DNA of 46,922 nucleotides. It comes from Spirochaetota bacterium (GTDB taxonomy: Bacteria > Spirochaetota > JAAYUW01 > JAOAHJ01). Positions 1 to 46,922 of the stretch are shown here, one piece after another. Below the pieces are notes generated by a model that was not told where the DNA came from, searched no databases, and saw only the letters and a program-made list of their open reading frames with translations. The position numbers and the translations under genes are program-made. The stretch lies in the NCBI GenBank assembly GCA_026415295.1, contig JAOAHJ010000027.1, forward strand, positions 1-46,922. The letters run 5' to 3'. Every line of letters starts with the position of its first letter. The stretch's first letter is position 1.

Positions 1-261
1 ATTTTTAATATTATTATTGAAAAAGATCTTTTAATTTTTAATAATATAATTTTTTCATATTATTATTATGCAATTAAGTTTAATTTATATCAAAATATTA
101 ATATTTTGTATTCTAATAAGTTAGAAATTTCATTTATAAATAAAATTAATAATTTTAGTTATTATATGAATATTATTTATTATTTTAAGAATTTTTATTT
201 TAATCCCTTTTATAAAATAGATGGCTTATTTTTTCAGATAGGTATTAACATTATATTTTAA
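1..261 (+). CDS. C-terminal end of a probable outer-membrane beta-barrel protein (5' truncated)
   Basis: An open frame enters from the left edge and runs 86 codons to TAA at 259-261. The visible residues are rich in Ile, Asn, Phe and Tyr, and the protein ends in alternating hydrophobic residues closing on Phe (…FFQIGINIIF). A C-terminal aromatic residue on a final amphipathic strand is the usual BAM-recognition signal of Gram-negative outer-membrane barrels, so an outer-membrane protein is inferred. No domain can be named from this fragment. It converges on feoB, with 136 bp of AT-rich sequence between them and no clear terminator. Composition alone could mimic a beta-rich tail, so confidence is moderate. 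Confidence 0.5.
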   Translation: MFNIIIEKDLLIFNNIIFSYYYYAIKFNLYQNINILYSNKLEISFINKINNFSYYMNIIYYFKNFYFNPFYKIDGLFFQIGINIIF

Positions 262-397
262 TAATTTTTATTTAATTGGTTTGTTAAGATAGAAATACTT
301 AAAAAAATGAAAAGCATAATTTATTTTTTTAATGAGAAAAAAAAATAATGAATTTAATAAAAAAGAATTTTGATAAAAAAATAATGATAAGTAATTA

Positions 398-2479
398 TTA
401 GAAAAGTAAAATAATAATACTGTATAGTTTTAAAAATAAAAAAGTTACTATCCAAGCTACAAAAATAGGATATATTGTTCCAAAAATTGTCCAGAAAAAT
501 GATTTTGTTTCGTTTCTAATTGCTACTAAGGTTGATATACAAGGTACATATAAAGAAACAAAAATTAAGAAGCTTAAGGCAGTAATTGGTTCATAATGCA
601 AAGGTAAAATATTTATAAGGTTTCCACTATTAGCAAAAATTACACCTAAGGTGGAAATAACTAATTCTTTTGCAAAAAATCCACTAATTAAACTTAATGA
701 AAGTCTCCAATCAAAGTTTAAAGGTTTAAAAATGGGACTTAGAATTTTTGATATTTTTCCTGCAATACTTTTTTCAGTTCCATAAAATGATGGATTAGGG
801 AAATATGAAATAAACCAATATAATATTGTAAAAAAGAAAATAAGTGTTCCGGCTTTTTTAAGAAATTCTTTTACTTTTGGAATTGAATAGAAAAGAAGAT
901 TTTTTAGTATAGGCATTCTATATGGCGGAAGCTCAATAATTAATCCTTCTGAACTTTTTTTTAGAAATGTTTTATTGAGAATTAAAGCAGTAATAATAGA
1001 AAAAATAATACCTAAAAAGTATAAAAAAAACACTACAAAACTTTCATATTTTGAAAAGAAAGCAGAAGTAAAGATTAGATATATAGGTAGTCTCCCTGAG
1101 CAAGAGATCAATGGTATCATAAGAATTGTTTTAATTCTTTCCTCTTTTTTTTCAAGAGTCCTTGTTCCCATAATAGCAGGTACATTACATCCAAAACCAA
1201 GAATTAATGGTATGAAAGATTTTCCATGGAGACCTAATTTATGAAAAAATTTATCCACTAAAAAAGTAATTCTTGGAAAATAACCTATATCTTCAAGAAT
1301 TCCAAAAAGAAAAAACATTATAAAAATATATGGTAAAAGAATTAAAATATTTCCTATTCCAGAAATAATTCCATTATTTATTAATGAAATAATTAAATTA
1401 TTTTTTATAACATTTTCTATTGTATTTGAAAAATATAATAAAATATTTTCTATAATTGAAGAAAAGAAATCTCCTAATTTAAAGGTTAGAAAAAATACAA
1501 AAAATATAATTAAAAAAAATAAAGGTAAACCAATAAAATTATTTAATAATATGATATCAGGGGAAAATGTATAGTTTTTTCTTTTTATATTATTTTTACT
1601 TATTATTATCTCTTTTTCGATTCCTGCAGCAATGCTATAAATCCAAATATGAAAAATATCATCATATTTAAACTTTTTATAAAAATTATTTTTAATATTT
1701 GTTATTTTATTTAGTATTTCTTTTTCTAAGAGTTTACTTAAAAAATTAGAAATATCTTCATCGTTTTCAAAAAATTTTAATGAAAAGAATAGGGAAAAAT
1801 CTCTATATTTTATGTCAATATTTTCAAAAATTAACTTACTTAAATTTTCTAAATTATTTTTGATTTCAGAGTCTTCAATTGGTATTTTAAATACAGGGAA
1901 ATAATTATTTTCTTTTCTTCCATTTCCTATTGTTTCAAAATTGTAAAGATAATCTACTATGTTTTTTATTATCAAATTAAGTCCATTCTGTTTTCTTGCA
2001 TTAGCTTTTACAATTTTTGTATTTAGCATGGTGTTGAGTTTTTTTTCGTTTATATCTAAATTTTTTTCATTAAGTTCATCAATAAAGTTGAAGACTATTA
2101 TTATAGGTATATTAAGGGTTAAAATTTGAAAAGTTAAAAAAAGATGTCTTTGAATGTTGTTGCTATCAATAATATTGATAATTAGATTGGGTTTTTCATT
2201 TATTAAATAATCTCTTGTTATTTTTTCCTCTATTGTTAAGGAAGATAGACTATAAATTCCTGGTAGATCAACTATATTTATTATTTTGTTTCTTAGAGAA
2301 CTTAATTTAATCTTTGTATCGATATCAATTTCTTTTAAGTCATTATATTGTAAGAAACCTTCTTTTTTTTCAACTGTTACACCAGGCCAATTTCCTACAT
2401 GTTGATTAGATTTTGTTAGATAATTAAAAATAGTAGTTTTACCAGAATTTGGTTGACCAACTAAGGCTATCTTATACAT
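398..2479 (-). CDS. feoB: Ferrous iron transport protein B (FeoB)
   Basis: Inner-membrane Fe(II) permease with an N-terminal G domain; 693 residues, slightly shorter than many FeoBs. G1 is GQPNSGKT (residues 8-15), the G2 threonine lies in GNWPGVTVE (T35), G3 is DLPG (71-74), G4 is NFID (131-134, in place of the usual NxxD variant NMMD), and the SAR-like G5 region is KANARKQNG. The membrane half has both Gate regions: the first contains GCNVPAIMGTRT and the second YVPCISTL, each with the conserved Cys. The start has a clear AGGAGA site 7 nt upstream of the ATG. It is the last gene of dtxR-feoA-feoB, 56 bp after feoA, so iron-controlled co-expression is likely. Confidence 0.97.
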   Translation of the reverse strand: MYKIALVGQPNSGKTTIFNYLTKSNQHVGNWPGVTVEKKEGFLQYNDLKEIDIDTKIKLSSLRNKIINIVDLPGIYSLSSLTIEEKITRDYLINEKPNLIINIIDSNNIQRHLFLTFQILTLNIPIIIVFNFIDELNEKNLDINEKKLNTMLNTKIVKANARKQNGLNLIIKNIVDYLYNFETIGNGRKENNYFPVFKIPIEDSEIKNNLENLSKLIFENIDIKYRDFSLFFSLKFFENDEDISNFLSKLLEKEILNKITNIKNNFYKKFKYDDIFHIWIYSIAAGIEKEIIISKNNIKRKNYTFSPDIILLNNFIGLPLFFLIIFFVFFLTFKLGDFFSSIIENILLYFSNTIENVIKNNLIISLINNGIISGIGNILILLPYIFIMFFLFGILEDIGYFPRITFLVDKFFHKLGLHGKSFIPLILGFGCNVPAIMGTRTLEKKEERIKTILMIPLISCSGRLPIYLIFTSAFFSKYESFVVFFLYFLGIIFSIITALILNKTFLKKSSEGLIIELPPYRMPILKNLLFYSIPKVKEFLKKAGTLIFFFTILYWFISYFPNPSFYGTEKSIAGKISKILSPIFKPLNFDWRLSLSLISGFFAKELVISTLGVIFANSGNLINILPLHYEPITALSFLIFVSLYVPCISTLVAIRNETKSFFWTIFGTIYPIFVAWIVTFLFLKLYSIIILLF

Positions 2480-2535
2480 GTTTTGATCTCCTGTTTAATT
2501 AAAAAAATTATCAGGAAAAATATTTGTTAGATTTT

Positions 2536-2760
2536 CTAACTTATTTTTTGTCCATAAATTTTTTGAGCAATACCTCTGCCTAATGCAATCATTGATCCCT
2601 TAACATTTATTATTATTGGTCCTTTGTTTTCATTTTTTATCATTAATATTTCTTCACCAGATAAAAGTCCAAGATCTCTAAGTCTCCTAATAAGACCAGG
2701 TCCTCCGTTAATTTTATCTATTCTAAATCTTTCATTATTTTTTATTTCTGTTATACACAT
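2536..2760 (-). CDS. feoA: Ferrous iron transport protein A (FeoA)
   Basis: Small cytosolic SH3-like partner of FeoB; 74 residues, a normal size. The family pattern is visible: a central GPGLIRRLRDLGLLSGEEI segment (Gly-rich turn followed by an Arg/Leu/Gly stretch), then a beta-strand with IIINVKGSMIALGRGIA, matching the usual hydrophobic-V-x-G-s-x-iALg-x-x-lA ending. A GAGGGG ribosome site sits just ahead of the ATG. It lies directly upstream of feoB on the same strand, the standard order. FeoA is thought to modulate FeoB GTPase activity or assembly. Confidence 0.93.
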   Translation of the reverse strand: MCITEIKNNERFRIDKINGGPGLIRRLRDLGLLSGEEILMIKNENKGPIIINVKGSMIALGRGIAQKIYGQKIS

Positions 2761-2954
2761 TTTCCCCTCTTTTCTTATGATATTTTTCTTATAATATTTT
2801 ATTTAAAATATTTAAAATTGATATATTTAATTTTTTATATTTGTTGTTTTTTTATTGTAATTAAATTTTAAATTATATAAGATTTTTTTTATTTTTTATA
2901 AAATTTTATAAATAAATTAATAAATATAATTATTTAATTTTAAATTATTATCAT

Positions 2955-3335
2955 TTATTTTTTATAGTTTTTCATAAATTCTTCCATTTTTGAAATGGTT
3001 TCATTGGAAAGATAATGTTCGATTATACAAGCATCTTTGTAAGAGTTTTCTTCTGAAACATTTAATATTTTTATTAAAAAATTACTTATAAGATTATGTT
3101 TATTAAATATTTCATTAGCTTTTTTATATCCTTGGTCTGTAAGGTCAATATAGCCATACTTTTCATGGTCTATATAATTGTATTTAGATAATTCATTTAT
3201 TGCTTTATTGACTGAAGATTGCTTAACTTTTAAATATTCAGCTATATTTTTAACTCTAACTACTTTATGTTTAAGTAACAATATATATATGGCTTCAAGA
3301 TAATCTTCAAGACTTTGAGTTAAAATTTTATCCAT
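2955..3335 (-). CDS. DtxR/MntR-family metal-dependent transcriptional regulator
   Basis: A 126-residue winged-helix repressor with the dimerisation and metal-binding domain but without the C-terminal SH3 domain, so MntR-sized. Residues 7-17 (QSLEDYLEAIY) carry Asp11 and Glu14, equivalent to MntR Asp8 and Glu11. His80 fits the His77 (MntR)/His79 (DtxR) ligand. The second ligand cluster reads C103-x-x-E106-H107, as in DtxR (C102/E105/H106), where MntR has Glu in place of Cys. This hybrid ligand set makes metal preference uncertain, although the position upstream of feoAB argues for Fe(II). Start supported by GGAG 8 nt before the ATG. 194 bp separate it from feoA, so feoA could also have its own promoter. 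Confidence 0.9.
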   Translation of the reverse strand: MDKILTQSLEDYLEAIYILLLKHKVVRVKNIAEYLKVKQSSVNKAINELSKYNYIDHEKYGYIDLTDQGYKKANEIFNKHNLISNFLIKILNVSEENSYKDACIIEHYLSNETISKMEEFMKNYKK

Positions 3336-3433
3336 AATTTATACTCCATAAAATTATATTTAATAAATTTACTTTTATTTTTCATTTAATTAAAAATTTT
3401 GCCTTGTATAAAAAATATAGCTAATATAAAAAG

Positions 3434-3477
3434 ATTTAGCCTCAACCAAAATATAAAAAATATTTATAGGATGTCAA
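3434..3477 (-). promoter_or_regulatory. Promoter of the dtxR-type gene with candidate metal-repressor operator
   Basis: On the minus strand TTGACA (3472-3477) is followed after 18 bp by TATTTT (3448-3453), or after 17 bp by ATATTT. Overlapping the -10 and the start region is TTTGGTTGAGGCTAAA (3435-3450), which resembles a DtxR-type half-site pattern (TTAGGTTAGCCTAA). A repressor there would block initiation, fitting autoregulation and control of feoAB. The promoter is directly visible; the operator is inferred from position and loose similarity only. Confidence 0.45.
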
Positions 3478-3620
3478 GTAAAAATTTGAATTTTTTAATT
3501 TTTGAATAAAATTTAATTGTGAGGAATAATAAATATGTAAAGTAATTAATATTTTAATTTTATTTGTTATTTTATTAATTATTTTATAAAACGATATTTT
3601 GTAAAAAGAGGAATATTTTT

Positions 3621-5096
3621 ATGAAAAGGAATATTTTAATAATAGTATTTTTAATGCTAATAAATATTGTTTTTTTATCTCAAACAAATACTGACATAGA
3701 TAAGTTTGTTGAATTATGCAAAAATGGAAAAATTGATCAAATTAAAAAAGAGATTACAAAATTTAGTAATATTAATTTTCTTAATTCTGAAGGAATATCT
3801 CCACTTATGGCTGCTGCGGCTTATAATCCTGATGAACTTGTTGTTGATTTTCTTTTAGATAAAGGTGCCTTACATGAATTTAAGGATAAACTTGGCAACA
3901 CAGCTTCTTTATATGCTGCCAGATATAATAGGAATGAGCTTGTCATACAAACTTTAATAAATAGAGGATCAAGTGTTCATTGGCAAAATAATTATGGTCA
4001 AAATGCCTTAATGCTAGCGTCAAGATATAACCCAAATCCTCAAGTTATTTATATTTTAATAGCTAAAGGTGCAAGACTAGACCAAACTACAAATGATTAT
4101 TTTGGAATGTTACCAGTTATGTATGCTGCATTCAATCCTAATCCACAAATTATTTATATTTATATTGAGAAAGGCGTTAATTTAAATGTCAAAACTTATG
4201 ATGAATGGACACCTTTGATGTTTGCTGCTGCTTATAACCCAAATCACATTGTTCTTGAATATCTTTTGCAAAGAGGAGCTAATGTTAACGAAGTTAATAA
4301 AGATTATATGGATGCTTTAATGATTGCTGCAAAATTTAACGAAAATCCAGAAATAATTAAAACTATTTTAAAATTTGAACCTGATTTAAAAAGAAAAGAT
4401 TTAAATGGAATGAATGCTTTAATGCATGCTACTGCAAATAATAAAAATGTAGAAGTTATTAGAGTATTATTAAAATCAAAAATAAATATAAATGACTTTG
4501 ATAATAAAGGTTATAATGCTTTTCATCATGCAGTAAAATCAAATCAAAATATAGAAATAATTAATTTTTTGTTACAAAATGGTTTTAGTTTAAATACATT
4601 AACTTTAGATGGTTACAATCCAATTTCTATAGCTGCTAGATATAGAAGTGATCTTGATATATTTAGAATGCTTTTAAAAAATGGAGATAACATAAACCAT
4701 AAGATTAAAAATGGAGATACTCCATTGATGATTTCAATAAAATATAATAATAGTATTAATGTTATTGAATTTTTATTAAATAATAAAATATTAATTAATG
4801 AGTCTAATAATGATGGACAAAATGCTTTGCATTATGCTGTTTTAAGCAGTAATTCACTAGAATTAGCTAAATTGTTAATATCAAGAAATATAGAAATTAA
4901 TAAAAGAGATAAAAATGGTCAGACTCCACTAATATATGCTGCTAAATTTTTAACAAATTGGGATGTGATTGATATTTTATTAAAAGCAGGTGCAGATAAA
5001 AATATTAAAGATAATTTTGGAAAAACAGCTTATGATTATGCAAAAGAAAATCCATATTTATTGGATGATCAGGATAATTTAAATAAATTAAAATAA
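3621..5096 (+). CDS. Exported ankyrin-repeat protein, about 13 repeats
   Basis: 491 residues. A short basic N-terminus and hydrophobic core (residues 1-21) look like a signal peptide, so export to the periplasm or surface is likely. From about residue 50 to the end the protein is tandem ankyrin repeats of 33-35 residues, about 13 in all, with the usual G-x-x-P/A-L-x-x-A core and L-L-x-x-G-A turn (for example GISPLMAAAAY and LLKAGADKN). A distinctive NPN or NPD/NPH motif recurs after the first helix in repeats 1 and 3-5 (AAYNP, SRYNPN, AFNPN), so those repeats are probably recent duplications. AGAGGA lies 8 nt before the ATG. The binding partner is unknown; ankyrin arrays mediate protein contacts. 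It lies divergently from the iron cluster and is not obviously linked to it. Confidence 0.85.
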   Translation: MKRNILIIVFLMLINIVFLSQTNTDIDKFVELCKNGKIDQIKKEITKFSNINFLNSEGISPLMAAAAYNPDELVVDFLLDKGALHEFKDKLGNTASLYAARYNRNELVIQTLINRGSSVHWQNNYGQNALMLASRYNPNPQVIYILIAKGARLDQTTNDYFGMLPVMYAAFNPNPQIIYIYIEKGVNLNVKTYDEWTPLMFAAAYNPNHIVLEYLLQRGANVNEVNKDYMDALMIAAKFNENPEIIKTILKFEPDLKRKDLNGMNALMHATANNKNVEVIRVLLKSKININDFDNKGYNAFHHAVKSNQNIEIINFLLQNGFSLNTLTLDGYNPISIAARYRSDLDIFRMLLKNGDNINHKIKNGDTPLMISIKYNNSINVIEFLLNNKILINESNNDGQNALHYAVLSSNSLELAKLLISRNIEINKRDKNGQTPLIYAAKFLTNWDVIDILLKAGADKNIKDNFGKTAYDYAKENPYLLDDQDNLNKLK

Positions 5097-5269
5097 TTTT
5101 AATTATAAACATTGAAAAAAATAATACATAGTTTATAAATTTGATCAAATAATTTATATTAAAATTTAATTAGGAATACTAAGTACCTCTGCTTGCTAAG
5201 ATCTAATATATTAATAATTTCTTTAATTATCAATAAATTAAAATGAATAATGAAACAGAAGGACTTTTT

Positions 5270-6808
5270 ATGAGTTTAGGTTGTGATAATAAAAAATATG
5301 CATTAATAAGTGTTTTTGATAAAAATAATGTAGAAAAAATTGTAGAATTTTTAATTAAAAAAAAATATGAAATTATTTCAACTGGTGGGACTTTAAAGTA
5401 TTTAAGGGAAAAAGGTTTTAGTCCAATAGAAATCTCGGATTATACAGGATTTCCAGAAATCCTTGATGGTAGAGTTAAAACTCTTCATCCTAAAGTTCAT
5501 GCTGGTATTTTAAGTTTAAGAGATAAGATGGAACACATGGAAACTAATAAAAATTACAATATTCCATATATTGACTTTGTTGTTGTAAACCTTTATCCAT
5601 TTTTTGAAAAAGTTAATTCTGATTTAAGTTTTAATGAAAAAATTGAATTTATTGATATAGGAGGTCCAACACTTTTAAGAGCTGCTGCTAAAAATTTTAA
5701 AGATGTTGTTGTTTTATCTGATCCAAAAGATTATGAATTAGTTATAGATGAATTTGAAAGAAAAGAAAGTATATCTTATGAAACAAGAAAATATCTTGCT
5801 TTTAAAGTTTTTAATATGATTTCTAGCTATGATGCTTGTATATCTAATTTTTTGTATGATAAAAGTTATGGTTTTCCTGAGTATCTAAGTTTGTCTTATA
5901 AAAAAGATTTTGATTTAAGATATGGTGAAAATCCTCATCAAAAAGCATCCTTTTATATTGATTCTTATTATGATGGTTTTTTTAAAAATTTTGAAAAATT
6001 ACATGGCAAAGAATTATCTTACAATAATATTAAAGACATTGATGCAGCCTGGAAAATAGCTTGTGAGTTTGAAAACCCTGTTGCTGTTGGTGTAAAGCAC
6101 AATGTACCATGTTTTGTTGCAGTTGCTGATAATTTATACAATGCTTATTTAAAAGGGTTAAGATGTGATGATATTTCAATTTTTGGAGGAATAGTTGCTT
6201 TTAATGGAAAGGTATGTAGTGATCTTGCAAAGAAATTAAATGAAATATTTCTTGAAATTATTATTGCTAATGATTTTAGTGATGAAGCCTTATATATTCT
6301 AAAAAAGAAAAAGAATTTGAGAATTATAAAAATTAAAGATAATAAAATTAAACAAAAATATGATTTTTCTCCAGTTGATGGAGGAATACTTTTACAGGAA
6401 TATGATAATTTTTTATTTGAAGGTTTCAATGTTGTAACATCTAAAGTTCCAGATAACTATTTGAAAGATCAGATGATCTTTGCTTATAAAGTTGTTAAGT
6501 ATTGTAAATCAAATGCCATAGTTGTAACTACTGATTTTGCAACATCTGGTATTGCTGGAGGTCAAGTTAATAGAATTTGGGCAGCAAAACAAGCATTATC
6601 AAGAGCTAAAGATAGATTTAATCAAATTGATGTTCTTGCATCAGATGGTTTTTTCCCATTTCCAGATGTTGTTGAAGAAGCTCTAAAATATGGAGTTAAA
6701 GCTATTATTCAACCAGGAGGTTCAATAAAAGATAATGAATCTATAGAACTTGCGGAAAAAAATAACATAATTATGGTAATAACAAATACAAGGCATTTTA
6801 AACACTAA
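5270..6808 (+). CDS. purH: Bifunctional AICAR formyltransferase/IMP cyclohydrolase (PurH)
   Basis: Catalyses the last two steps of IMP synthesis. The N-terminal MGS-like cyclohydrolase domain (about 1-190) shows STGGT, DGRVKTLHPKVHAGIL and DIGGPTLLRAAAKN. The AICAR transformylase part (about 195-512) shows DLRYGENPHQ, the catalytic Lys-His in VGVKHNVPCF, WAAKQALSRAKDR and AIIQPGGSIKD. The usual K-H-x-N-P-C-G region is altered (N-V-P-C-F) while the KH pair is kept. I place the start at 5270, not at the in-frame ATG at 5243, because AGAAGGA sits 6 nt before 5270 and nothing precedes 5243; this gives 512 residues, a normal length. It is followed after 34 bp by the YbaK-type gene. Confidence 0.96.
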   Translation: MSLGCDNKKYALISVFDKNNVEKIVEFLIKKKYEIISTGGTLKYLREKGFSPIEISDYTGFPEILDGRVKTLHPKVHAGILSLRDKMEHMETNKNYNIPYIDFVVVNLYPFFEKVNSDLSFNEKIEFIDIGGPTLLRAAAKNFKDVVVLSDPKDYELVIDEFERKESISYETRKYLAFKVFNMISSYDACISNFLYDKSYGFPEYLSLSYKKDFDLRYGENPHQKASFYIDSYYDGFFKNFEKLHGKELSYNNIKDIDAAWKIACEFENPVAVGVKHNVPCFVAVADNLYNAYLKGLRCDDISIFGGIVAFNGKVCSDLAKKLNEIFLEIIIANDFSDEALYILKKKKNLRIIKIKDNKIKQKYDFSPVDGGILLQEYDNFLFEGFNVVTSKVPDNYLKDQMIFAYKVVKYCKSNAIVVTTDFATSGIAGGQVNRIWAAKQALSRAKDRFNQIDVLASDGFFPFPDVVEEALKYGVKAIIQPGGSIKDNESIELAEKNNIIMVITNTRHFKH

Positions 6809-6842
6809 TAACATCGATATTTTAATATAGAATAAGTTTAAT

Positions 6843-7304
6843 ATGGCTAAGACTAGAGCAATAGATTTTCTTCAAAAAAATAATATTAATTTTGAAGTAT
6901 TTGAATATAATTTTGAAAAAAAAGGAGCAGAATTTGCTGCTGAAGCTTTATCTGTACCATTAGAATCAATGATAAAATCTATTGTTATAAAAGATATAAA
7001 AAATTACGATTTTTATTTTTGCCTTATTGGTGGTGATAAGGAAATAGATTTAAAAAAATTAGCTTTTTTTTTAAAAACAAAAAAAGTTGAACTTGCTGAA
7101 GTTGATGAAGCTCAAAGAATTACTGGTTATCTTGTAGGAGGAATATCTCCATTTGGATCAAAAAATAAGTTAAAAGTTATAATTGATAAAAAATTGAGCA
7201 AATTTGAATATGTTTTCATAAATGGGGGTCAAAGAGGAGTTATATTAAAAATTAAATATATTGATTTAATAAAACTTCTTGATCCTTTAATTATTGAAAT
7301 ATAA
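6843..7304 (+). CDS. ybaK: YbaK/EbsC-family aminoacyl-tRNA deacylase
   Basis: 153 residues, the usual size for a stand-alone trans-editing deacylase that removes mischarged amino acids (Cys or Ala on tRNA-Pro in characterised members). Recognisable segments are the Lys-containing SMIKSIVIK strand, the signature TGYLVGGISPFG (about residues 98-109), and a final FINGGQRGVILKI strand like the YVSAGKRGL region of E. coli YbaK. It follows purH by 34 bp. No Shine-Dalgarno site is visible; a TAGAAT box lies 9 nt before the ATG, so it may be co-transcribed with purH or have a near-leaderless mRNA. The exact substrate cannot be read from sequence. Confidence 0.88.
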   Translation: MAKTRAIDFLQKNNINFEVFEYNFEKKGAEFAAEALSVPLESMIKSIVIKDIKNYDFYFCLIGGDKEIDLKKLAFFLKTKKVELAEVDEAQRITGYLVGGISPFGSKNKLKVIIDKKLSKFEYVFINGGQRGVILKIKYIDLIKLLDPLIIEI

Positions 7305-7401
7305 TTTTTCTTCAAAGTATTTTAATTTAATTAATTTCTTAATTCTTAATTTAGTTTTGTTTTATTTTTTTTTTTAAAAAAGCTAATGTTGTTTAATATT
7401 A

Positions 7402-7429
7402 TTGAAATTTTATTAATATTAAATATAAT
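7402..7429 (+). promoter_or_regulatory. Promoter of the nucleotide cyclase gene, predicting a leaderless mRNA
   Basis: TTGAAA (7402-7407), a 16-bp spacer, then a perfect TATAAT (7424-7429). Only 6 nt separate the -10 box from the ATG at 7436, so transcription would begin at or within a base or two of the start codon. The gene has no Shine-Dalgarno sequence, which agrees with a leaderless transcript. Confidence 0.55.
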
Positions 7430-7435
7430 AAAAAT

Positions 7436-9355
7436 ATGAAAATAAAAATATTAAATTTTTTCTTTTCTTTATTTAAGAGAAAGAAAAAGTTAAAGTCTTC
7501 AAAAATCAGAAGTGTAAAACTAGGGATAAAGTTAAAATTAATATTAACATTCAGTGTTATTTTTCTTTTGATTTTATCTATAATTTTATTTTTTAACTAC
7601 TTTTATCAAAATAGAATTATTTTAATTGAAAAATTTAATAGAGCATCGATTTTGAATACTATTTTAAGTAATGTTTCTGAAATATTTATGGAAGAAAGCC
7701 TTTTTTCCTCTTCACTTGAAAAAGAGAGTAAAAGAAATTTTGTTAAAAACAGTATAGTAAATTTTATTAATATTAATAAAGATGTTGTTCAAGTAATAAT
7801 TGTTGATGATAGAATGAGAATTCTTGTAAATGAAGGAAATAATGTAATAAGTTCAAAAGATATTAGCAGTCTTAAGATAAAAGATAAGTTTAGTCAAAAT
7901 AGTTATGATATAATTAAAAACAAAAAAGTTATAGTATATGAAAATAATAATAATAGTAGTAAAGAAAGCAATAATAAAGATAGCAAAAATCAAAAATATA
8001 GAGTTTTGAAATTAAAATATAAAATACTTTTACAACCTATTTTTTTAAATTTTGGTTTATTAGTTTCAATTAATAATGATTTTGATAAGATTTTTAAAAC
8101 TTATTATGATAAAGGATTATCAACAAAAAGCAAAGATTACTATGTTAATTATTTAATTAAAAAGTACAATAGTTTTTTATCAGAAGATATTACTAGAAAA
8201 GAATCAAAATACTATGGAGATTTAGATTTTATTTTTTTTAATTTATACAAAGAAGCTTTTAATTTTAGAAAAGGTAAGTTTGAAAAAAAAGATGAATGGC
8301 TTTGTAATATTTATTGGCTAATTAATTTGAAAATTAAGCAGCAAAAGGCTTTAGAAGATAAAAATATAACTTTAGCTGCTAATATAACAAATGAAATTTA
8401 TAAAAATTTTCTTGTATTAAGAGATTATGCTGAAAAGTTTAGGTTTCTTGGGAATGTTTTGATTGTTTTAGATATTACTAATATTCAAAAAGAAATAAAT
8501 AAAGGTTTAAGAATCATATTCATAATTTTTTTAGTGATATATTTATTATCAATCATTTTGATTTCATTAATATCAAAGATATTTGTTAAAAATATTAAAA
8601 TACTTGAAAATTGGGGACTCGAAGTTAGTAAAGGGAATCTTGATGCAAAAATCAAAATAAATTCAATGGATGAAGTCGGGAGACTTTCAGATATATTTAA
8701 TATAATGTTATCTGAATTGATACAAAAATATCACCTTGAAAGGTATGTTTCAAAGGGGACAATTAATTTAATAAAAGATATGCAAGATAAATCTCAAAAC
8801 TTAAATCTTAAGGAAAGAAGAAATTTTGCTTTTTTATTTTCAGATATTAGAGGCTTTACCTCTTTTTCAGAGAAAAGTTCTCCAGATGATGTAATAAGCA
8901 TATTAAATATTTATTTGGATGCTCAGTCTAAAATAATTAAAAAAAATAAGGGAGATATAGATAATTTTGTTGGAGATCAAGTAGTCGCTCATTTTAAAGG
9001 TGAAAAAAGAGTTGATAATTGTATCAGAACAGCAATTGAAATAATAAATTATATAGAAGAGCTTAATATTAAAAGAAAAAAAGATAATTTACCAATTTTT
9101 GAAGTAGGCATAGGTCTCCATATGGGGGATGTAGTAGTAGGGAATATAGGATCAGACTTTAGAATGCTTTTTACCTGTATAGGTGATGCTGTAAATACTA
9201 CAGCAAGATTATGCTCAATTGCTAAACCTATGGAAATATTATGTTCTGAAGAAATTTATCTTAATTCTAAAAGCAAAGAAAAATTTGTAGAGTTTAATGA
9301 AGTCAAACTTAAAGGAAAAGAAAAAGAAATAAAAATATATAAAATTAAAATGTAA
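7436..9355 (+). CDS. Membrane class III adenylate/guanylate cyclase with HAMP domain
   Basis: 639 residues. A first membrane segment (about 32-55) and a second (about 357-385) enclose a sensory region of about 300 residues, followed by a HAMP linker (to about 435) and a class III cyclase domain (about 455-639). The metal-binding aspartates are D470 (FSDIRGFT) and D514 (FVGDQVV). The transition-state Asn and Arg are present in VNTTARL. The substrate-selecting position that is Lys in adenylate cyclases (three residues before the Gly of GD) is Asn510, and its partner is Thr580 (TCIGDAVN), so nucleotide preference is uncertain. No recognised sensor fold in the extracytoplasmic part. Expected to turn an envelope signal into cAMP or another cyclic nucleotide. 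No ribosome site; see the promoter at 7402-7429. Confidence 0.9.
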   Translation: MKIKILNFFFSLFKRKKKLKSSKIRSVKLGIKLKLILTFSVIFLLILSIILFFNYFYQNRIILIEKFNRASILNTILSNVSEIFMEESLFSSSLEKESKRNFVKNSIVNFININKDVVQVIIVDDRMRILVNEGNNVISSKDISSLKIKDKFSQNSYDIIKNKKVIVYENNNNSSKESNNKDSKNQKYRVLKLKYKILLQPIFLNFGLLVSINNDFDKIFKTYYDKGLSTKSKDYYVNYLIKKYNSFLSEDITRKESKYYGDLDFIFFNLYKEAFNFRKGKFEKKDEWLCNIYWLINLKIKQQKALEDKNITLAANITNEIYKNFLVLRDYAEKFRFLGNVLIVLDITNIQKEINKGLRIIFIIFLVIYLLSIILISLISKIFVKNIKILENWGLEVSKGNLDAKIKINSMDEVGRLSDIFNIMLSELIQKYHLERYVSKGTINLIKDMQDKSQNLNLKERRNFAFLFSDIRGFTSFSEKSSPDDVISILNIYLDAQSKIIKKNKGDIDNFVGDQVVAHFKGEKRVDNCIRTAIEIINYIEELNIKRKKDNLPIFEVGIGLHMGDVVVGNIGSDFRMLFTCIGDAVNTTARLCSIAKPMEILCSEEIYLNSKSKEKFVEFNEVKLKGKEKEIKIYKIKM

Positions 9356-9490
9356 TTAGCTTGTAATTTCATTATTTTATGATTAATTTTTCTTAAATAA
9401 AAATAATTAAATTTCAAATTGGAATTAATGTTTTATCTTTTTAGGTTTATTAATAATTTTAATATTTTAATTTTCAAAAAGGATCTTTTA

Positions 9491-10633
9491 ATGAAAAAAG
9501 TTAAGGCAATTACATATAAAACATTTATATTATTAATTTTATTAGTTTTAATTTTTTTATTTTTTTCTTACAAAATGGGGCTTGCAAATTTTATTTCTAC
9601 TATAATGAAAACAGCACATGATCTATTACTTAATACATGTTTTTTCATAATGGCTTTGTCGGTAATATCAGGTGCTTTTGGTTCTTTTCTTGTAGAGTTT
9701 GGTATTATTTCTCTATTAAACAAAATACTTGCTCCAGTTATAAAAGTATTTTGGGGGTTACCTGGAGCTGCTGCTATTGGAGCTTTGTCAACTTATATTT
9801 CTGATAATCCCGCAATAATAGCACTTGCTAAAGATAAGAATTTTATGAGTTATTTTGAAGATTATCAAAAACCAGCATTAACTAATTTTGGAACATCTTT
9901 TGGTATGGGCTTAATTATTACTGCTTATATGTTTTCTAAAGGGTTTTTTATTGAAGCTCTAATTGGCAATGTTGGGACTGTTATAGGATCTATTTTTTCA
10001 ACTAGAATGATGATAAATTATTCAAAAAAATACTTTGCTACTCATAAAGACTTTAAACATCTTAATTTACATGAAAAGGATAAAGAAGATCTATTGAATT
10101 ATAGATATATTAGAGAAGGAAACTATTTTCAAAGACTCTTAGATTCTATTTTAGATGGAGGTAAGAATGGTCTTGAGATGGGATTTCAAATTATACCAGG
10201 GGTTTTAATTATTTGTACCTTTGTCTTGCTCGTTACTTTTGATTCAGGAGGTCACTATAATGGTTCAGCTTATCAGGGTGTACCAATTTTACCTTTTATA
10301 GGTTCATTAATATTTAAACCATTAAAATTCTTATTCGGATTCTCTTCTCCAGAATCTATAGCTTTTCCTGTAACTTCACTTGGTGCTGTTGGGGCTGCTT
10401 TAGGTTTAATACCAAAATTTTTACAAGCAGGATTAATAAAAGCTAATGATATAGCAGTATTTACAGCAATAGGAATGACCTGGTCTGGTTATCTATCAAC
10501 TCATGTTGGTATGATGGATGCATTAGGGTATAGAGATCTTACATCTAAAGCTATTATTTCACACACAATAGGGGGTTTAATTGCTGGTATTTCTGCTAAT
10601 TACATTTATTTTTTGTTTTTTAAAATATTTTAG
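9491..10633 (+). CDS. Nucleoside-recognition (Gate) domain membrane protein, CD0519/CD1768-like
   Basis: 380 residues with about 8-9 hydrophobic segments. The diagnostic stretch is the Gate-like region with GAAAIGALSTYISDNPAIIALAKD, followed by PALTNFGTSFGMGLII; I recall this pattern from the CD0519/CD1768 family of membrane proteins. A second conserved region near the end reads AIGMTWSGYLSTHVGMMDALG. Function is unknown; related Gate proteins include SpmA/SpmB and nucleoside or ion transporters. I start at ATG 9491, which has AAAAGGA upstream; an in-frame TTG at 9419 would add 24 residues without a ribosome site. The gene is isolated, with a large regulatory gap downstream. Confidence 0.72.
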   Translation: MKKVKAITYKTFILLILLVLIFLFFSYKMGLANFISTIMKTAHDLLLNTCFFIMALSVISGAFGSFLVEFGIISLLNKILAPVIKVFWGLPGAAAIGALSTYISDNPAIIALAKDKNFMSYFEDYQKPALTNFGTSFGMGLIITAYMFSKGFFIEALIGNVGTVIGSIFSTRMMINYSKKYFATHKDFKHLNLHEKDKEDLLNYRYIREGNYFQRLLDSILDGGKNGLEMGFQIIPGVLIICTFVLLVTFDSGGHYNGSAYQGVPILPFIGSLIFKPLKFLFGFSSPESIAFPVTSLGAVGAALGLIPKFLQAGLIKANDIAVFTAIGMTWSGYLSTHVGMMDALGYRDLTSKAIISHTIGGLIAGISANYIYFLFFKIF

Positions 10634-10710
10634 TTTCTTTATAAATTAAAATAAATAAATTGATAGATTATTAAGTTAAAAATAGTTAAGTAAATTTAAT
10701 TAAAATTTTA

Positions 10711-10739
10711 TTGACAAAAAAAATGTTTGCTTCTATTCT
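10711..10739 (+). promoter_or_regulatory. Consensus sigma-70-type promoter of the ABC exporter operon
   Basis: TTGACA (10711-10716), a 17-bp spacer, then TATTCT (10734-10739). Transcription would start near 10746, only a few bases before the GGAGG ribosome site of the leader peptide and about 400 nt upstream of the first ABC gene. It is one of the two best -35/-10 pairs in the window. Confidence 0.75.
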
Positions 10740-10761
10740 TTTTATGAATGGAGGTTAAAAA

Positions 10762-10824
10762 ATGATTAATCAATTAAATATAAGCAAAATAATTTTTAAT
10801 ATATTATTATATATATTAATATGA
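10762..10824 (+). CDS. Leader peptide, 20 residues, Ile/Leu-rich
   Basis: A short ORF, ATG at 10762 to TGA at 10822-10824, preceded by GGAGG (10750-10754) at good spacing and placed right behind a consensus promoter. It encodes a 20-residue peptide beginning MINQLNISK and ending in a hydrophobic tail; 11 of 20 residues are Ile or Leu. The stop codon overlaps the first of a chain of complementary segments that end in a terminator ahead of the ABC genes, the arrangement of a ribosome-sensing attenuator. The peptide itself probably has no function beyond placing ribosomes. Known analogy: the bmrCD ABC exporter genes of Bacillus subtilis are preceded by the leader bmrB. Confidence 0.7.
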   Translation: MINQLNISKIIFNILLYILI

Positions 10825-11132
10825 GCCAATCCTTAATTATTATTTTCTAATAATAAAAATTATTCAATTTGATAATGGTTAATGATTTTTAAATTAGCTA
10901 AATAAAGTAATAATTTAAATTAAAACTTGTAGATATAAATATATAAAATTTAAATTATTGAAATATAAGATTTAGTCAATTTACGTAGAATGATTTGATT
11001 TACTTTCAAGTAAAATTAGAGGATTGGTTCAAAATCTTTGCTAATCCTCTATGATAAGTAGGATATTATATTAAGATTAAAGATAATAATTATAAAATAT
11101 AGAATCCCTCTGGATTAGCATCCAGAGGGATT
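10823..11132 (+). promoter_or_regulatory. Putative transcription attenuator with mutually exclusive hairpins
   Basis: Five complementary segments are visible. Segment 1 (10823-10833, overlapping the leader stop) pairs with segment 2 (11020-11030) over 11 bp with one G-U. Segment 2 extended (11018-11028) also pairs with segment 3 (11040-11050) over 11 bp with two wobble pairs. Segment 3 (11039-11047) pairs perfectly over 9 bp with 11112-11120, the loop side of the terminator hairpin 11103-11132. So 1:2 frees segment 3 to disturb the terminator, whereas a ribosome covering segment 1 allows 2:3 and lets the terminator form. The pairings are seen in the sequence; the switching direction is inference. 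The stretch 10834-11017 between segments 1 and 2 holds nothing else I recognise. Confidence 0.65.
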
Positions 11133-11138
11133 TTTATT
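11103..11138 (+). terminator. Intrinsic terminator (attenuator) before the ABC genes
   Basis: A perfect 12-bp stem, AATCCCTCTGGA (11103-11114) with TCCAGAGGGATT (11121-11132), a 6-nt loop and a T-rich tail (11131-11138). It ends one base before the AAGGAG ribosome site of the first ABC gene, so it must be bypassed for the operon to be expressed. Unusually GC-rich for this sequence. Confidence 0.85.
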
Positions 11139-11151
11139 AAGGAGATATAAC

Positions 11152-12915
11152 ATGAATTATAAAAGAAACAAAATAGATAGTAGTAAAATGAGGAAAAATA
11201 AAAAAATTAATAAATATAGTATACTTTTTGATCTAATCAAAAAAAATTATAAGATTTTTTTTATTGCTATAATTATTATTTTGCTATCAAATATAGTTAA
11301 TATAATAATTCCAATAATTACAAAAAATGTAATAGATATTTATATTAAAAATAAAGATTTAGTTGGTTTTTATAATGAACTTATTAAACTATTTATTCTT
11401 ATTATGGTATTTAGTTTAATTACTTTTTTTAACATTTATACCAATGAGTATTTAGGACAAAATATTTTGTTTAGCTTAAAGAAGAAAGTTTTTGATCATC
11501 TTATATACCTTCCAAGTAATTATTTTGATAAAACCCCAGTTGGAAAATTTATATCAAGAATAGAATCTGATGGAGAAGCTGTTAGAATTTTTATTACTAA
11601 TTCAATACTTTTAATATTAAATGATATAATTTTGTTTATTGGTATGTTAATTGTTATGATTAATAAATCCCCGGTTTTAACTTTATTTTTAATGATAGTA
11701 GTTGTTTTTTTAGCTATTTTTTCTGTATGGTATAAAAACAGGATTTATCCTATATGGGAAAAATTTAGAAAAGTATTCTCTTCTATGACTGGTGTTTTAT
11801 CTGATATAATTAAAGGATCTATCTTATTAAAATTAAATAATTTAGAAGGTTGGGGCATCAATAAACTAAACAATGAATTAAAAAAAATATTTATATTAGG
11901 AAAAAAAGGTGATTTCATTGATAGTTTATATCATAATACTTTATTTATTTTTGAATCTTTAACAATAGCTTTAATTATATGGATTACTGTTTTTAAGACA
12001 TCAATTGTTAAGGTAAATTTCTCAGTTGGTTTATTATACCTTTTTACTTCTTATATAAGACAATTTTTTGGGCCTATTAAAAATCTTACCCAACAATATC
12101 AAGAGGTTCAAAAAGCTTTAGCTGCTTTATCTAGAATTGAAGAGATACTAAATATTGAAAAAGAAGATTTTTCTGGATTGGATATCAATGATTTTAAGGA
12201 TAAAATAGTATTTAATAATGTTTCATTTTCTTATGATAATAGGAAAATAGTTTTAAAAAATGTATCTTTTACCATAAAAAAAGGTGAAAAAGTTGCTCTT
12301 GTAGGTAAAACAGGGTCAGGGAAAACCACTATTATTTCTATTTTATTAAGATTGTATGATGGATATAAAGGTTCTATAAAAATCGATGGTATAGAATTAA
12401 AAAATATAAACAAAGGAGCTTTAAGAAATTTATTTTCAACAGTTTTTCAAGATATTTTTTTGTTTGAAGATAATGTTAAAAATAATATTACAATAGGAAA
12501 AAATATTGATGATGATTATATTTTTAGTTTTCTTGACAATATAGGAATAAAAGAATATTTTAAAAGATTTTCTAATGGTTTGTATACAAATATAGGAAAT
12601 GAAGCCACTAATATTTCTACAGGTGAAAAACAATTAGTTTCTATAGTTAGGACCTACTTAAGAAACTCTGAAATTTTTATTTTTGATGAAGCTACAGCAT
12701 CTATTGATAGGGAGACAGAAGATTTAATTTATAAATCATTAAACAAATTTTCTAAAGATAAAACATGTATTATTATTGCTCATAAATTATCAACTATAAA
12801 AAATGTTGATAAAATTATAGTTTTTCATAACGGAGAAGTTATAGAAGAAGGTAGTTATAATGAGTTAGTAAGTAAAAATGGTTATTTTGCTGAGCTTGTA
12901 AATATAAAAACATAA
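11152..12915 (+). CDS. ABC exporter subunit 1 (half-transporter with catalytic Walker B Glu)
   Basis: 587 residues: six-helix transmembrane domain (about 35-320) fused to a nucleotide-binding domain (about 345-587). Walker A is GKTGSGKT (from residue 385), the Q-loop is VFQDIFLF, Walker B is IFIFDEATASID with catalytic E513, and the H-loop is IIAHKLSTI. The signature motif is degenerate (NISTGEKQL instead of LSGGQ). This matches one half of a heterodimeric type IV exporter of the BmrCD/TM287-288 kind, paired with the next gene. Start fixed by AAGGAGA 6 nt before the ATG, immediately after the attenuator. Such pairs usually expel drugs or lipids; substrate unknown here. Confidence 0.93.
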   Translation: MNYKRNKIDSSKMRKNKKINKYSILFDLIKKNYKIFFIAIIIILLSNIVNIIIPIITKNVIDIYIKNKDLVGFYNELIKLFILIMVFSLITFFNIYTNEYLGQNILFSLKKKVFDHLIYLPSNYFDKTPVGKFISRIESDGEAVRIFITNSILLILNDIILFIGMLIVMINKSPVLTLFLMIVVVFLAIFSVWYKNRIYPIWEKFRKVFSSMTGVLSDIIKGSILLKLNNLEGWGINKLNNELKKIFILGKKGDFIDSLYHNTLFIFESLTIALIIWITVFKTSIVKVNFSVGLLYLFTSYIRQFFGPIKNLTQQYQEVQKALAALSRIEEILNIEKEDFSGLDINDFKDKIVFNNVSFSYDNRKIVLKNVSFTIKKGEKVALVGKTGSGKTTIISILLRLYDGYKGSIKIDGIELKNINKGALRNLFSTVFQDIFLFEDNVKNNITIGKNIDDDYIFSFLDNIGIKEYFKRFSNGLYTNIGNEATNISTGEKQLVSIVRTYLRNSEIFIFDEATASIDRETEDLIYKSLNKFSKDKTCIIIAHKLSTIKNVDKIIVFHNGEVIEEGSYNELVSKNGYFAELVNIKT

Positions 12916-12995
12916 ATTTCTTATACAAAAATTAAAATATGTTAAATTAATAAATAAATTTATAGAAATATATTTACTAATTTTAAGGAATGCTT

Positions 12996-14936
12996 ATGAA
13001 AAAGTTATTAAAATATATTTTAAAATATTGGAAAGAACATAAATGGAGAATATCAATATTAATTGTTTTTTCCATAATTAGTACTATTATAATGGTTTAT
13101 TGGCCTGTTATTCTCAAAAATGTTATAGACTCAATAACAGAAAATTTAAAGTTGAATAATGTATTAAAAAATCTTTTTATTTTTGTTATTTTATCTTTTC
13201 TTTTTGTATTTTTTTATACTTCGATACAATTAAATAGAATTTTCATTAATAGATCTTTCTTTTTTAAGATGACTCTTGATCTTGTTATATTTATACTAAA
13301 ACAATCCAAAAAATTTTTTAATAAATTCAAAACAGGAGATATTCTAACAAGAATTATAGATGATATACAAAATTTGTCTTGGTTTTCATGTTCTGGAATA
13401 TTTAGGTTTTTTGATGCTCTATCAATAATTATTTTTTCTTTTGTAGTTATGATTAGTTTGTCTCCACAAATTACTCTTTTTATTTTAATACCAATTATTT
13501 TAATATTTATTAATATTGTTTTAATTGAGAAAAAACTTGACTATGCTTATGAACAATTGCAAAAAAGTATTTCTGAAGTTAATGATAATATTGAAAAAGC
13601 TTTTTCTGCTATAAAAATTATTAAAAGTTGTAATATGGAAGAATTTTCATCAAAAGAGTTTGAATTATTAATGAATAAAAGAAAAAACAAGGAATTAAGA
13701 ATTGTATTATTAGATGCTATTTGGCATGGTTCAAATATGTTTTATATGAATCTTGGATTTTTTATTATAATTTTATTTTCGGGGAAATTCGTTATTGCGG
13801 GTACTTTAAGTTTGGGCACATTTATAGCTTTTACACAATACTATTATACTATTAATGAATATTTTTATTCTATAGTTTATTTTTTTGTAAATTTAAAAAG
13901 GAATACTATTGCTTCTAAAAGAATTATGGAACTTTATGAAAATGATTCTATACTAAAATATGATAAAATATTTTATGAAGGATATAAGAGTTTAATAAAT
14001 ATTGAAAATATTGAAAAAATAGAGTTTAAAAACGTTACATTAAAGTTTGGTGATAGAACTATATTTGAAAATTTAAATTTGACAATAAATAAGGGAGATT
14101 TTATTGGTATAAAAGGTAAAGTAGGAAGTGGTAAAACATTATTATGTGATTTAATAGTTGGTAATGAAATGCCATCTTCAGGAGAAATATTAGTAAATGG
14201 TATACCAATCGAGAAAATAAATATAAAAAGTTATAGAGCCAATTTTGGATATGTTTTACAAGAACCTTTGCTTTTTTCTGAATCAATTAAGGAAAACATT
14301 ACTTTTAGTAATTTTAATTCTAGAAAATTAGATAACTTAAATTTCTCCAATATTGAAGATAGTTTTTATTATGAATATGAAAAAAGAAAATTTTTTGATT
14401 TTTTTAAAAAGATAGATAGGGAGATTAAAATTGATGAAGATGAAGAATTAAAAAAAAGAGAAGAATTAAATAAAGATCAAAATTATAAAATGATCCAAGA
14501 ATTTAATAAAAATGAAGATATAAAAGAAATATTTAATTATAAAAAATTAGAAAAAGTTCAAATCGATGAATTTAAAGAAAATGAAAAATATAACTTAAAT
14601 TATTTGATTAAAATTGATGAAAATCTTATAGAATCTATTAATTTTGCTAACTTAACTGATGATATAAAAATGTTTCCTGATGGAATAAATACTAAAGTTG
14701 GAACTAAAGGAATAATGGTTTCTGGCGGACAAAGAGAAAGGATAACAATAGCAAGAGCAATTTATAAAAAACCGAACATTTATATATTTGATGATTCTAC
14801 TAGATCTCTTGATGCTAAAACTGAGCATAAAGTTATTAAAAATATTAAAGCATTAAGTAAAAATAATACCATTATTATGGTTACTCATAGAATTGAATCT
14901 TTAAAATATGCAGATAAAATAATTGAATTAGGCTAA
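12996..14936 (+). CDS. ABC exporter subunit 2 (half-transporter with degenerate Walker B and a large NBD insert)
   Basis: 646 residues: transmembrane domain (about 10-310), then a nucleotide-binding domain. Walker A is GKVGSGKT (374-381), the Q-loop glutamine is Q422, the signature is canonical VSGGQ (575-579), and Walker B ends FDD (D599, D600), with Asp replacing the catalytic Glu; the H-loop is MVTHRIESL. Combined with subunit 1, one composite ATP site is complete (its E513 with this VSGGQ) and the other degenerate, as expected of a heterodimeric exporter. Between Q-loop and signature there are 154 residues against 56 in subunit 1, so an insert of about 98 charged Lys/Glu/Asn-rich residues is present. 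I start at 12996 because AAGGA lies 6 nt upstream; the ATG at 12990 abuts the site. Confidence 0.92.
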   Translation: MKKLLKYILKYWKEHKWRISILIVFSIISTIIMVYWPVILKNVIDSITENLKLNNVLKNLFIFVILSFLFVFFYTSIQLNRIFINRSFFFKMTLDLVIFILKQSKKFFNKFKTGDILTRIIDDIQNLSWFSCSGIFRFFDALSIIIFSFVVMISLSPQITLFILIPIILIFINIVLIEKKLDYAYEQLQKSISEVNDNIEKAFSAIKIIKSCNMEEFSSKEFELLMNKRKNKELRIVLLDAIWHGSNMFYMNLGFFIIILFSGKFVIAGTLSLGTFIAFTQYYYTINEYFYSIVYFFVNLKRNTIASKRIMELYENDSILKYDKIFYEGYKSLINIENIEKIEFKNVTLKFGDRTIFENLNLTINKGDFIGIKGKVGSGKTLLCDLIVGNEMPSSGEILVNGIPIEKINIKSYRANFGYVLQEPLLFSESIKENITFSNFNSRKLDNLNFSNIEDSFYYEYEKRKFFDFFKKIDREIKIDEDEELKKREELNKDQNYKMIQEFNKNEDIKEIFNYKKLEKVQIDEFKENEKYNLNYLIKIDENLIESINFANLTDDIKMFPDGINTKVGTKGIMVSGGQRERITIARAIYKKPNIYIFDDSTRSLDAKTEHKVIKNIKALSKNNTIIMVTHRIESLKYADKIIELG

Positions 14937-15042
14937 TATTATAAAATTAGTTAATAATTTAATATAAGTAAAGTTAAATTTTTGTGCTATATTTTTTGTA
15001 GTTAATTAAATAAAAAAATTAATAAGAAATTTTGGAGTATTT

Positions 15043-17757
15043 ATGTGTGGTATAGTTTCTATTATTTATGAGAAAGAAAATAAAAAAATGGGTATAGAAG
15101 CATGTAATTTGCTCAAAAAACTAGAATATAGAGGTTATGATTCTACTGGGGCTGCATTTATAGATGATAAAGGTAACATTATATTAAAGAAAAAAGTAGG
15201 TGCTCCTTCAAAAGTTGTCCATGATTTAAATATTGATAAATTCGCAGGCAAAACCTTTATTGGTCAAGTAAGGTGGGCAACTTTTGGTTCAGTTACCGAT
15301 AAGAATTCTCAACCACATGAAGTAAATTGTTTTATAAATCTTATTGGAGCACACAATGGTAATATTTCTAACTGTGATACACTTAAAGAATTTTTAGCAG
15401 AATCTGGTCATAAAATTATTTCAGATAATGATGGTGAGATAATAGTGCATTTAGTAGAACATTTTTACAACATTAATCTTAAAAATTTTGATAAAGAAAA
15501 TATTTATGAATCGAATGATTTTGATAATTTTAATAAAATTTTTACTAATATTTTTAAATTTGATAATTTTAATAATGGAAAAAATAAAAACAATTTTAAT
15601 AATATCCACAAAAAATTATTTTGTTTTATAGATGCCATAAGAAAAGCCGATGAAAAGGCAAATGGGTCATATGCAGCAGCAATAATAGATCCTGAAATAG
15701 ATGGAATTTTTGCTATAAAATCTGGATCTTCTTTATATGCTGGGATTGGTGAGGATGAAAATGGCAAATTTATTTTGGTATCAAGTGATCTAACATCAGT
15801 TTTAAGTAAAACTAGATTTCTTATCCCAATTAAAGAAGGGGAAGGTATATTCTTTAACTACAATAATTATTTTATATTTAATCTTTCTGGTAGATTAAAC
15901 ATTATAAAACCTGAGGCAAAAAGATCAAAATTGAATTTAAAGGATACTACACTTTCTCCAAGATATCATTTTTATATGGAACAGGAAATATTTTCATCTT
16001 CATCAAATATTGATGAAATATTATTGTATTATTTTTATGATACCAAAGAGGAGAAATTATTTGATTTTTTTGAACAAAACAAAGAGGATTTTTATAAGTT
16101 ATTTTCAGATTTTACTGGATTAAGTTTGAAAAAAAATGAAGACGAACTAAAAAAAGAATTTAATGATTTTATTAATTCTAATTTGTTTAATGAATTATGG
16201 ATAAAGTATAAAAATATTGCTATAATAAGTTTAATTTATTCTAGAAAAGAGTTTATATCTTCGGAAAAACAATTTCTTTCTGAATTAATAAAATTTGCTG
16301 ATATAGAAGATAAACTTTTTTTAATAGATAATATGATTTTATGGAAAAAGAAGAGAAAGATTATTCATTTTTTTAATTTTTTAATTTATCTCATAATTAT
16401 TTCTTATTTAAAAGGTGGGAGAATATTTACAATAGCAAGTGGGACATCTTATCATGCTTGCCTAACTGGTTCATATTTTTTTAATAATCTTACTAAAATA
16501 TCTCTAATTGCAACTAATCCCGGAGGTTTTAGATCAGTGTATTTAAATGGGGTTAAAAAAGATGATATTATTATTGTTGTTACTCAATCTGGTGAAACAA
16601 AAGATTTAGTTGATATTATTCAAGATATAAAAAAATTATGTAATGATGTTCATATTGTAAGTTTGGTTAATAATGAAAATTCTAGAATTCCACAAGAATT
16701 ATCAGATTTTTATCTTCCAATATTGTGTGGTCCTGAAATAGCTGTTGCAGCAACAAAATCTTTTATAAGTCAGATACTACTTTTTTATATGATTGCATTT
16801 AGAATCTCAAAGATATTTGAAGATAGTAACCTTGATAGTGAAAGAAATTTTGATTCAATTTACCCTTTATTAAAGAGAACATCCTTAAAATTTAATGATG
16901 AATTAAAAACAAAAATTTATAAAATAAAAGAATTAATTGATGATTCATTAAAAAAAACAGATAAAGATTTAACTGAAGTTGCATTAAAATTATATTTAAA
17001 ACCATCAATACATATTTTAGGTACTTCACTTATTGGTATTGCTAAAGAAGGAGCATTGAAAATAAGAGAAGTTGTTTTAAATCATACTGAAGGTTATGAT
17101 TCAGCTGAGTTCAAGCATGGACCAAATACTATATTAGGCAAGAATACAATTTTTTCAATAGAAGAGGTTACAAAACTTTTTTCAGATTTTGTCAACTTTT
17201 TAAAGATTAAAATGGATAAAAACAAAATAGATTTAACAAGTGAGATTGTTAACGATTTCTTTAAAGCTTTGTTAAGTTGTGGACTTGATAATGATAAGAA
17301 TTTTTTTGAAAATTTTAATGAAAATAATGCAAGTAATATAGAAAGATTAATTTTTGATTTTAAAAAAAGTATAAATATTGAAAATTATTTTTCAAACTAT
17401 CCACTAATATTTATATGTAATAGCGATGATAGAGATAAAAGAATTACAATTTCTCAGATTCATACTCATAAGATAAGAGGAGCTGATATAATATTAATAG
17501 CTGAAAATGATGATGAGTTATATAAAGCTATTTCAAATAGTCCAGCAGATTCAAAAAATTACTATTATAAGTTTATAGAAGTAAAAGAAACAGATGATAA
17601 GAATCTATTTGTTTTTCCTGTAACTGTAATATTACAAAATTTAGCTTTTAAAATGTCAGTTATGAAAATGAAATATTTAAATTCACTTCATATTGAGAAC
17701 CATGGAGTACATCCAGATGCTCCGAAAAATGTTTCAAAATCAATAACTGTTGACTAA
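15043..17757 (+). CDS. glmS: Glutamine-fructose-6-phosphate aminotransferase (GlmS), enlarged
   Basis: Makes glucosamine-6-phosphate for cell-wall synthesis. The protein starts Met-Cys-Gly-Ile-Val, giving the N-terminal Cys nucleophile of the glutaminase domain, followed by LEYRGYDSTG, VRWATFG and AHNGNIS. Two SIS domains follow: IASGTSYHACL with VTQSGETKDLVD, then KEGALKIREV with EFKHGPNT, and the typical ending KNVSKSITVD. At 904 residues it is about 300 longer than usual GlmS. The excess lies in three inserts: about residues 145-195 (Asn/Phe-rich), about 100 extra residues between 308 and 464, and about 108 extra in the last SIS domain (690-904). All core motifs are kept, so it is probably active. 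TGGAG precedes the ATG; no glmS ribozyme is seen upstream. Confidence 0.88.
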   Translation: MCGIVSIIYEKENKKMGIEACNLLKKLEYRGYDSTGAAFIDDKGNIILKKKVGAPSKVVHDLNIDKFAGKTFIGQVRWATFGSVTDKNSQPHEVNCFINLIGAHNGNISNCDTLKEFLAESGHKIISDNDGEIIVHLVEHFYNINLKNFDKENIYESNDFDNFNKIFTNIFKFDNFNNGKNKNNFNNIHKKLFCFIDAIRKADEKANGSYAAAIIDPEIDGIFAIKSGSSLYAGIGEDENGKFILVSSDLTSVLSKTRFLIPIKEGEGIFFNYNNYFIFNLSGRLNIIKPEAKRSKLNLKDTTLSPRYHFYMEQEIFSSSSNIDEILLYYFYDTKEEKLFDFFEQNKEDFYKLFSDFTGLSLKKNEDELKKEFNDFINSNLFNELWIKYKNIAIISLIYSRKEFISSEKQFLSELIKFADIEDKLFLIDNMILWKKKRKIIHFFNFLIYLIIISYLKGGRIFTIASGTSYHACLTGSYFFNNLTKISLIATNPGGFRSVYLNGVKKDDIIIVVTQSGETKDLVDIIQDIKKLCNDVHIVSLVNNENSRIPQELSDFYLPILCGPEIAVAATKSFISQILLFYMIAFRISKIFEDSNLDSERNFDSIYPLLKRTSLKFNDELKTKIYKIKELIDDSLKKTDKDLTEVALKLYLKPSIHILGTSLIGIAKEGALKIREVVLNHTEGYDSAEFKHGPNTILGKNTIFSIEEVTKLFSDFVNFLKIKMDKNKIDLTSEIVNDFFKALLSCGLDNDKNFFENFNENNASNIERLIFDFKKSINIENYFSNYPLIFICNSDDRDKRITISQIHTHKIRGADIILIAENDDELYKAISNSPADSKNYYYKFIEVKETDDKNLFVFPVTVILQNLAFKMSVMKMKYLNSLHIENHGVHPDAPKNVSKSITVD

Positions 17758-17762
17758 AAAAA

Positions 17763-18800
17763 TTAAACCATTACTTGTTTATAATTTGCTCTATTTAATG
17801 CAGAGTTTACAATAAATTTTATCAAATCTATATAAGAAAAATCAAACATAGAAGCAATTATTGGTAAATCTGAATGAGTTGGATGTAACCCTGCTAAAGG
17901 ATTTATTTCAAGAAAATGTGGTACACCATTTTTATCTAGTCTTATATCAACCCTTGAAGAATCTTTACAATTTAATATTTTGTGAACTTCAAGTGCAATT
18001 TTTGAAGCTTCTTTTGCATTTTCATCTTCAGCTTTTTTATAATAAACTAATTTTTCACAATTTTCTTTGTTATAATAAGAATATACTTCTTCTTCTGCAT
18101 TTTCTTTTAATATTATTTCCATTGCTCCTAATATTTTTGAGTTTTCTCCAGTACCAAGAATAGCAACTGTATATTCTTTACCAGGAAGAAATTCTTCTAT
18201 GATTGCAGGTTGTTTATATTTTCTGATTATTTCTTCTGTTTGTATTTCAAGTTCTCTAAAATTTAATACCTTAGAATTTTTAGAAACTCCAATTCCTGTC
18301 CCACCAGCAATTGGCTTTACAAAAAGAGGGAAGTTGATATTTAATTTTTTAATCTCATTTATTTTTTTATTTAATTCATCTAAATTTTCTATAATATAAA
18401 AATCAGGAGTTTTTATTTTATGATTTTTAACTATCTCTTTAGCATATCCTTTATGCAAAGCTATGCTTAAAGTTAATGGATCTGAAAATGTGTAAGGAAT
18501 TTGGTAAGCATCAAGTATAGCTGGAACTTGTGATTCTCTTCCATATCCATAAATTCCTTCACATATATTGAATACAAGGTCCCATCTTTTACCATCTGAT
18601 AAATTTTTTATAAGATTTTTTATGTTTCCTATTCGTTCGGTGTGAAAACCTAGAGATTGTAAAGTGTTTTCAATTGAGATAATAGTTTCTTCCGAATCGA
18701 ATTCTGCTAATTCCTCTTCTGTTAAACCTAAATTTACATAGTCTTTTCTTAAATCATATGTTAAACCAATCTTAATAGAACTCGAACTGGGGTAGTCCAT
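17763..18800 (-). CDS. D-alanine-D-alanine ligase-like ATP-grasp enzyme
   Basis: 345 residues with the ATP-grasp layout of Ddl: an N-terminal domain with VFNICEGIYGYGRESQVPAILDAY and IPYTFSDPLTLSIALHKGYAK, a central domain with FVKPIAGGTGIGVS and IIEEFLPGKEYTVAILG, and a C-terminal domain with SRVDIRLDKNGVPHFLEINPLAGLHP. The NICEG/REAQVPA-type N-terminus marks a Ddl-like branch different from classical DdlA/DdlB, which have an HGxxGEDG motif, so the dipeptide formed may not be D-Ala-D-Ala. A peptidoglycan role is inferred. Start supported by AAGGAGT before the ATG. It converges on glmS with only 5 bp between the two stop codons. Confidence 0.82.
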   Translation of the reverse strand: MDYPSSSSIKIGLTYDLRKDYVNLGLTEEELAEFDSEETIISIENTLQSLGFHTERIGNIKNLIKNLSDGKRWDLVFNICEGIYGYGRESQVPAILDAYQIPYTFSDPLTLSIALHKGYAKEIVKNHKIKTPDFYIIENLDELNKKINEIKKLNINFPLFVKPIAGGTGIGVSKNSKVLNFRELEIQTEEIIRKYKQPAIIEEFLPGKEYTVAILGTGENSKILGAMEIILKENAEEEVYSYYNKENCEKLVYYKKAEDENAKEASKIALEVHKILNCKDSSRVDIRLDKNGVPHFLEINPLAGLHPTHSDLPIIASMFDFSYIDLIKFIVNSALNRANYKQVMV

Positions 18801-19077
18801 AATTACTCCTTAAATTTTTTTCTTTTATATTAGCAATATAAAAATAAATTACAATTATTAATTTTAAAAAAATTAAAAATATTATATTATTTTTTAATAT
18901 GTTGAAATAATTATTTTATGTTTTAATATATAAATATAAAAAGTAAATTTTTATATTTTAAAACTAAATTTTAATATAAATTTCTAAAAATAACATAATT
19001 ATTAAAAAAAATTAAAGATTAAATTAATAAAAATTTAAATGAAAATATTTTAAGTAAAAATATTTAAGGAATAAATT

Positions 19078-19962
19078 ATGAAAATTAAATTTTATGGAGT
19101 CAGAGGGAGTCATCCAGTTCCAGGTAATACAACAGTTAGATATGGAGGAAACACAAGTTGTGTTACAGTATATAAAGTAATTGAAAATAATAAAATATTA
19201 AGGATAATCATAGATTCTGGTTCAGGAATTGTTAAACTTGGTAAGGAAATAATGCAAAATTGGGAAAATGAAATAAAACCATTAACTATATTATTTACTC
19301 ATTTACATCCAGACCATACTGCAGAATTTCCTTTTTTTGCTCCAAACTATAGAGAAGATGCGGTTATAAATATGTATGGAATGCAAGCATTAAAAATGCA
19401 TGTAGGCAAAGTGATTGAAAGAAATATGATTCCACCAAACTTTCCTATAGAGTATAAAGATTTAAAAAGTAGAAGAAATCATTATGTTATTAAAGATAAT
19501 TCAAAGTTTAAATTGTCTTATAATGGAAGGGATTATTTTGAAATTAATGCAATGCAGTCTTTTGCCCCTTCTCATCCTCAACAGGGAGCTATTTATTATA
19601 AAATAATAGATTTAGAAAATGGTAGTTCTCTATCGTGTATTTGGGATATAGAATCTAAAATTGGGGGAGATAAGGCTGTTATTAATTTTGCAAAAGATTC
19701 TGATGTTATGATTCATGATACTCAATATACAGAAGAAGAATATATATCTTCTAAATTTATTGTTCAAGGATTTGGGCATTCAACTTATGAAATGGCTATA
19801 GAAAATGCTAACCAAGCCAATATAAAAAAATATCTTATATGTACCCATTTTAATACAACTCATTCAGATGAGAAATTGGATCAAATTCAAAAAGATTTAA
19901 ATAAAAGGAATTTTAAATTTAAAGTTATTTTAGCTTATGAAGGTTTAGAAATTGAATTATAA
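19078..19962 (+). CDS. Metallo-beta-lactamase fold hydrolase
   Basis: 294 residues. N-terminal GVRGSHPVPG and RYGGNTSCV, then the metal motif THLHPDHTAEF (HxHxDH, about residues 78-84), a further His in APSHPQQGA, Asp in VMIHDTQY, and late His residues in GFGHST and CTHFNTTHSDE. The RGSxP…GGNTSCV start is typical of phosphodiesterase-type MBL proteins (cyclic-nucleotide or PhnP-like branches), so phosphodiester hydrolysis is the best guess. Substrate unknown. AAGGA lies 7 nt before the ATG. The 277-bp divergent gap towards the Ddl-like gene is AT-rich without a recognisable element. The YgiQ gene follows after 23 bp, probably in one transcript. Confidence 0.85.
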   Translation: MKIKFYGVRGSHPVPGNTTVRYGGNTSCVTVYKVIENNKILRIIIDSGSGIVKLGKEIMQNWENEIKPLTILFTHLHPDHTAEFPFFAPNYREDAVINMYGMQALKMHVGKVIERNMIPPNFPIEYKDLKSRRNHYVIKDNSKFKLSYNGRDYFEINAMQSFAPSHPQQGAIYYKIIDLENGSSLSCIWDIESKIGGDKAVINFAKDSDVMIHDTQYTEEEYISSKFIVQGFGHSTYEMAIENANQANIKKYLICTHFNTTHSDEKLDQIQKDLNKRNFKFKVILAYEGLEIEL

Positions 19963-19985
19963 AAAATATTCTGGAGCTTTTATTC

Positions 19986-21965
19986 TTGTTTATACCAGTA
20001 ACAAATGAAGAAGTTAAAAATTTAAACTGGCAAAATGTTGAAATTGTTCTAATTAATGGCGATACTTATATTGATTCACCTTATTCTGGAATAACTATTA
20101 TAGGTAAATTGCTATTACAAAAAGGATTTAGAGTTGCTTTAATAGTTCAACCAGAATTTAATTATAGAGAAAATACAGACTATGTAAAAAATAATGAAAA
20201 TAATATAACTGTTACTGAATTTGGAGAACCAGAACTTTTTTTTGGTATTTCTGCTGGCCTTGTTGATTCAATGGTTGCAAATTACACTTCAAGTATGAAA
20301 AAAAGAAAGATTGATGATTTAACCCCTGGGGCATTTAATATTAAAAGGCCAGATAGAGCAACAATTGTTTATTCAAATTTAGTTAAAAAATATTATAAAA
20401 ACAAAACACTGGTGCTTGGTGGAATAGAAGCAAGTTTAAGAAGAATTACTCATTATGATGTTTGGGAAAATCGATTAAGAAAACCGATACTTTTTGATTC
20501 AAAAGCAAATTTTTTAATTTATGGCATGAGTGAATTAACAACACTCTTATTTTCTTTTATTATTAAAAGAAAAGTAGAAGATTATTTAGGAATGATTAAA
20601 AAGTTAAGGGGTTTATGTTTTATTGAAAAAAGTATAGAAAAATTTAAAATAATTGACTATAAAGAAGTTTATAGAAATAATAAATTTAATTTTGATAAAT
20701 TTTATAAGTATTTAAATGAAAGGATCAATTTAGAAAATAAATTTAACAAATTATATTTATATAACGATCAAATTTTAAACTTATTTATAAATAATAACTT
20801 TTTAGATTTAGATAATTTTTGTGAATTTTTAAATGATAATGAATACTATATAATATTACCTTCTTTTGAAGAATGTTTAGAAGATAAAAACAAATTTGAA
20901 ATTATGTATGAAATATTTAATAAAAATTGTGATCCAATTAATTCTTTTTCTTTAATTCAAAAGGTAGCAGATAGATATTTAATTCATAATAGACCTCAAA
21001 GATATCTTGAAACTAAAGAACTTGATTATATTTATGAGTTACCATATGAATATGATGCACATCCTTTTTACAAAAGGAAGGGAATAATTAAAGCATTAGA
21101 GACAATTAAAAATTCTATTACAATTACTAGAGGGTGTGCAGGAAGTTGTACTTTTTGTTCTATCAATATTCACCAAGGGAAAAATGTAATTAGTAGATCT
21201 ATTGATTCTATTTTAAGAGAAATAAATTTTATAGTAAAAAGAAAAGATTTTAATGGTATTATTTATGATTTAGGTGGTCCTACAGCTAATCTTTTTGGTA
21301 TGTATTGTAAAAAAATTTCAACATTAGGCGAGTGTAAAAATAAAGATTGTTTATATCCAGAAGTATGCAAAAATTTTAAGATAGATCATGATAGGTTAAT
21401 TAAATTGTATAAAGAAGTTTCAAAAATAAAAGAAATAAAGAAAGTTTTTATTCAATCTGGTATAAGATACGATTTAATTATTGAAGATAATAGAAATGGA
21501 GAAGAGTATTTAAAAATTTTAATAAAAAATCATGTCGGTGGTCAACTAAAAATTGCTCCAGAACATGTCAATAATAATATTTTAAAGCTTATGAAAAAAC
21601 CAACAGTTGATAAGCTTATTAAATTTATTAATTTATTTGAAAAAATAAAAAAAGAAGAGAATAAAAATATTTTTTTGACATTTTATTTAATATCTGCTTT
21701 TTTAGGGTGTACAATAAAGGAACAAATGGAGTTGAAGAGATTTTTTAAAATGTATTGTAAGTATCCTATTCCTGAACAAGTTCAAATTTTTCAGCCTACC
21801 CCATCAACTTATGCAACATTGATCTACTTTACTGAACGGGATCCACAAACAAAAAGTAAAATATTTGTTGAAAAAAGATTAAAAAACAAATGCTATCAAA
21901 AAGAAATATTATTTAAGGATAGAAAAATTAATAGAAAAAAAAAAGAAGGTAAAATTAATAAATAA
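19986..21965 (+). CDS. ygiQ: YgiQ-family radical SAM protein
   Basis: 659 residues of the YgiQ (UPF0313) family. The N-terminus reads FIPVTNEEVKNLNW and LINGDTYIDSPYSG, as in YgiQ proteins, which supports the TTG start at 19986 (GGAG 9 nt upstream). The radical SAM cluster motif is C384-x3-C388-x2-C391 within RGCAGSCTFC, followed by IHQGKNVISRS, another YgiQ hallmark. Later blocks GGQLKIAPEH and QIFQPTPSTYATLIYFTERDP also fit. The family carries out an unknown radical reaction. 25 bp separate it from the next gene. Confidence 0.93.
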   Translation: MFIPVTNEEVKNLNWQNVEIVLINGDTYIDSPYSGITIIGKLLLQKGFRVALIVQPEFNYRENTDYVKNNENNITVTEFGEPELFFGISAGLVDSMVANYTSSMKKRKIDDLTPGAFNIKRPDRATIVYSNLVKKYYKNKTLVLGGIEASLRRITHYDVWENRLRKPILFDSKANFLIYGMSELTTLLFSFIIKRKVEDYLGMIKKLRGLCFIEKSIEKFKIIDYKEVYRNNKFNFDKFYKYLNERINLENKFNKLYLYNDQILNLFINNNFLDLDNFCEFLNDNEYYIILPSFEECLEDKNKFEIMYEIFNKNCDPINSFSLIQKVADRYLIHNRPQRYLETKELDYIYELPYEYDAHPFYKRKGIIKALETIKNSITITRGCAGSCTFCSINIHQGKNVISRSIDSILREINFIVKRKDFNGIIYDLGGPTANLFGMYCKKISTLGECKNKDCLYPEVCKNFKIDHDRLIKLYKEVSKIKEIKKVFIQSGIRYDLIIEDNRNGEEYLKILIKNHVGGQLKIAPEHVNNNILKLMKKPTVDKLIKFINLFEKIKKEENKNIFLTFYLISAFLGCTIKEQMELKRFFKMYCKYPIPEQVQIFQPTPSTYATLIYFTERDPQTKSKIFVEKRLKNKCYQKEILFKDRKINRKKKEGKINK

Positions 21966-21990
21966 ATTTTAATGGATTATAAAAATTTAT

Positions 21991-23988
21991 ATGGATAAAA
22001 AAATTAAAATTGCTATAATTTGTGGCTTTGGTAAATATTATGGTTCTGGTCATTTTATTAGAATGAAAGTTTTGGATAATTTTTTAAAAGAGAATTTATA
22101 TTATTCAAGATTAATGATGATAGAAAAAAAAAACGATTTTCTTGATCTTCCAATTGAAGATTTTGATATAATTATAAAAGATACCAGAGATGGTAATAAA
22201 AAAATTGAAAAAAAATTAAAAGATAAGTTTTTAATAACATTTGATGACTATTATAAATATAATAATAAAAACATTAATTTTTTATACTATATAAATTCAC
22301 TTCCCTCAATTAAGAATTTTGGAAATATCACTTCATTTGATTTTGTTTTATTAAATGAAAATTCTTATGCTAAAATAATGGATCAGTTTTCTTTTAATAA
22401 TTATGAAGATAATTTTTTTATAAATTTTAAGGATGAAATAACTATTCTTGTTTCGTTTGGAACTCTTGATCCAAAGAAAATGGTTTTAAAATTTTTGAAA
22501 TTGATTATCGACGATTCTTTTTCAAACTATATTATTAATAATAAAATTAGAATTGTAATATTAAAACCAAAATATATTTTAAAAAATTTAATAGATATAA
22601 ATAAAATCCTATGTAAAAAAAATTTTAATTTTATTAAATTTATTGAAGATGAAAATGAATACTATTTTTATTTAAGAAAATGTGATATTTTTATTTCACA
22701 TCCAGGTTTATCACTATATGAAGCTATAAAACTTAATAAAAAATGTATTATTATTTCACCTACAAGATATCATAATATTATAGCAGAGAAAAATTTTTCT
22801 AAAATAAATAGTGGAATATTATCTAATATATTATTTTTACCTATAATAAGAACTTTTTTACTTAATAAATTTATAAAGAGGTTAAAAAATATAATAAAAG
22901 ATGAGATTAATCAAACAAAAGCTAATTTTGAAGCTTCAATAAAAAATAATATAGTAAAATTTAATGAGGATGTTAAAAAAATTATTTTAAAATTAATTAG
23001 TAATATAGAGAAAAAGAAAAATTTTATTAAAATCTGCCCATTTTGCTTATCAAATAATTTATATTTAATTTATTTATCTGAAAAATATAATTTGTTAATA
23101 TGTAATAAATGCAAAAGTATAATTAAGGATGATATATTTTATAATGAAATAGAAAAAGATACTTATATAGATGAAAATTATTTTGATTCTAATTATAAAG
23201 AGAGATATGGTAAAACTTATTTGCAGGATCGAAATAATATCAGAAATATAAATATTAAAAGATCAAAACTATTATTTGAGTTAATTAAAAAATTTTTTAT
23301 TAAAAGAAAAAAGAATTATTTATTTTCAAATTTAATACAAAATAATAAAAAAGTTTTAAAAATTTTAGATATAGGTTGTGGATATGGGTTTTTGCTTGAA
23401 GATTTTAATACCTTTCTGTCTCCCCAACTAAGAAAATTGGATTTAAATACTGAATTTTATGGCATTGAGATAAATCCATTATCAAAAAATTTTGTTCCAA
23501 AATTTATTAATCTTTATAATTGTGATTTTGAATCTTTTTACAATAATTATATTTTAAAAAGTGAAAATAATTTAAAAGATGATAAATTTGATATAATATC
23601 TGCTACTTTTTTAATTGAGCACATTTTTGATGTTGAAGATTTTATAAATAAAGTTTCAAAAATATTAAATAATAATGGTATTTTATTTCTTGCTTTCCCA
23701 AATTCTTATGGCCCGACTTTCTATTTTAATAAAGAAAAATTTTTTAATACAAGACCAATAGAACATTATTATGATATTTCATTGAAAGGTATTAAAAAGT
23801 TATTAAAAAGGCATAATATTAAGGTTATTAAAATTAATATACCAGAGCATCATTATTTAAGGTGGAAAGAAAAAAATAAAATATTATCTTTATTTATCAA
23901 AAAAAAGTTTTATAATTTTATTGCAGGTAAAATTGGTTTTTCTGATACAATTGAGGTTTACTGTATAAAAAATATAGAAAAAATTTAA
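21991..23988 (+). CDS. PseG-like sugar-nucleotide enzyme fused to a SAM methyltransferase
   Basis: 665 residues in three parts. Residues 1-340 resemble PseG, a GT-B-type UDP-sugar hydrolase: GSGHFIRMKVL (G-x-G-H-x-x-R) near the N-terminus, TFDD, SFGTLDPKK and FISHPGLSLYEAIKL. Residues about 345-372 form a zinc-ribbon-like C-x2-C … C-x2-C (CPFC … CNKC). Residues about 400-665 are a class I SAM methyltransferase with LDIGCGYGFLLEDF (about 458-471) and a later ILFLAFPNSYG strand. PseG acts in pseudaminic acid synthesis for flagellin glycans; with amidase and flaA just downstream, modification of an envelope or flagellar sugar is a fair inference. TATAAA lies 7 nt before the ATG and no clear ribosome site is seen. 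Confidence 0.75.
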   Translation: MDKKIKIAIICGFGKYYGSGHFIRMKVLDNFLKENLYYSRLMMIEKKNDFLDLPIEDFDIIIKDTRDGNKKIEKKLKDKFLITFDDYYKYNNKNINFLYYINSLPSIKNFGNITSFDFVLLNENSYAKIMDQFSFNNYEDNFFINFKDEITILVSFGTLDPKKMVLKFLKLIIDDSFSNYIINNKIRIVILKPKYILKNLIDINKILCKKNFNFIKFIEDENEYYFYLRKCDIFISHPGLSLYEAIKLNKKCIIISPTRYHNIIAEKNFSKINSGILSNILFLPIIRTFLLNKFIKRLKNIIKDEINQTKANFEASIKNNIVKFNEDVKKIILKLISNIEKKKNFIKICPFCLSNNLYLIYLSEKYNLLICNKCKSIIKDDIFYNEIEKDTYIDENYFDSNYKERYGKTYLQDRNNIRNINIKRSKLLFELIKKFFIKRKKNYLFSNLIQNNKKVLKILDIGCGYGFLLEDFNTFLSPQLRKLDLNTEFYGIEINPLSKNFVPKFINLYNCDFESFYNNYILKSENNLKDDKFDIISATFLIEHIFDVEDFINKVSKILNNNGILFLAFPNSYGPTFYFNKEKFFNTRPIEHYYDISLKGIKKLLKRHNIKVIKINIPEHHYLRWKEKNKILSLFIKKKFYNFIAGKIGFSDTIEVYCIKNIEKI

Positions 23989-24050
23989 ATTTAAAAAGAT
24001 TAATTATTAGATAAATATATGAAATTAATTTTATCTATAAAAACTTTAAT

Positions 24051-25466
24051 ATGAAATTGGATAAAAAATTAAAAAATAAAGTATTTTATTTTTTTATATT
24101 TTCATTATTTCTAATATTATTAATTAATAATTTAAATATAAATTCATTTTCAGAAGAAGAAGTTCTAATTCCAGATATTATAAAAAATAATTTGGTAAAT
24201 GATTATTTTAACTTTAATTTTATATTAAAATCTTTTGATCTTTCATTTATTTATAATTATGAAGACTTTTGTTTTGATATTAAAAATAAAGATACAAATT
24301 TAACCTTAAGGATTAATAATAGAAAAAATATATCTATTTATAAGTATATATTTAAAACATTTTCAGAACCTTTAATTATTATTATTAATGATAAGGAAAA
24401 TAATAATCAAGAAGAAAAAAATAATTTTAATTTAAATAAAAATATTGATTTTAAGATATTCATTAATTCAGATATAGTTTATTATTATTATAAAATATTT
24501 TTTATTCCAAAAAATTATAAAGATGAGTTTGATAAGTGGTTTCAGTATAAAAAATATTTAAAAGAACTTAAATTATTAAACTATAAACCAATTGAAAGCT
24601 ATACAGAAAATATATTTGATCTAAATAAAGTTGAAAAAGAAAAGATAGAGGAAGATAATAAGAAAGATAATATAATCAAAGAGGAGATTGAAAAAAAGAA
24701 ACAAGATGAAAATGTAGTTAAGAATTATTATGATTTTGCTAAAAAAGAGATATTTGAATATAAAAGATTAAAATATATTATAATTGATCCAGGCCATGGA
24801 GGAAAAGATCCAGGTGCCATATATGGAAATATTAAGGAAAAAGATGTAAACCTATATATTTCAAATATTTTATTTTCTGAACTTAATAAAAAGTACTCAG
24901 ATTTTATAATTTTAATGACAAGAAAAGATGATAGATATATTTCTCTTGAAGATAGAGTTAAATTTATAAATAATTATAATACTAAAGAATATACAGGCTT
25001 AATGATTTCTATTCATTGCAACTCTAATCCACTTTCAAATAAATCCAATGGATTAGAAGTTTATTATCTTGATTATAATATAGCCGATAGTAAAATTAAG
25101 GATTTAGTTTCAACTGAAAATAATTTAGGCACTAATAATAGTAAAGAAGATTTAAATTATTTTATAAATAGAATTTTAAATGAGAATTTGATTTATGCAT
25201 CAAATTTTTTTGCGAAGACATTTTATGAAATTTATAAAAATAAAAAACCTGTCATTTTGCCTAATAAATTAGCTGGAGCCCCTTTTTATGTTATAGCTTA
25301 TAGTGAAATACCTTCGATTCTTATAGAATTAGGATATTTAACCAATCAAAATGATCTTAAAAATTTATTATCAAAAAAATTTATAGATGATTTTATAAGC
25401 TCTATTTTGGAAGCTATTGATATTTTTATAAAAAATTATAATGATACTAAAGGATTTAAAAAATAG
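24051..25466 (+). CDS. N-acetylmuramoyl-L-alanine amidase (Amidase_3, AmiC type)
   Basis: 471 residues. A hydrophobic segment near residues 11-29 is a signal peptide or anchor. Residues about 35-235 are not recognisable and contain a Lys/Glu-rich linker (about 200-225). The catalytic domain (about 241-465) has zinc ligands H249 (IDPGHGGKDPGA), E263 (KEKDVN) and H322 (SIHCNSN), plus the general base E426 (ILIELGYLTN). It cleaves peptide stems from peptidoglycan in the periplasm, needed for cell separation or flagellar passage. It is 11 bp upstream of the GerMN-like gene and two genes before flaA, an order I recall from Treponema. No ribosome site; TATAAA lies 9 nt before the ATG. Confidence 0.9.
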   Translation: MKLDKKLKNKVFYFFIFSLFLILLINNLNINSFSEEEVLIPDIIKNNLVNDYFNFNFILKSFDLSFIYNYEDFCFDIKNKDTNLTLRINNRKNISIYKYIFKTFSEPLIIIINDKENNNQEEKNNFNLNKNIDFKIFINSDIVYYYYKIFFIPKNYKDEFDKWFQYKKYLKELKLLNYKPIESYTENIFDLNKVEKEKIEEDNKKDNIIKEEIEKKKQDENVVKNYYDFAKKEIFEYKRLKYIIIDPGHGGKDPGAIYGNIKEKDVNLYISNILFSELNKKYSDFIILMTRKDDRYISLEDRVKFINNYNTKEYTGLMISIHCNSNPLSNKSNGLEVYYLDYNIADSKIKDLVSTENNLGTNNSKEDLNYFINRILNENLIYASNFFAKTFYEIYKNKKPVILPNKLAGAPFYVIAYSEIPSILIELGYLTNQNDLKNLLSKKFIDDFISSILEAIDIFIKNYNDTKGFKK

Positions 25467-25477
25467 ATGGAGAAATT

Positions 25478-26050
25478 ATGGATAATAAAATTATTTCTTA
25501 TTTAAAAAATATTATTAATAATTTTTTTAAATATTTAAATAAAACCTTAAGTGATTTATCAAAATACTTCAAGAATAATTATAAAAGTTTAATTCGTTTA
25601 ATTCCAATAATAATAGCATTAATTATTTTTATTTTAGCTGTTTTGACTATTTATAATTTAAAATATAAAAAATTAGATAAGTATAAATTTTATTTTGTTG
25701 ATTATTATGGAAAGATTAAATATGAAAAATTTAATTTGCCATTAAATTATAATGTAGAAGATATTTGTAGTGTATATTTTTCTGGTCCTTTTAATAAAAA
25801 GAAATTTCCAGATTATATTTTTAATTTAAAATATTATGAAAAAATAGATGTTAGAGATAAAAAACTCTATTTAGTTTTAAATAATGAAGGATTAAAAAAG
25901 ATAAATGAAATAAATGATAATATATTAAAATTAATAGGAGTTTCTATTAAGAGAACTTTTATGATTCATAAAATTAAAATAGAAAAAATTATTTTTATTT
26001 CTAGTTTTACTGGGGTTGCTGTTAAAGAGATTAATGTTATTAAGAAATAA
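25478..26050 (+). CDS. Membrane-anchored GerMN-like protein
   Basis: 190 residues. A basic, amphipathic N-terminus is followed by one membrane segment (about 40-63) and an extracytoplasmic domain of about 120 residues. The pattern YFVDYYGKIKYEKFNLP … VEDICSVYFSGPFNKKKFP … resembles the GerMN domain (strand-turn with a GP motif, then a terminal beta strand). The match is by eye and moderate. GerMN proteins bind or sense cell-wall material; co-expression with the amidase 11 bp upstream supports a peptidoglycan role. TGGAG lies 5 nt before the ATG. Confidence 0.6.
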   Translation: MDNKIISYLKNIINNFFKYLNKTLSDLSKYFKNNYKSLIRLIPIIIALIIFILAVLTIYNLKYKKLDKYKFYFVDYYGKIKYEKFNLPLNYNVEDICSVYFSGPFNKKKFPDYIFNLKYYEKIDVRDKKLYLVLNNEGLKKINEINDNILKLIGVSIKRTFMIHKIKIEKIIFISSFTGVAVKEINVIKK

Positions 26051-26148
26051 TAAGATTAAATAGCAATTAAGTTAAATCTTTATAAAAAAATATTTTATTT
26101 AATTTATTTTAAATAAAAATTAAAAAATTAAAATAAAGAAAAAAAAAT

Positions 26149-26177
26149 TTGACAAATATGAAAAATTAAATTAAAAT
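26149..26177 (+). promoter_or_regulatory. Sigma-70-type promoter of flaA
   Basis: TTGACA (26149-26154), a 17-bp spacer and TAAAAT (26172-26177), predicting a start near 26184 and a 5' leader of about 70 nt before the flaA ATG. Confidence 0.65.
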
Positions 26178-26199
26178 AATTTTTGAGGGTAAAAATGTT

Positions 26200-26227
26200 T
26201 AAATTTTGGGGTAGGGGAATCCGATAA
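26200..26227 (+). promoter_or_regulatory. Sigma-28 (FliA)-like promoter of flaA
   Basis: TAAATTTT (26200-26207), 12 bp, then TCCGATAA (26220-26227). The FliA consensus is TAAAGTTT-N11-GCCGATAA, so each half differs at one position and the spacer is one longer. It lies between the sigma-70-type promoter and the ribosome site, and points at a flagellar gene, which makes a chance match unlikely. Confidence 0.6.
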
Positions 26228-26253
26228 AAGAAAAAAACTTAAAGGAGATAAAT

Positions 26254-27195
26254 ATGAAGAAATGGATTTCTGTTGTTCTTTTTTTATTAATCTTCTTCAG
26301 CATAAATATTTTTGCTGAAAGACAAATTTTAATTGATTTTAATAATTTATCAAATACTGAACTCGATATAGTTAAGCTTGCAGGACCAAATGCATTAACA
26401 GTAGCTGATGCAGATAAAGATAAATTGTTGATTTCCCTTGACCCAAATAACTGGGAGGTTCAATTATCTCCTTCAGCAAGAACTATAGAAAACATTGTAA
26501 ACTCTATTACAAAAACAGTAACTCCAGAAAGTGGAGAATATAAAGGGCAAAAAGTTCTTGGGGCTAGAATTCACTTTCCAACAGGAAAATATGCTGCATG
26601 GGCTAAGATAATGCCACCTTACGAAATCCCATCATATGAAGCAGCAGATCAAAATGATAAAATAGGTAATAAATATGTAAATAAGGGTGTTTTAAGAAAT
26701 GTTGGCCCAATTAAAACTGTTATGGTTACTGTAAAAGGAAGAAACTTCCCACATTCATTAACTATTAGATTAAAAAATCAAAATGATGAGTTTATTGATA
26801 TTTTTGTTGGATATTTAGATTTTAATGGATGGAGAACTTTTAGAATTGATAACCCAAATTATATTCCAGATGTTAGAAAAAGAAATTTAAAGAAATTTCC
26901 TCTTTATCCACAAGAAGAACCATATGTTAAATTAGATTCTTTTATTATATATAAATATTCAGATGGTCCTGGTGGTGATTTTATAATATATATAAAGTCT
27001 GTTGAAATGATTTATGATTTAGCTGTATTAACTGCTGAAGAAGATATTAATGATGAATTAGTTTGGGGTATTTTAGCTGCTAGAAGAGAAGCTAAGAAGA
27101 GAGCAGAAGCTGCTAGAGTTGGAATAATACAATTATTAAGATTTGAAGAAAAGAAAAAAATGGCTACTGAATCCGCAGAAGAAACCAAAAAATAA
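26254..27195 (+). CDS. flaA: Flagellar filament outer layer (sheath) protein FlaA
   Basis: 313 residues with a clear signal peptide (basic start, hydrophobic core, cleavage probably after Ala21 in NIFA-ER). The mature part shows the spirochete FlaA pattern: ARIHFPTGKYAAWAKIMPPYEIP, the VTVKGRNFPHSLTIRLKNQ strand, GYLDFNGWRTFRIDNPNYIPDVR, and YIKSVEMIYDL followed by a Lys/Glu-rich helical tail. FlaA forms the outer layer of the periplasmic flagellum around the FlaB core. Ribosome site AAAGGAG is strong. Two promoter elements lie upstream and a strong terminator follows, so flaA is probably abundantly transcribed by itself. Length is slightly under the usual 320-350. Confidence 0.95.
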   Translation: MKKWISVVLFLLIFFSINIFAERQILIDFNNLSNTELDIVKLAGPNALTVADADKDKLLISLDPNNWEVQLSPSARTIENIVNSITKTVTPESGEYKGQKVLGARIHFPTGKYAAWAKIMPPYEIPSYEAADQNDKIGNKYVNKGVLRNVGPIKTVMVTVKGRNFPHSLTIRLKNQNDEFIDIFVGYLDFNGWRTFRIDNPNYIPDVRKRNLKKFPLYPQEEPYVKLDSFIIYKYSDGPGGDFIIYIKSVEMIYDLAVLTAEEDINDELVWGILAARREAKKRAEAARVGIIQLLRFEEKKKMATESAEETKK

Positions 27196-27220
27196 AACTT
27201 TATATTATTGTATAATTATT

Positions 27221-27257
27221 AAAAAGAGGTATCCTAAGATGGATACCTCTTTTTTTA
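27221..27257 (+). terminator. Intrinsic terminator of flaA
   Basis: A 14-bp stem, 27221-27234 with 27241-27254, around a 6-nt loop (TAAGAT), the A-rich base of the stem running into a long T tract. It lies 26 bp past the flaA stop. Confidence 0.9.
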
Positions 27258-27307
27258 TTTTTTTTATATGATATTATTTTTTTAGTATTTATTTTTTGAG
27301 AATAATT

Positions 27308-28285
27308 ATGGCTTTACCTTTAAAGATAGATTTTAAAGATATTAATTTAGTAGCTATTAAAAATGGTTTTAAAAATATTTTTATTTATAAAGATAAAGAT
27401 TTTTTAATAATATTTGAATTATTAAAAAGAGATTTATCCTATTTTATAAAAGATAATGTTAAATTTATCGAAGATGAAAAAATATTTAATAATTTTGGAA
27501 ATCAAATTAATTTAGAGAAGTATAAAGTAGATCCTAAATTGATTAAAGATAGACTTTTAAATAATTTTGATAAAATTGTTCCAAATAGTAATAAGAATGA
27601 AGATCAAGAAGAGTTTAAAATAATAAAGATAATTTCTAATATCTATCAATTTTCACTAAAATTGAATATCAATTTTTTAGATAAACCTATACAAGTTAAG
27701 TTTAAAAACAAAATAAAATTATACCCTGACTCTACATTAAATTTTAATTTAGTTTTACCATTTCAAATATCTTTATATAATAAAGATGATGATACTGTCT
27801 ATTTTAATTTATTGGAAATAAAAATGAAAAATTCTTATATAGGAGAAATAAATTTAGATAATGGTTATTTTTGTTATTCTATTGATGGTATAATTATTAA
27901 TTTAAATTTATTTGAAGAAAACTTACAAGAAATTAGTTTTTCAAATATAGATAATTTGTTAATAAACAGTAATTTTAGTTTAAAAAATAATATGTTTTTA
28001 TATTCTGTTTTACCTTTAAAACTTGTAAATAAAAGTTTTAATATTATTGAATTACAATATATAATTTTAGAACAAAATGAACTAAATGTTTATAATTTTG
28101 ACAATAAATTATTATTATGTGATATTTTAGAGTACACATTTTTATCAGGAGATAAAATTGTTAAAGAGTATAAGGTTTATAGCACAAATACTAAATTTGA
28201 ATATAATTTGGTTTCTGTTATTAATAAAAGAGAAATTGTTGAAAACTCAATTATTAAAAGGACAATGAATATTTTATTTCAATAA
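27308..28285 (+). CDS. Unrecognised protein encoded next to MscS
   Basis: 325 residues, no signal peptide and no clear membrane segment. Mostly beta-strand-like, with a conserved-looking block around SVLPLKLVNKSFNIIELQYIILEQNELNVY and a C-terminal strand region. I cannot place it securely. Size and the 'P-L-x-x-x-N' block remind me of DUF432 proteins, which I believe occur next to MscS-type channels, but this is unverified. I start at ATG 27308; an in-frame TTG at 27296 would add four residues. It precedes the channel gene by 30 bp, so joint expression is likely. Confidence 0.55.
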   Translation: MALPLKIDFKDINLVAIKNGFKNIFIYKDKDFLIIFELLKRDLSYFIKDNVKFIEDEKIFNNFGNQINLEKYKVDPKLIKDRLLNNFDKIVPNSNKNEDQEEFKIIKIISNIYQFSLKLNINFLDKPIQVKFKNKIKLYPDSTLNFNLVLPFQISLYNKDDDTVYFNLLEIKMKNSYIGEINLDNGYFCYSIDGIIINLNLFEENLQEISFSNIDNLLINSNFSLKNNMFLYSVLPLKLVNKSFNIIELQYIILEQNELNVYNFDNKLLLCDILEYTFLSGDKIVKEYKVYSTNTKFEYNLVSVINKREIVENSIIKRTMNILFQ

Positions 28286-28315
28286 ATTTTATTTAGAAAA
28301 GGAAATTTTTATAAT

Positions 28316-29170
28316 ATGAAATATATAAAAAATATATATGTATATATAAAAAATTTTTTTGATGAGTTTTTTTTAATAACAATAAAAGATTTTTTTGAAA
28401 AAAAAAGTTACATTAATATTTTAAGGATATTTTTCTTTTTTATTATTAGTATAATTTTTCTTAATATAATTATAAAGATTTCTAAAAAGCTTATAGGTAA
28501 AAAAATTTCAATCCAAACTAAAGATATAATAATAAAAGTGATTAAATTTATAGGTTGGGCTATAATTATTACAACTATATTGAGAAAACTTGGTATTGAT
28601 TTAACTGCAATATTAGGGGCTGCAGGAATTATTGGTATTGCTGTTGGTTTTGCTGCTCAGACAAGTATTTCTAATTTTATTTCGGGTTTTTTTTTATTAT
28701 CAGAAAAACCTTTTGAAATAGGAGATGTTATCAAAGTTAATAATATTATGGGAATAATTGATAGAATTGATTTGATGGCAGTTAAAATAAGAACTTTTGA
28801 TAATCAAATGATAAGAATACCAAATGAGGTTTTAATTAAAACTGAAATTATAAATATTACAAAATTCAAAGTTAGAAGAATGGATATACTGTTCGATGTT
28901 GAATATGGTACTGATTTGGATAATCTTGAGAATATATTAAAAAAATTAGCAAAAAATAATATTTATGTGCTTGAAGATCCAGAACCACTTTATCTTATTA
29001 ATTCTCTTGAAACTAATGGAATAAGAATTTTATTTGGGGTATACTTTCAAAAGGAAAACTTTGTAGAAGTCAAAAACACTATTATTAAAGAATTACTAAA
29101 TGAATTAAAAAATAATAACATTAAAATAGCTCATCATCAAATTAAGATAGTTAATGATATAGGTATATAG
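28316..29170 (+). CDS. MscS-family mechanosensitive channel
   Basis: 284 residues. Two to three membrane segments (about 37-56, 75-92, 96-120) end in the pore-lining helix with GAAGIIGIAVGFAAQTSISNFISGFFLL. The MscS beta domain follows (FEIGDVIKVNNIMGIIDRIDLMAVKIRTFDNQMIRIPNEVL), then a C-terminal alpha/beta domain. It opens under membrane tension to release solutes after osmotic downshock. Shorter at the N-terminus than large MscS paralogs, close to E. coli MscS. AAAAGGA lies upstream at long spacing. Confidence 0.95.
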   Translation: MKYIKNIYVYIKNFFDEFFLITIKDFFEKKSYINILRIFFFFIISIIFLNIIIKISKKLIGKKISIQTKDIIIKVIKFIGWAIIITTILRKLGIDLTAILGAAGIIGIAVGFAAQTSISNFISGFFLLSEKPFEIGDVIKVNNIMGIIDRIDLMAVKIRTFDNQMIRIPNEVLIKTEIINITKFKVRRMDILFDVEYGTDLDNLENILKKLAKNNIYVLEDPEPLYLINSLETNGIRILFGVYFQKENFVEVKNTIIKELLNELKNNNIKIAHHQIKIVNDIGI

Positions 29171-29229
29171 AATTATTTATTCTAAAGTTCTTATAAAATT
29201 TAATTGTTTAGAAAAATTATTAATTGGTT

Positions 29230-29694
29230 TTATTTATTTAAAATTTTTTTTAATTCTACTATCTTAATAATGTGTTGTTTTTCTTGATTTCTTAATTCTT
29301 CAATAAATTTTTTTTCCTCAGGGAAATCTGGTCCTATTGTGTCAATTAAGTTTGAATAAAAAACAACAGAATCTTTTTCTTTATTTAATGCTACATCTAA
29401 CAACTCAAATTCATTTAAATTATCTATATTAATTTTATCATATGGTCCTTCTGATGCAAAAGCATAAGCAAGAAAATCATCATCTAAATATGGATTATTA
29501 AATCTTTCTCCTATGAAGGTTTTTGAATTTTTATCAAAAAGTTTTGTTGCTGTTTCAATATGTTTTTTTTCATCTTCAATTAGATTTTTCAGTATGGGAT
29601 TGTTAAATTTTTGAAAAATTTTTTCATATAATTCTATGCTTTTTCTTTCTTTATTTAAGGCAATATTGAGAATAGTTGAAGCTGATATATACAT
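29230..29694 (-). CDS. Ferritin-like (rubrerythrin-type) diiron protein without rubredoxin domain
   Basis: 154 residues forming a predicted four-helix bundle. Carboxylate/His ligands repeat in two halves: NKERKSIELYEKI with EDEKKHIE, then NKEKDSVVFYSNL with RNQEKQHIIKI (E…E-x2-H patterns). No C-terminal rubredoxin Cys pairs are present. Such proteins (COG1633-type) usually handle peroxide or iron in anaerobes. Start fixed by AAGGAG before the ATG. Convergent with the MscS gene and on its own. Confidence 0.85.
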   Translation of the reverse strand: MYISASTILNIALNKERKSIELYEKIFQKFNNPILKNLIEDEKKHIETATKLFDKNSKTFIGERFNNPYLDDDFLAYAFASEGPYDKINIDNLNEFELLDVALNKEKDSVVFYSNLIDTIGPDFPEEKKFIEELRNQEKQHIIKIVELKKILNK

Positions 29695-29729
29695 TTTTTT
29701 CTCCTTGATATAAAAAGATTTCTTAAACT

Positions 29730-29757
29730 ATTTTAATTTAATTTTTATAAATTTCAA
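29730..29757 (-). promoter_or_regulatory. Probable promoter of the ferritin-like gene
   Basis: On the minus strand TTGAAA (29752-29757), a 16-bp spacer, then TAAAAT (29730-29735), about 30 bp before the AAGGAG site. The rest of the 290-bp gap to the MFS gene shows no recognisable element. Confidence 0.4.
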
Positions 29758-29984
29758 TTTAAATTTAATTTAATTTTGTTAAAAAATTAAATTTTTTAGA
29801 AAAATATTTTTTCTATTAAAAATAAATAAAATATCTTAATATAAAGAAATAAAATAATTTAATAACATGTTAAAATAGATAAAACAATAAAACATTTTTA
29901 TTGAATAAATTTTTTTAAATGATATTTCAAAGTAGTTAATTTATCTTAACTAAATTTTTAATAATTAATAGATAAAGTTTGTTT

Positions 29985-31382
29985 ATGGAATTTATTATTA
30001 ATGAAAAAATAAAAAAAGATATTTTCAGAAGTTTAACTTTTTTTCAAATTTTTGCTATGTTTAGACGTGGTTTATTTTATTCTTATATGACAATATATTT
30101 GAGATATTATATAGGGCTGTCTATTACTGAAACTACTCTTTTTTCTACCATTCCAATGATTTTAAATTCGTTTTTTCAAACATTTATATGGGGGCCATAT
30201 TCTGATAAAACAAAAAAGAGAAAGAATTTAATTATAATAGGGGAATTATTAGCAGCTTTTGGAACAATTTTAGTATGGTATATGCATTATATTGTTAATA
30301 ATTTAAGAAATTCTGGTTTGATAATAATTATAGGAATGTCTATTGTAGAAATATTTTGGTCAATGTCAAATTTAGGATGGGCAGTCTATATTTCAGATGT
30401 GTATTTATATAATGAAAGAACATTAATACAAACTAAATTTATAAGTTCTGGAGCAATAGGTAGAATGATAGGAGTTTTTGCTGCTGGTTTTTTATACGAT
30501 TTATTTGGCTTAAAATATGAAGGTTATGGTTTTAGAGAAGGTTTGTTGTTTTTTCTATCATCTTTTTTTATGGTTTTTTCAGTTATTCCTCTATTTAAGA
30601 TACCAGATAGTGTTAATATTTATAGAAAATTTGGCAATTTTAATTTAGAAAACAAAAATAACTCTAAAAATAATAATTCATTAGATAATAAATTTGTAAA
30701 TTATTCAAATTATTTAGATGAAAGCAATATTAATGAATTAAAGTTAGACTATTCTTATAAAAAAGAACAATTATTGATAAATTTATTTATAGTATTTATT
30801 ATTTCTCTTGTTTTTATTAACTTTGGGAGAAACAGCATAAGTTCCATAACTAATCAATATTTAAAATCCCCAAATGGATTTAATTTATCAAGTCAAATGC
30901 TTTCTTATATTATAAATTTTTATTCTTTAGGTTTATTTATGATGAGTTTTTTTATAAAAAGCTTAACAAATAAATTTAAGGATGAGATTTTATTTATATT
31001 TGGATTATTTCTTGCATTTTTATATTTAGCTATTTATGTGTTTTCAAAAAAAGTTATTTTTATATTTTTAGCTAATTTATTGAATGGTATTTCTGAAAAT
31101 ATTATATCATCAACTTCTTATACTATAGTTTCAAAAATAATTCCCTATAATAGAAGAGGAAAACTATTTGGTTATTATAATTCAACTTTCTTTTTGAGTT
31201 GGGGTGTAGCTTCTACAATCCTTATAGCGCCTATTGCTGATATTATTATAAAAAGTGGTAAATCAGATATACATGGTTATAAAGGTGCTTTTATGTGCTC
31301 TATTTTCTTATTATTTATTGGTATTATTATTTTTATTATATTTTTAAATAAAATAAGAAAAATTAGAACTTATGAAAACTAA
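29985..31382 (+). CDS. Major facilitator superfamily permease
   Basis: 465 residues, about 12 hydrophobic segments with a central Asn/Lys-rich cytoplasmic loop (about 210-260). The loop 2-3 motif reads WGPYSDKTKKRKN (G-x-x-x-D-x-x-x-R/K-x-x type), and the second half has a related loop near IPYNRRGKLFGYYNS. Substrate cannot be told. I start at ATG 29985; an in-frame TTG at 29979 adds two residues. No ribosome site. It overlaps the next gene by 11 bp, so the two are translationally coupled. Confidence 0.85.
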   Translation: MEFIINEKIKKDIFRSLTFFQIFAMFRRGLFYSYMTIYLRYYIGLSITETTLFSTIPMILNSFFQTFIWGPYSDKTKKRKNLIIIGELLAAFGTILVWYMHYIVNNLRNSGLIIIIGMSIVEIFWSMSNLGWAVYISDVYLYNERTLIQTKFISSGAIGRMIGVFAAGFLYDLFGLKYEGYGFREGLLFFLSSFFMVFSVIPLFKIPDSVNIYRKFGNFNLENKNNSKNNNSLDNKFVNYSNYLDESNINELKLDYSYKKEQLLINLFIVFIISLVFINFGRNSISSITNQYLKSPNGFNLSSQMLSYIINFYSLGLFMMSFFIKSLTNKFKDEILFIFGLFLAFLYLAIYVFSKKVIFIFLANLLNGISENIISSTSYTIVSKIIPYNRRGKLFGYYNSTFFLSWGVASTILIAPIADIIIKSGKSDIHGYKGAFMCSIFLLFIGIIIFIIFLNKIRKIRTYEN

Positions 31383-32133
31383 ATTTAAATTGTTTATTTT
31401 TGACCTTGATGGAACATTGTTGGATACGATTGAAGATATTACTTTTTCTATAAATAAAACTTTAAATTATTTTGATTTACCTGAAATTAATATTTATGAA
31501 TGTAAGAATATGATAGGTGAAGGGATGGAAACATTGTGTGCCAAGGCTATTTCTTATAGTTTCAAGAAATTGGTTAAGAAAAAAGTTGATCTTGATTTAT
31601 TACCTGATAAAGAAATTTTGGAGGAATTTTTTAAAAATAAAAATATAAATTTAAAAATATTTACAAATTACATGAACAAAAATTACAATGAAAATTGCTT
31701 TAATTATACAAAACCATACGAGGGAATTATTGATTTTCTTGAAAAGGTGCAATTAATAAGAAAAATTGAAAAAATAAATTTTTCTATATTGTCGAATAAA
31801 CCAGATGTTTTTGTAAAAAAAATGGTAAATAGATATTTTAAAAAATATAATTTTTACCCCATAATTGGTGGATCAGCTAAAATTCCTCTAAAACCTTCTA
31901 AAGAATCTTTATACAATTTGTTAAATTATATTGATGATTACGAATCTATTAAATTTAATGAAATTGTTATAATAGGTGATAGTAAAATAGATGTTTTAAC
32001 AGCTAAAAATTCTAATGTATATAGTTGTTTTGTAAAATGGGGATTTGGAAGTTTAAAAGATCTTGAAATAAATCAAATTTATCCAGATATTATATTAGAA
32101 AAGCCACATGAAATAATTAATTTGTTTCAATAA
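31372..32133 (+). CDS. HAD-family phosphatase (phosphoglycolate phosphatase-like)
   Basis: 253 residues. Motif I is FDLDGTLLD (D11 nucleophile, D13), motif II is the Ser of SILSNKPD, motif III Lys is in PLKPSKES, and motif IV is IIGDSKIDVLTAK. A helical cap sits between motifs I and II, as in Gph/PGP phosphatases. Specific substrate unknown. It overlaps the MFS gene by 11 bp at the start and the convergent mtgA gene by 17 bp at the end. Confidence 0.88.
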   Translation: MKTKFKLFIFDLDGTLLDTIEDITFSINKTLNYFDLPEINIYECKNMIGEGMETLCAKAISYSFKKLVKKKVDLDLLPDKEILEEFFKNKNINLKIFTNYMNKNYNENCFNYTKPYEGIIDFLEKVQLIRKIEKINFSILSNKPDVFVKKMVNRYFKKYNFYPIIGGSAKIPLKPSKESLYNLLNYIDDYESIKFNEIVIIGDSKIDVLTAKNSNVYSCFVKWGFGSLKDLEINQIYPDIILEKPHEIINLFQ

Positions 32134-32800
32134 ATTTATTTTTTAGTAGAATATATCTTTGAATCAGTGCTTTTCTTTTATAAAAATTATTAACATCATA
32201 TTTTATTGGACTTGCCAATAATGTTAATAAAATAATTGTTTCTTCCTTTGTTAAATATTTAGCACTTTTTTTATAATAAAAATAAGAAGCTTGTTCAATA
32301 CCAAATATTCCTTTACCAAATTCAACTGTATTTATATATAATTCTAATATTTTATCTTTTGGTATTGAATTTTCAATTATAAAAGTAGCTATAATTTCTA
32401 AATATTTCCTAATGATTGTTCTATCTGGATAAAGAAAAAGAGTTCTGGCTAGTTGTTGTGAAATAGTGCTTCCCCCTTTGATAGGTTTTTTATATTTTTT
32501 ATATAAAATATAAGCTTCTTTTAGAGCTTCAAAATCAAAACCTTTATGTTTATAAAAATTACAATCTTCAACATAAATTAACATTTTAAAAACAAAGTTA
32601 GGTAATTCATTTTTGTTAATATATTTTGGAAATTTAATTTTATAACTATTTTTAATTGTTCTGTAAATAGTAAAACCGTAAACAGAAGGATTTATCTTGT
32701 TAAATAAATTTATAAATATATACACATAAATTACAAATAAAAAATTAAAAAAAATAAAATACTTAAATAAAGATTTAATAATTTTTAATAGAGTTTTCAT
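32117..32800 (-). CDS. mtgA: Monofunctional peptidoglycan glycosyltransferase (MtgA-type, GT51)
   Basis: 227 residues. One N-terminal membrane anchor (about 10-33), then the GT51 domain: motif 1 VEDCNFYKHKGFD with the catalytic Glu, motif 2 GGSTISQQLARTLFL, motif 3 RKYLEIIATFIIE, and motif 4 KDKILELYINTVEFGKGIFGIEQAS. No transpeptidase domain. Polymerises lipid II into glycan strands at the inner membrane. No clear ribosome site. Its 3' end overlaps the HAD gene on the opposite strand. Confidence 0.95.
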   Translation of the reverse strand: MKTLLKIIKSLFKYFIFFNFLFVIYVYIFINLFNKINPSVYGFTIYRTIKNSYKIKFPKYINKNELPNFVFKMLIYVEDCNFYKHKGFDFEALKEAYILYKKYKKPIKGGSTISQQLARTLFLYPDRTIIRKYLEIIATFIIENSIPKDKILELYINTVEFGKGIFGIEQASYFYYKKSAKYLTKEETIILLTLLASPIKYDVNNFYKRKALIQRYILLKNKFIETN

Positions 32801-32845
32801 ATTTCAAATTTCTTTTTATTTAATTTCTTTAATAAAAAAAATTAA

Positions 32846-32929
32846 TGTCGAAGAGGGGACTTGAACCCCTAAGGAGTTTCCTCCACCAGATCCTGAATCT
32901 GGCGTGTCTACCAGTTCCACCACTTCGAC
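32846..32929 (-). tRNA. tRNA-Leu (anticodon CAG)
   Basis: Reading the minus strand from 32929: acceptor GTCGAAG pairs with CTTCGAC (7 bp), the D arm contains the GGTAGACAC-type Leu loop, the anticodon stem CCAGA/TCTGG encloses loop TTCAGGA with anticodon CAG, a long variable arm (GGAG-AAA-CTCC region) follows, then the T arm GGGG-TTCAAGT-CCCC. The discriminator is A (32846). CCA is not encoded. The long variable arm marks a class II tRNA, and the anticodon reads CUG. Confidence 0.95.
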
Positions 32930-33122
32930 GATATATTTCAATTTTTTGTCATTATTTGTATCTTTAAGTTAAATTACTTTTTTAGTTTTTATAAGTTAAA
33001 ATAAATACTCAAAATAAAATAATTAAAATAATTTCATTTTAAAAATATAAAAATATAATTAGATATTATATAAAATAATATTAATATAATATTTAATATT
33101 TTAATAAATATTTTTTAAAAAG

Positions 33123-33920
33123 TTAAAATATTTCGTAGTAATTAGGTCTTCTGTCTTCTAAAAAATTGTTTAATTTAGTAATATTTTTATCCAATGCTTG
33201 TTCTGGATTAATATCATAACATTTAATAGATTCTCTGTTTTTTGGTAAATATAGCAAATATTTTCCATCAGGTGATACTAAAGTTGATCTTCCACTAAAT
33301 TTGAGAATTATATTATTTTGATTTTCTTTTTCTTTTCCAATTCTATTGCAACAAGCAATAAAAACTTTATTTTCAAGAGCTCTAGTAAAAAGTGCTCTTT
33401 GGCAATATGGTAAAACTAAATTAGAAGGATGAAGTATAACTTGAGCTCCTTTAATAGCTAAAGTTCTTGCAGCTTCAGGGAAATACCAATCAAAACAGAT
33501 CATCATGCCGATTTTAACTTTTTTGTATTCGAAAACATTAAAACCGGTATTACCCTTTTCAAAGAAGAGTTTTTCTCTACTAAATAGATGAGTTTTCCTA
33601 TATATATTAATTATTTCTCCATTTGCAATAAAAAAAGATGAATTATAGATTTTTTTGTTATTATCTTTTTCTGCAAATCCACCACAAATTGCTATTTCTT
33701 TTTTTTTAGTTATATTCTTGTATTCTTTGAAATAATCATTGTCTATTGTTAAAGATGATTTTTCAACTTCTTCTTTAGTTGAAAAGTTATAACCTGATAG
33801 ATATAGCTCAGGAAAAATTACAATACCATTATCTATTTTTTTTAATATTTTTATGGATTTCAAAAAATTTTTTTCTAAATCAAGAAATTTAGGGTTTATT
33901 TGAGCAAGCCAAATCTTCAT
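33123..33920 (-). CDS. Carbon-nitrogen hydrolase (nitrilase superfamily)
   Basis: 265 residues with the catalytic triad of the superfamily: Glu38 in FPELYLSGY, Lys in YRKTHLFSREK and Cys in MICFDWYFPEAAR. Normal length for a stand-alone amidase such as omega-amidase or N-carbamoyl hydrolase; the substrate is not evident. The start is ATG 33920; the preceding TTG is not needed. There is no ribosome site, but a promoter (33928-33955) is placed so that the mRNA would start at the ATG. Confidence 0.9.
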   Translation of the reverse strand: MKIWLAQINPKFLDLEKNFLKSIKILKKIDNGIVIFPELYLSGYNFSTKEEVEKSSLTIDNDYFKEYKNITKKKEIAICGGFAEKDNNKKIYNSSFFIANGEIINIYRKTHLFSREKLFFEKGNTGFNVFEYKKVKIGMMICFDWYFPEAARTLAIKGAQVILHPSNLVLPYCQRALFTRALENKVFIACCNRIGKEKENQNNIILKFSGRSTLVSPDGKYLLYLPKNRESIKCYDINPEQALDKNITKLNNFLEDRRPNYYEIF

Positions 33921-33927
33921 CAAAATA

Positions 33928-33955
33928 AAAATATAAAATAAATTATCTTTGTCAA
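33928..33955 (-). promoter_or_regulatory. Promoter of the nitrilase-type gene, predicting a leaderless mRNA
   Basis: On the minus strand TTGACA (33950-33955), a 16-bp spacer, then TATTTT (33928-33933). Seven nt separate the -10 box from the ATG at 33920, so the transcript would begin at the start codon. Confidence 0.5.
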
Positions 33956-34029
33956 ATAAATTTTACATTAATTAAATTATATAGTTTATAAAATATTGAA
34001 AAAAAAAATATTGAATATAAATTTTATTT

Positions 34030-35166
34030 ATGGATAAACAAAGAATAGATCAAGTTTTATCTCTTTATGAAATAAAGAAAAAATTTTTCACTTATCAAGA
34101 ACAGTTTAATGAAATAAAGAAAGATATTTCAAAAGAATCTTTGTTAAATCAAATTAATATATTGGAAAAAGAGACAATTTCTGATAATTTTTGGAAAGAT
34201 AAATTAAAAGCTAAAGAAACAATATATAAAATTAATAATTTAAAAGAAAAAATAAAACTTATTGATAATCTAGTTGAACTTGAGAACGATATTCTTGAGC
34301 TGATTAATATAGTTTTAGAGGAAAACCAGAATGATTTAATTGATTTAAATATTATTGTAAACAAATATAAAGAAGATTTTGAAAATTTTATATATTCAGA
34401 GGTTTTTGAAGAAATAGATTCTAAGAATGCAATATTAACTATTCATCCTGGAGCTGGTGGCACGGAATCAACAGATTGGGCTAATATGCTTTTAAAAATT
34501 TATTTGAAATATTTTGAAAGAAAAAATTTTTCTTATAAAATTGTTGATTTATTGCCTGGAGAAGGTGTAGGAATTAAATCTGTAACAGTTTATGTCTCAG
34601 GCAAAAATGTTTATGGGTTAATGAGAAATGAAGTTGGAATACATAGACTTGTTAGAATATCTCCTTTTGATTCTAATAAAAGAAGACATACCTCTTTTTG
34701 TTCTGTGTTTTGTTATCCTGATGTAGAAGATGATATAAATATTGAATTAAATCCTTCAGATTTAAAGATTGAAACATATAGAGCATCAGGTGCAGGTGGT
34801 CAACATGTGAATAAAACAGATTCTGCAGTTAGAATAACACATATACCAACAGGAATTGTTGTTTCATGTCAAAATGATAGATCTCAACATAAAAATAAGG
34901 AAATAGCCTTAAAAATATTAAAATCAAAACTTTATATGTATTATAAAGATCAAACTGAAAAAGAGATTGAAAAAAGTTTAGAGGAAAAAAAAAGTATAGA
35001 ATGGGGTAATCAAATAAGGTCATATATTTTACAACCATATGTTTTAATTAAAGATCATAGGACTGAATTTGAATCAACAAATGTCGATAAAATATTTGAT
35101 GGGGAAATAGATGATTTTATTTTTGAGATGATTAAATTAAAATTTAAGAAAAAATGGAACAAATAA
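34030..35166 (+). CDS. prfB: Peptide chain release factor 2
   Basis: 378 residues, full RF2 length. Stop-codon reading motif SPF at 211-213 (UGA/UAA type, not the RF1 PxT) and the peptidyl-hydrolysis GGQ at 256-258 within GAGGQHVNKTDSAVRITH. The N-terminal helical domain is continuous with the rest, so the programmed +1 frameshift common in bacterial prfB genes is absent and RF2 is not self-regulated that way here. UGA is used as a stop by several genes in the window (for example 42118-42120 and 46065-46067). No ribosome site; TATAAA lies 8 nt before the ATG. Confidence 0.96.
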   Translation: MDKQRIDQVLSLYEIKKKFFTYQEQFNEIKKDISKESLLNQINILEKETISDNFWKDKLKAKETIYKINNLKEKIKLIDNLVELENDILELINIVLEENQNDLIDLNIIVNKYKEDFENFIYSEVFEEIDSKNAILTIHPGAGGTESTDWANMLLKIYLKYFERKNFSYKIVDLLPGEGVGIKSVTVYVSGKNVYGLMRNEVGIHRLVRISPFDSNKRRHTSFCSVFCYPDVEDDINIELNPSDLKIETYRASGAGGQHVNKTDSAVRITHIPTGIVVSCQNDRSQHKNKEIALKILKSKLYMYYKDQTEKEIEKSLEEKKSIEWGNQIRSYILQPYVLIKDHRTEFESTNVDKIFDGEIDDFIFEMIKLKFKKKWNK

Positions 35167-35167
35167 T

Positions 35168-35196
35168 TTGACTTTTTAAAATTTTGATGTTAAAAA
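35168..35196 (+). promoter_or_regulatory. Possible cheY promoter
   Basis: TTGACT (35168-35173), 17 bp, then TAAAAA (35191-35196) between the prfB stop and the cheY start. The -10 is imperfect. Confidence 0.3.
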
Positions 35197-35218
35197 TTAT
35201 AAAAGAGAGTATTTTCTT

Positions 35219-35581
35219 ATGAAAAATAGAATTTTAGTTGTAGATGATCTAGCTTTTGTAAGAATGATGATTAAAGAAATTTTGCATAAATATGGTTATC
35301 AGGTTGTGGGTGAAGCTTCCAATGGTATAGAAGCTGTAAAACTATATATGCAATTAAGACCAGATGCGGTTTTAATGGATATAACTATGGACCAAATGAA
35401 TGGAATAGATGCTTTAAAAAAAATAAAAGAGATAGATCCTAATGCAATAGTAATTATGTGTTCGGCTTTAGGTCAACAACAGATAATAATAAATGCAATA
35501 AAACTTGGTGCAAAAGATTTTGTAGTAAAACCTTTTAAAGAAGAAAGAATAATTTCAGCCCTAAAAAAAGCTATTGTATAA
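35219..35581 (+). CDS. cheY: Chemotaxis response regulator CheY
   Basis: 120 residues, receiver domain only. Acid pocket D9 and D10, phosphorylated D54 (VLMDITM), switch position S82 (Ser instead of Thr) and K104 in FVVKPFK. The block VIMCSALGQQ … AIKLGAKDFVVKPF is characteristic of the CheY type found in Bacillus and Thermotoga, so a motor-binding CheY is more likely than a generic regulator. When phosphorylated, it would alter the rotation of the periplasmic flagella. No chemotaxis kinase is in the window. Confidence 0.85.
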   Translation: MKNRILVVDDLAFVRMMIKEILHKYGYQVVGEASNGIEAVKLYMQLRPDAVLMDITMDQMNGIDALKKIKEIDPNAIVIMCSALGQQQIIINAIKLGAKDFVVKPFKEERIISALKKAIV

Positions 35582-35604
35582 AATTTTTCCAAATTAGTTT
35601 TCAA

Positions 35605-37059
35605 ATGAAAAAAATTATCTTTTATTTAGCTAACTATTTTTTAAAACTTTTATTTATTATACTATTATTAAATATTTTAATGTTTTTATTAAACTTAAAT
35701 TTAATTTTTGATCCAACCTATACTTTTAATAATAAAGATTTTTTAAATATTTTATTTGCAGCTGATAGTCTTAAAGATAATCCTATAAAAGAAAACCTAT
35801 TTTTTCAAATAGATGATATTATTAATAATTCTGGAAAGATAGAATTTAATTATTTGATAAACATGTTATTTACTAGTATTAAAGAAATATTGAATGATAA
35901 AGATTTTTTATTTAAAGGAGAATTTGAGAAATTGTTTGCAGTTTATATTGCAAATTTAATTGAAAAATTGGACTTTAATAAAAAATCAGATATTGAATTA
36001 TTTGAAAATATAAATATTGATTTTATAGAAGATATTGATTTTAATTTTAAATTAAAATATTTAGATGAAAAAGAAATAAATAAAAATAAGGATATAGTTC
36101 GATTTTTGAGAATTGATATAGAATATGATATAGTAAATAAATCGCAGATAGAAAATTTGAATAAAATATATAAAAATATTGTATATGCAGAATCTATTAT
36201 TAATGAAAAGGGATTATTATTAAAAATTAGACTTAATTATTTAAATAAAGAATATGAAAAAGAATTAATATACTTATTGCCTTTTGATCATATAAAAATT
36301 TATAATGATATTAATAATTTTATAAATTATTACCTTATTAAAGATATTACAGGAATAAAATATTATAAATTTTTTATTAAAAGCAAAGAAGATTATTTTA
36401 TTAAGGCAAACGATTTAATTCTTGGTAAGACAAATAATCTCTATTATTTAAAAGAAGGAAAGTATACATTAGAAGTGTTTAATGAAGGTTATGAATCTTT
36501 AATAGACAATATTGATTTAAATTTTGACTATATTAAAGAGGTTGAATTAAAAAAAAGAGATAAAAAATCAAGAATTACCATTTATGTTTATCCTGAAAGT
36601 TCTGATGTATTTATTAACAATAATTATATTGGCAAAAGTCCAATTATTGATTATGAAACATATGAGGGAATAATATATTTACATATAAGTAGTAGTAATT
36701 TTGAGCACTATCAATCAACTTTTGTCATTAAATCAGAAGAAAAAAAAATATTAAAAATATTTTTAAAACCTAAAAATTATACAACCTATTTTATTAATTA
36801 TTCAAATCTATATTATCAAAAAGCAATAAATTACTTTAAAATTACAGGAATATATTTTCTTGTATCTTTAATATCTTTTTCAATAGCTAATAACTATTAT
36901 GATAGACATTTAAGTTTTGGAGAGATAAAAGATTATACAAATTATCTAATATTTCTAAATATGGGTTATTTATTTTTTATCCCAACTGTCTATTTTCTTA
37001 TAGAATTTTATTATAACCTTTATTTATACAGTAATTTTTATAAAAATTATCTTCAATAA
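35605..37059 (+). CDS. Membrane protein with PEGA-type domains
   Basis: 484 residues. An N-terminal hydrophobic segment (about 7-33, uncleaved anchor or signal) is followed by a long polar region without recognised family (to about 265). Two adjacent PEGA-like units come next: one around LILGKTNNLYYLKEGKYTLEVFNEGYES and a clearer one with VYPESSDVFINNNYIGKSP … HYQSTFVI. Two membrane segments lie near the C-terminus (about 413-430 and 450-472). PEGA domains are often found in envelope proteins and bind surface or cell-wall layers. It follows cheY by 23 bp, and its stop touches the convergent pheT stop. Confidence 0.7.
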   Translation: MKKIIFYLANYFLKLLFIILLLNILMFLLNLNLIFDPTYTFNNKDFLNILFAADSLKDNPIKENLFFQIDDIINNSGKIEFNYLINMLFTSIKEILNDKDFLFKGEFEKLFAVYIANLIEKLDFNKKSDIELFENINIDFIEDIDFNFKLKYLDEKEINKNKDIVRFLRIDIEYDIVNKSQIENLNKIYKNIVYAESIINEKGLLLKIRLNYLNKEYEKELIYLLPFDHIKIYNDINNFINYYLIKDITGIKYYKFFIKSKEDYFIKANDLILGKTNNLYYLKEGKYTLEVFNEGYESLIDNIDLNFDYIKEVELKKRDKKSRITIYVYPESSDVFINNNYIGKSPIIDYETYEGIIYLHISSSNFEHYQSTFVIKSEEKKILKIFLKPKNYTTYFINYSNLYYQKAINYFKITGIYFLVSLISFSIANNYYDRHLSFGEIKDYTNYLIFLNMGYLFFIPTVYFLIEFYYNLYLYSNFYKNYLQ

Positions 37060-39483
37060 TTACTTTCTTAATTCAAATCCTTTACTCTTTAATGAATTAA
37101 CTATTTTATTTATTAATTCATTTGTGTCTTCTGATGTTAAGCTTTTTTCGTAAGGTTGCACAGTTATTGAAAATGCTATAGATTTTTTGTCTTCACCTAA
37201 TTGCTTAGAATAATAAACATCAAATGGAGTAACTTCAGCTATATAGTAATTTTCGTTACTAAAATCTTTTATTATTTCAACTATTTCATTTGAATAAGTA
37301 TTTTTGTCTACTATAAAAGCTAGATCAAACTTTGTAGATTGAATTTTAGGTATTTTTTTGAAAGGGATAAAATCTTTTTTGTATTTAACTATATTATTAA
37401 AGTTTGTTAAGAAAATAGATATAGGTTTTTTTAGTTCAAATTTTGAAATTATTTCAGGGTGTATTTCTCCAAAATATCCAATAATTTCATTATTATGGCA
37501 AATAGTTCCTGATTTAAAAGGATGAAGGTAACTTGGAATACTTTCATTTTTAATTTTTAAATCAAAAATATTGAAGTGATTAAATAAATTAATAAGAGCG
37601 TTTCTTGCATAATAAACTGATTCAACCTGGTCGTTTTTACATATCAAACCAGCAATTTCTAATATTTCCTCTGTTTTATTACTATCATTCAAATAGTATA
37701 TCTTTTCTACTTCAAAAATTCCAAATTCATCAAAGTATTTAAGGTTTAAAATAGCATTGTTGATTAAACCAGGTATTAAACTCATTTTTAAAATAGGTAA
37801 TTTTTCATCTAATGGATTTTCAATTTCAACGGGTTTTTTGTCGTTAAATATTTTCTCAATTTCTATACTAGAAAAAGGATAGTTGTTAACTTCTGTCAAT
37901 CCTTCATTATAACATAAAAATAATTTTATTTTTTTTACAATATCTGGTTCTTCCATTTTATGTGGCATATCTAATTTGACTTTAGGTGCATTAGGTTCTA
38001 TATTAATATAACCAAAAATTCTTCCAACTTCTTCTACTATATCTTCTTTAATTGAAATATCTTTTGTTGCCCTATAAGATGGGACATAAACTTCTAAATT
38101 GTTATTATATTCAATAATTTCAAAACCTAAATTTATTAAAATATTTTTAATTATTGTTTCAGGAATATTTTTTCCAAGCTTATTTTTAATAAAATCATAA
38201 GATAATTCAATTTTAATTTTTTTATCTTCATAATATTTTTTATAATTAACTGACTCAATTTTAATATTTTTTTGAAGATCAGATAAAATCTGTATAAATT
38301 TATTATAAGCTAATTCAATAAAGTTTGGATCAAGTGATTTTTCAAATCTTTGAGAAGCTTCGGTTCTTAATTTAAGATTAACGGAAGCTTTTCTAATAAT
38401 AGCTTGATTAAAATTAGCAATTTCAAGTAATATTGAATTTGTATTTTCATTTACTTCAGAGTTTTCCAATCCCATAATTCCTGCTATTGCTATTGGATTA
38501 TCATTTGAGTCGAGTATTAATAAAGTTTTATCTGTAATTTCTCTTTCTTTACCATCAAGAGTTTTAACTTTTTTTTCTTTTTCATTTTTGGGGAATCTTA
38601 TTTTAATAGTATTTGTGTGATTTACTTTTTCAGTATCAAAAGCATGCATTGGTTCTCCGATATCAAACATAACAAAGTTAGTTAAGTCAACGATAAGAGA
38701 TATGGGTCTTTGTCCAATTGAGTATAAAAACTTTTGCAACCAAATAGGAGATTGGCAATTTTTAATGTTTGAAATATGTATTACAGCATATGCTGGACAT
38801 GCATCCTTATCTTCTATTTCTATGTTGATCTTGTTTTCATTTTTTAATTTTATGATTTCTTTTGAATATGGCTTTAAATTTAAACCATAGATAGAAGCAA
38901 TTTCCCTTGCAATTCCATAATGTCCCCATAAATCTGGTCTATTTGTTAAGGATTTATTATCTATCTCGATTATAACATCATCTAATTCTAATAAATCAGC
39001 AATATTTACTCCTTCCTTAATTTTTGAAATGTCTATAATATTATCATTAAAAATTTTATTTATGTCTTGTAAAATTAATATACCACTTTCATCATTATAA
39101 TATTTTAACTCGGAAGGAGAACAAAGCATTCCATGAGATTCTATTCCTTTAAAATTAACTTTTTCAATTTTTTTTCCATTTGAGGGTATAATTGAACCAA
39201 TTTTTGCAAGAGGAACAAAGTCGTTAATTTTAATGTTTGTAGCCCCAGTAATTATTTGAAGCTTGTTTTCACCATCATAAACAACACACTTGTATAATTT
39301 GTCCATATTTTCTATTTTATTTATTTCAAGAATTTTACCTACAACAATATTTTTATATAAATCTTTTTGGAAAATTAAATCTTCTATTTCTGCAACTTTT
39401 AGAGTAAAATCAGATCCAATCATTTTAGCATCATTTATATCAATATCAACATACATTTTTATCCATTTTAATGATATATACAT
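37060..39483 (-). CDS. pheT: Phenylalanine-tRNA ligase beta subunit
   Basis: 807 residues, normal length. Domains in order: N-terminal segment, EMAP-like tRNA-binding OB fold (about 40-150, NIVVGKILEINKI … IITGATNI), B3/B4 editing domain (ISLIVDLTNFVMFDIGEPMHAFD), B5 domain (ISIKEDIVEEVGRIFGY), catalytic-like core and the C-terminal FDX anticodon-binding domain (FDLAFIVDKNTYSNEIVEII … SLKSKGFELRK). Ribosome site GGAGG, 7 nt before the ATG. Second gene of pheS-pheT, 46 bp after pheS. Confidence 0.97.
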   Translation of the reverse strand: MYISLKWIKMYVDIDINDAKMIGSDFTLKVAEIEDLIFQKDLYKNIVVGKILEINKIENMDKLYKCVVYDGENKLQIITGATNIKINDFVPLAKIGSIIPSNGKKIEKVNFKGIESHGMLCSPSELKYYNDESGILILQDINKIFNDNIIDISKIKEGVNIADLLELDDVIIEIDNKSLTNRPDLWGHYGIAREIASIYGLNLKPYSKEIIKLKNENKINIEIEDKDACPAYAVIHISNIKNCQSPIWLQKFLYSIGQRPISLIVDLTNFVMFDIGEPMHAFDTEKVNHTNTIKIRFPKNEKEKKVKTLDGKEREITDKTLLILDSNDNPIAIAGIMGLENSEVNENTNSILLEIANFNQAIIRKASVNLKLRTEASQRFEKSLDPNFIELAYNKFIQILSDLQKNIKIESVNYKKYYEDKKIKIELSYDFIKNKLGKNIPETIIKNILINLGFEIIEYNNNLEVYVPSYRATKDISIKEDIVEEVGRIFGYINIEPNAPKVKLDMPHKMEEPDIVKKIKLFLCYNEGLTEVNNYPFSSIEIEKIFNDKKPVEIENPLDEKLPILKMSLIPGLINNAILNLKYFDEFGIFEVEKIYYLNDSNKTEEILEIAGLICKNDQVESVYYARNALINLFNHFNIFDLKIKNESIPSYLHPFKSGTICHNNEIIGYFGEIHPEIISKFELKKPISIFLTNFNNIVKYKKDFIPFKKIPKIQSTKFDLAFIVDKNTYSNEIVEIIKDFSNENYYIAEVTPFDVYYSKQLGEDKKSIAFSITVQPYEKSLTSEDTNELINKIVNSLKSKGFELRK

Positions 39484-39529
39484 AATAAAACCTCCAGTTA
39501 ATTTAAAATATTAATTAAAAATCTAGAAT

Positions 39530-40552
39530 TTAAAATTGATAATAAAATCTTAGATCTCCGCTTTGAAACCATCTGATATCATTTATACCATACTTCATCA
39601 TTGCTAATCTATTAAGACCTAATCCAAAAGCAAAACCAGACCATTTTTCTGGATTAATTCCTCCTTCTATTAAAACATTTGGATGTATTAAGCCACATGG
39701 TAAAAGTTCAACCCAACCTACATTTTTACAAACAGAGCAACCTTTACCACCACAAATTAAACATTTTATATCAAGTTCAAATCCTGGCTCAACGAAAGGG
39801 AAAAAGCCTGGTCTTAATCTTATGTGAACTTCTTTTTTAAATATTTCTGAAAGCAATGTTTTCATAAAATAAATTAAATTAGCTACAGATATATCTTTAT
39901 CAATCATTATTCCTTCAACTTGGTAAAATGTATTTTCATGGGATGCATCAATTGCTTCATATCTAAATACTCTACCTGGTGCTATTCCTTTTAATGGTGG
40001 TTCGAAATTTTCCATTGCTCTAATTTGAACAGCAGAGGTATGAGTTCTTAAAAGTAATCCATTTTTAAGCCAGATTGTATCTTGCATATCTCTGGCTGGA
40101 TGTGTTTCAGGTATATTTAATGCAGTAAAATTATGATAATCATCTTCTATTTGAGGCCCATCAAAAATTGAGAAACCTAGATTTTTAAATATTTCCACTA
40201 TTTCATAAATTACTTTTGAAATAGGTGTTAAATGTCCATTAAATTTTTTTACCTCATAAGGAAATGTAATGTCAATCCATTCATTTTTTAATTTTTCTTC
40301 ATTAATAATTTTTTGGAAATATCTTTCTTTATTTTGTATAAAAGATTCAATTTCTTCTTTTATTTTATTAAGTTCCTGTCCGTAAATCTTTCTTTCTGAT
40401 AAAGGTATATTTTTTATATTGTCAAATAAATTTGTTAATAATCCTTTTTTACCTAAGTATTTAATTTTTAAATTATTTAGACTTTCAAGATTTGGTAAAG
40501 AATTACTATCAATATTAAATGATTTTCTTAATTCTTCAATATCTTTAAACAT
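39530..40552 (-). CDS. pheS: Phenylalanine-tRNA ligase alpha subunit
   Basis: 340 residues. N-terminal coiled-coil region (about 1-95), then the class II catalytic core: motif 1 around HPARDMQDTIWL, motif 2 GRVFRYEAIDASHENTFYQVEG, a Cys cluster CLICGGKGCSVCKNVGW typical of one PheS group and probably a structural zinc site, and motif 3 GFAFGLGLNRLAMMKYGI. AAGGGA precedes the ATG. Works as the alpha2-beta2 enzyme with PheT. Confidence 0.97.
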   Translation of the reverse strand: MFKDIEELRKSFNIDSNSLPNLESLNNLKIKYLGKKGLLTNLFDNIKNIPLSERKIYGQELNKIKEEIESFIQNKERYFQKIINEEKLKNEWIDITFPYEVKKFNGHLTPISKVIYEIVEIFKNLGFSIFDGPQIEDDYHNFTALNIPETHPARDMQDTIWLKNGLLLRTHTSAVQIRAMENFEPPLKGIAPGRVFRYEAIDASHENTFYQVEGIMIDKDISVANLIYFMKTLLSEIFKKEVHIRLRPGFFPFVEPGFELDIKCLICGGKGCSVCKNVGWVELLPCGLIHPNVLIEGGINPEKWSGFAFGLGLNRLAMMKYGINDIRWFQSGDLRFYYQF

Positions 40553-40610
40553 AATTGTTCCCTTAAATTATTTTTGATTTTGATTAAACTTTTATTTTAT
40601 AGAAAATTAG

Positions 40611-40638
40611 ACTATATAAAAAAAAAATCAATTGTGAA
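40611..40638 (-). promoter_or_regulatory. Promoter of pheS-pheT
   Basis: On the minus strand TTCACA (40633-40638), 16 bp, TATAGT (40611-40616), leaving a leader of about 50 nt, too short for a T-box riboswitch or a leader-peptide attenuator. Confidence 0.5.
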
Positions 40639-40675
40639 AAAAATAGAATTGAATTTTAAAAAAATAATATTAATT

Positions 40676-40681
40676 TATAAT
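40676..40681 (+). promoter_or_regulatory. -10 box of the GAF/HD-GYP gene
   Basis: A perfect TATAAT ends 5 nt before the ATG at 40687. There is no good -35 at the usual distance and no ribosome site. If used, the mRNA would start at the ATG. Confidence 0.35.
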
Positions 40682-40686
40682 TAAGT

Positions 40687-42120
40687 ATGCAAAAAAGATT
40701 TCAATTAATTTTTTTTATTATTATTATATTAAATACATTAACTATTTTTATTTCATTATTATTTGTTTTTATTAAAGGACTGATGTCGATTTTAGTGCTT
40801 TCAGCTTTTCTTATCTTTCAACTTATTTTCTTATTTATTTATAGAAAGAGAGAAATTTCAAAATTAAGAATATATTATAATGATATAAATAGAGATAATT
40901 TAAAAAATTATTTTTTATCTGAAAACCAAGAAGATATTAGCAATAAAATGATTAAAATTAAAGAAAAAGAACCAATAAAATTAAATATTTCTGAAAATTC
41001 TGAAATTATTTTTACATCAGAAGAATTTAGAAATATTATTTTAAATCAAATATTCTCTGAGAATAAAATAAAAACTCTTTATGATATATCTAAATTGTTA
41101 ATTGAAATTGAGGATTTAAATACTCTTCTTGACAACATTTTAAAGAAAATAGCAGAATTTTTTGGGGCAAAATCTGGATCTATTATTTTATGGGATAATA
41201 AAAGAGAAGAACTTATTATAAATAATGTTTTTAATATTGATAAAAAATTCATAGGAAATACTATTTCTATTGGGAGTGGAATAGCTGGTTATGTTGCTTT
41301 AACTGGGGAGCCCATAATTATTAGAAAAGATACTAAAAGTACAAAGTTTAATATTGATAGAAAAGATATTAAAGATTCTATAATTTTTCCAATCTTTTTT
41401 CATAAAGATTTAATAGGCATTATTAATCTGAATGATACTCCTCTTGTAGGTATAATGAAAGATGAAGAAATTATCAGCCTTATGAATTCTTTTGCAAATC
41501 AAACAGCGATAGTTATATTAAATAATAATTTAATTAACAAATTAAAAACGATTTATAAATCAACAATTAAAACTCTTGTTAATGCTATTGATGCAAAAGA
41601 TCCATATACTGCAGGACATTCAGAGAGAGTTACATACTATTCAATTGAAATAGGTAAAAAGATTAATCTTGATAATGAATCATTAGATAGACTTGAATTT
41701 GCTGCAATTCTTCACGATGTTGGTAAAATAGGTATACCTGAGGAAATTTTGTCAAAACCTTCAAAGCTTGATAAGGATGAATTTGAAATTATTAAAAATC
41801 ATCCAAAATTATCTTATAAAATTGTAAAACCAATAGAATTGCCATGGGATATAAGTGATGATGTTCTATCCCACCATGAAAGATGGGATGGGGGAGGATA
41901 TCCAAATGGTAAAAAAGAGGAAAAGATTTCCATATTTAGTAGAATCATAACTATTGCGGATGCTTTTGATGCAATGACTTCAGATAGACCATATAGAAGG
42001 GGATTAAATATAAACGAAGCAATAGATGAAATATCAAGGAATATTGGGTCTCAATTTGATCCTAATTTAGCAATTATTTTTATTAATATGATAAGAAATC
42101 ATGAAATAAAATTTAATTGA
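40687..42120 (+). CDS. GAF/HD-GYP domain protein, probable cyclic-di-GMP phosphodiesterase
   Basis: 477 residues. Two membrane segments at the N-terminus (about 5-28 and 32-54), a GAF domain (about 120-275: TLLDNILKKIAEFFGAKSGSIILWD, GSGIAGYVALTGEPIII) and an HD-GYP domain (about 285-475). Metal and signature residues are complete: GHSERV, LHDVGKIGIPEEIL, NHP, SHHERWDGGGYPNG and DAFDAMTSDRPYR. It should degrade cyclic-di-GMP in response to a signal bound by GAF. No diguanylate cyclase is in the window. Divergent from pheS. Confidence 0.93.
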   Translation: MQKRFQLIFFIIIILNTLTIFISLLFVFIKGLMSILVLSAFLIFQLIFLFIYRKREISKLRIYYNDINRDNLKNYFLSENQEDISNKMIKIKEKEPIKLNISENSEIIFTSEEFRNIILNQIFSENKIKTLYDISKLLIEIEDLNTLLDNILKKIAEFFGAKSGSIILWDNKREELIINNVFNIDKKFIGNTISIGSGIAGYVALTGEPIIIRKDTKSTKFNIDRKDIKDSIIFPIFFHKDLIGIINLNDTPLVGIMKDEEIISLMNSFANQTAIVILNNNLINKLKTIYKSTIKTLVNAIDAKDPYTAGHSERVTYYSIEIGKKINLDNESLDRLEFAAILHDVGKIGIPEEILSKPSKLDKDEFEIIKNHPKLSYKIVKPIELPWDISDDVLSHHERWDGGGYPNGKKEEKISIFSRIITIADAFDAMTSDRPYRRGLNINEAIDEISRNIGSQFDPNLAIIFINMIRNHEIKFN

Positions 42121-42242
42121 TTTTAAAAAAAATTTTGATTTTTTTTAAATTAATATTTATTAATAGTTTTTTATAATAGAAAATTTTTTAGAAAAAAGAT
42201 AAATAAAAATAGATATTTAATATTTAATAATTGGGAATAGTT

Positions 42243-42932
42243 GTGATAAAAAAAGTATTTTTTTTATTATTTTTTTTATTTATTTTTACTTTTAATCTTT
42301 TTGCATTAGAACTTAAATATTATGAATATAGAGACTTAAGACTTTTATTTAATTTTTATAATGAAATAAGTGAATTTAATTTGTATAATTATAATTTTTA
42401 TTACAAAGTTTTTTTTGATGGAGGAAAAATATTAAAATATGAATTCTATTCATATGACAATTTAGATTCAGTTGGTGAATTTCTTTGGCAGGGGAATAAT
42501 AGTTGTAATTTAACTATTAAAAAAATGAAAACAAATATATCTAGTGGAAAACCAATACTTAAAGAATTATATAAATATGAAATTACCCTTTCTGAAGGGA
42601 AGATAAAGGAGTATGTAATTTATAAATTTAATGAAACTACTGGCTTTGTTAAAGTAGGAATTAGTAAATTTAATTATCAATCAGAATTTATTATTTCAAT
42701 TGAAAATTATTTTGGATCGATTTATTTAGGGAAAATAGTTGTTTATTTCAAAAGTAGTAGTGAAAAAGTACAAGAAAGAATATATGATAATGCAAATCAG
42801 ATGGTTGAAGTTAGAATTTTCAATAATAATGCACTATATCAAATTAAGAAATATATTTATGATAAAGGAAAACTTGTAAGAATTGAAACATATGATGCTC
42901 AAGGTAAGTTAATACAGGTTGAAAATAAATAA
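42243..42932 (+). CDS. Secreted protein of unknown function
   Basis: 229 residues. A strong signal peptide (MIKKVFFLLF … NLFA, cleavage after about residue 21) and a beta-rich mature part with aromatic residues. The C-terminal 60 residues contain degenerate repeats of the form Y-D-x-x-G/N-x-x-V-x-x-x-x-x-(F/Y) (for example IYDNANQMVEVRIFNN and IYDKGKLVRIETYDAQGKLIQ), like YwqK or MORN-type strands. I start at GTG 42243 with GGGA 6 nt upstream; an in-frame TTG at 42231 has no site. Function unknown. Confidence 0.65.
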   Translation: MIKKVFFLLFFLFIFTFNLFALELKYYEYRDLRLLFNFYNEISEFNLYNYNFYYKVFFDGGKILKYEFYSYDNLDSVGEFLWQGNNSCNLTIKKMKTNISSGKPILKELYKYEITLSEGKIKEYVIYKFNETTGFVKVGISKFNYQSEFIISIENYFGSIYLGKIVVYFKSSSEKVQERIYDNANQMVEVRIFNNNALYQIKKYIYDKGKLVRIETYDAQGKLIQVENK

Positions 42933-43010
42933 TTATATAAAATTACAAAATATTTTCACTTTTCATAATTAAAAATCTATTAAAAAAAAATTAAATTGAA
43001 AGGATTTTTT

Positions 43011-44132
43011 ATGATTTTTATTAAAGAAGTAAAAAATAAAAAAGAGTTAAAAGACTTTATTCTTTTTCCGCTAAAACTTTATAAAAATAATAAATATTAT
43101 GTACCTAAAATAATATCTGATGAATTTTTTACCTTATCAAAGGATAAAAACCCAGCTTTTGAATATTGTGAAGCAGTATTATATCTTGCTTATAATGAAA
43201 AAAATGAGATAGTTGGTAGAATTGCTGGGATTATTAATTATAAATATATTGAAAAATGGAAGAATAAGTATGCAAGGTTTGGATGGATAGATTTTATTGA
43301 AGATTTTGAGGTAGCTAAAAAGTTAATTGAAGCAGTTGAACAGTGGGCTAAGATTAAAGGTATGGAAGGGATTCATGGGCCACTTGGTTTTACAGATCTT
43401 GATTATGAAGGAATGTTAGTTGAAGGCTTTGAAGAATTGGGAACATTAGCCACTATTTATAATTATCCATATTATCCTGAATATATACAAAGGTTAGGGT
43501 ATGTTAAAGATATTGATTGGTGTGAGTTTAATATAAAAACACCAGATAAAATTCCAGAAAAAGTTGAAAAATTAGCACAACTTGTAAGAGAAAGAAGAAA
43601 TTATAAAATTTTGGATGCTAAAACACCCAAAGATTATTTGCCTTATGCAAAACAAATATTTGATATTATAGATAAAGCTTATGCTGATTTATATGGAGTG
43701 GTTCCTTTAACAGAAAGGCAAGTTGAAACTTATATAAAACAATACTTTCCTAATATTGATAAAGATTTTGTAAAAGTAGTTCTTGATGAAAATGATAATG
43801 TTGTAGCTTTTACAATTGGTATGCCGTCACTTTCAAAAGCTTTACAGAAATGTAAAGGAAAATTATTTCCTTTTGGTTGGATCCATATTTTATTAGCATT
43901 AAAAAAACCTAGATATCTTGATCTTTATTTAGGAGCAGTAGATCCTAAACACCAAGGTAAAGGAGCAGATGTCTTAATGATGGTTGAAATGATCAAATCT
44001 GCTATTAAAAGAAAAATAATATCTACTGAAACTAATCCTGAGCTAGAAATTAATAATAAAGTTCAAAGTCATTGGAAATATTTTGACTCAAGACAACATA
44101 AGAGAAGAAGAGTTTTTTTAAAAAAATTTTAG
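43011..44132 (+). CDS. GNAT-like acyltransferase family protein
   Basis: 373 residues. Conserved-looking blocks: NNKYYVPKIISDE near the N-terminus, NEIVGRIAGIINYKY, GWIDFIEDFEVAKKLIEAVEQWAKIKGMEGIHGPLGFTDLDYEGMLVEGF, and near the end LYLGAVDPKHQGKGADVLMM, which fits the GNAT acetyl-CoA-binding motif (Q/R-x-x-G-x-G/A). The layout is of two GNAT-like halves. I recall similar long proteins in Bacteroidetes and spirochetes annotated only as N-acetyltransferases; substrate unknown. Start at ATG 43011, AAAGGA 6 nt upstream. Confidence 0.7.
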   Translation: MIFIKEVKNKKELKDFILFPLKLYKNNKYYVPKIISDEFFTLSKDKNPAFEYCEAVLYLAYNEKNEIVGRIAGIINYKYIEKWKNKYARFGWIDFIEDFEVAKKLIEAVEQWAKIKGMEGIHGPLGFTDLDYEGMLVEGFEELGTLATIYNYPYYPEYIQRLGYVKDIDWCEFNIKTPDKIPEKVEKLAQLVRERRNYKILDAKTPKDYLPYAKQIFDIIDKAYADLYGVVPLTERQVETYIKQYFPNIDKDFVKVVLDENDNVVAFTIGMPSLSKALQKCKGKLFPFGWIHILLALKKPRYLDLYLGAVDPKHQGKGADVLMMVEMIKSAIKRKIISTETNPELEINNKVQSHWKYFDSRQHKRRRVFLKKF

Positions 44133-44210
44133 TTTTAATTTAATTATAAATTTAATTTAATAATAAAATTCTTTTAAATAATTAAATGAAAATATTTATA
44201 ATTATATTTT

Positions 44211-46067
44211 ATGAAAAATTTAATAATTTTAATAAATAATTTAAACTATGATTTTTTTTGTATTTTTGAAGAATTAGTAAAATATAAATATAATAATCTT
44301 ATAAAATCTATATCTTTTAATCAAATTTTATTATTTTTACCAGACAACTCTAATGATAATTATGAAAAAAAATATAAAAATATTTTTTTAATAAACCAAA
44401 ATATTTTAACTTTTAAATATAATAATTTAATATCGTTTTTTCAATTATTAAAAAACTATTATGATTCTTATGAAGATAAAGAAGATATATTTTTTTTAAT
44501 ATACCAGCCTGAGTATATTTTTTTTGATTTAGATATTAATAAAAAAATTCTTGAAGAATCAGAAAAAATAGATATTCAATACTACTATGGAGAAGGTTTT
44601 CCAGAAGGTGTGGTTGGACAGGTATTTAAATATGAAATAATAGAAGATATACTTGCAATTATAAAGCAAAAAGATGAAATAAAAAAAAATTTCATTTTTG
44701 ATATTTTATTAAGAAATATTACAAATTTTGATATAGAACTTATTGAAGGAAATGAAAATTTTGAAGCTTTTAGATCATCTTTTTGCATTAATAAAAAGGA
44801 AGATATTCCACCTATTATAAGAATTTTATTTATAGCTTTTTCTTTATTAATTTATGATAAAGAACTGTTTTTATTACTATGCAAGGAGGATTTTTTTAAA
44901 GATTTTATAGAATTTAGAGATTATTCAGATTATTATAATAACATTTTTTATAAAGAAAAATTATTGAATTCTAGCAAATTTAAAGAAAAATATAATTTTG
45001 ATGAGATTTCAAAAATTGCAACAGAATCTTTAGATTTTTTTGATATAAGTAGGAATTTTAATGAAAATGTAAATAAATTTAGAGAATTTATATCAGATAA
45101 AATAAAATTTAGAAGTTTTGAAGCAGATATTATAGATGTAGGTATTGAGGAAAATTTACAAGATATTTTCAAGACTTTTTTCAATAATCCATATTTCTTT
45201 TTGGATAATATATTAAGAATATTTCCTGAAATTGTTTTTTCTTATCCTAAAACTGTTGTTCTCGAAATATCTTCAGTTTGCTCTTTTTCATGTATTTCAT
45301 GTCCTTATACATATGGAAAATTAAAAAGAAAAAAAGAATTTTTAACTCTTGATAATATTAAAGAATTATATGAAAAAAATATAGATTATTTCAAAGATGT
45401 TATATTTATAATAGGAGGTTTTGGAGAGCCTTTTGAAAATCAAGAAGCTTTTGATATTATAAATTATTTAAGTCAAAATAACAAAGTTTATGTTGAAACA
45501 AACTGTTCCAAATTTACCTCTGATATAACGAAAAAATTAACAAAATTTGAAAATGTATATTTTGTATTAAATCTTGATGCTTATAGTAGTGATACCTACA
45601 TTAAACTTGGTAAAAAGATGAATTTTAATAAACTTGAAACATTCTGCAAGTACTATTTAGAAAAATATCCTGATAATTTTTTTATCCAGTTTATAAGAAT
45701 GAAAGAGAATGATGATGAATTAGAGTTATTTTATGAAAAATGGAAAAAATTTGAAGATAATATTATTTTTAGAAAATATAACAATTTTTCTTTGGCTCTA
45801 GAAGATAGAGATGTTGTAGATTTAACTCCTGTAGTAAGATATCCATGTTTTCATATTAGAAGAGATCTTTATATAATGTCTGATGGTTCTATTTCATTAT
45901 GTAAATCTGATTTTAATTCGGAATTAATTAAATTTAATATTTTTGAAAATAATTTTTTACTTTCCCCTGTATTCAATAATATATTTTGTTATTATAAGGA
46001 TCATTGTTTTGGAAATTTTCCGGAAATATGTAAAAATTGTAATGAATTTTACACTTTCTACTTTTGA
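44211..46067 (+). CDS. Radical SAM/SPASM protein, spiro-SPASM-like
   Basis: 618 residues. The first 330 are not recognisable and resemble no known domain to me. The radical SAM domain starts with VLEISSVCSFSCISCPY, cluster cysteines C357, C361 and C364, followed by GGFGEPFENQEAF. The C-terminal part has SPASM-like cysteines (PCFHIRRDLYIMSDGSISLCKSDF, then EICKNCNEF). The long N-terminal region plus SPASM fits the spiro-SPASM family (TIGR04321 as I remember it), reported only from spirochetes and without known function. No ribosome site; TATAAT lies 8 nt before the ATG. The next gene probably starts inside its 3' end. Confidence 0.8.
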   Translation: MKNLIILINNLNYDFFCIFEELVKYKYNNLIKSISFNQILLFLPDNSNDNYEKKYKNIFLINQNILTFKYNNLISFFQLLKNYYDSYEDKEDIFFLIYQPEYIFFDLDINKKILEESEKIDIQYYYGEGFPEGVVGQVFKYEIIEDILAIIKQKDEIKKNFIFDILLRNITNFDIELIEGNENFEAFRSSFCINKKEDIPPIIRILFIAFSLLIYDKELFLLLCKEDFFKDFIEFRDYSDYYNNIFYKEKLLNSSKFKEKYNFDEISKIATESLDFFDISRNFNENVNKFREFISDKIKFRSFEADIIDVGIEENLQDIFKTFFNNPYFFLDNILRIFPEIVFSYPKTVVLEISSVCSFSCISCPYTYGKLKRKKEFLTLDNIKELYEKNIDYFKDVIFIIGGFGEPFENQEAFDIINYLSQNNKVYVETNCSKFTSDITKKLTKFENVYFVLNLDAYSSDTYIKLGKKMNFNKLETFCKYYLEKYPDNFFIQFIRMKENDDELELFYEKWKKFEDNIIFRKYNNFSLALEDRDVVDLTPVVRYPCFHIRRDLYIMSDGSISLCKSDFNSELIKFNIFENNFLLSPVFNNIFCYYKDHCFGNFPEICKNCNEFYTFYF

Positions 46068-46922
46068 GATAAATAAATTACCTTTTTTATTTTTTCTAAA
46101 AAATAAATATTTGTTATGTAGAATGAGATACTCTAAATTAGAATTACTTAATAAAAAAAAATATTTTACTAAAAAAAATAATTCTTTATTAACATTTCTA
46201 ATTTTTAATAAAAATTTAATAGATTTTAAAAGCTATATTGATAATTTTTATGAAAAAATCAAAAATTTTTCTTTAGAAACAATAGAAATATTTTTTTTTG
46301 ACTTTAACTCTGGAACAGATTTTACATATTTTTTTAAGTCTGGATATGATAATTTAAAAATTATAATTTTTGATAAAAATTATAATTCAAATATATTTTT
46401 TATTTATTTTAATTTTTTAAATGAGATTAATGGCCAATATATATTTTTTGCAGACACTAAAATTGAAATTATAGATATTGATTTATTAAATATTCTTAAG
46501 AATTTTAGTAATAATGATTTAGAAATAATATATTTTAAAATAAATAATAAATATTTTAAATTTAAATTTATTAATTATATACCAGAATTTAATATAAAAG
46601 AGAAAAAAATTGAATTAAATATAAATTATAATAAAAATGATCTAATATTACCAATATACAATTTTTTTTTAGGAAGAAAAAATACAATAAATTTGTGGTT
46701 AAAAGAAAGACTATCAGCATTTATTGTTAATTTAAATAATTTTGAAATAGAACAAATATTATTAAATAATAAATATCAAAAAGAAATTAAAAAAATTTTT
46801 AACATTTTTTTTAAAAGTGAAAATGAGTTTTTTAATAAATTTGATTTAGTTCTGTTTATAAAGATACAAAATAAAAAAATTTTTTATTATGAAAACTTGC
46901 AAATATTTGATAGCAACTATCC
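46042..46922 (+). CDS. Partial gene, possibly glycosyltransferase family 2-like (3' truncated)
   Basis: An open frame without stop runs from ATG 46042 (overlapping the upstream gene by 26 bp) to the right edge, 293 codons; an internal ATG at 46123 is an alternative start. No clear ribosome site for either. The pattern LETIEIFFFDFNSGTD … DNLKIIIFD … INGQYIFFADTKIEI loosely matches the first half of a GT-A family 2 fold (hydrophobic strand with D-x-x-S-x-D, then a G-x-Y-I-x-F-x-D strand), but the DxD motif is not intact. Extremely rich in Asn, Ile, Lys and Phe. Function is only a suggestion; coupling with the radical SAM gene is likely. Confidence 0.5.
   Translation, partial: MNFTLSTFEINKLPFLFFLKNKYLLCRMRYSKLELLNKKKYFTKKNNSLLTFLIFNKNLIDFKSYIDNFYEKIKNFSLETIEIFFFDFNSGTDFTYFFKSGYDNLKIIIFDKNYNSNIFFIYFNFLNEINGQYIFFADTKIEIIDIDLLNILKNFSNNDLEIIYFKINNKYFKFKFINYIPEFNIKEKKIELNINYNKNDLILPIYNFFLGRKNTINLWLKERLSAFIVNLNNFEIEQILLNNKYQKEIKKIFNIFFKSENEFFNKFDLVLFIKIQNKKIFYYENLQIFDSNY

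Follow-up and report, generated by a model that had tools for sequence, protein, structure and literature searches.

How is a two-gene ABC exporter operon controlled when a promoter, a short open reading frame (ORF) and an intrinsic terminator lie upstream of its first gene? This question is raised by a 46,922-nt stretch of DNA from a bacterium of the Spirochaetota (the window), in which an initial annotation had proposed a leader-peptide attenuator. Control is probably exerted by ribosome-mediated transcription attenuation, in which expression of the exporter operon would be set by ribosomes that reach the end of the short leader ORF. The features of the region are listed below, with the evidence for each in brackets; G001, G002, and G003 are three related genomes.

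10711–10739, + strand: sigma-70-type promoter of the leader transcript, TTGACA-17-TATTCT (sequence reading; TTGACA also in G001–G003)
10750–10754, + strand: Shine-Dalgarno sequence GGAGG of the leader ORF (sequence reading)
10762–10824, + strand: leader ORF, ATG to TGA, 20 sense codons, MINQLNISKIIFNILLYILI, stop codon TGA at 10822–10824 (counterpart ORF of 15–18 codons in G001–G003)
10822–10834, + strand: segment 1, beginning at the leader stop codon, partner of segment 2 (helix listing, shuffles, covariation)
10835–11016, + strand: self-structured spacer between segments 1 and 2 (folding, helix listing)
11017–11031, + strand: segment 2, partner of segment 1 (anti-anti-antiterminator) or of segment 3 (anti-antiterminator) (helix listing, shuffles)
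11039–11051, + strand: segment 3, partner of segment 2 or of the terminator loop (helix listing, shuffles, covariation)
11103–11138, + strand: intrinsic terminator, a 12-bp stem (11103–11132) and a U-rich tail (sequence reading, helix listing)
11112–11120, + strand: terminator loop and top of the 5' arm, GGATTAGCA, target of segment 3 in the antiterminator (helix listing, covariation)
10822–10834/11019–11031, + strand: helix 1:2 (unbiased helix listing)
11017–11028/11040–11051, + strand: helix 2:3 (unbiased helix listing)
11039–11047/11112–11120, + strand: helix 3:T (unbiased helix listing)
11139–11144, + strand: Shine-Dalgarno sequence AAGGAG of the first exporter gene (sequence reading)
11152–12915, + strand: ABC exporter half-transporter, subunit 1, ATG at 11152 (domain and exporter-chain matches, motifs)
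12990–14936, + strand: ABC exporter half-transporter, subunit 2 (domain and exporter-chain matches, motifs)

Both exporter genes encode half-transporters with one transmembrane domain (TMD) and one nucleotide-binding domain (NBD) each. Subunit 1 carries a canonical Walker B motif (FDEA) and a degenerate signature (STGEKQ) and subunit 2 a degenerate Walker B motif (FDDS) and a canonical signature (SGGQ); this asymmetry is kept in all four genomes and is the catalytic asymmetry of heterodimeric exporters. Together with matches of both subunits to heterodimeric exporter chains (YheH/YheI, that is BmrD/BmrC, 7m33 and 8t1p; TM287/288; 5mkk/6raf), it bears out the earlier identification of a heterodimeric ABC exporter. 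The best scores of both subunits were obtained with eukaryotic ABC exporters. Subunit 2 contains a long charged NBD insertion before the signature motif, which is longer in the window than in the relatives, and is truncated at the C-terminus by about 30 residues relative to them. The neighboring genes include one for a CD0519/CD1768-family membrane protein directly upstream (9419–10633, same orientation as the exporter leader) and one for a GlmS-like protein of 904 aa (15043–17757), which exceeds the family models in length by ~300 aa and, at 305.6 bits, scores below the NCBIfam cut-off of 381. A flagellar filament outer-layer protein FlaA is encoded at 26362–27036, and three FlaA matches agree with the description of the genome as spirochete-like; none of 14 control genomes contains this family.

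The promoter, the GGAGG sequence, and the 20-codon ORF named in the initial annotation can all be read directly in the window sequence. Promoter-like matches within the AT-rich leader region are no more frequent than in shuffled sequences, and the promoter call is therefore based on the complete −35 hexamer, on where it lies, and on a similarly placed TTGACA in the relatives (50–80 nt 5' of the leader ATG in G001–G003).

Every uninterrupted helix in 10739–11160 was listed independently of the earlier finding. The four strongest helices were the terminator, 1:2, 2:3, and 3:T, and the nested complementary segments described earlier are contained within these four. The perfect 12-bp terminator stem is read directly at 11103–11132. 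The terminator and 3:T are mutually exclusive since both use 11112–11120, a conclusion also supported by covariation. The U-tract of the window terminator is modest (TTTTTATT, 11131–11138), which explains why a standard terminator scan missed the terminator on the + strand. The summed helix energy of the relay is −89.1 compared with −74.6 for the best of 4000 dinucleotide shuffles of the region 5' of the terminator, and an above-threshold chain of any strength, in combination with a leader ORF whose end falls at segment 1, was found in a single shuffle (1/4000). Folding of the whole leader RNA gave z = −4.55, and the further structure that had been suspected in the long gap between segments 1 and 2 (184–186 nt) is present as self-structure in both the folding and the helix listing. 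A scan of the home genome (1.11 of 2.1 Mb, both strands, 114 terminators) identified the relay chain with a leader ORF once. Three other, weak chains in the genome (−44 to −56) were rejected, as they have no leader ORF and lie near the shuffled background (−44 to −50), and a search with the leader DNA for second copies returned AT-rich chance matches only.

The window genome (G000) is the sole member of its family and was compared with three further genomes from the same order. As G002 and G003 are congeneric, the four genomes amount to about three independent lineages. An orthologous exporter pair with 42–45% identity is present in G001, G002, and G003, and no subunit 2 match at E ≤ 1e-90 was found outside this order among 393 sampled genomes of the phylum. 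The DNA upstream of the three orthologous pairs is largely different in sequence from that of the window and contains a TTGACA promoter, a Shine-Dalgarno sequence, a leader ORF of 15–18 codons, and the same relay. The arrangement of a Shine-Dalgarno sequence, a short ORF whose translation is predicted, and a downstream intrinsic terminator is thus found in 4/4 genomes. In each of them, segment 1 begins on the leader stop codon or no more than a few bases from it and segment 3 is complementary to the terminator loop, and the length of the spacer between segments 1 and 2 ranges from about 49 to 261 nt among the relatives. When 1:2 is aligned on the stop codon, eight consecutive pairs (+3 to +10) are kept in all four genomes, six of them with two-sided changes (G-U pairs counted), and in 3:T nine consecutive pairs (positions 0–8) are kept, five of them with two-sided changes. 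The covariation search suggested in the initial annotation thus revealed compensating base changes and an architecture that is conserved in three relatives. As each helix set its own partner register, the significance is based on shuffles and not on the pair counts alone: the relay helix energy was unmatched by any dinucleotide shuffle in the four genomes (4000 per genome) and the relay together with an ORF occurred in 1–3 out of 4000 shuffles in each. The upstream neighbors differ (the membrane protein gene in G000, a divergent uppP-like gene in G001 and G003), indicating that the leader travels with the exporter. A search with subunit 1 among named genomes identified distant ABC exporters only (22–35% identity), none of which is preceded by the leader relay; a single weak chain, in L025 (−49.8), with a 15-nt hairpin resembling a terminator on the opposite strand, was judged to be a chance occurrence. 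By its anatomy, the locus is thus very probably a real and conserved leader-ORF attenuator.

The proposed mechanism depends on the position of the ribosome. A ribosome on the last leader codons or at the stop codon would cover segment 1, segment 2 would pair with segment 3, and the terminator would fold and shut the pump off. If a translation inhibitor or starvation slows ribosomes or stalls them early, so that they stay short of the leader end, segment 1 would capture segment 2, and segment 3 would be free to invade the loop of the nascent terminator and the upper part of its 5' arm and turn the pump on. Leader translation would in this way control termination. The 184-nt spacer implies that segment 2 is made seconds after a single ribosome could have finished the 20 codons, and a lasting cover of segment 1 would therefore need ribosomes that reload or are released slowly, or a polymerase that pauses.

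Partition-function folding was conducted with a 28-nt ribosome footprint that was shifted codon by codon along the leader. When the P site lies within the final three or four codons (G000 and G001) or the final seven (G002 and G003), 1:2 is abolished, 2:3 forms instead, and the probability of the terminator reaches 0.86–1.00 in the four genomes. With the ribosome at earlier positions 1:2 forms, and in G001–G003 the probability of 3:T is 0.61–1.00, which keeps the terminator open. The ribosome-free probability of 3:T is 0.80 in G001, 0.99 in G003, and 0.38 in G002. In the folding models, the position of the ribosome thus selects the fold in three of the four genomes (G001–G003), and in G000 it does so only until the terminator stem is complete. 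The architecture and polarity proposed in the initial annotation were reproduced in these calculations. The polarity is supported with qualifications: a late ribosome gives 2:3 and termination and an absent or early stalled ribosome gives 1:2 and 3:T, but the antiterminator is only transient at equilibrium in G000 and an absent ribosome differs clearly from an early stall in G002. Based on the folding models, this polarity is likely, and the ON and OFF states in cells would follow it.

The difference in G002 is related to an additional segment. In G002 and G003 early leader codons (AAAGAGAAAC) can pair with GTTTCTCTTT, which lies just 3' of the stop codon and overlaps segment 1. For this segment 0, shuffling gave a pairing above chance in G003 (16/3000 shuffles), a weaker one in G002 (148/3000), and none above chance in G000 and G001. 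Helix 0:1 represents a fifth helix level in the genus of G002 and G003 (L050 2084–2147 and L059 2490–2549). The ribosome-free RNA of G002 is mostly terminated (terminator probability 0.62) because the segment 0 helix is present, and a ribosome on the early codons leads to read-through; in G003 the ribosome-free RNA is in the read-through fold despite the segment 0 helix. GTTTCAT/ATGAAAC lengthens the antiterminator of G001 and G002 and traps the 5' arm of the terminator in an internal loop. A wider reading, put forward tentatively, is that the locus may represent a serial relay, with four exclusive helices in the window and five in the genus of G002 and G003, that senses leader completion at the stop codon and whose antiterminator seizes the terminator loop, with the gain or loss of a 5' segment changing the meaning of "no translation".

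The behavior of the window copy itself could indicate that it has decayed into a constitutive element, in which the helices are real, pump expression is simply held down by a strong terminator, and the leader has lost its switching function. At equilibrium the terminator probability in G000 is 1.00 in any ribosome state once the 3' arm is out, and read-through there must therefore be kinetic or a leak caused by the modest U-tract; a pseudoknot that combines the lower terminator stem with 3:T is unlikely, as 3 nt would have to bridge 9 bp. The window copy also lacks the long U-tract of the relatives and the ATGAAAC extension of the antiterminator in G001 and G002. However, all four helices are intact, helix 1:2 of the window is the strongest in the four genomes, which is not expected from decay, and 3:T is almost complete (0.88–1.00) once the loop has emerged, unless a ribosome is at the leader end, and is lost only when the 12-bp stem is completed. 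Decay of the window copy is improbable on this evidence.

About equally improbable is an arrest at the leader end, in which a small molecule or the nascent peptide stalls the ribosome on the final codons or the stop codon (as in TnaC), covering segment 1 and shutting the pump off until release turns it on. The stop-anchored start of segment 1 in 4/4 genomes and a fold that flips at late ribosome positions only are both compatible with such an arrest. However, the leader peptides of the window, G001 (MNCIKTRIYIFFFVK), G002 (MNLKKRNYFNSFFGLTLT), and G003 (MVNLKRNDRAYLIVINMT) are unrelated between families and end in LYILI, FFFVK, FGLTLT, and VINMT, and a comparison of the four leaders identified no residue conserved between families of the kind that TnaC- or ErmCL-like arrest peptides retain. 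In addition, an exporter that is shut off by its own inducer makes less sense. The non-conserved peptides argue against both peptide arrest and amino acid sensing. A sensor of charged tRNA-Ile or tRNA-Leu is suggested by the composition of the window leader (7/20 Ile and 11/20 Ile and Leu, P about 0.01 and 0.002 relative to neighboring genes) but is very unlikely, as the other three leaders have no shared enriched residue, the controlled genes encode an exporter and not amino acid genes, and the Ile and Leu codons used (ATT, ATA, and TTA) are common in the neighboring genes. A leader-independent attenuator, in which a ligand or an RNA-binding protein selects the helices beside an incidental ORF, could be driven by any factor able to hold segment 1 or segment 2 but has similarly little probability given the stop-anchored segment 1 and the Shine-Dalgarno-preceded ORF in every genome, the rarity of relay plus ORF in shuffled sequences, and an Rfam scan of the window that at gathering score returned one tRNA only and no RNA family match at the leader.

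Attenuation by ribosomes that complete the leader ORF remains the preferred explanation and can be compared with known systems, among which bmrCD and vmlR come nearest in mechanism. In the trp, phe, and his attenuators of the Proteobacteria the position of the ribosome on a leader ORF selects among mutually exclusive helices in series, the last of which is an intrinsic terminator. The spirochaete relay differs from these by the lack of a codon enrichment common to the relatives and by one extra helix, which inverts the logic of masking segment 1 such that masking would lead to the OFF state; the segment 0 variant of G002 and G003 is nearer to trp in that an early stall and no translation can differ. 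In Bacillus subtilis, bmrB-bmrCD consists of a small ORF and a terminator, antiterminator, and anti-antiterminator upstream of a heterodimeric multidrug ABC exporter; translation inhibitors increase read-through and induction by lincomycin requires translation of the leader (PMC4191407). The spirochaete locus shares the exporter type behind a small ORF and such a set of helices. In contrast to bmrB, which is 162 nt long and contains the terminator (PMC4191407), the leader ORF has 15–20 codons in the relatives and the window and ends far 5' of the terminator, which in the window does not lie within the leader coding sequence (stop codon ending at 10824, terminator stem at 11103–11132). In the spirochaete relay, the stop codon additionally anchors an exclusive 1:2 helix and the antiterminator targets the terminator loop, and the folding predicts an ON state without a ribosome in G001 and G003 and transiently in G000. 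The vmlR leader of B. subtilis contains a three-codon uORF on which a stalled ribosome directly blocks the anti-antiterminator, and controls an ABCF protein (PMC9226507). A uORF-controlled choice between terminator, antiterminator, and anti-antiterminator with no strictly conserved arrest peptide is common to both systems (PMC9226507), but the spirochaete relay has one more helix level and regulates an exporter instead of an ABCF protein. The logic is best read as that of bmrCD or vmlR plus one nested helix, and two more in one genus.

The patA/patB ABC efflux pump of Streptococcus pneumoniae is likewise a two-gene system, preceded by a terminator with a predicted antiterminator and anti-antiterminator; its signal may be fluoroquinolones or DNA damage, and the accessible text of that study describes no leader ORF for patAB such as that of the spirochaete relay (PMC4319486). 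Within the spirochaetes, the accessible part of an RNA-end mapping study in Borrelia mentions uORFs in general and a spermidine-responsive potB fragment and contains no description of a leader-ORF attenuator (PMC10319736), and none was found described for spirochaetes in the open-access literature searched. Induction of the exporter by ribosome-targeting antibiotics is plausible; impaired translation, for example by such antibiotics, may be the physiological signal, and the pump may export ribosome-targeting compounds.

The conservation of an architecture while its letters changed would provide a natural set of variants in which helix number, spacer length, and stop-codon position can be related to attenuator logic, and a topology screen (an ORF stop codon, a relay, and a terminator loop) is suggested for similar sites, which sequence- or Rfam-based searches miss. 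If the interpretation is true, the locus would be a clear natural case of attenuator logic altered by an added helix, and a drug-exporter-like pump in a little-known order of spirochaetes would be under ribosome-sensing transcription attenuation.
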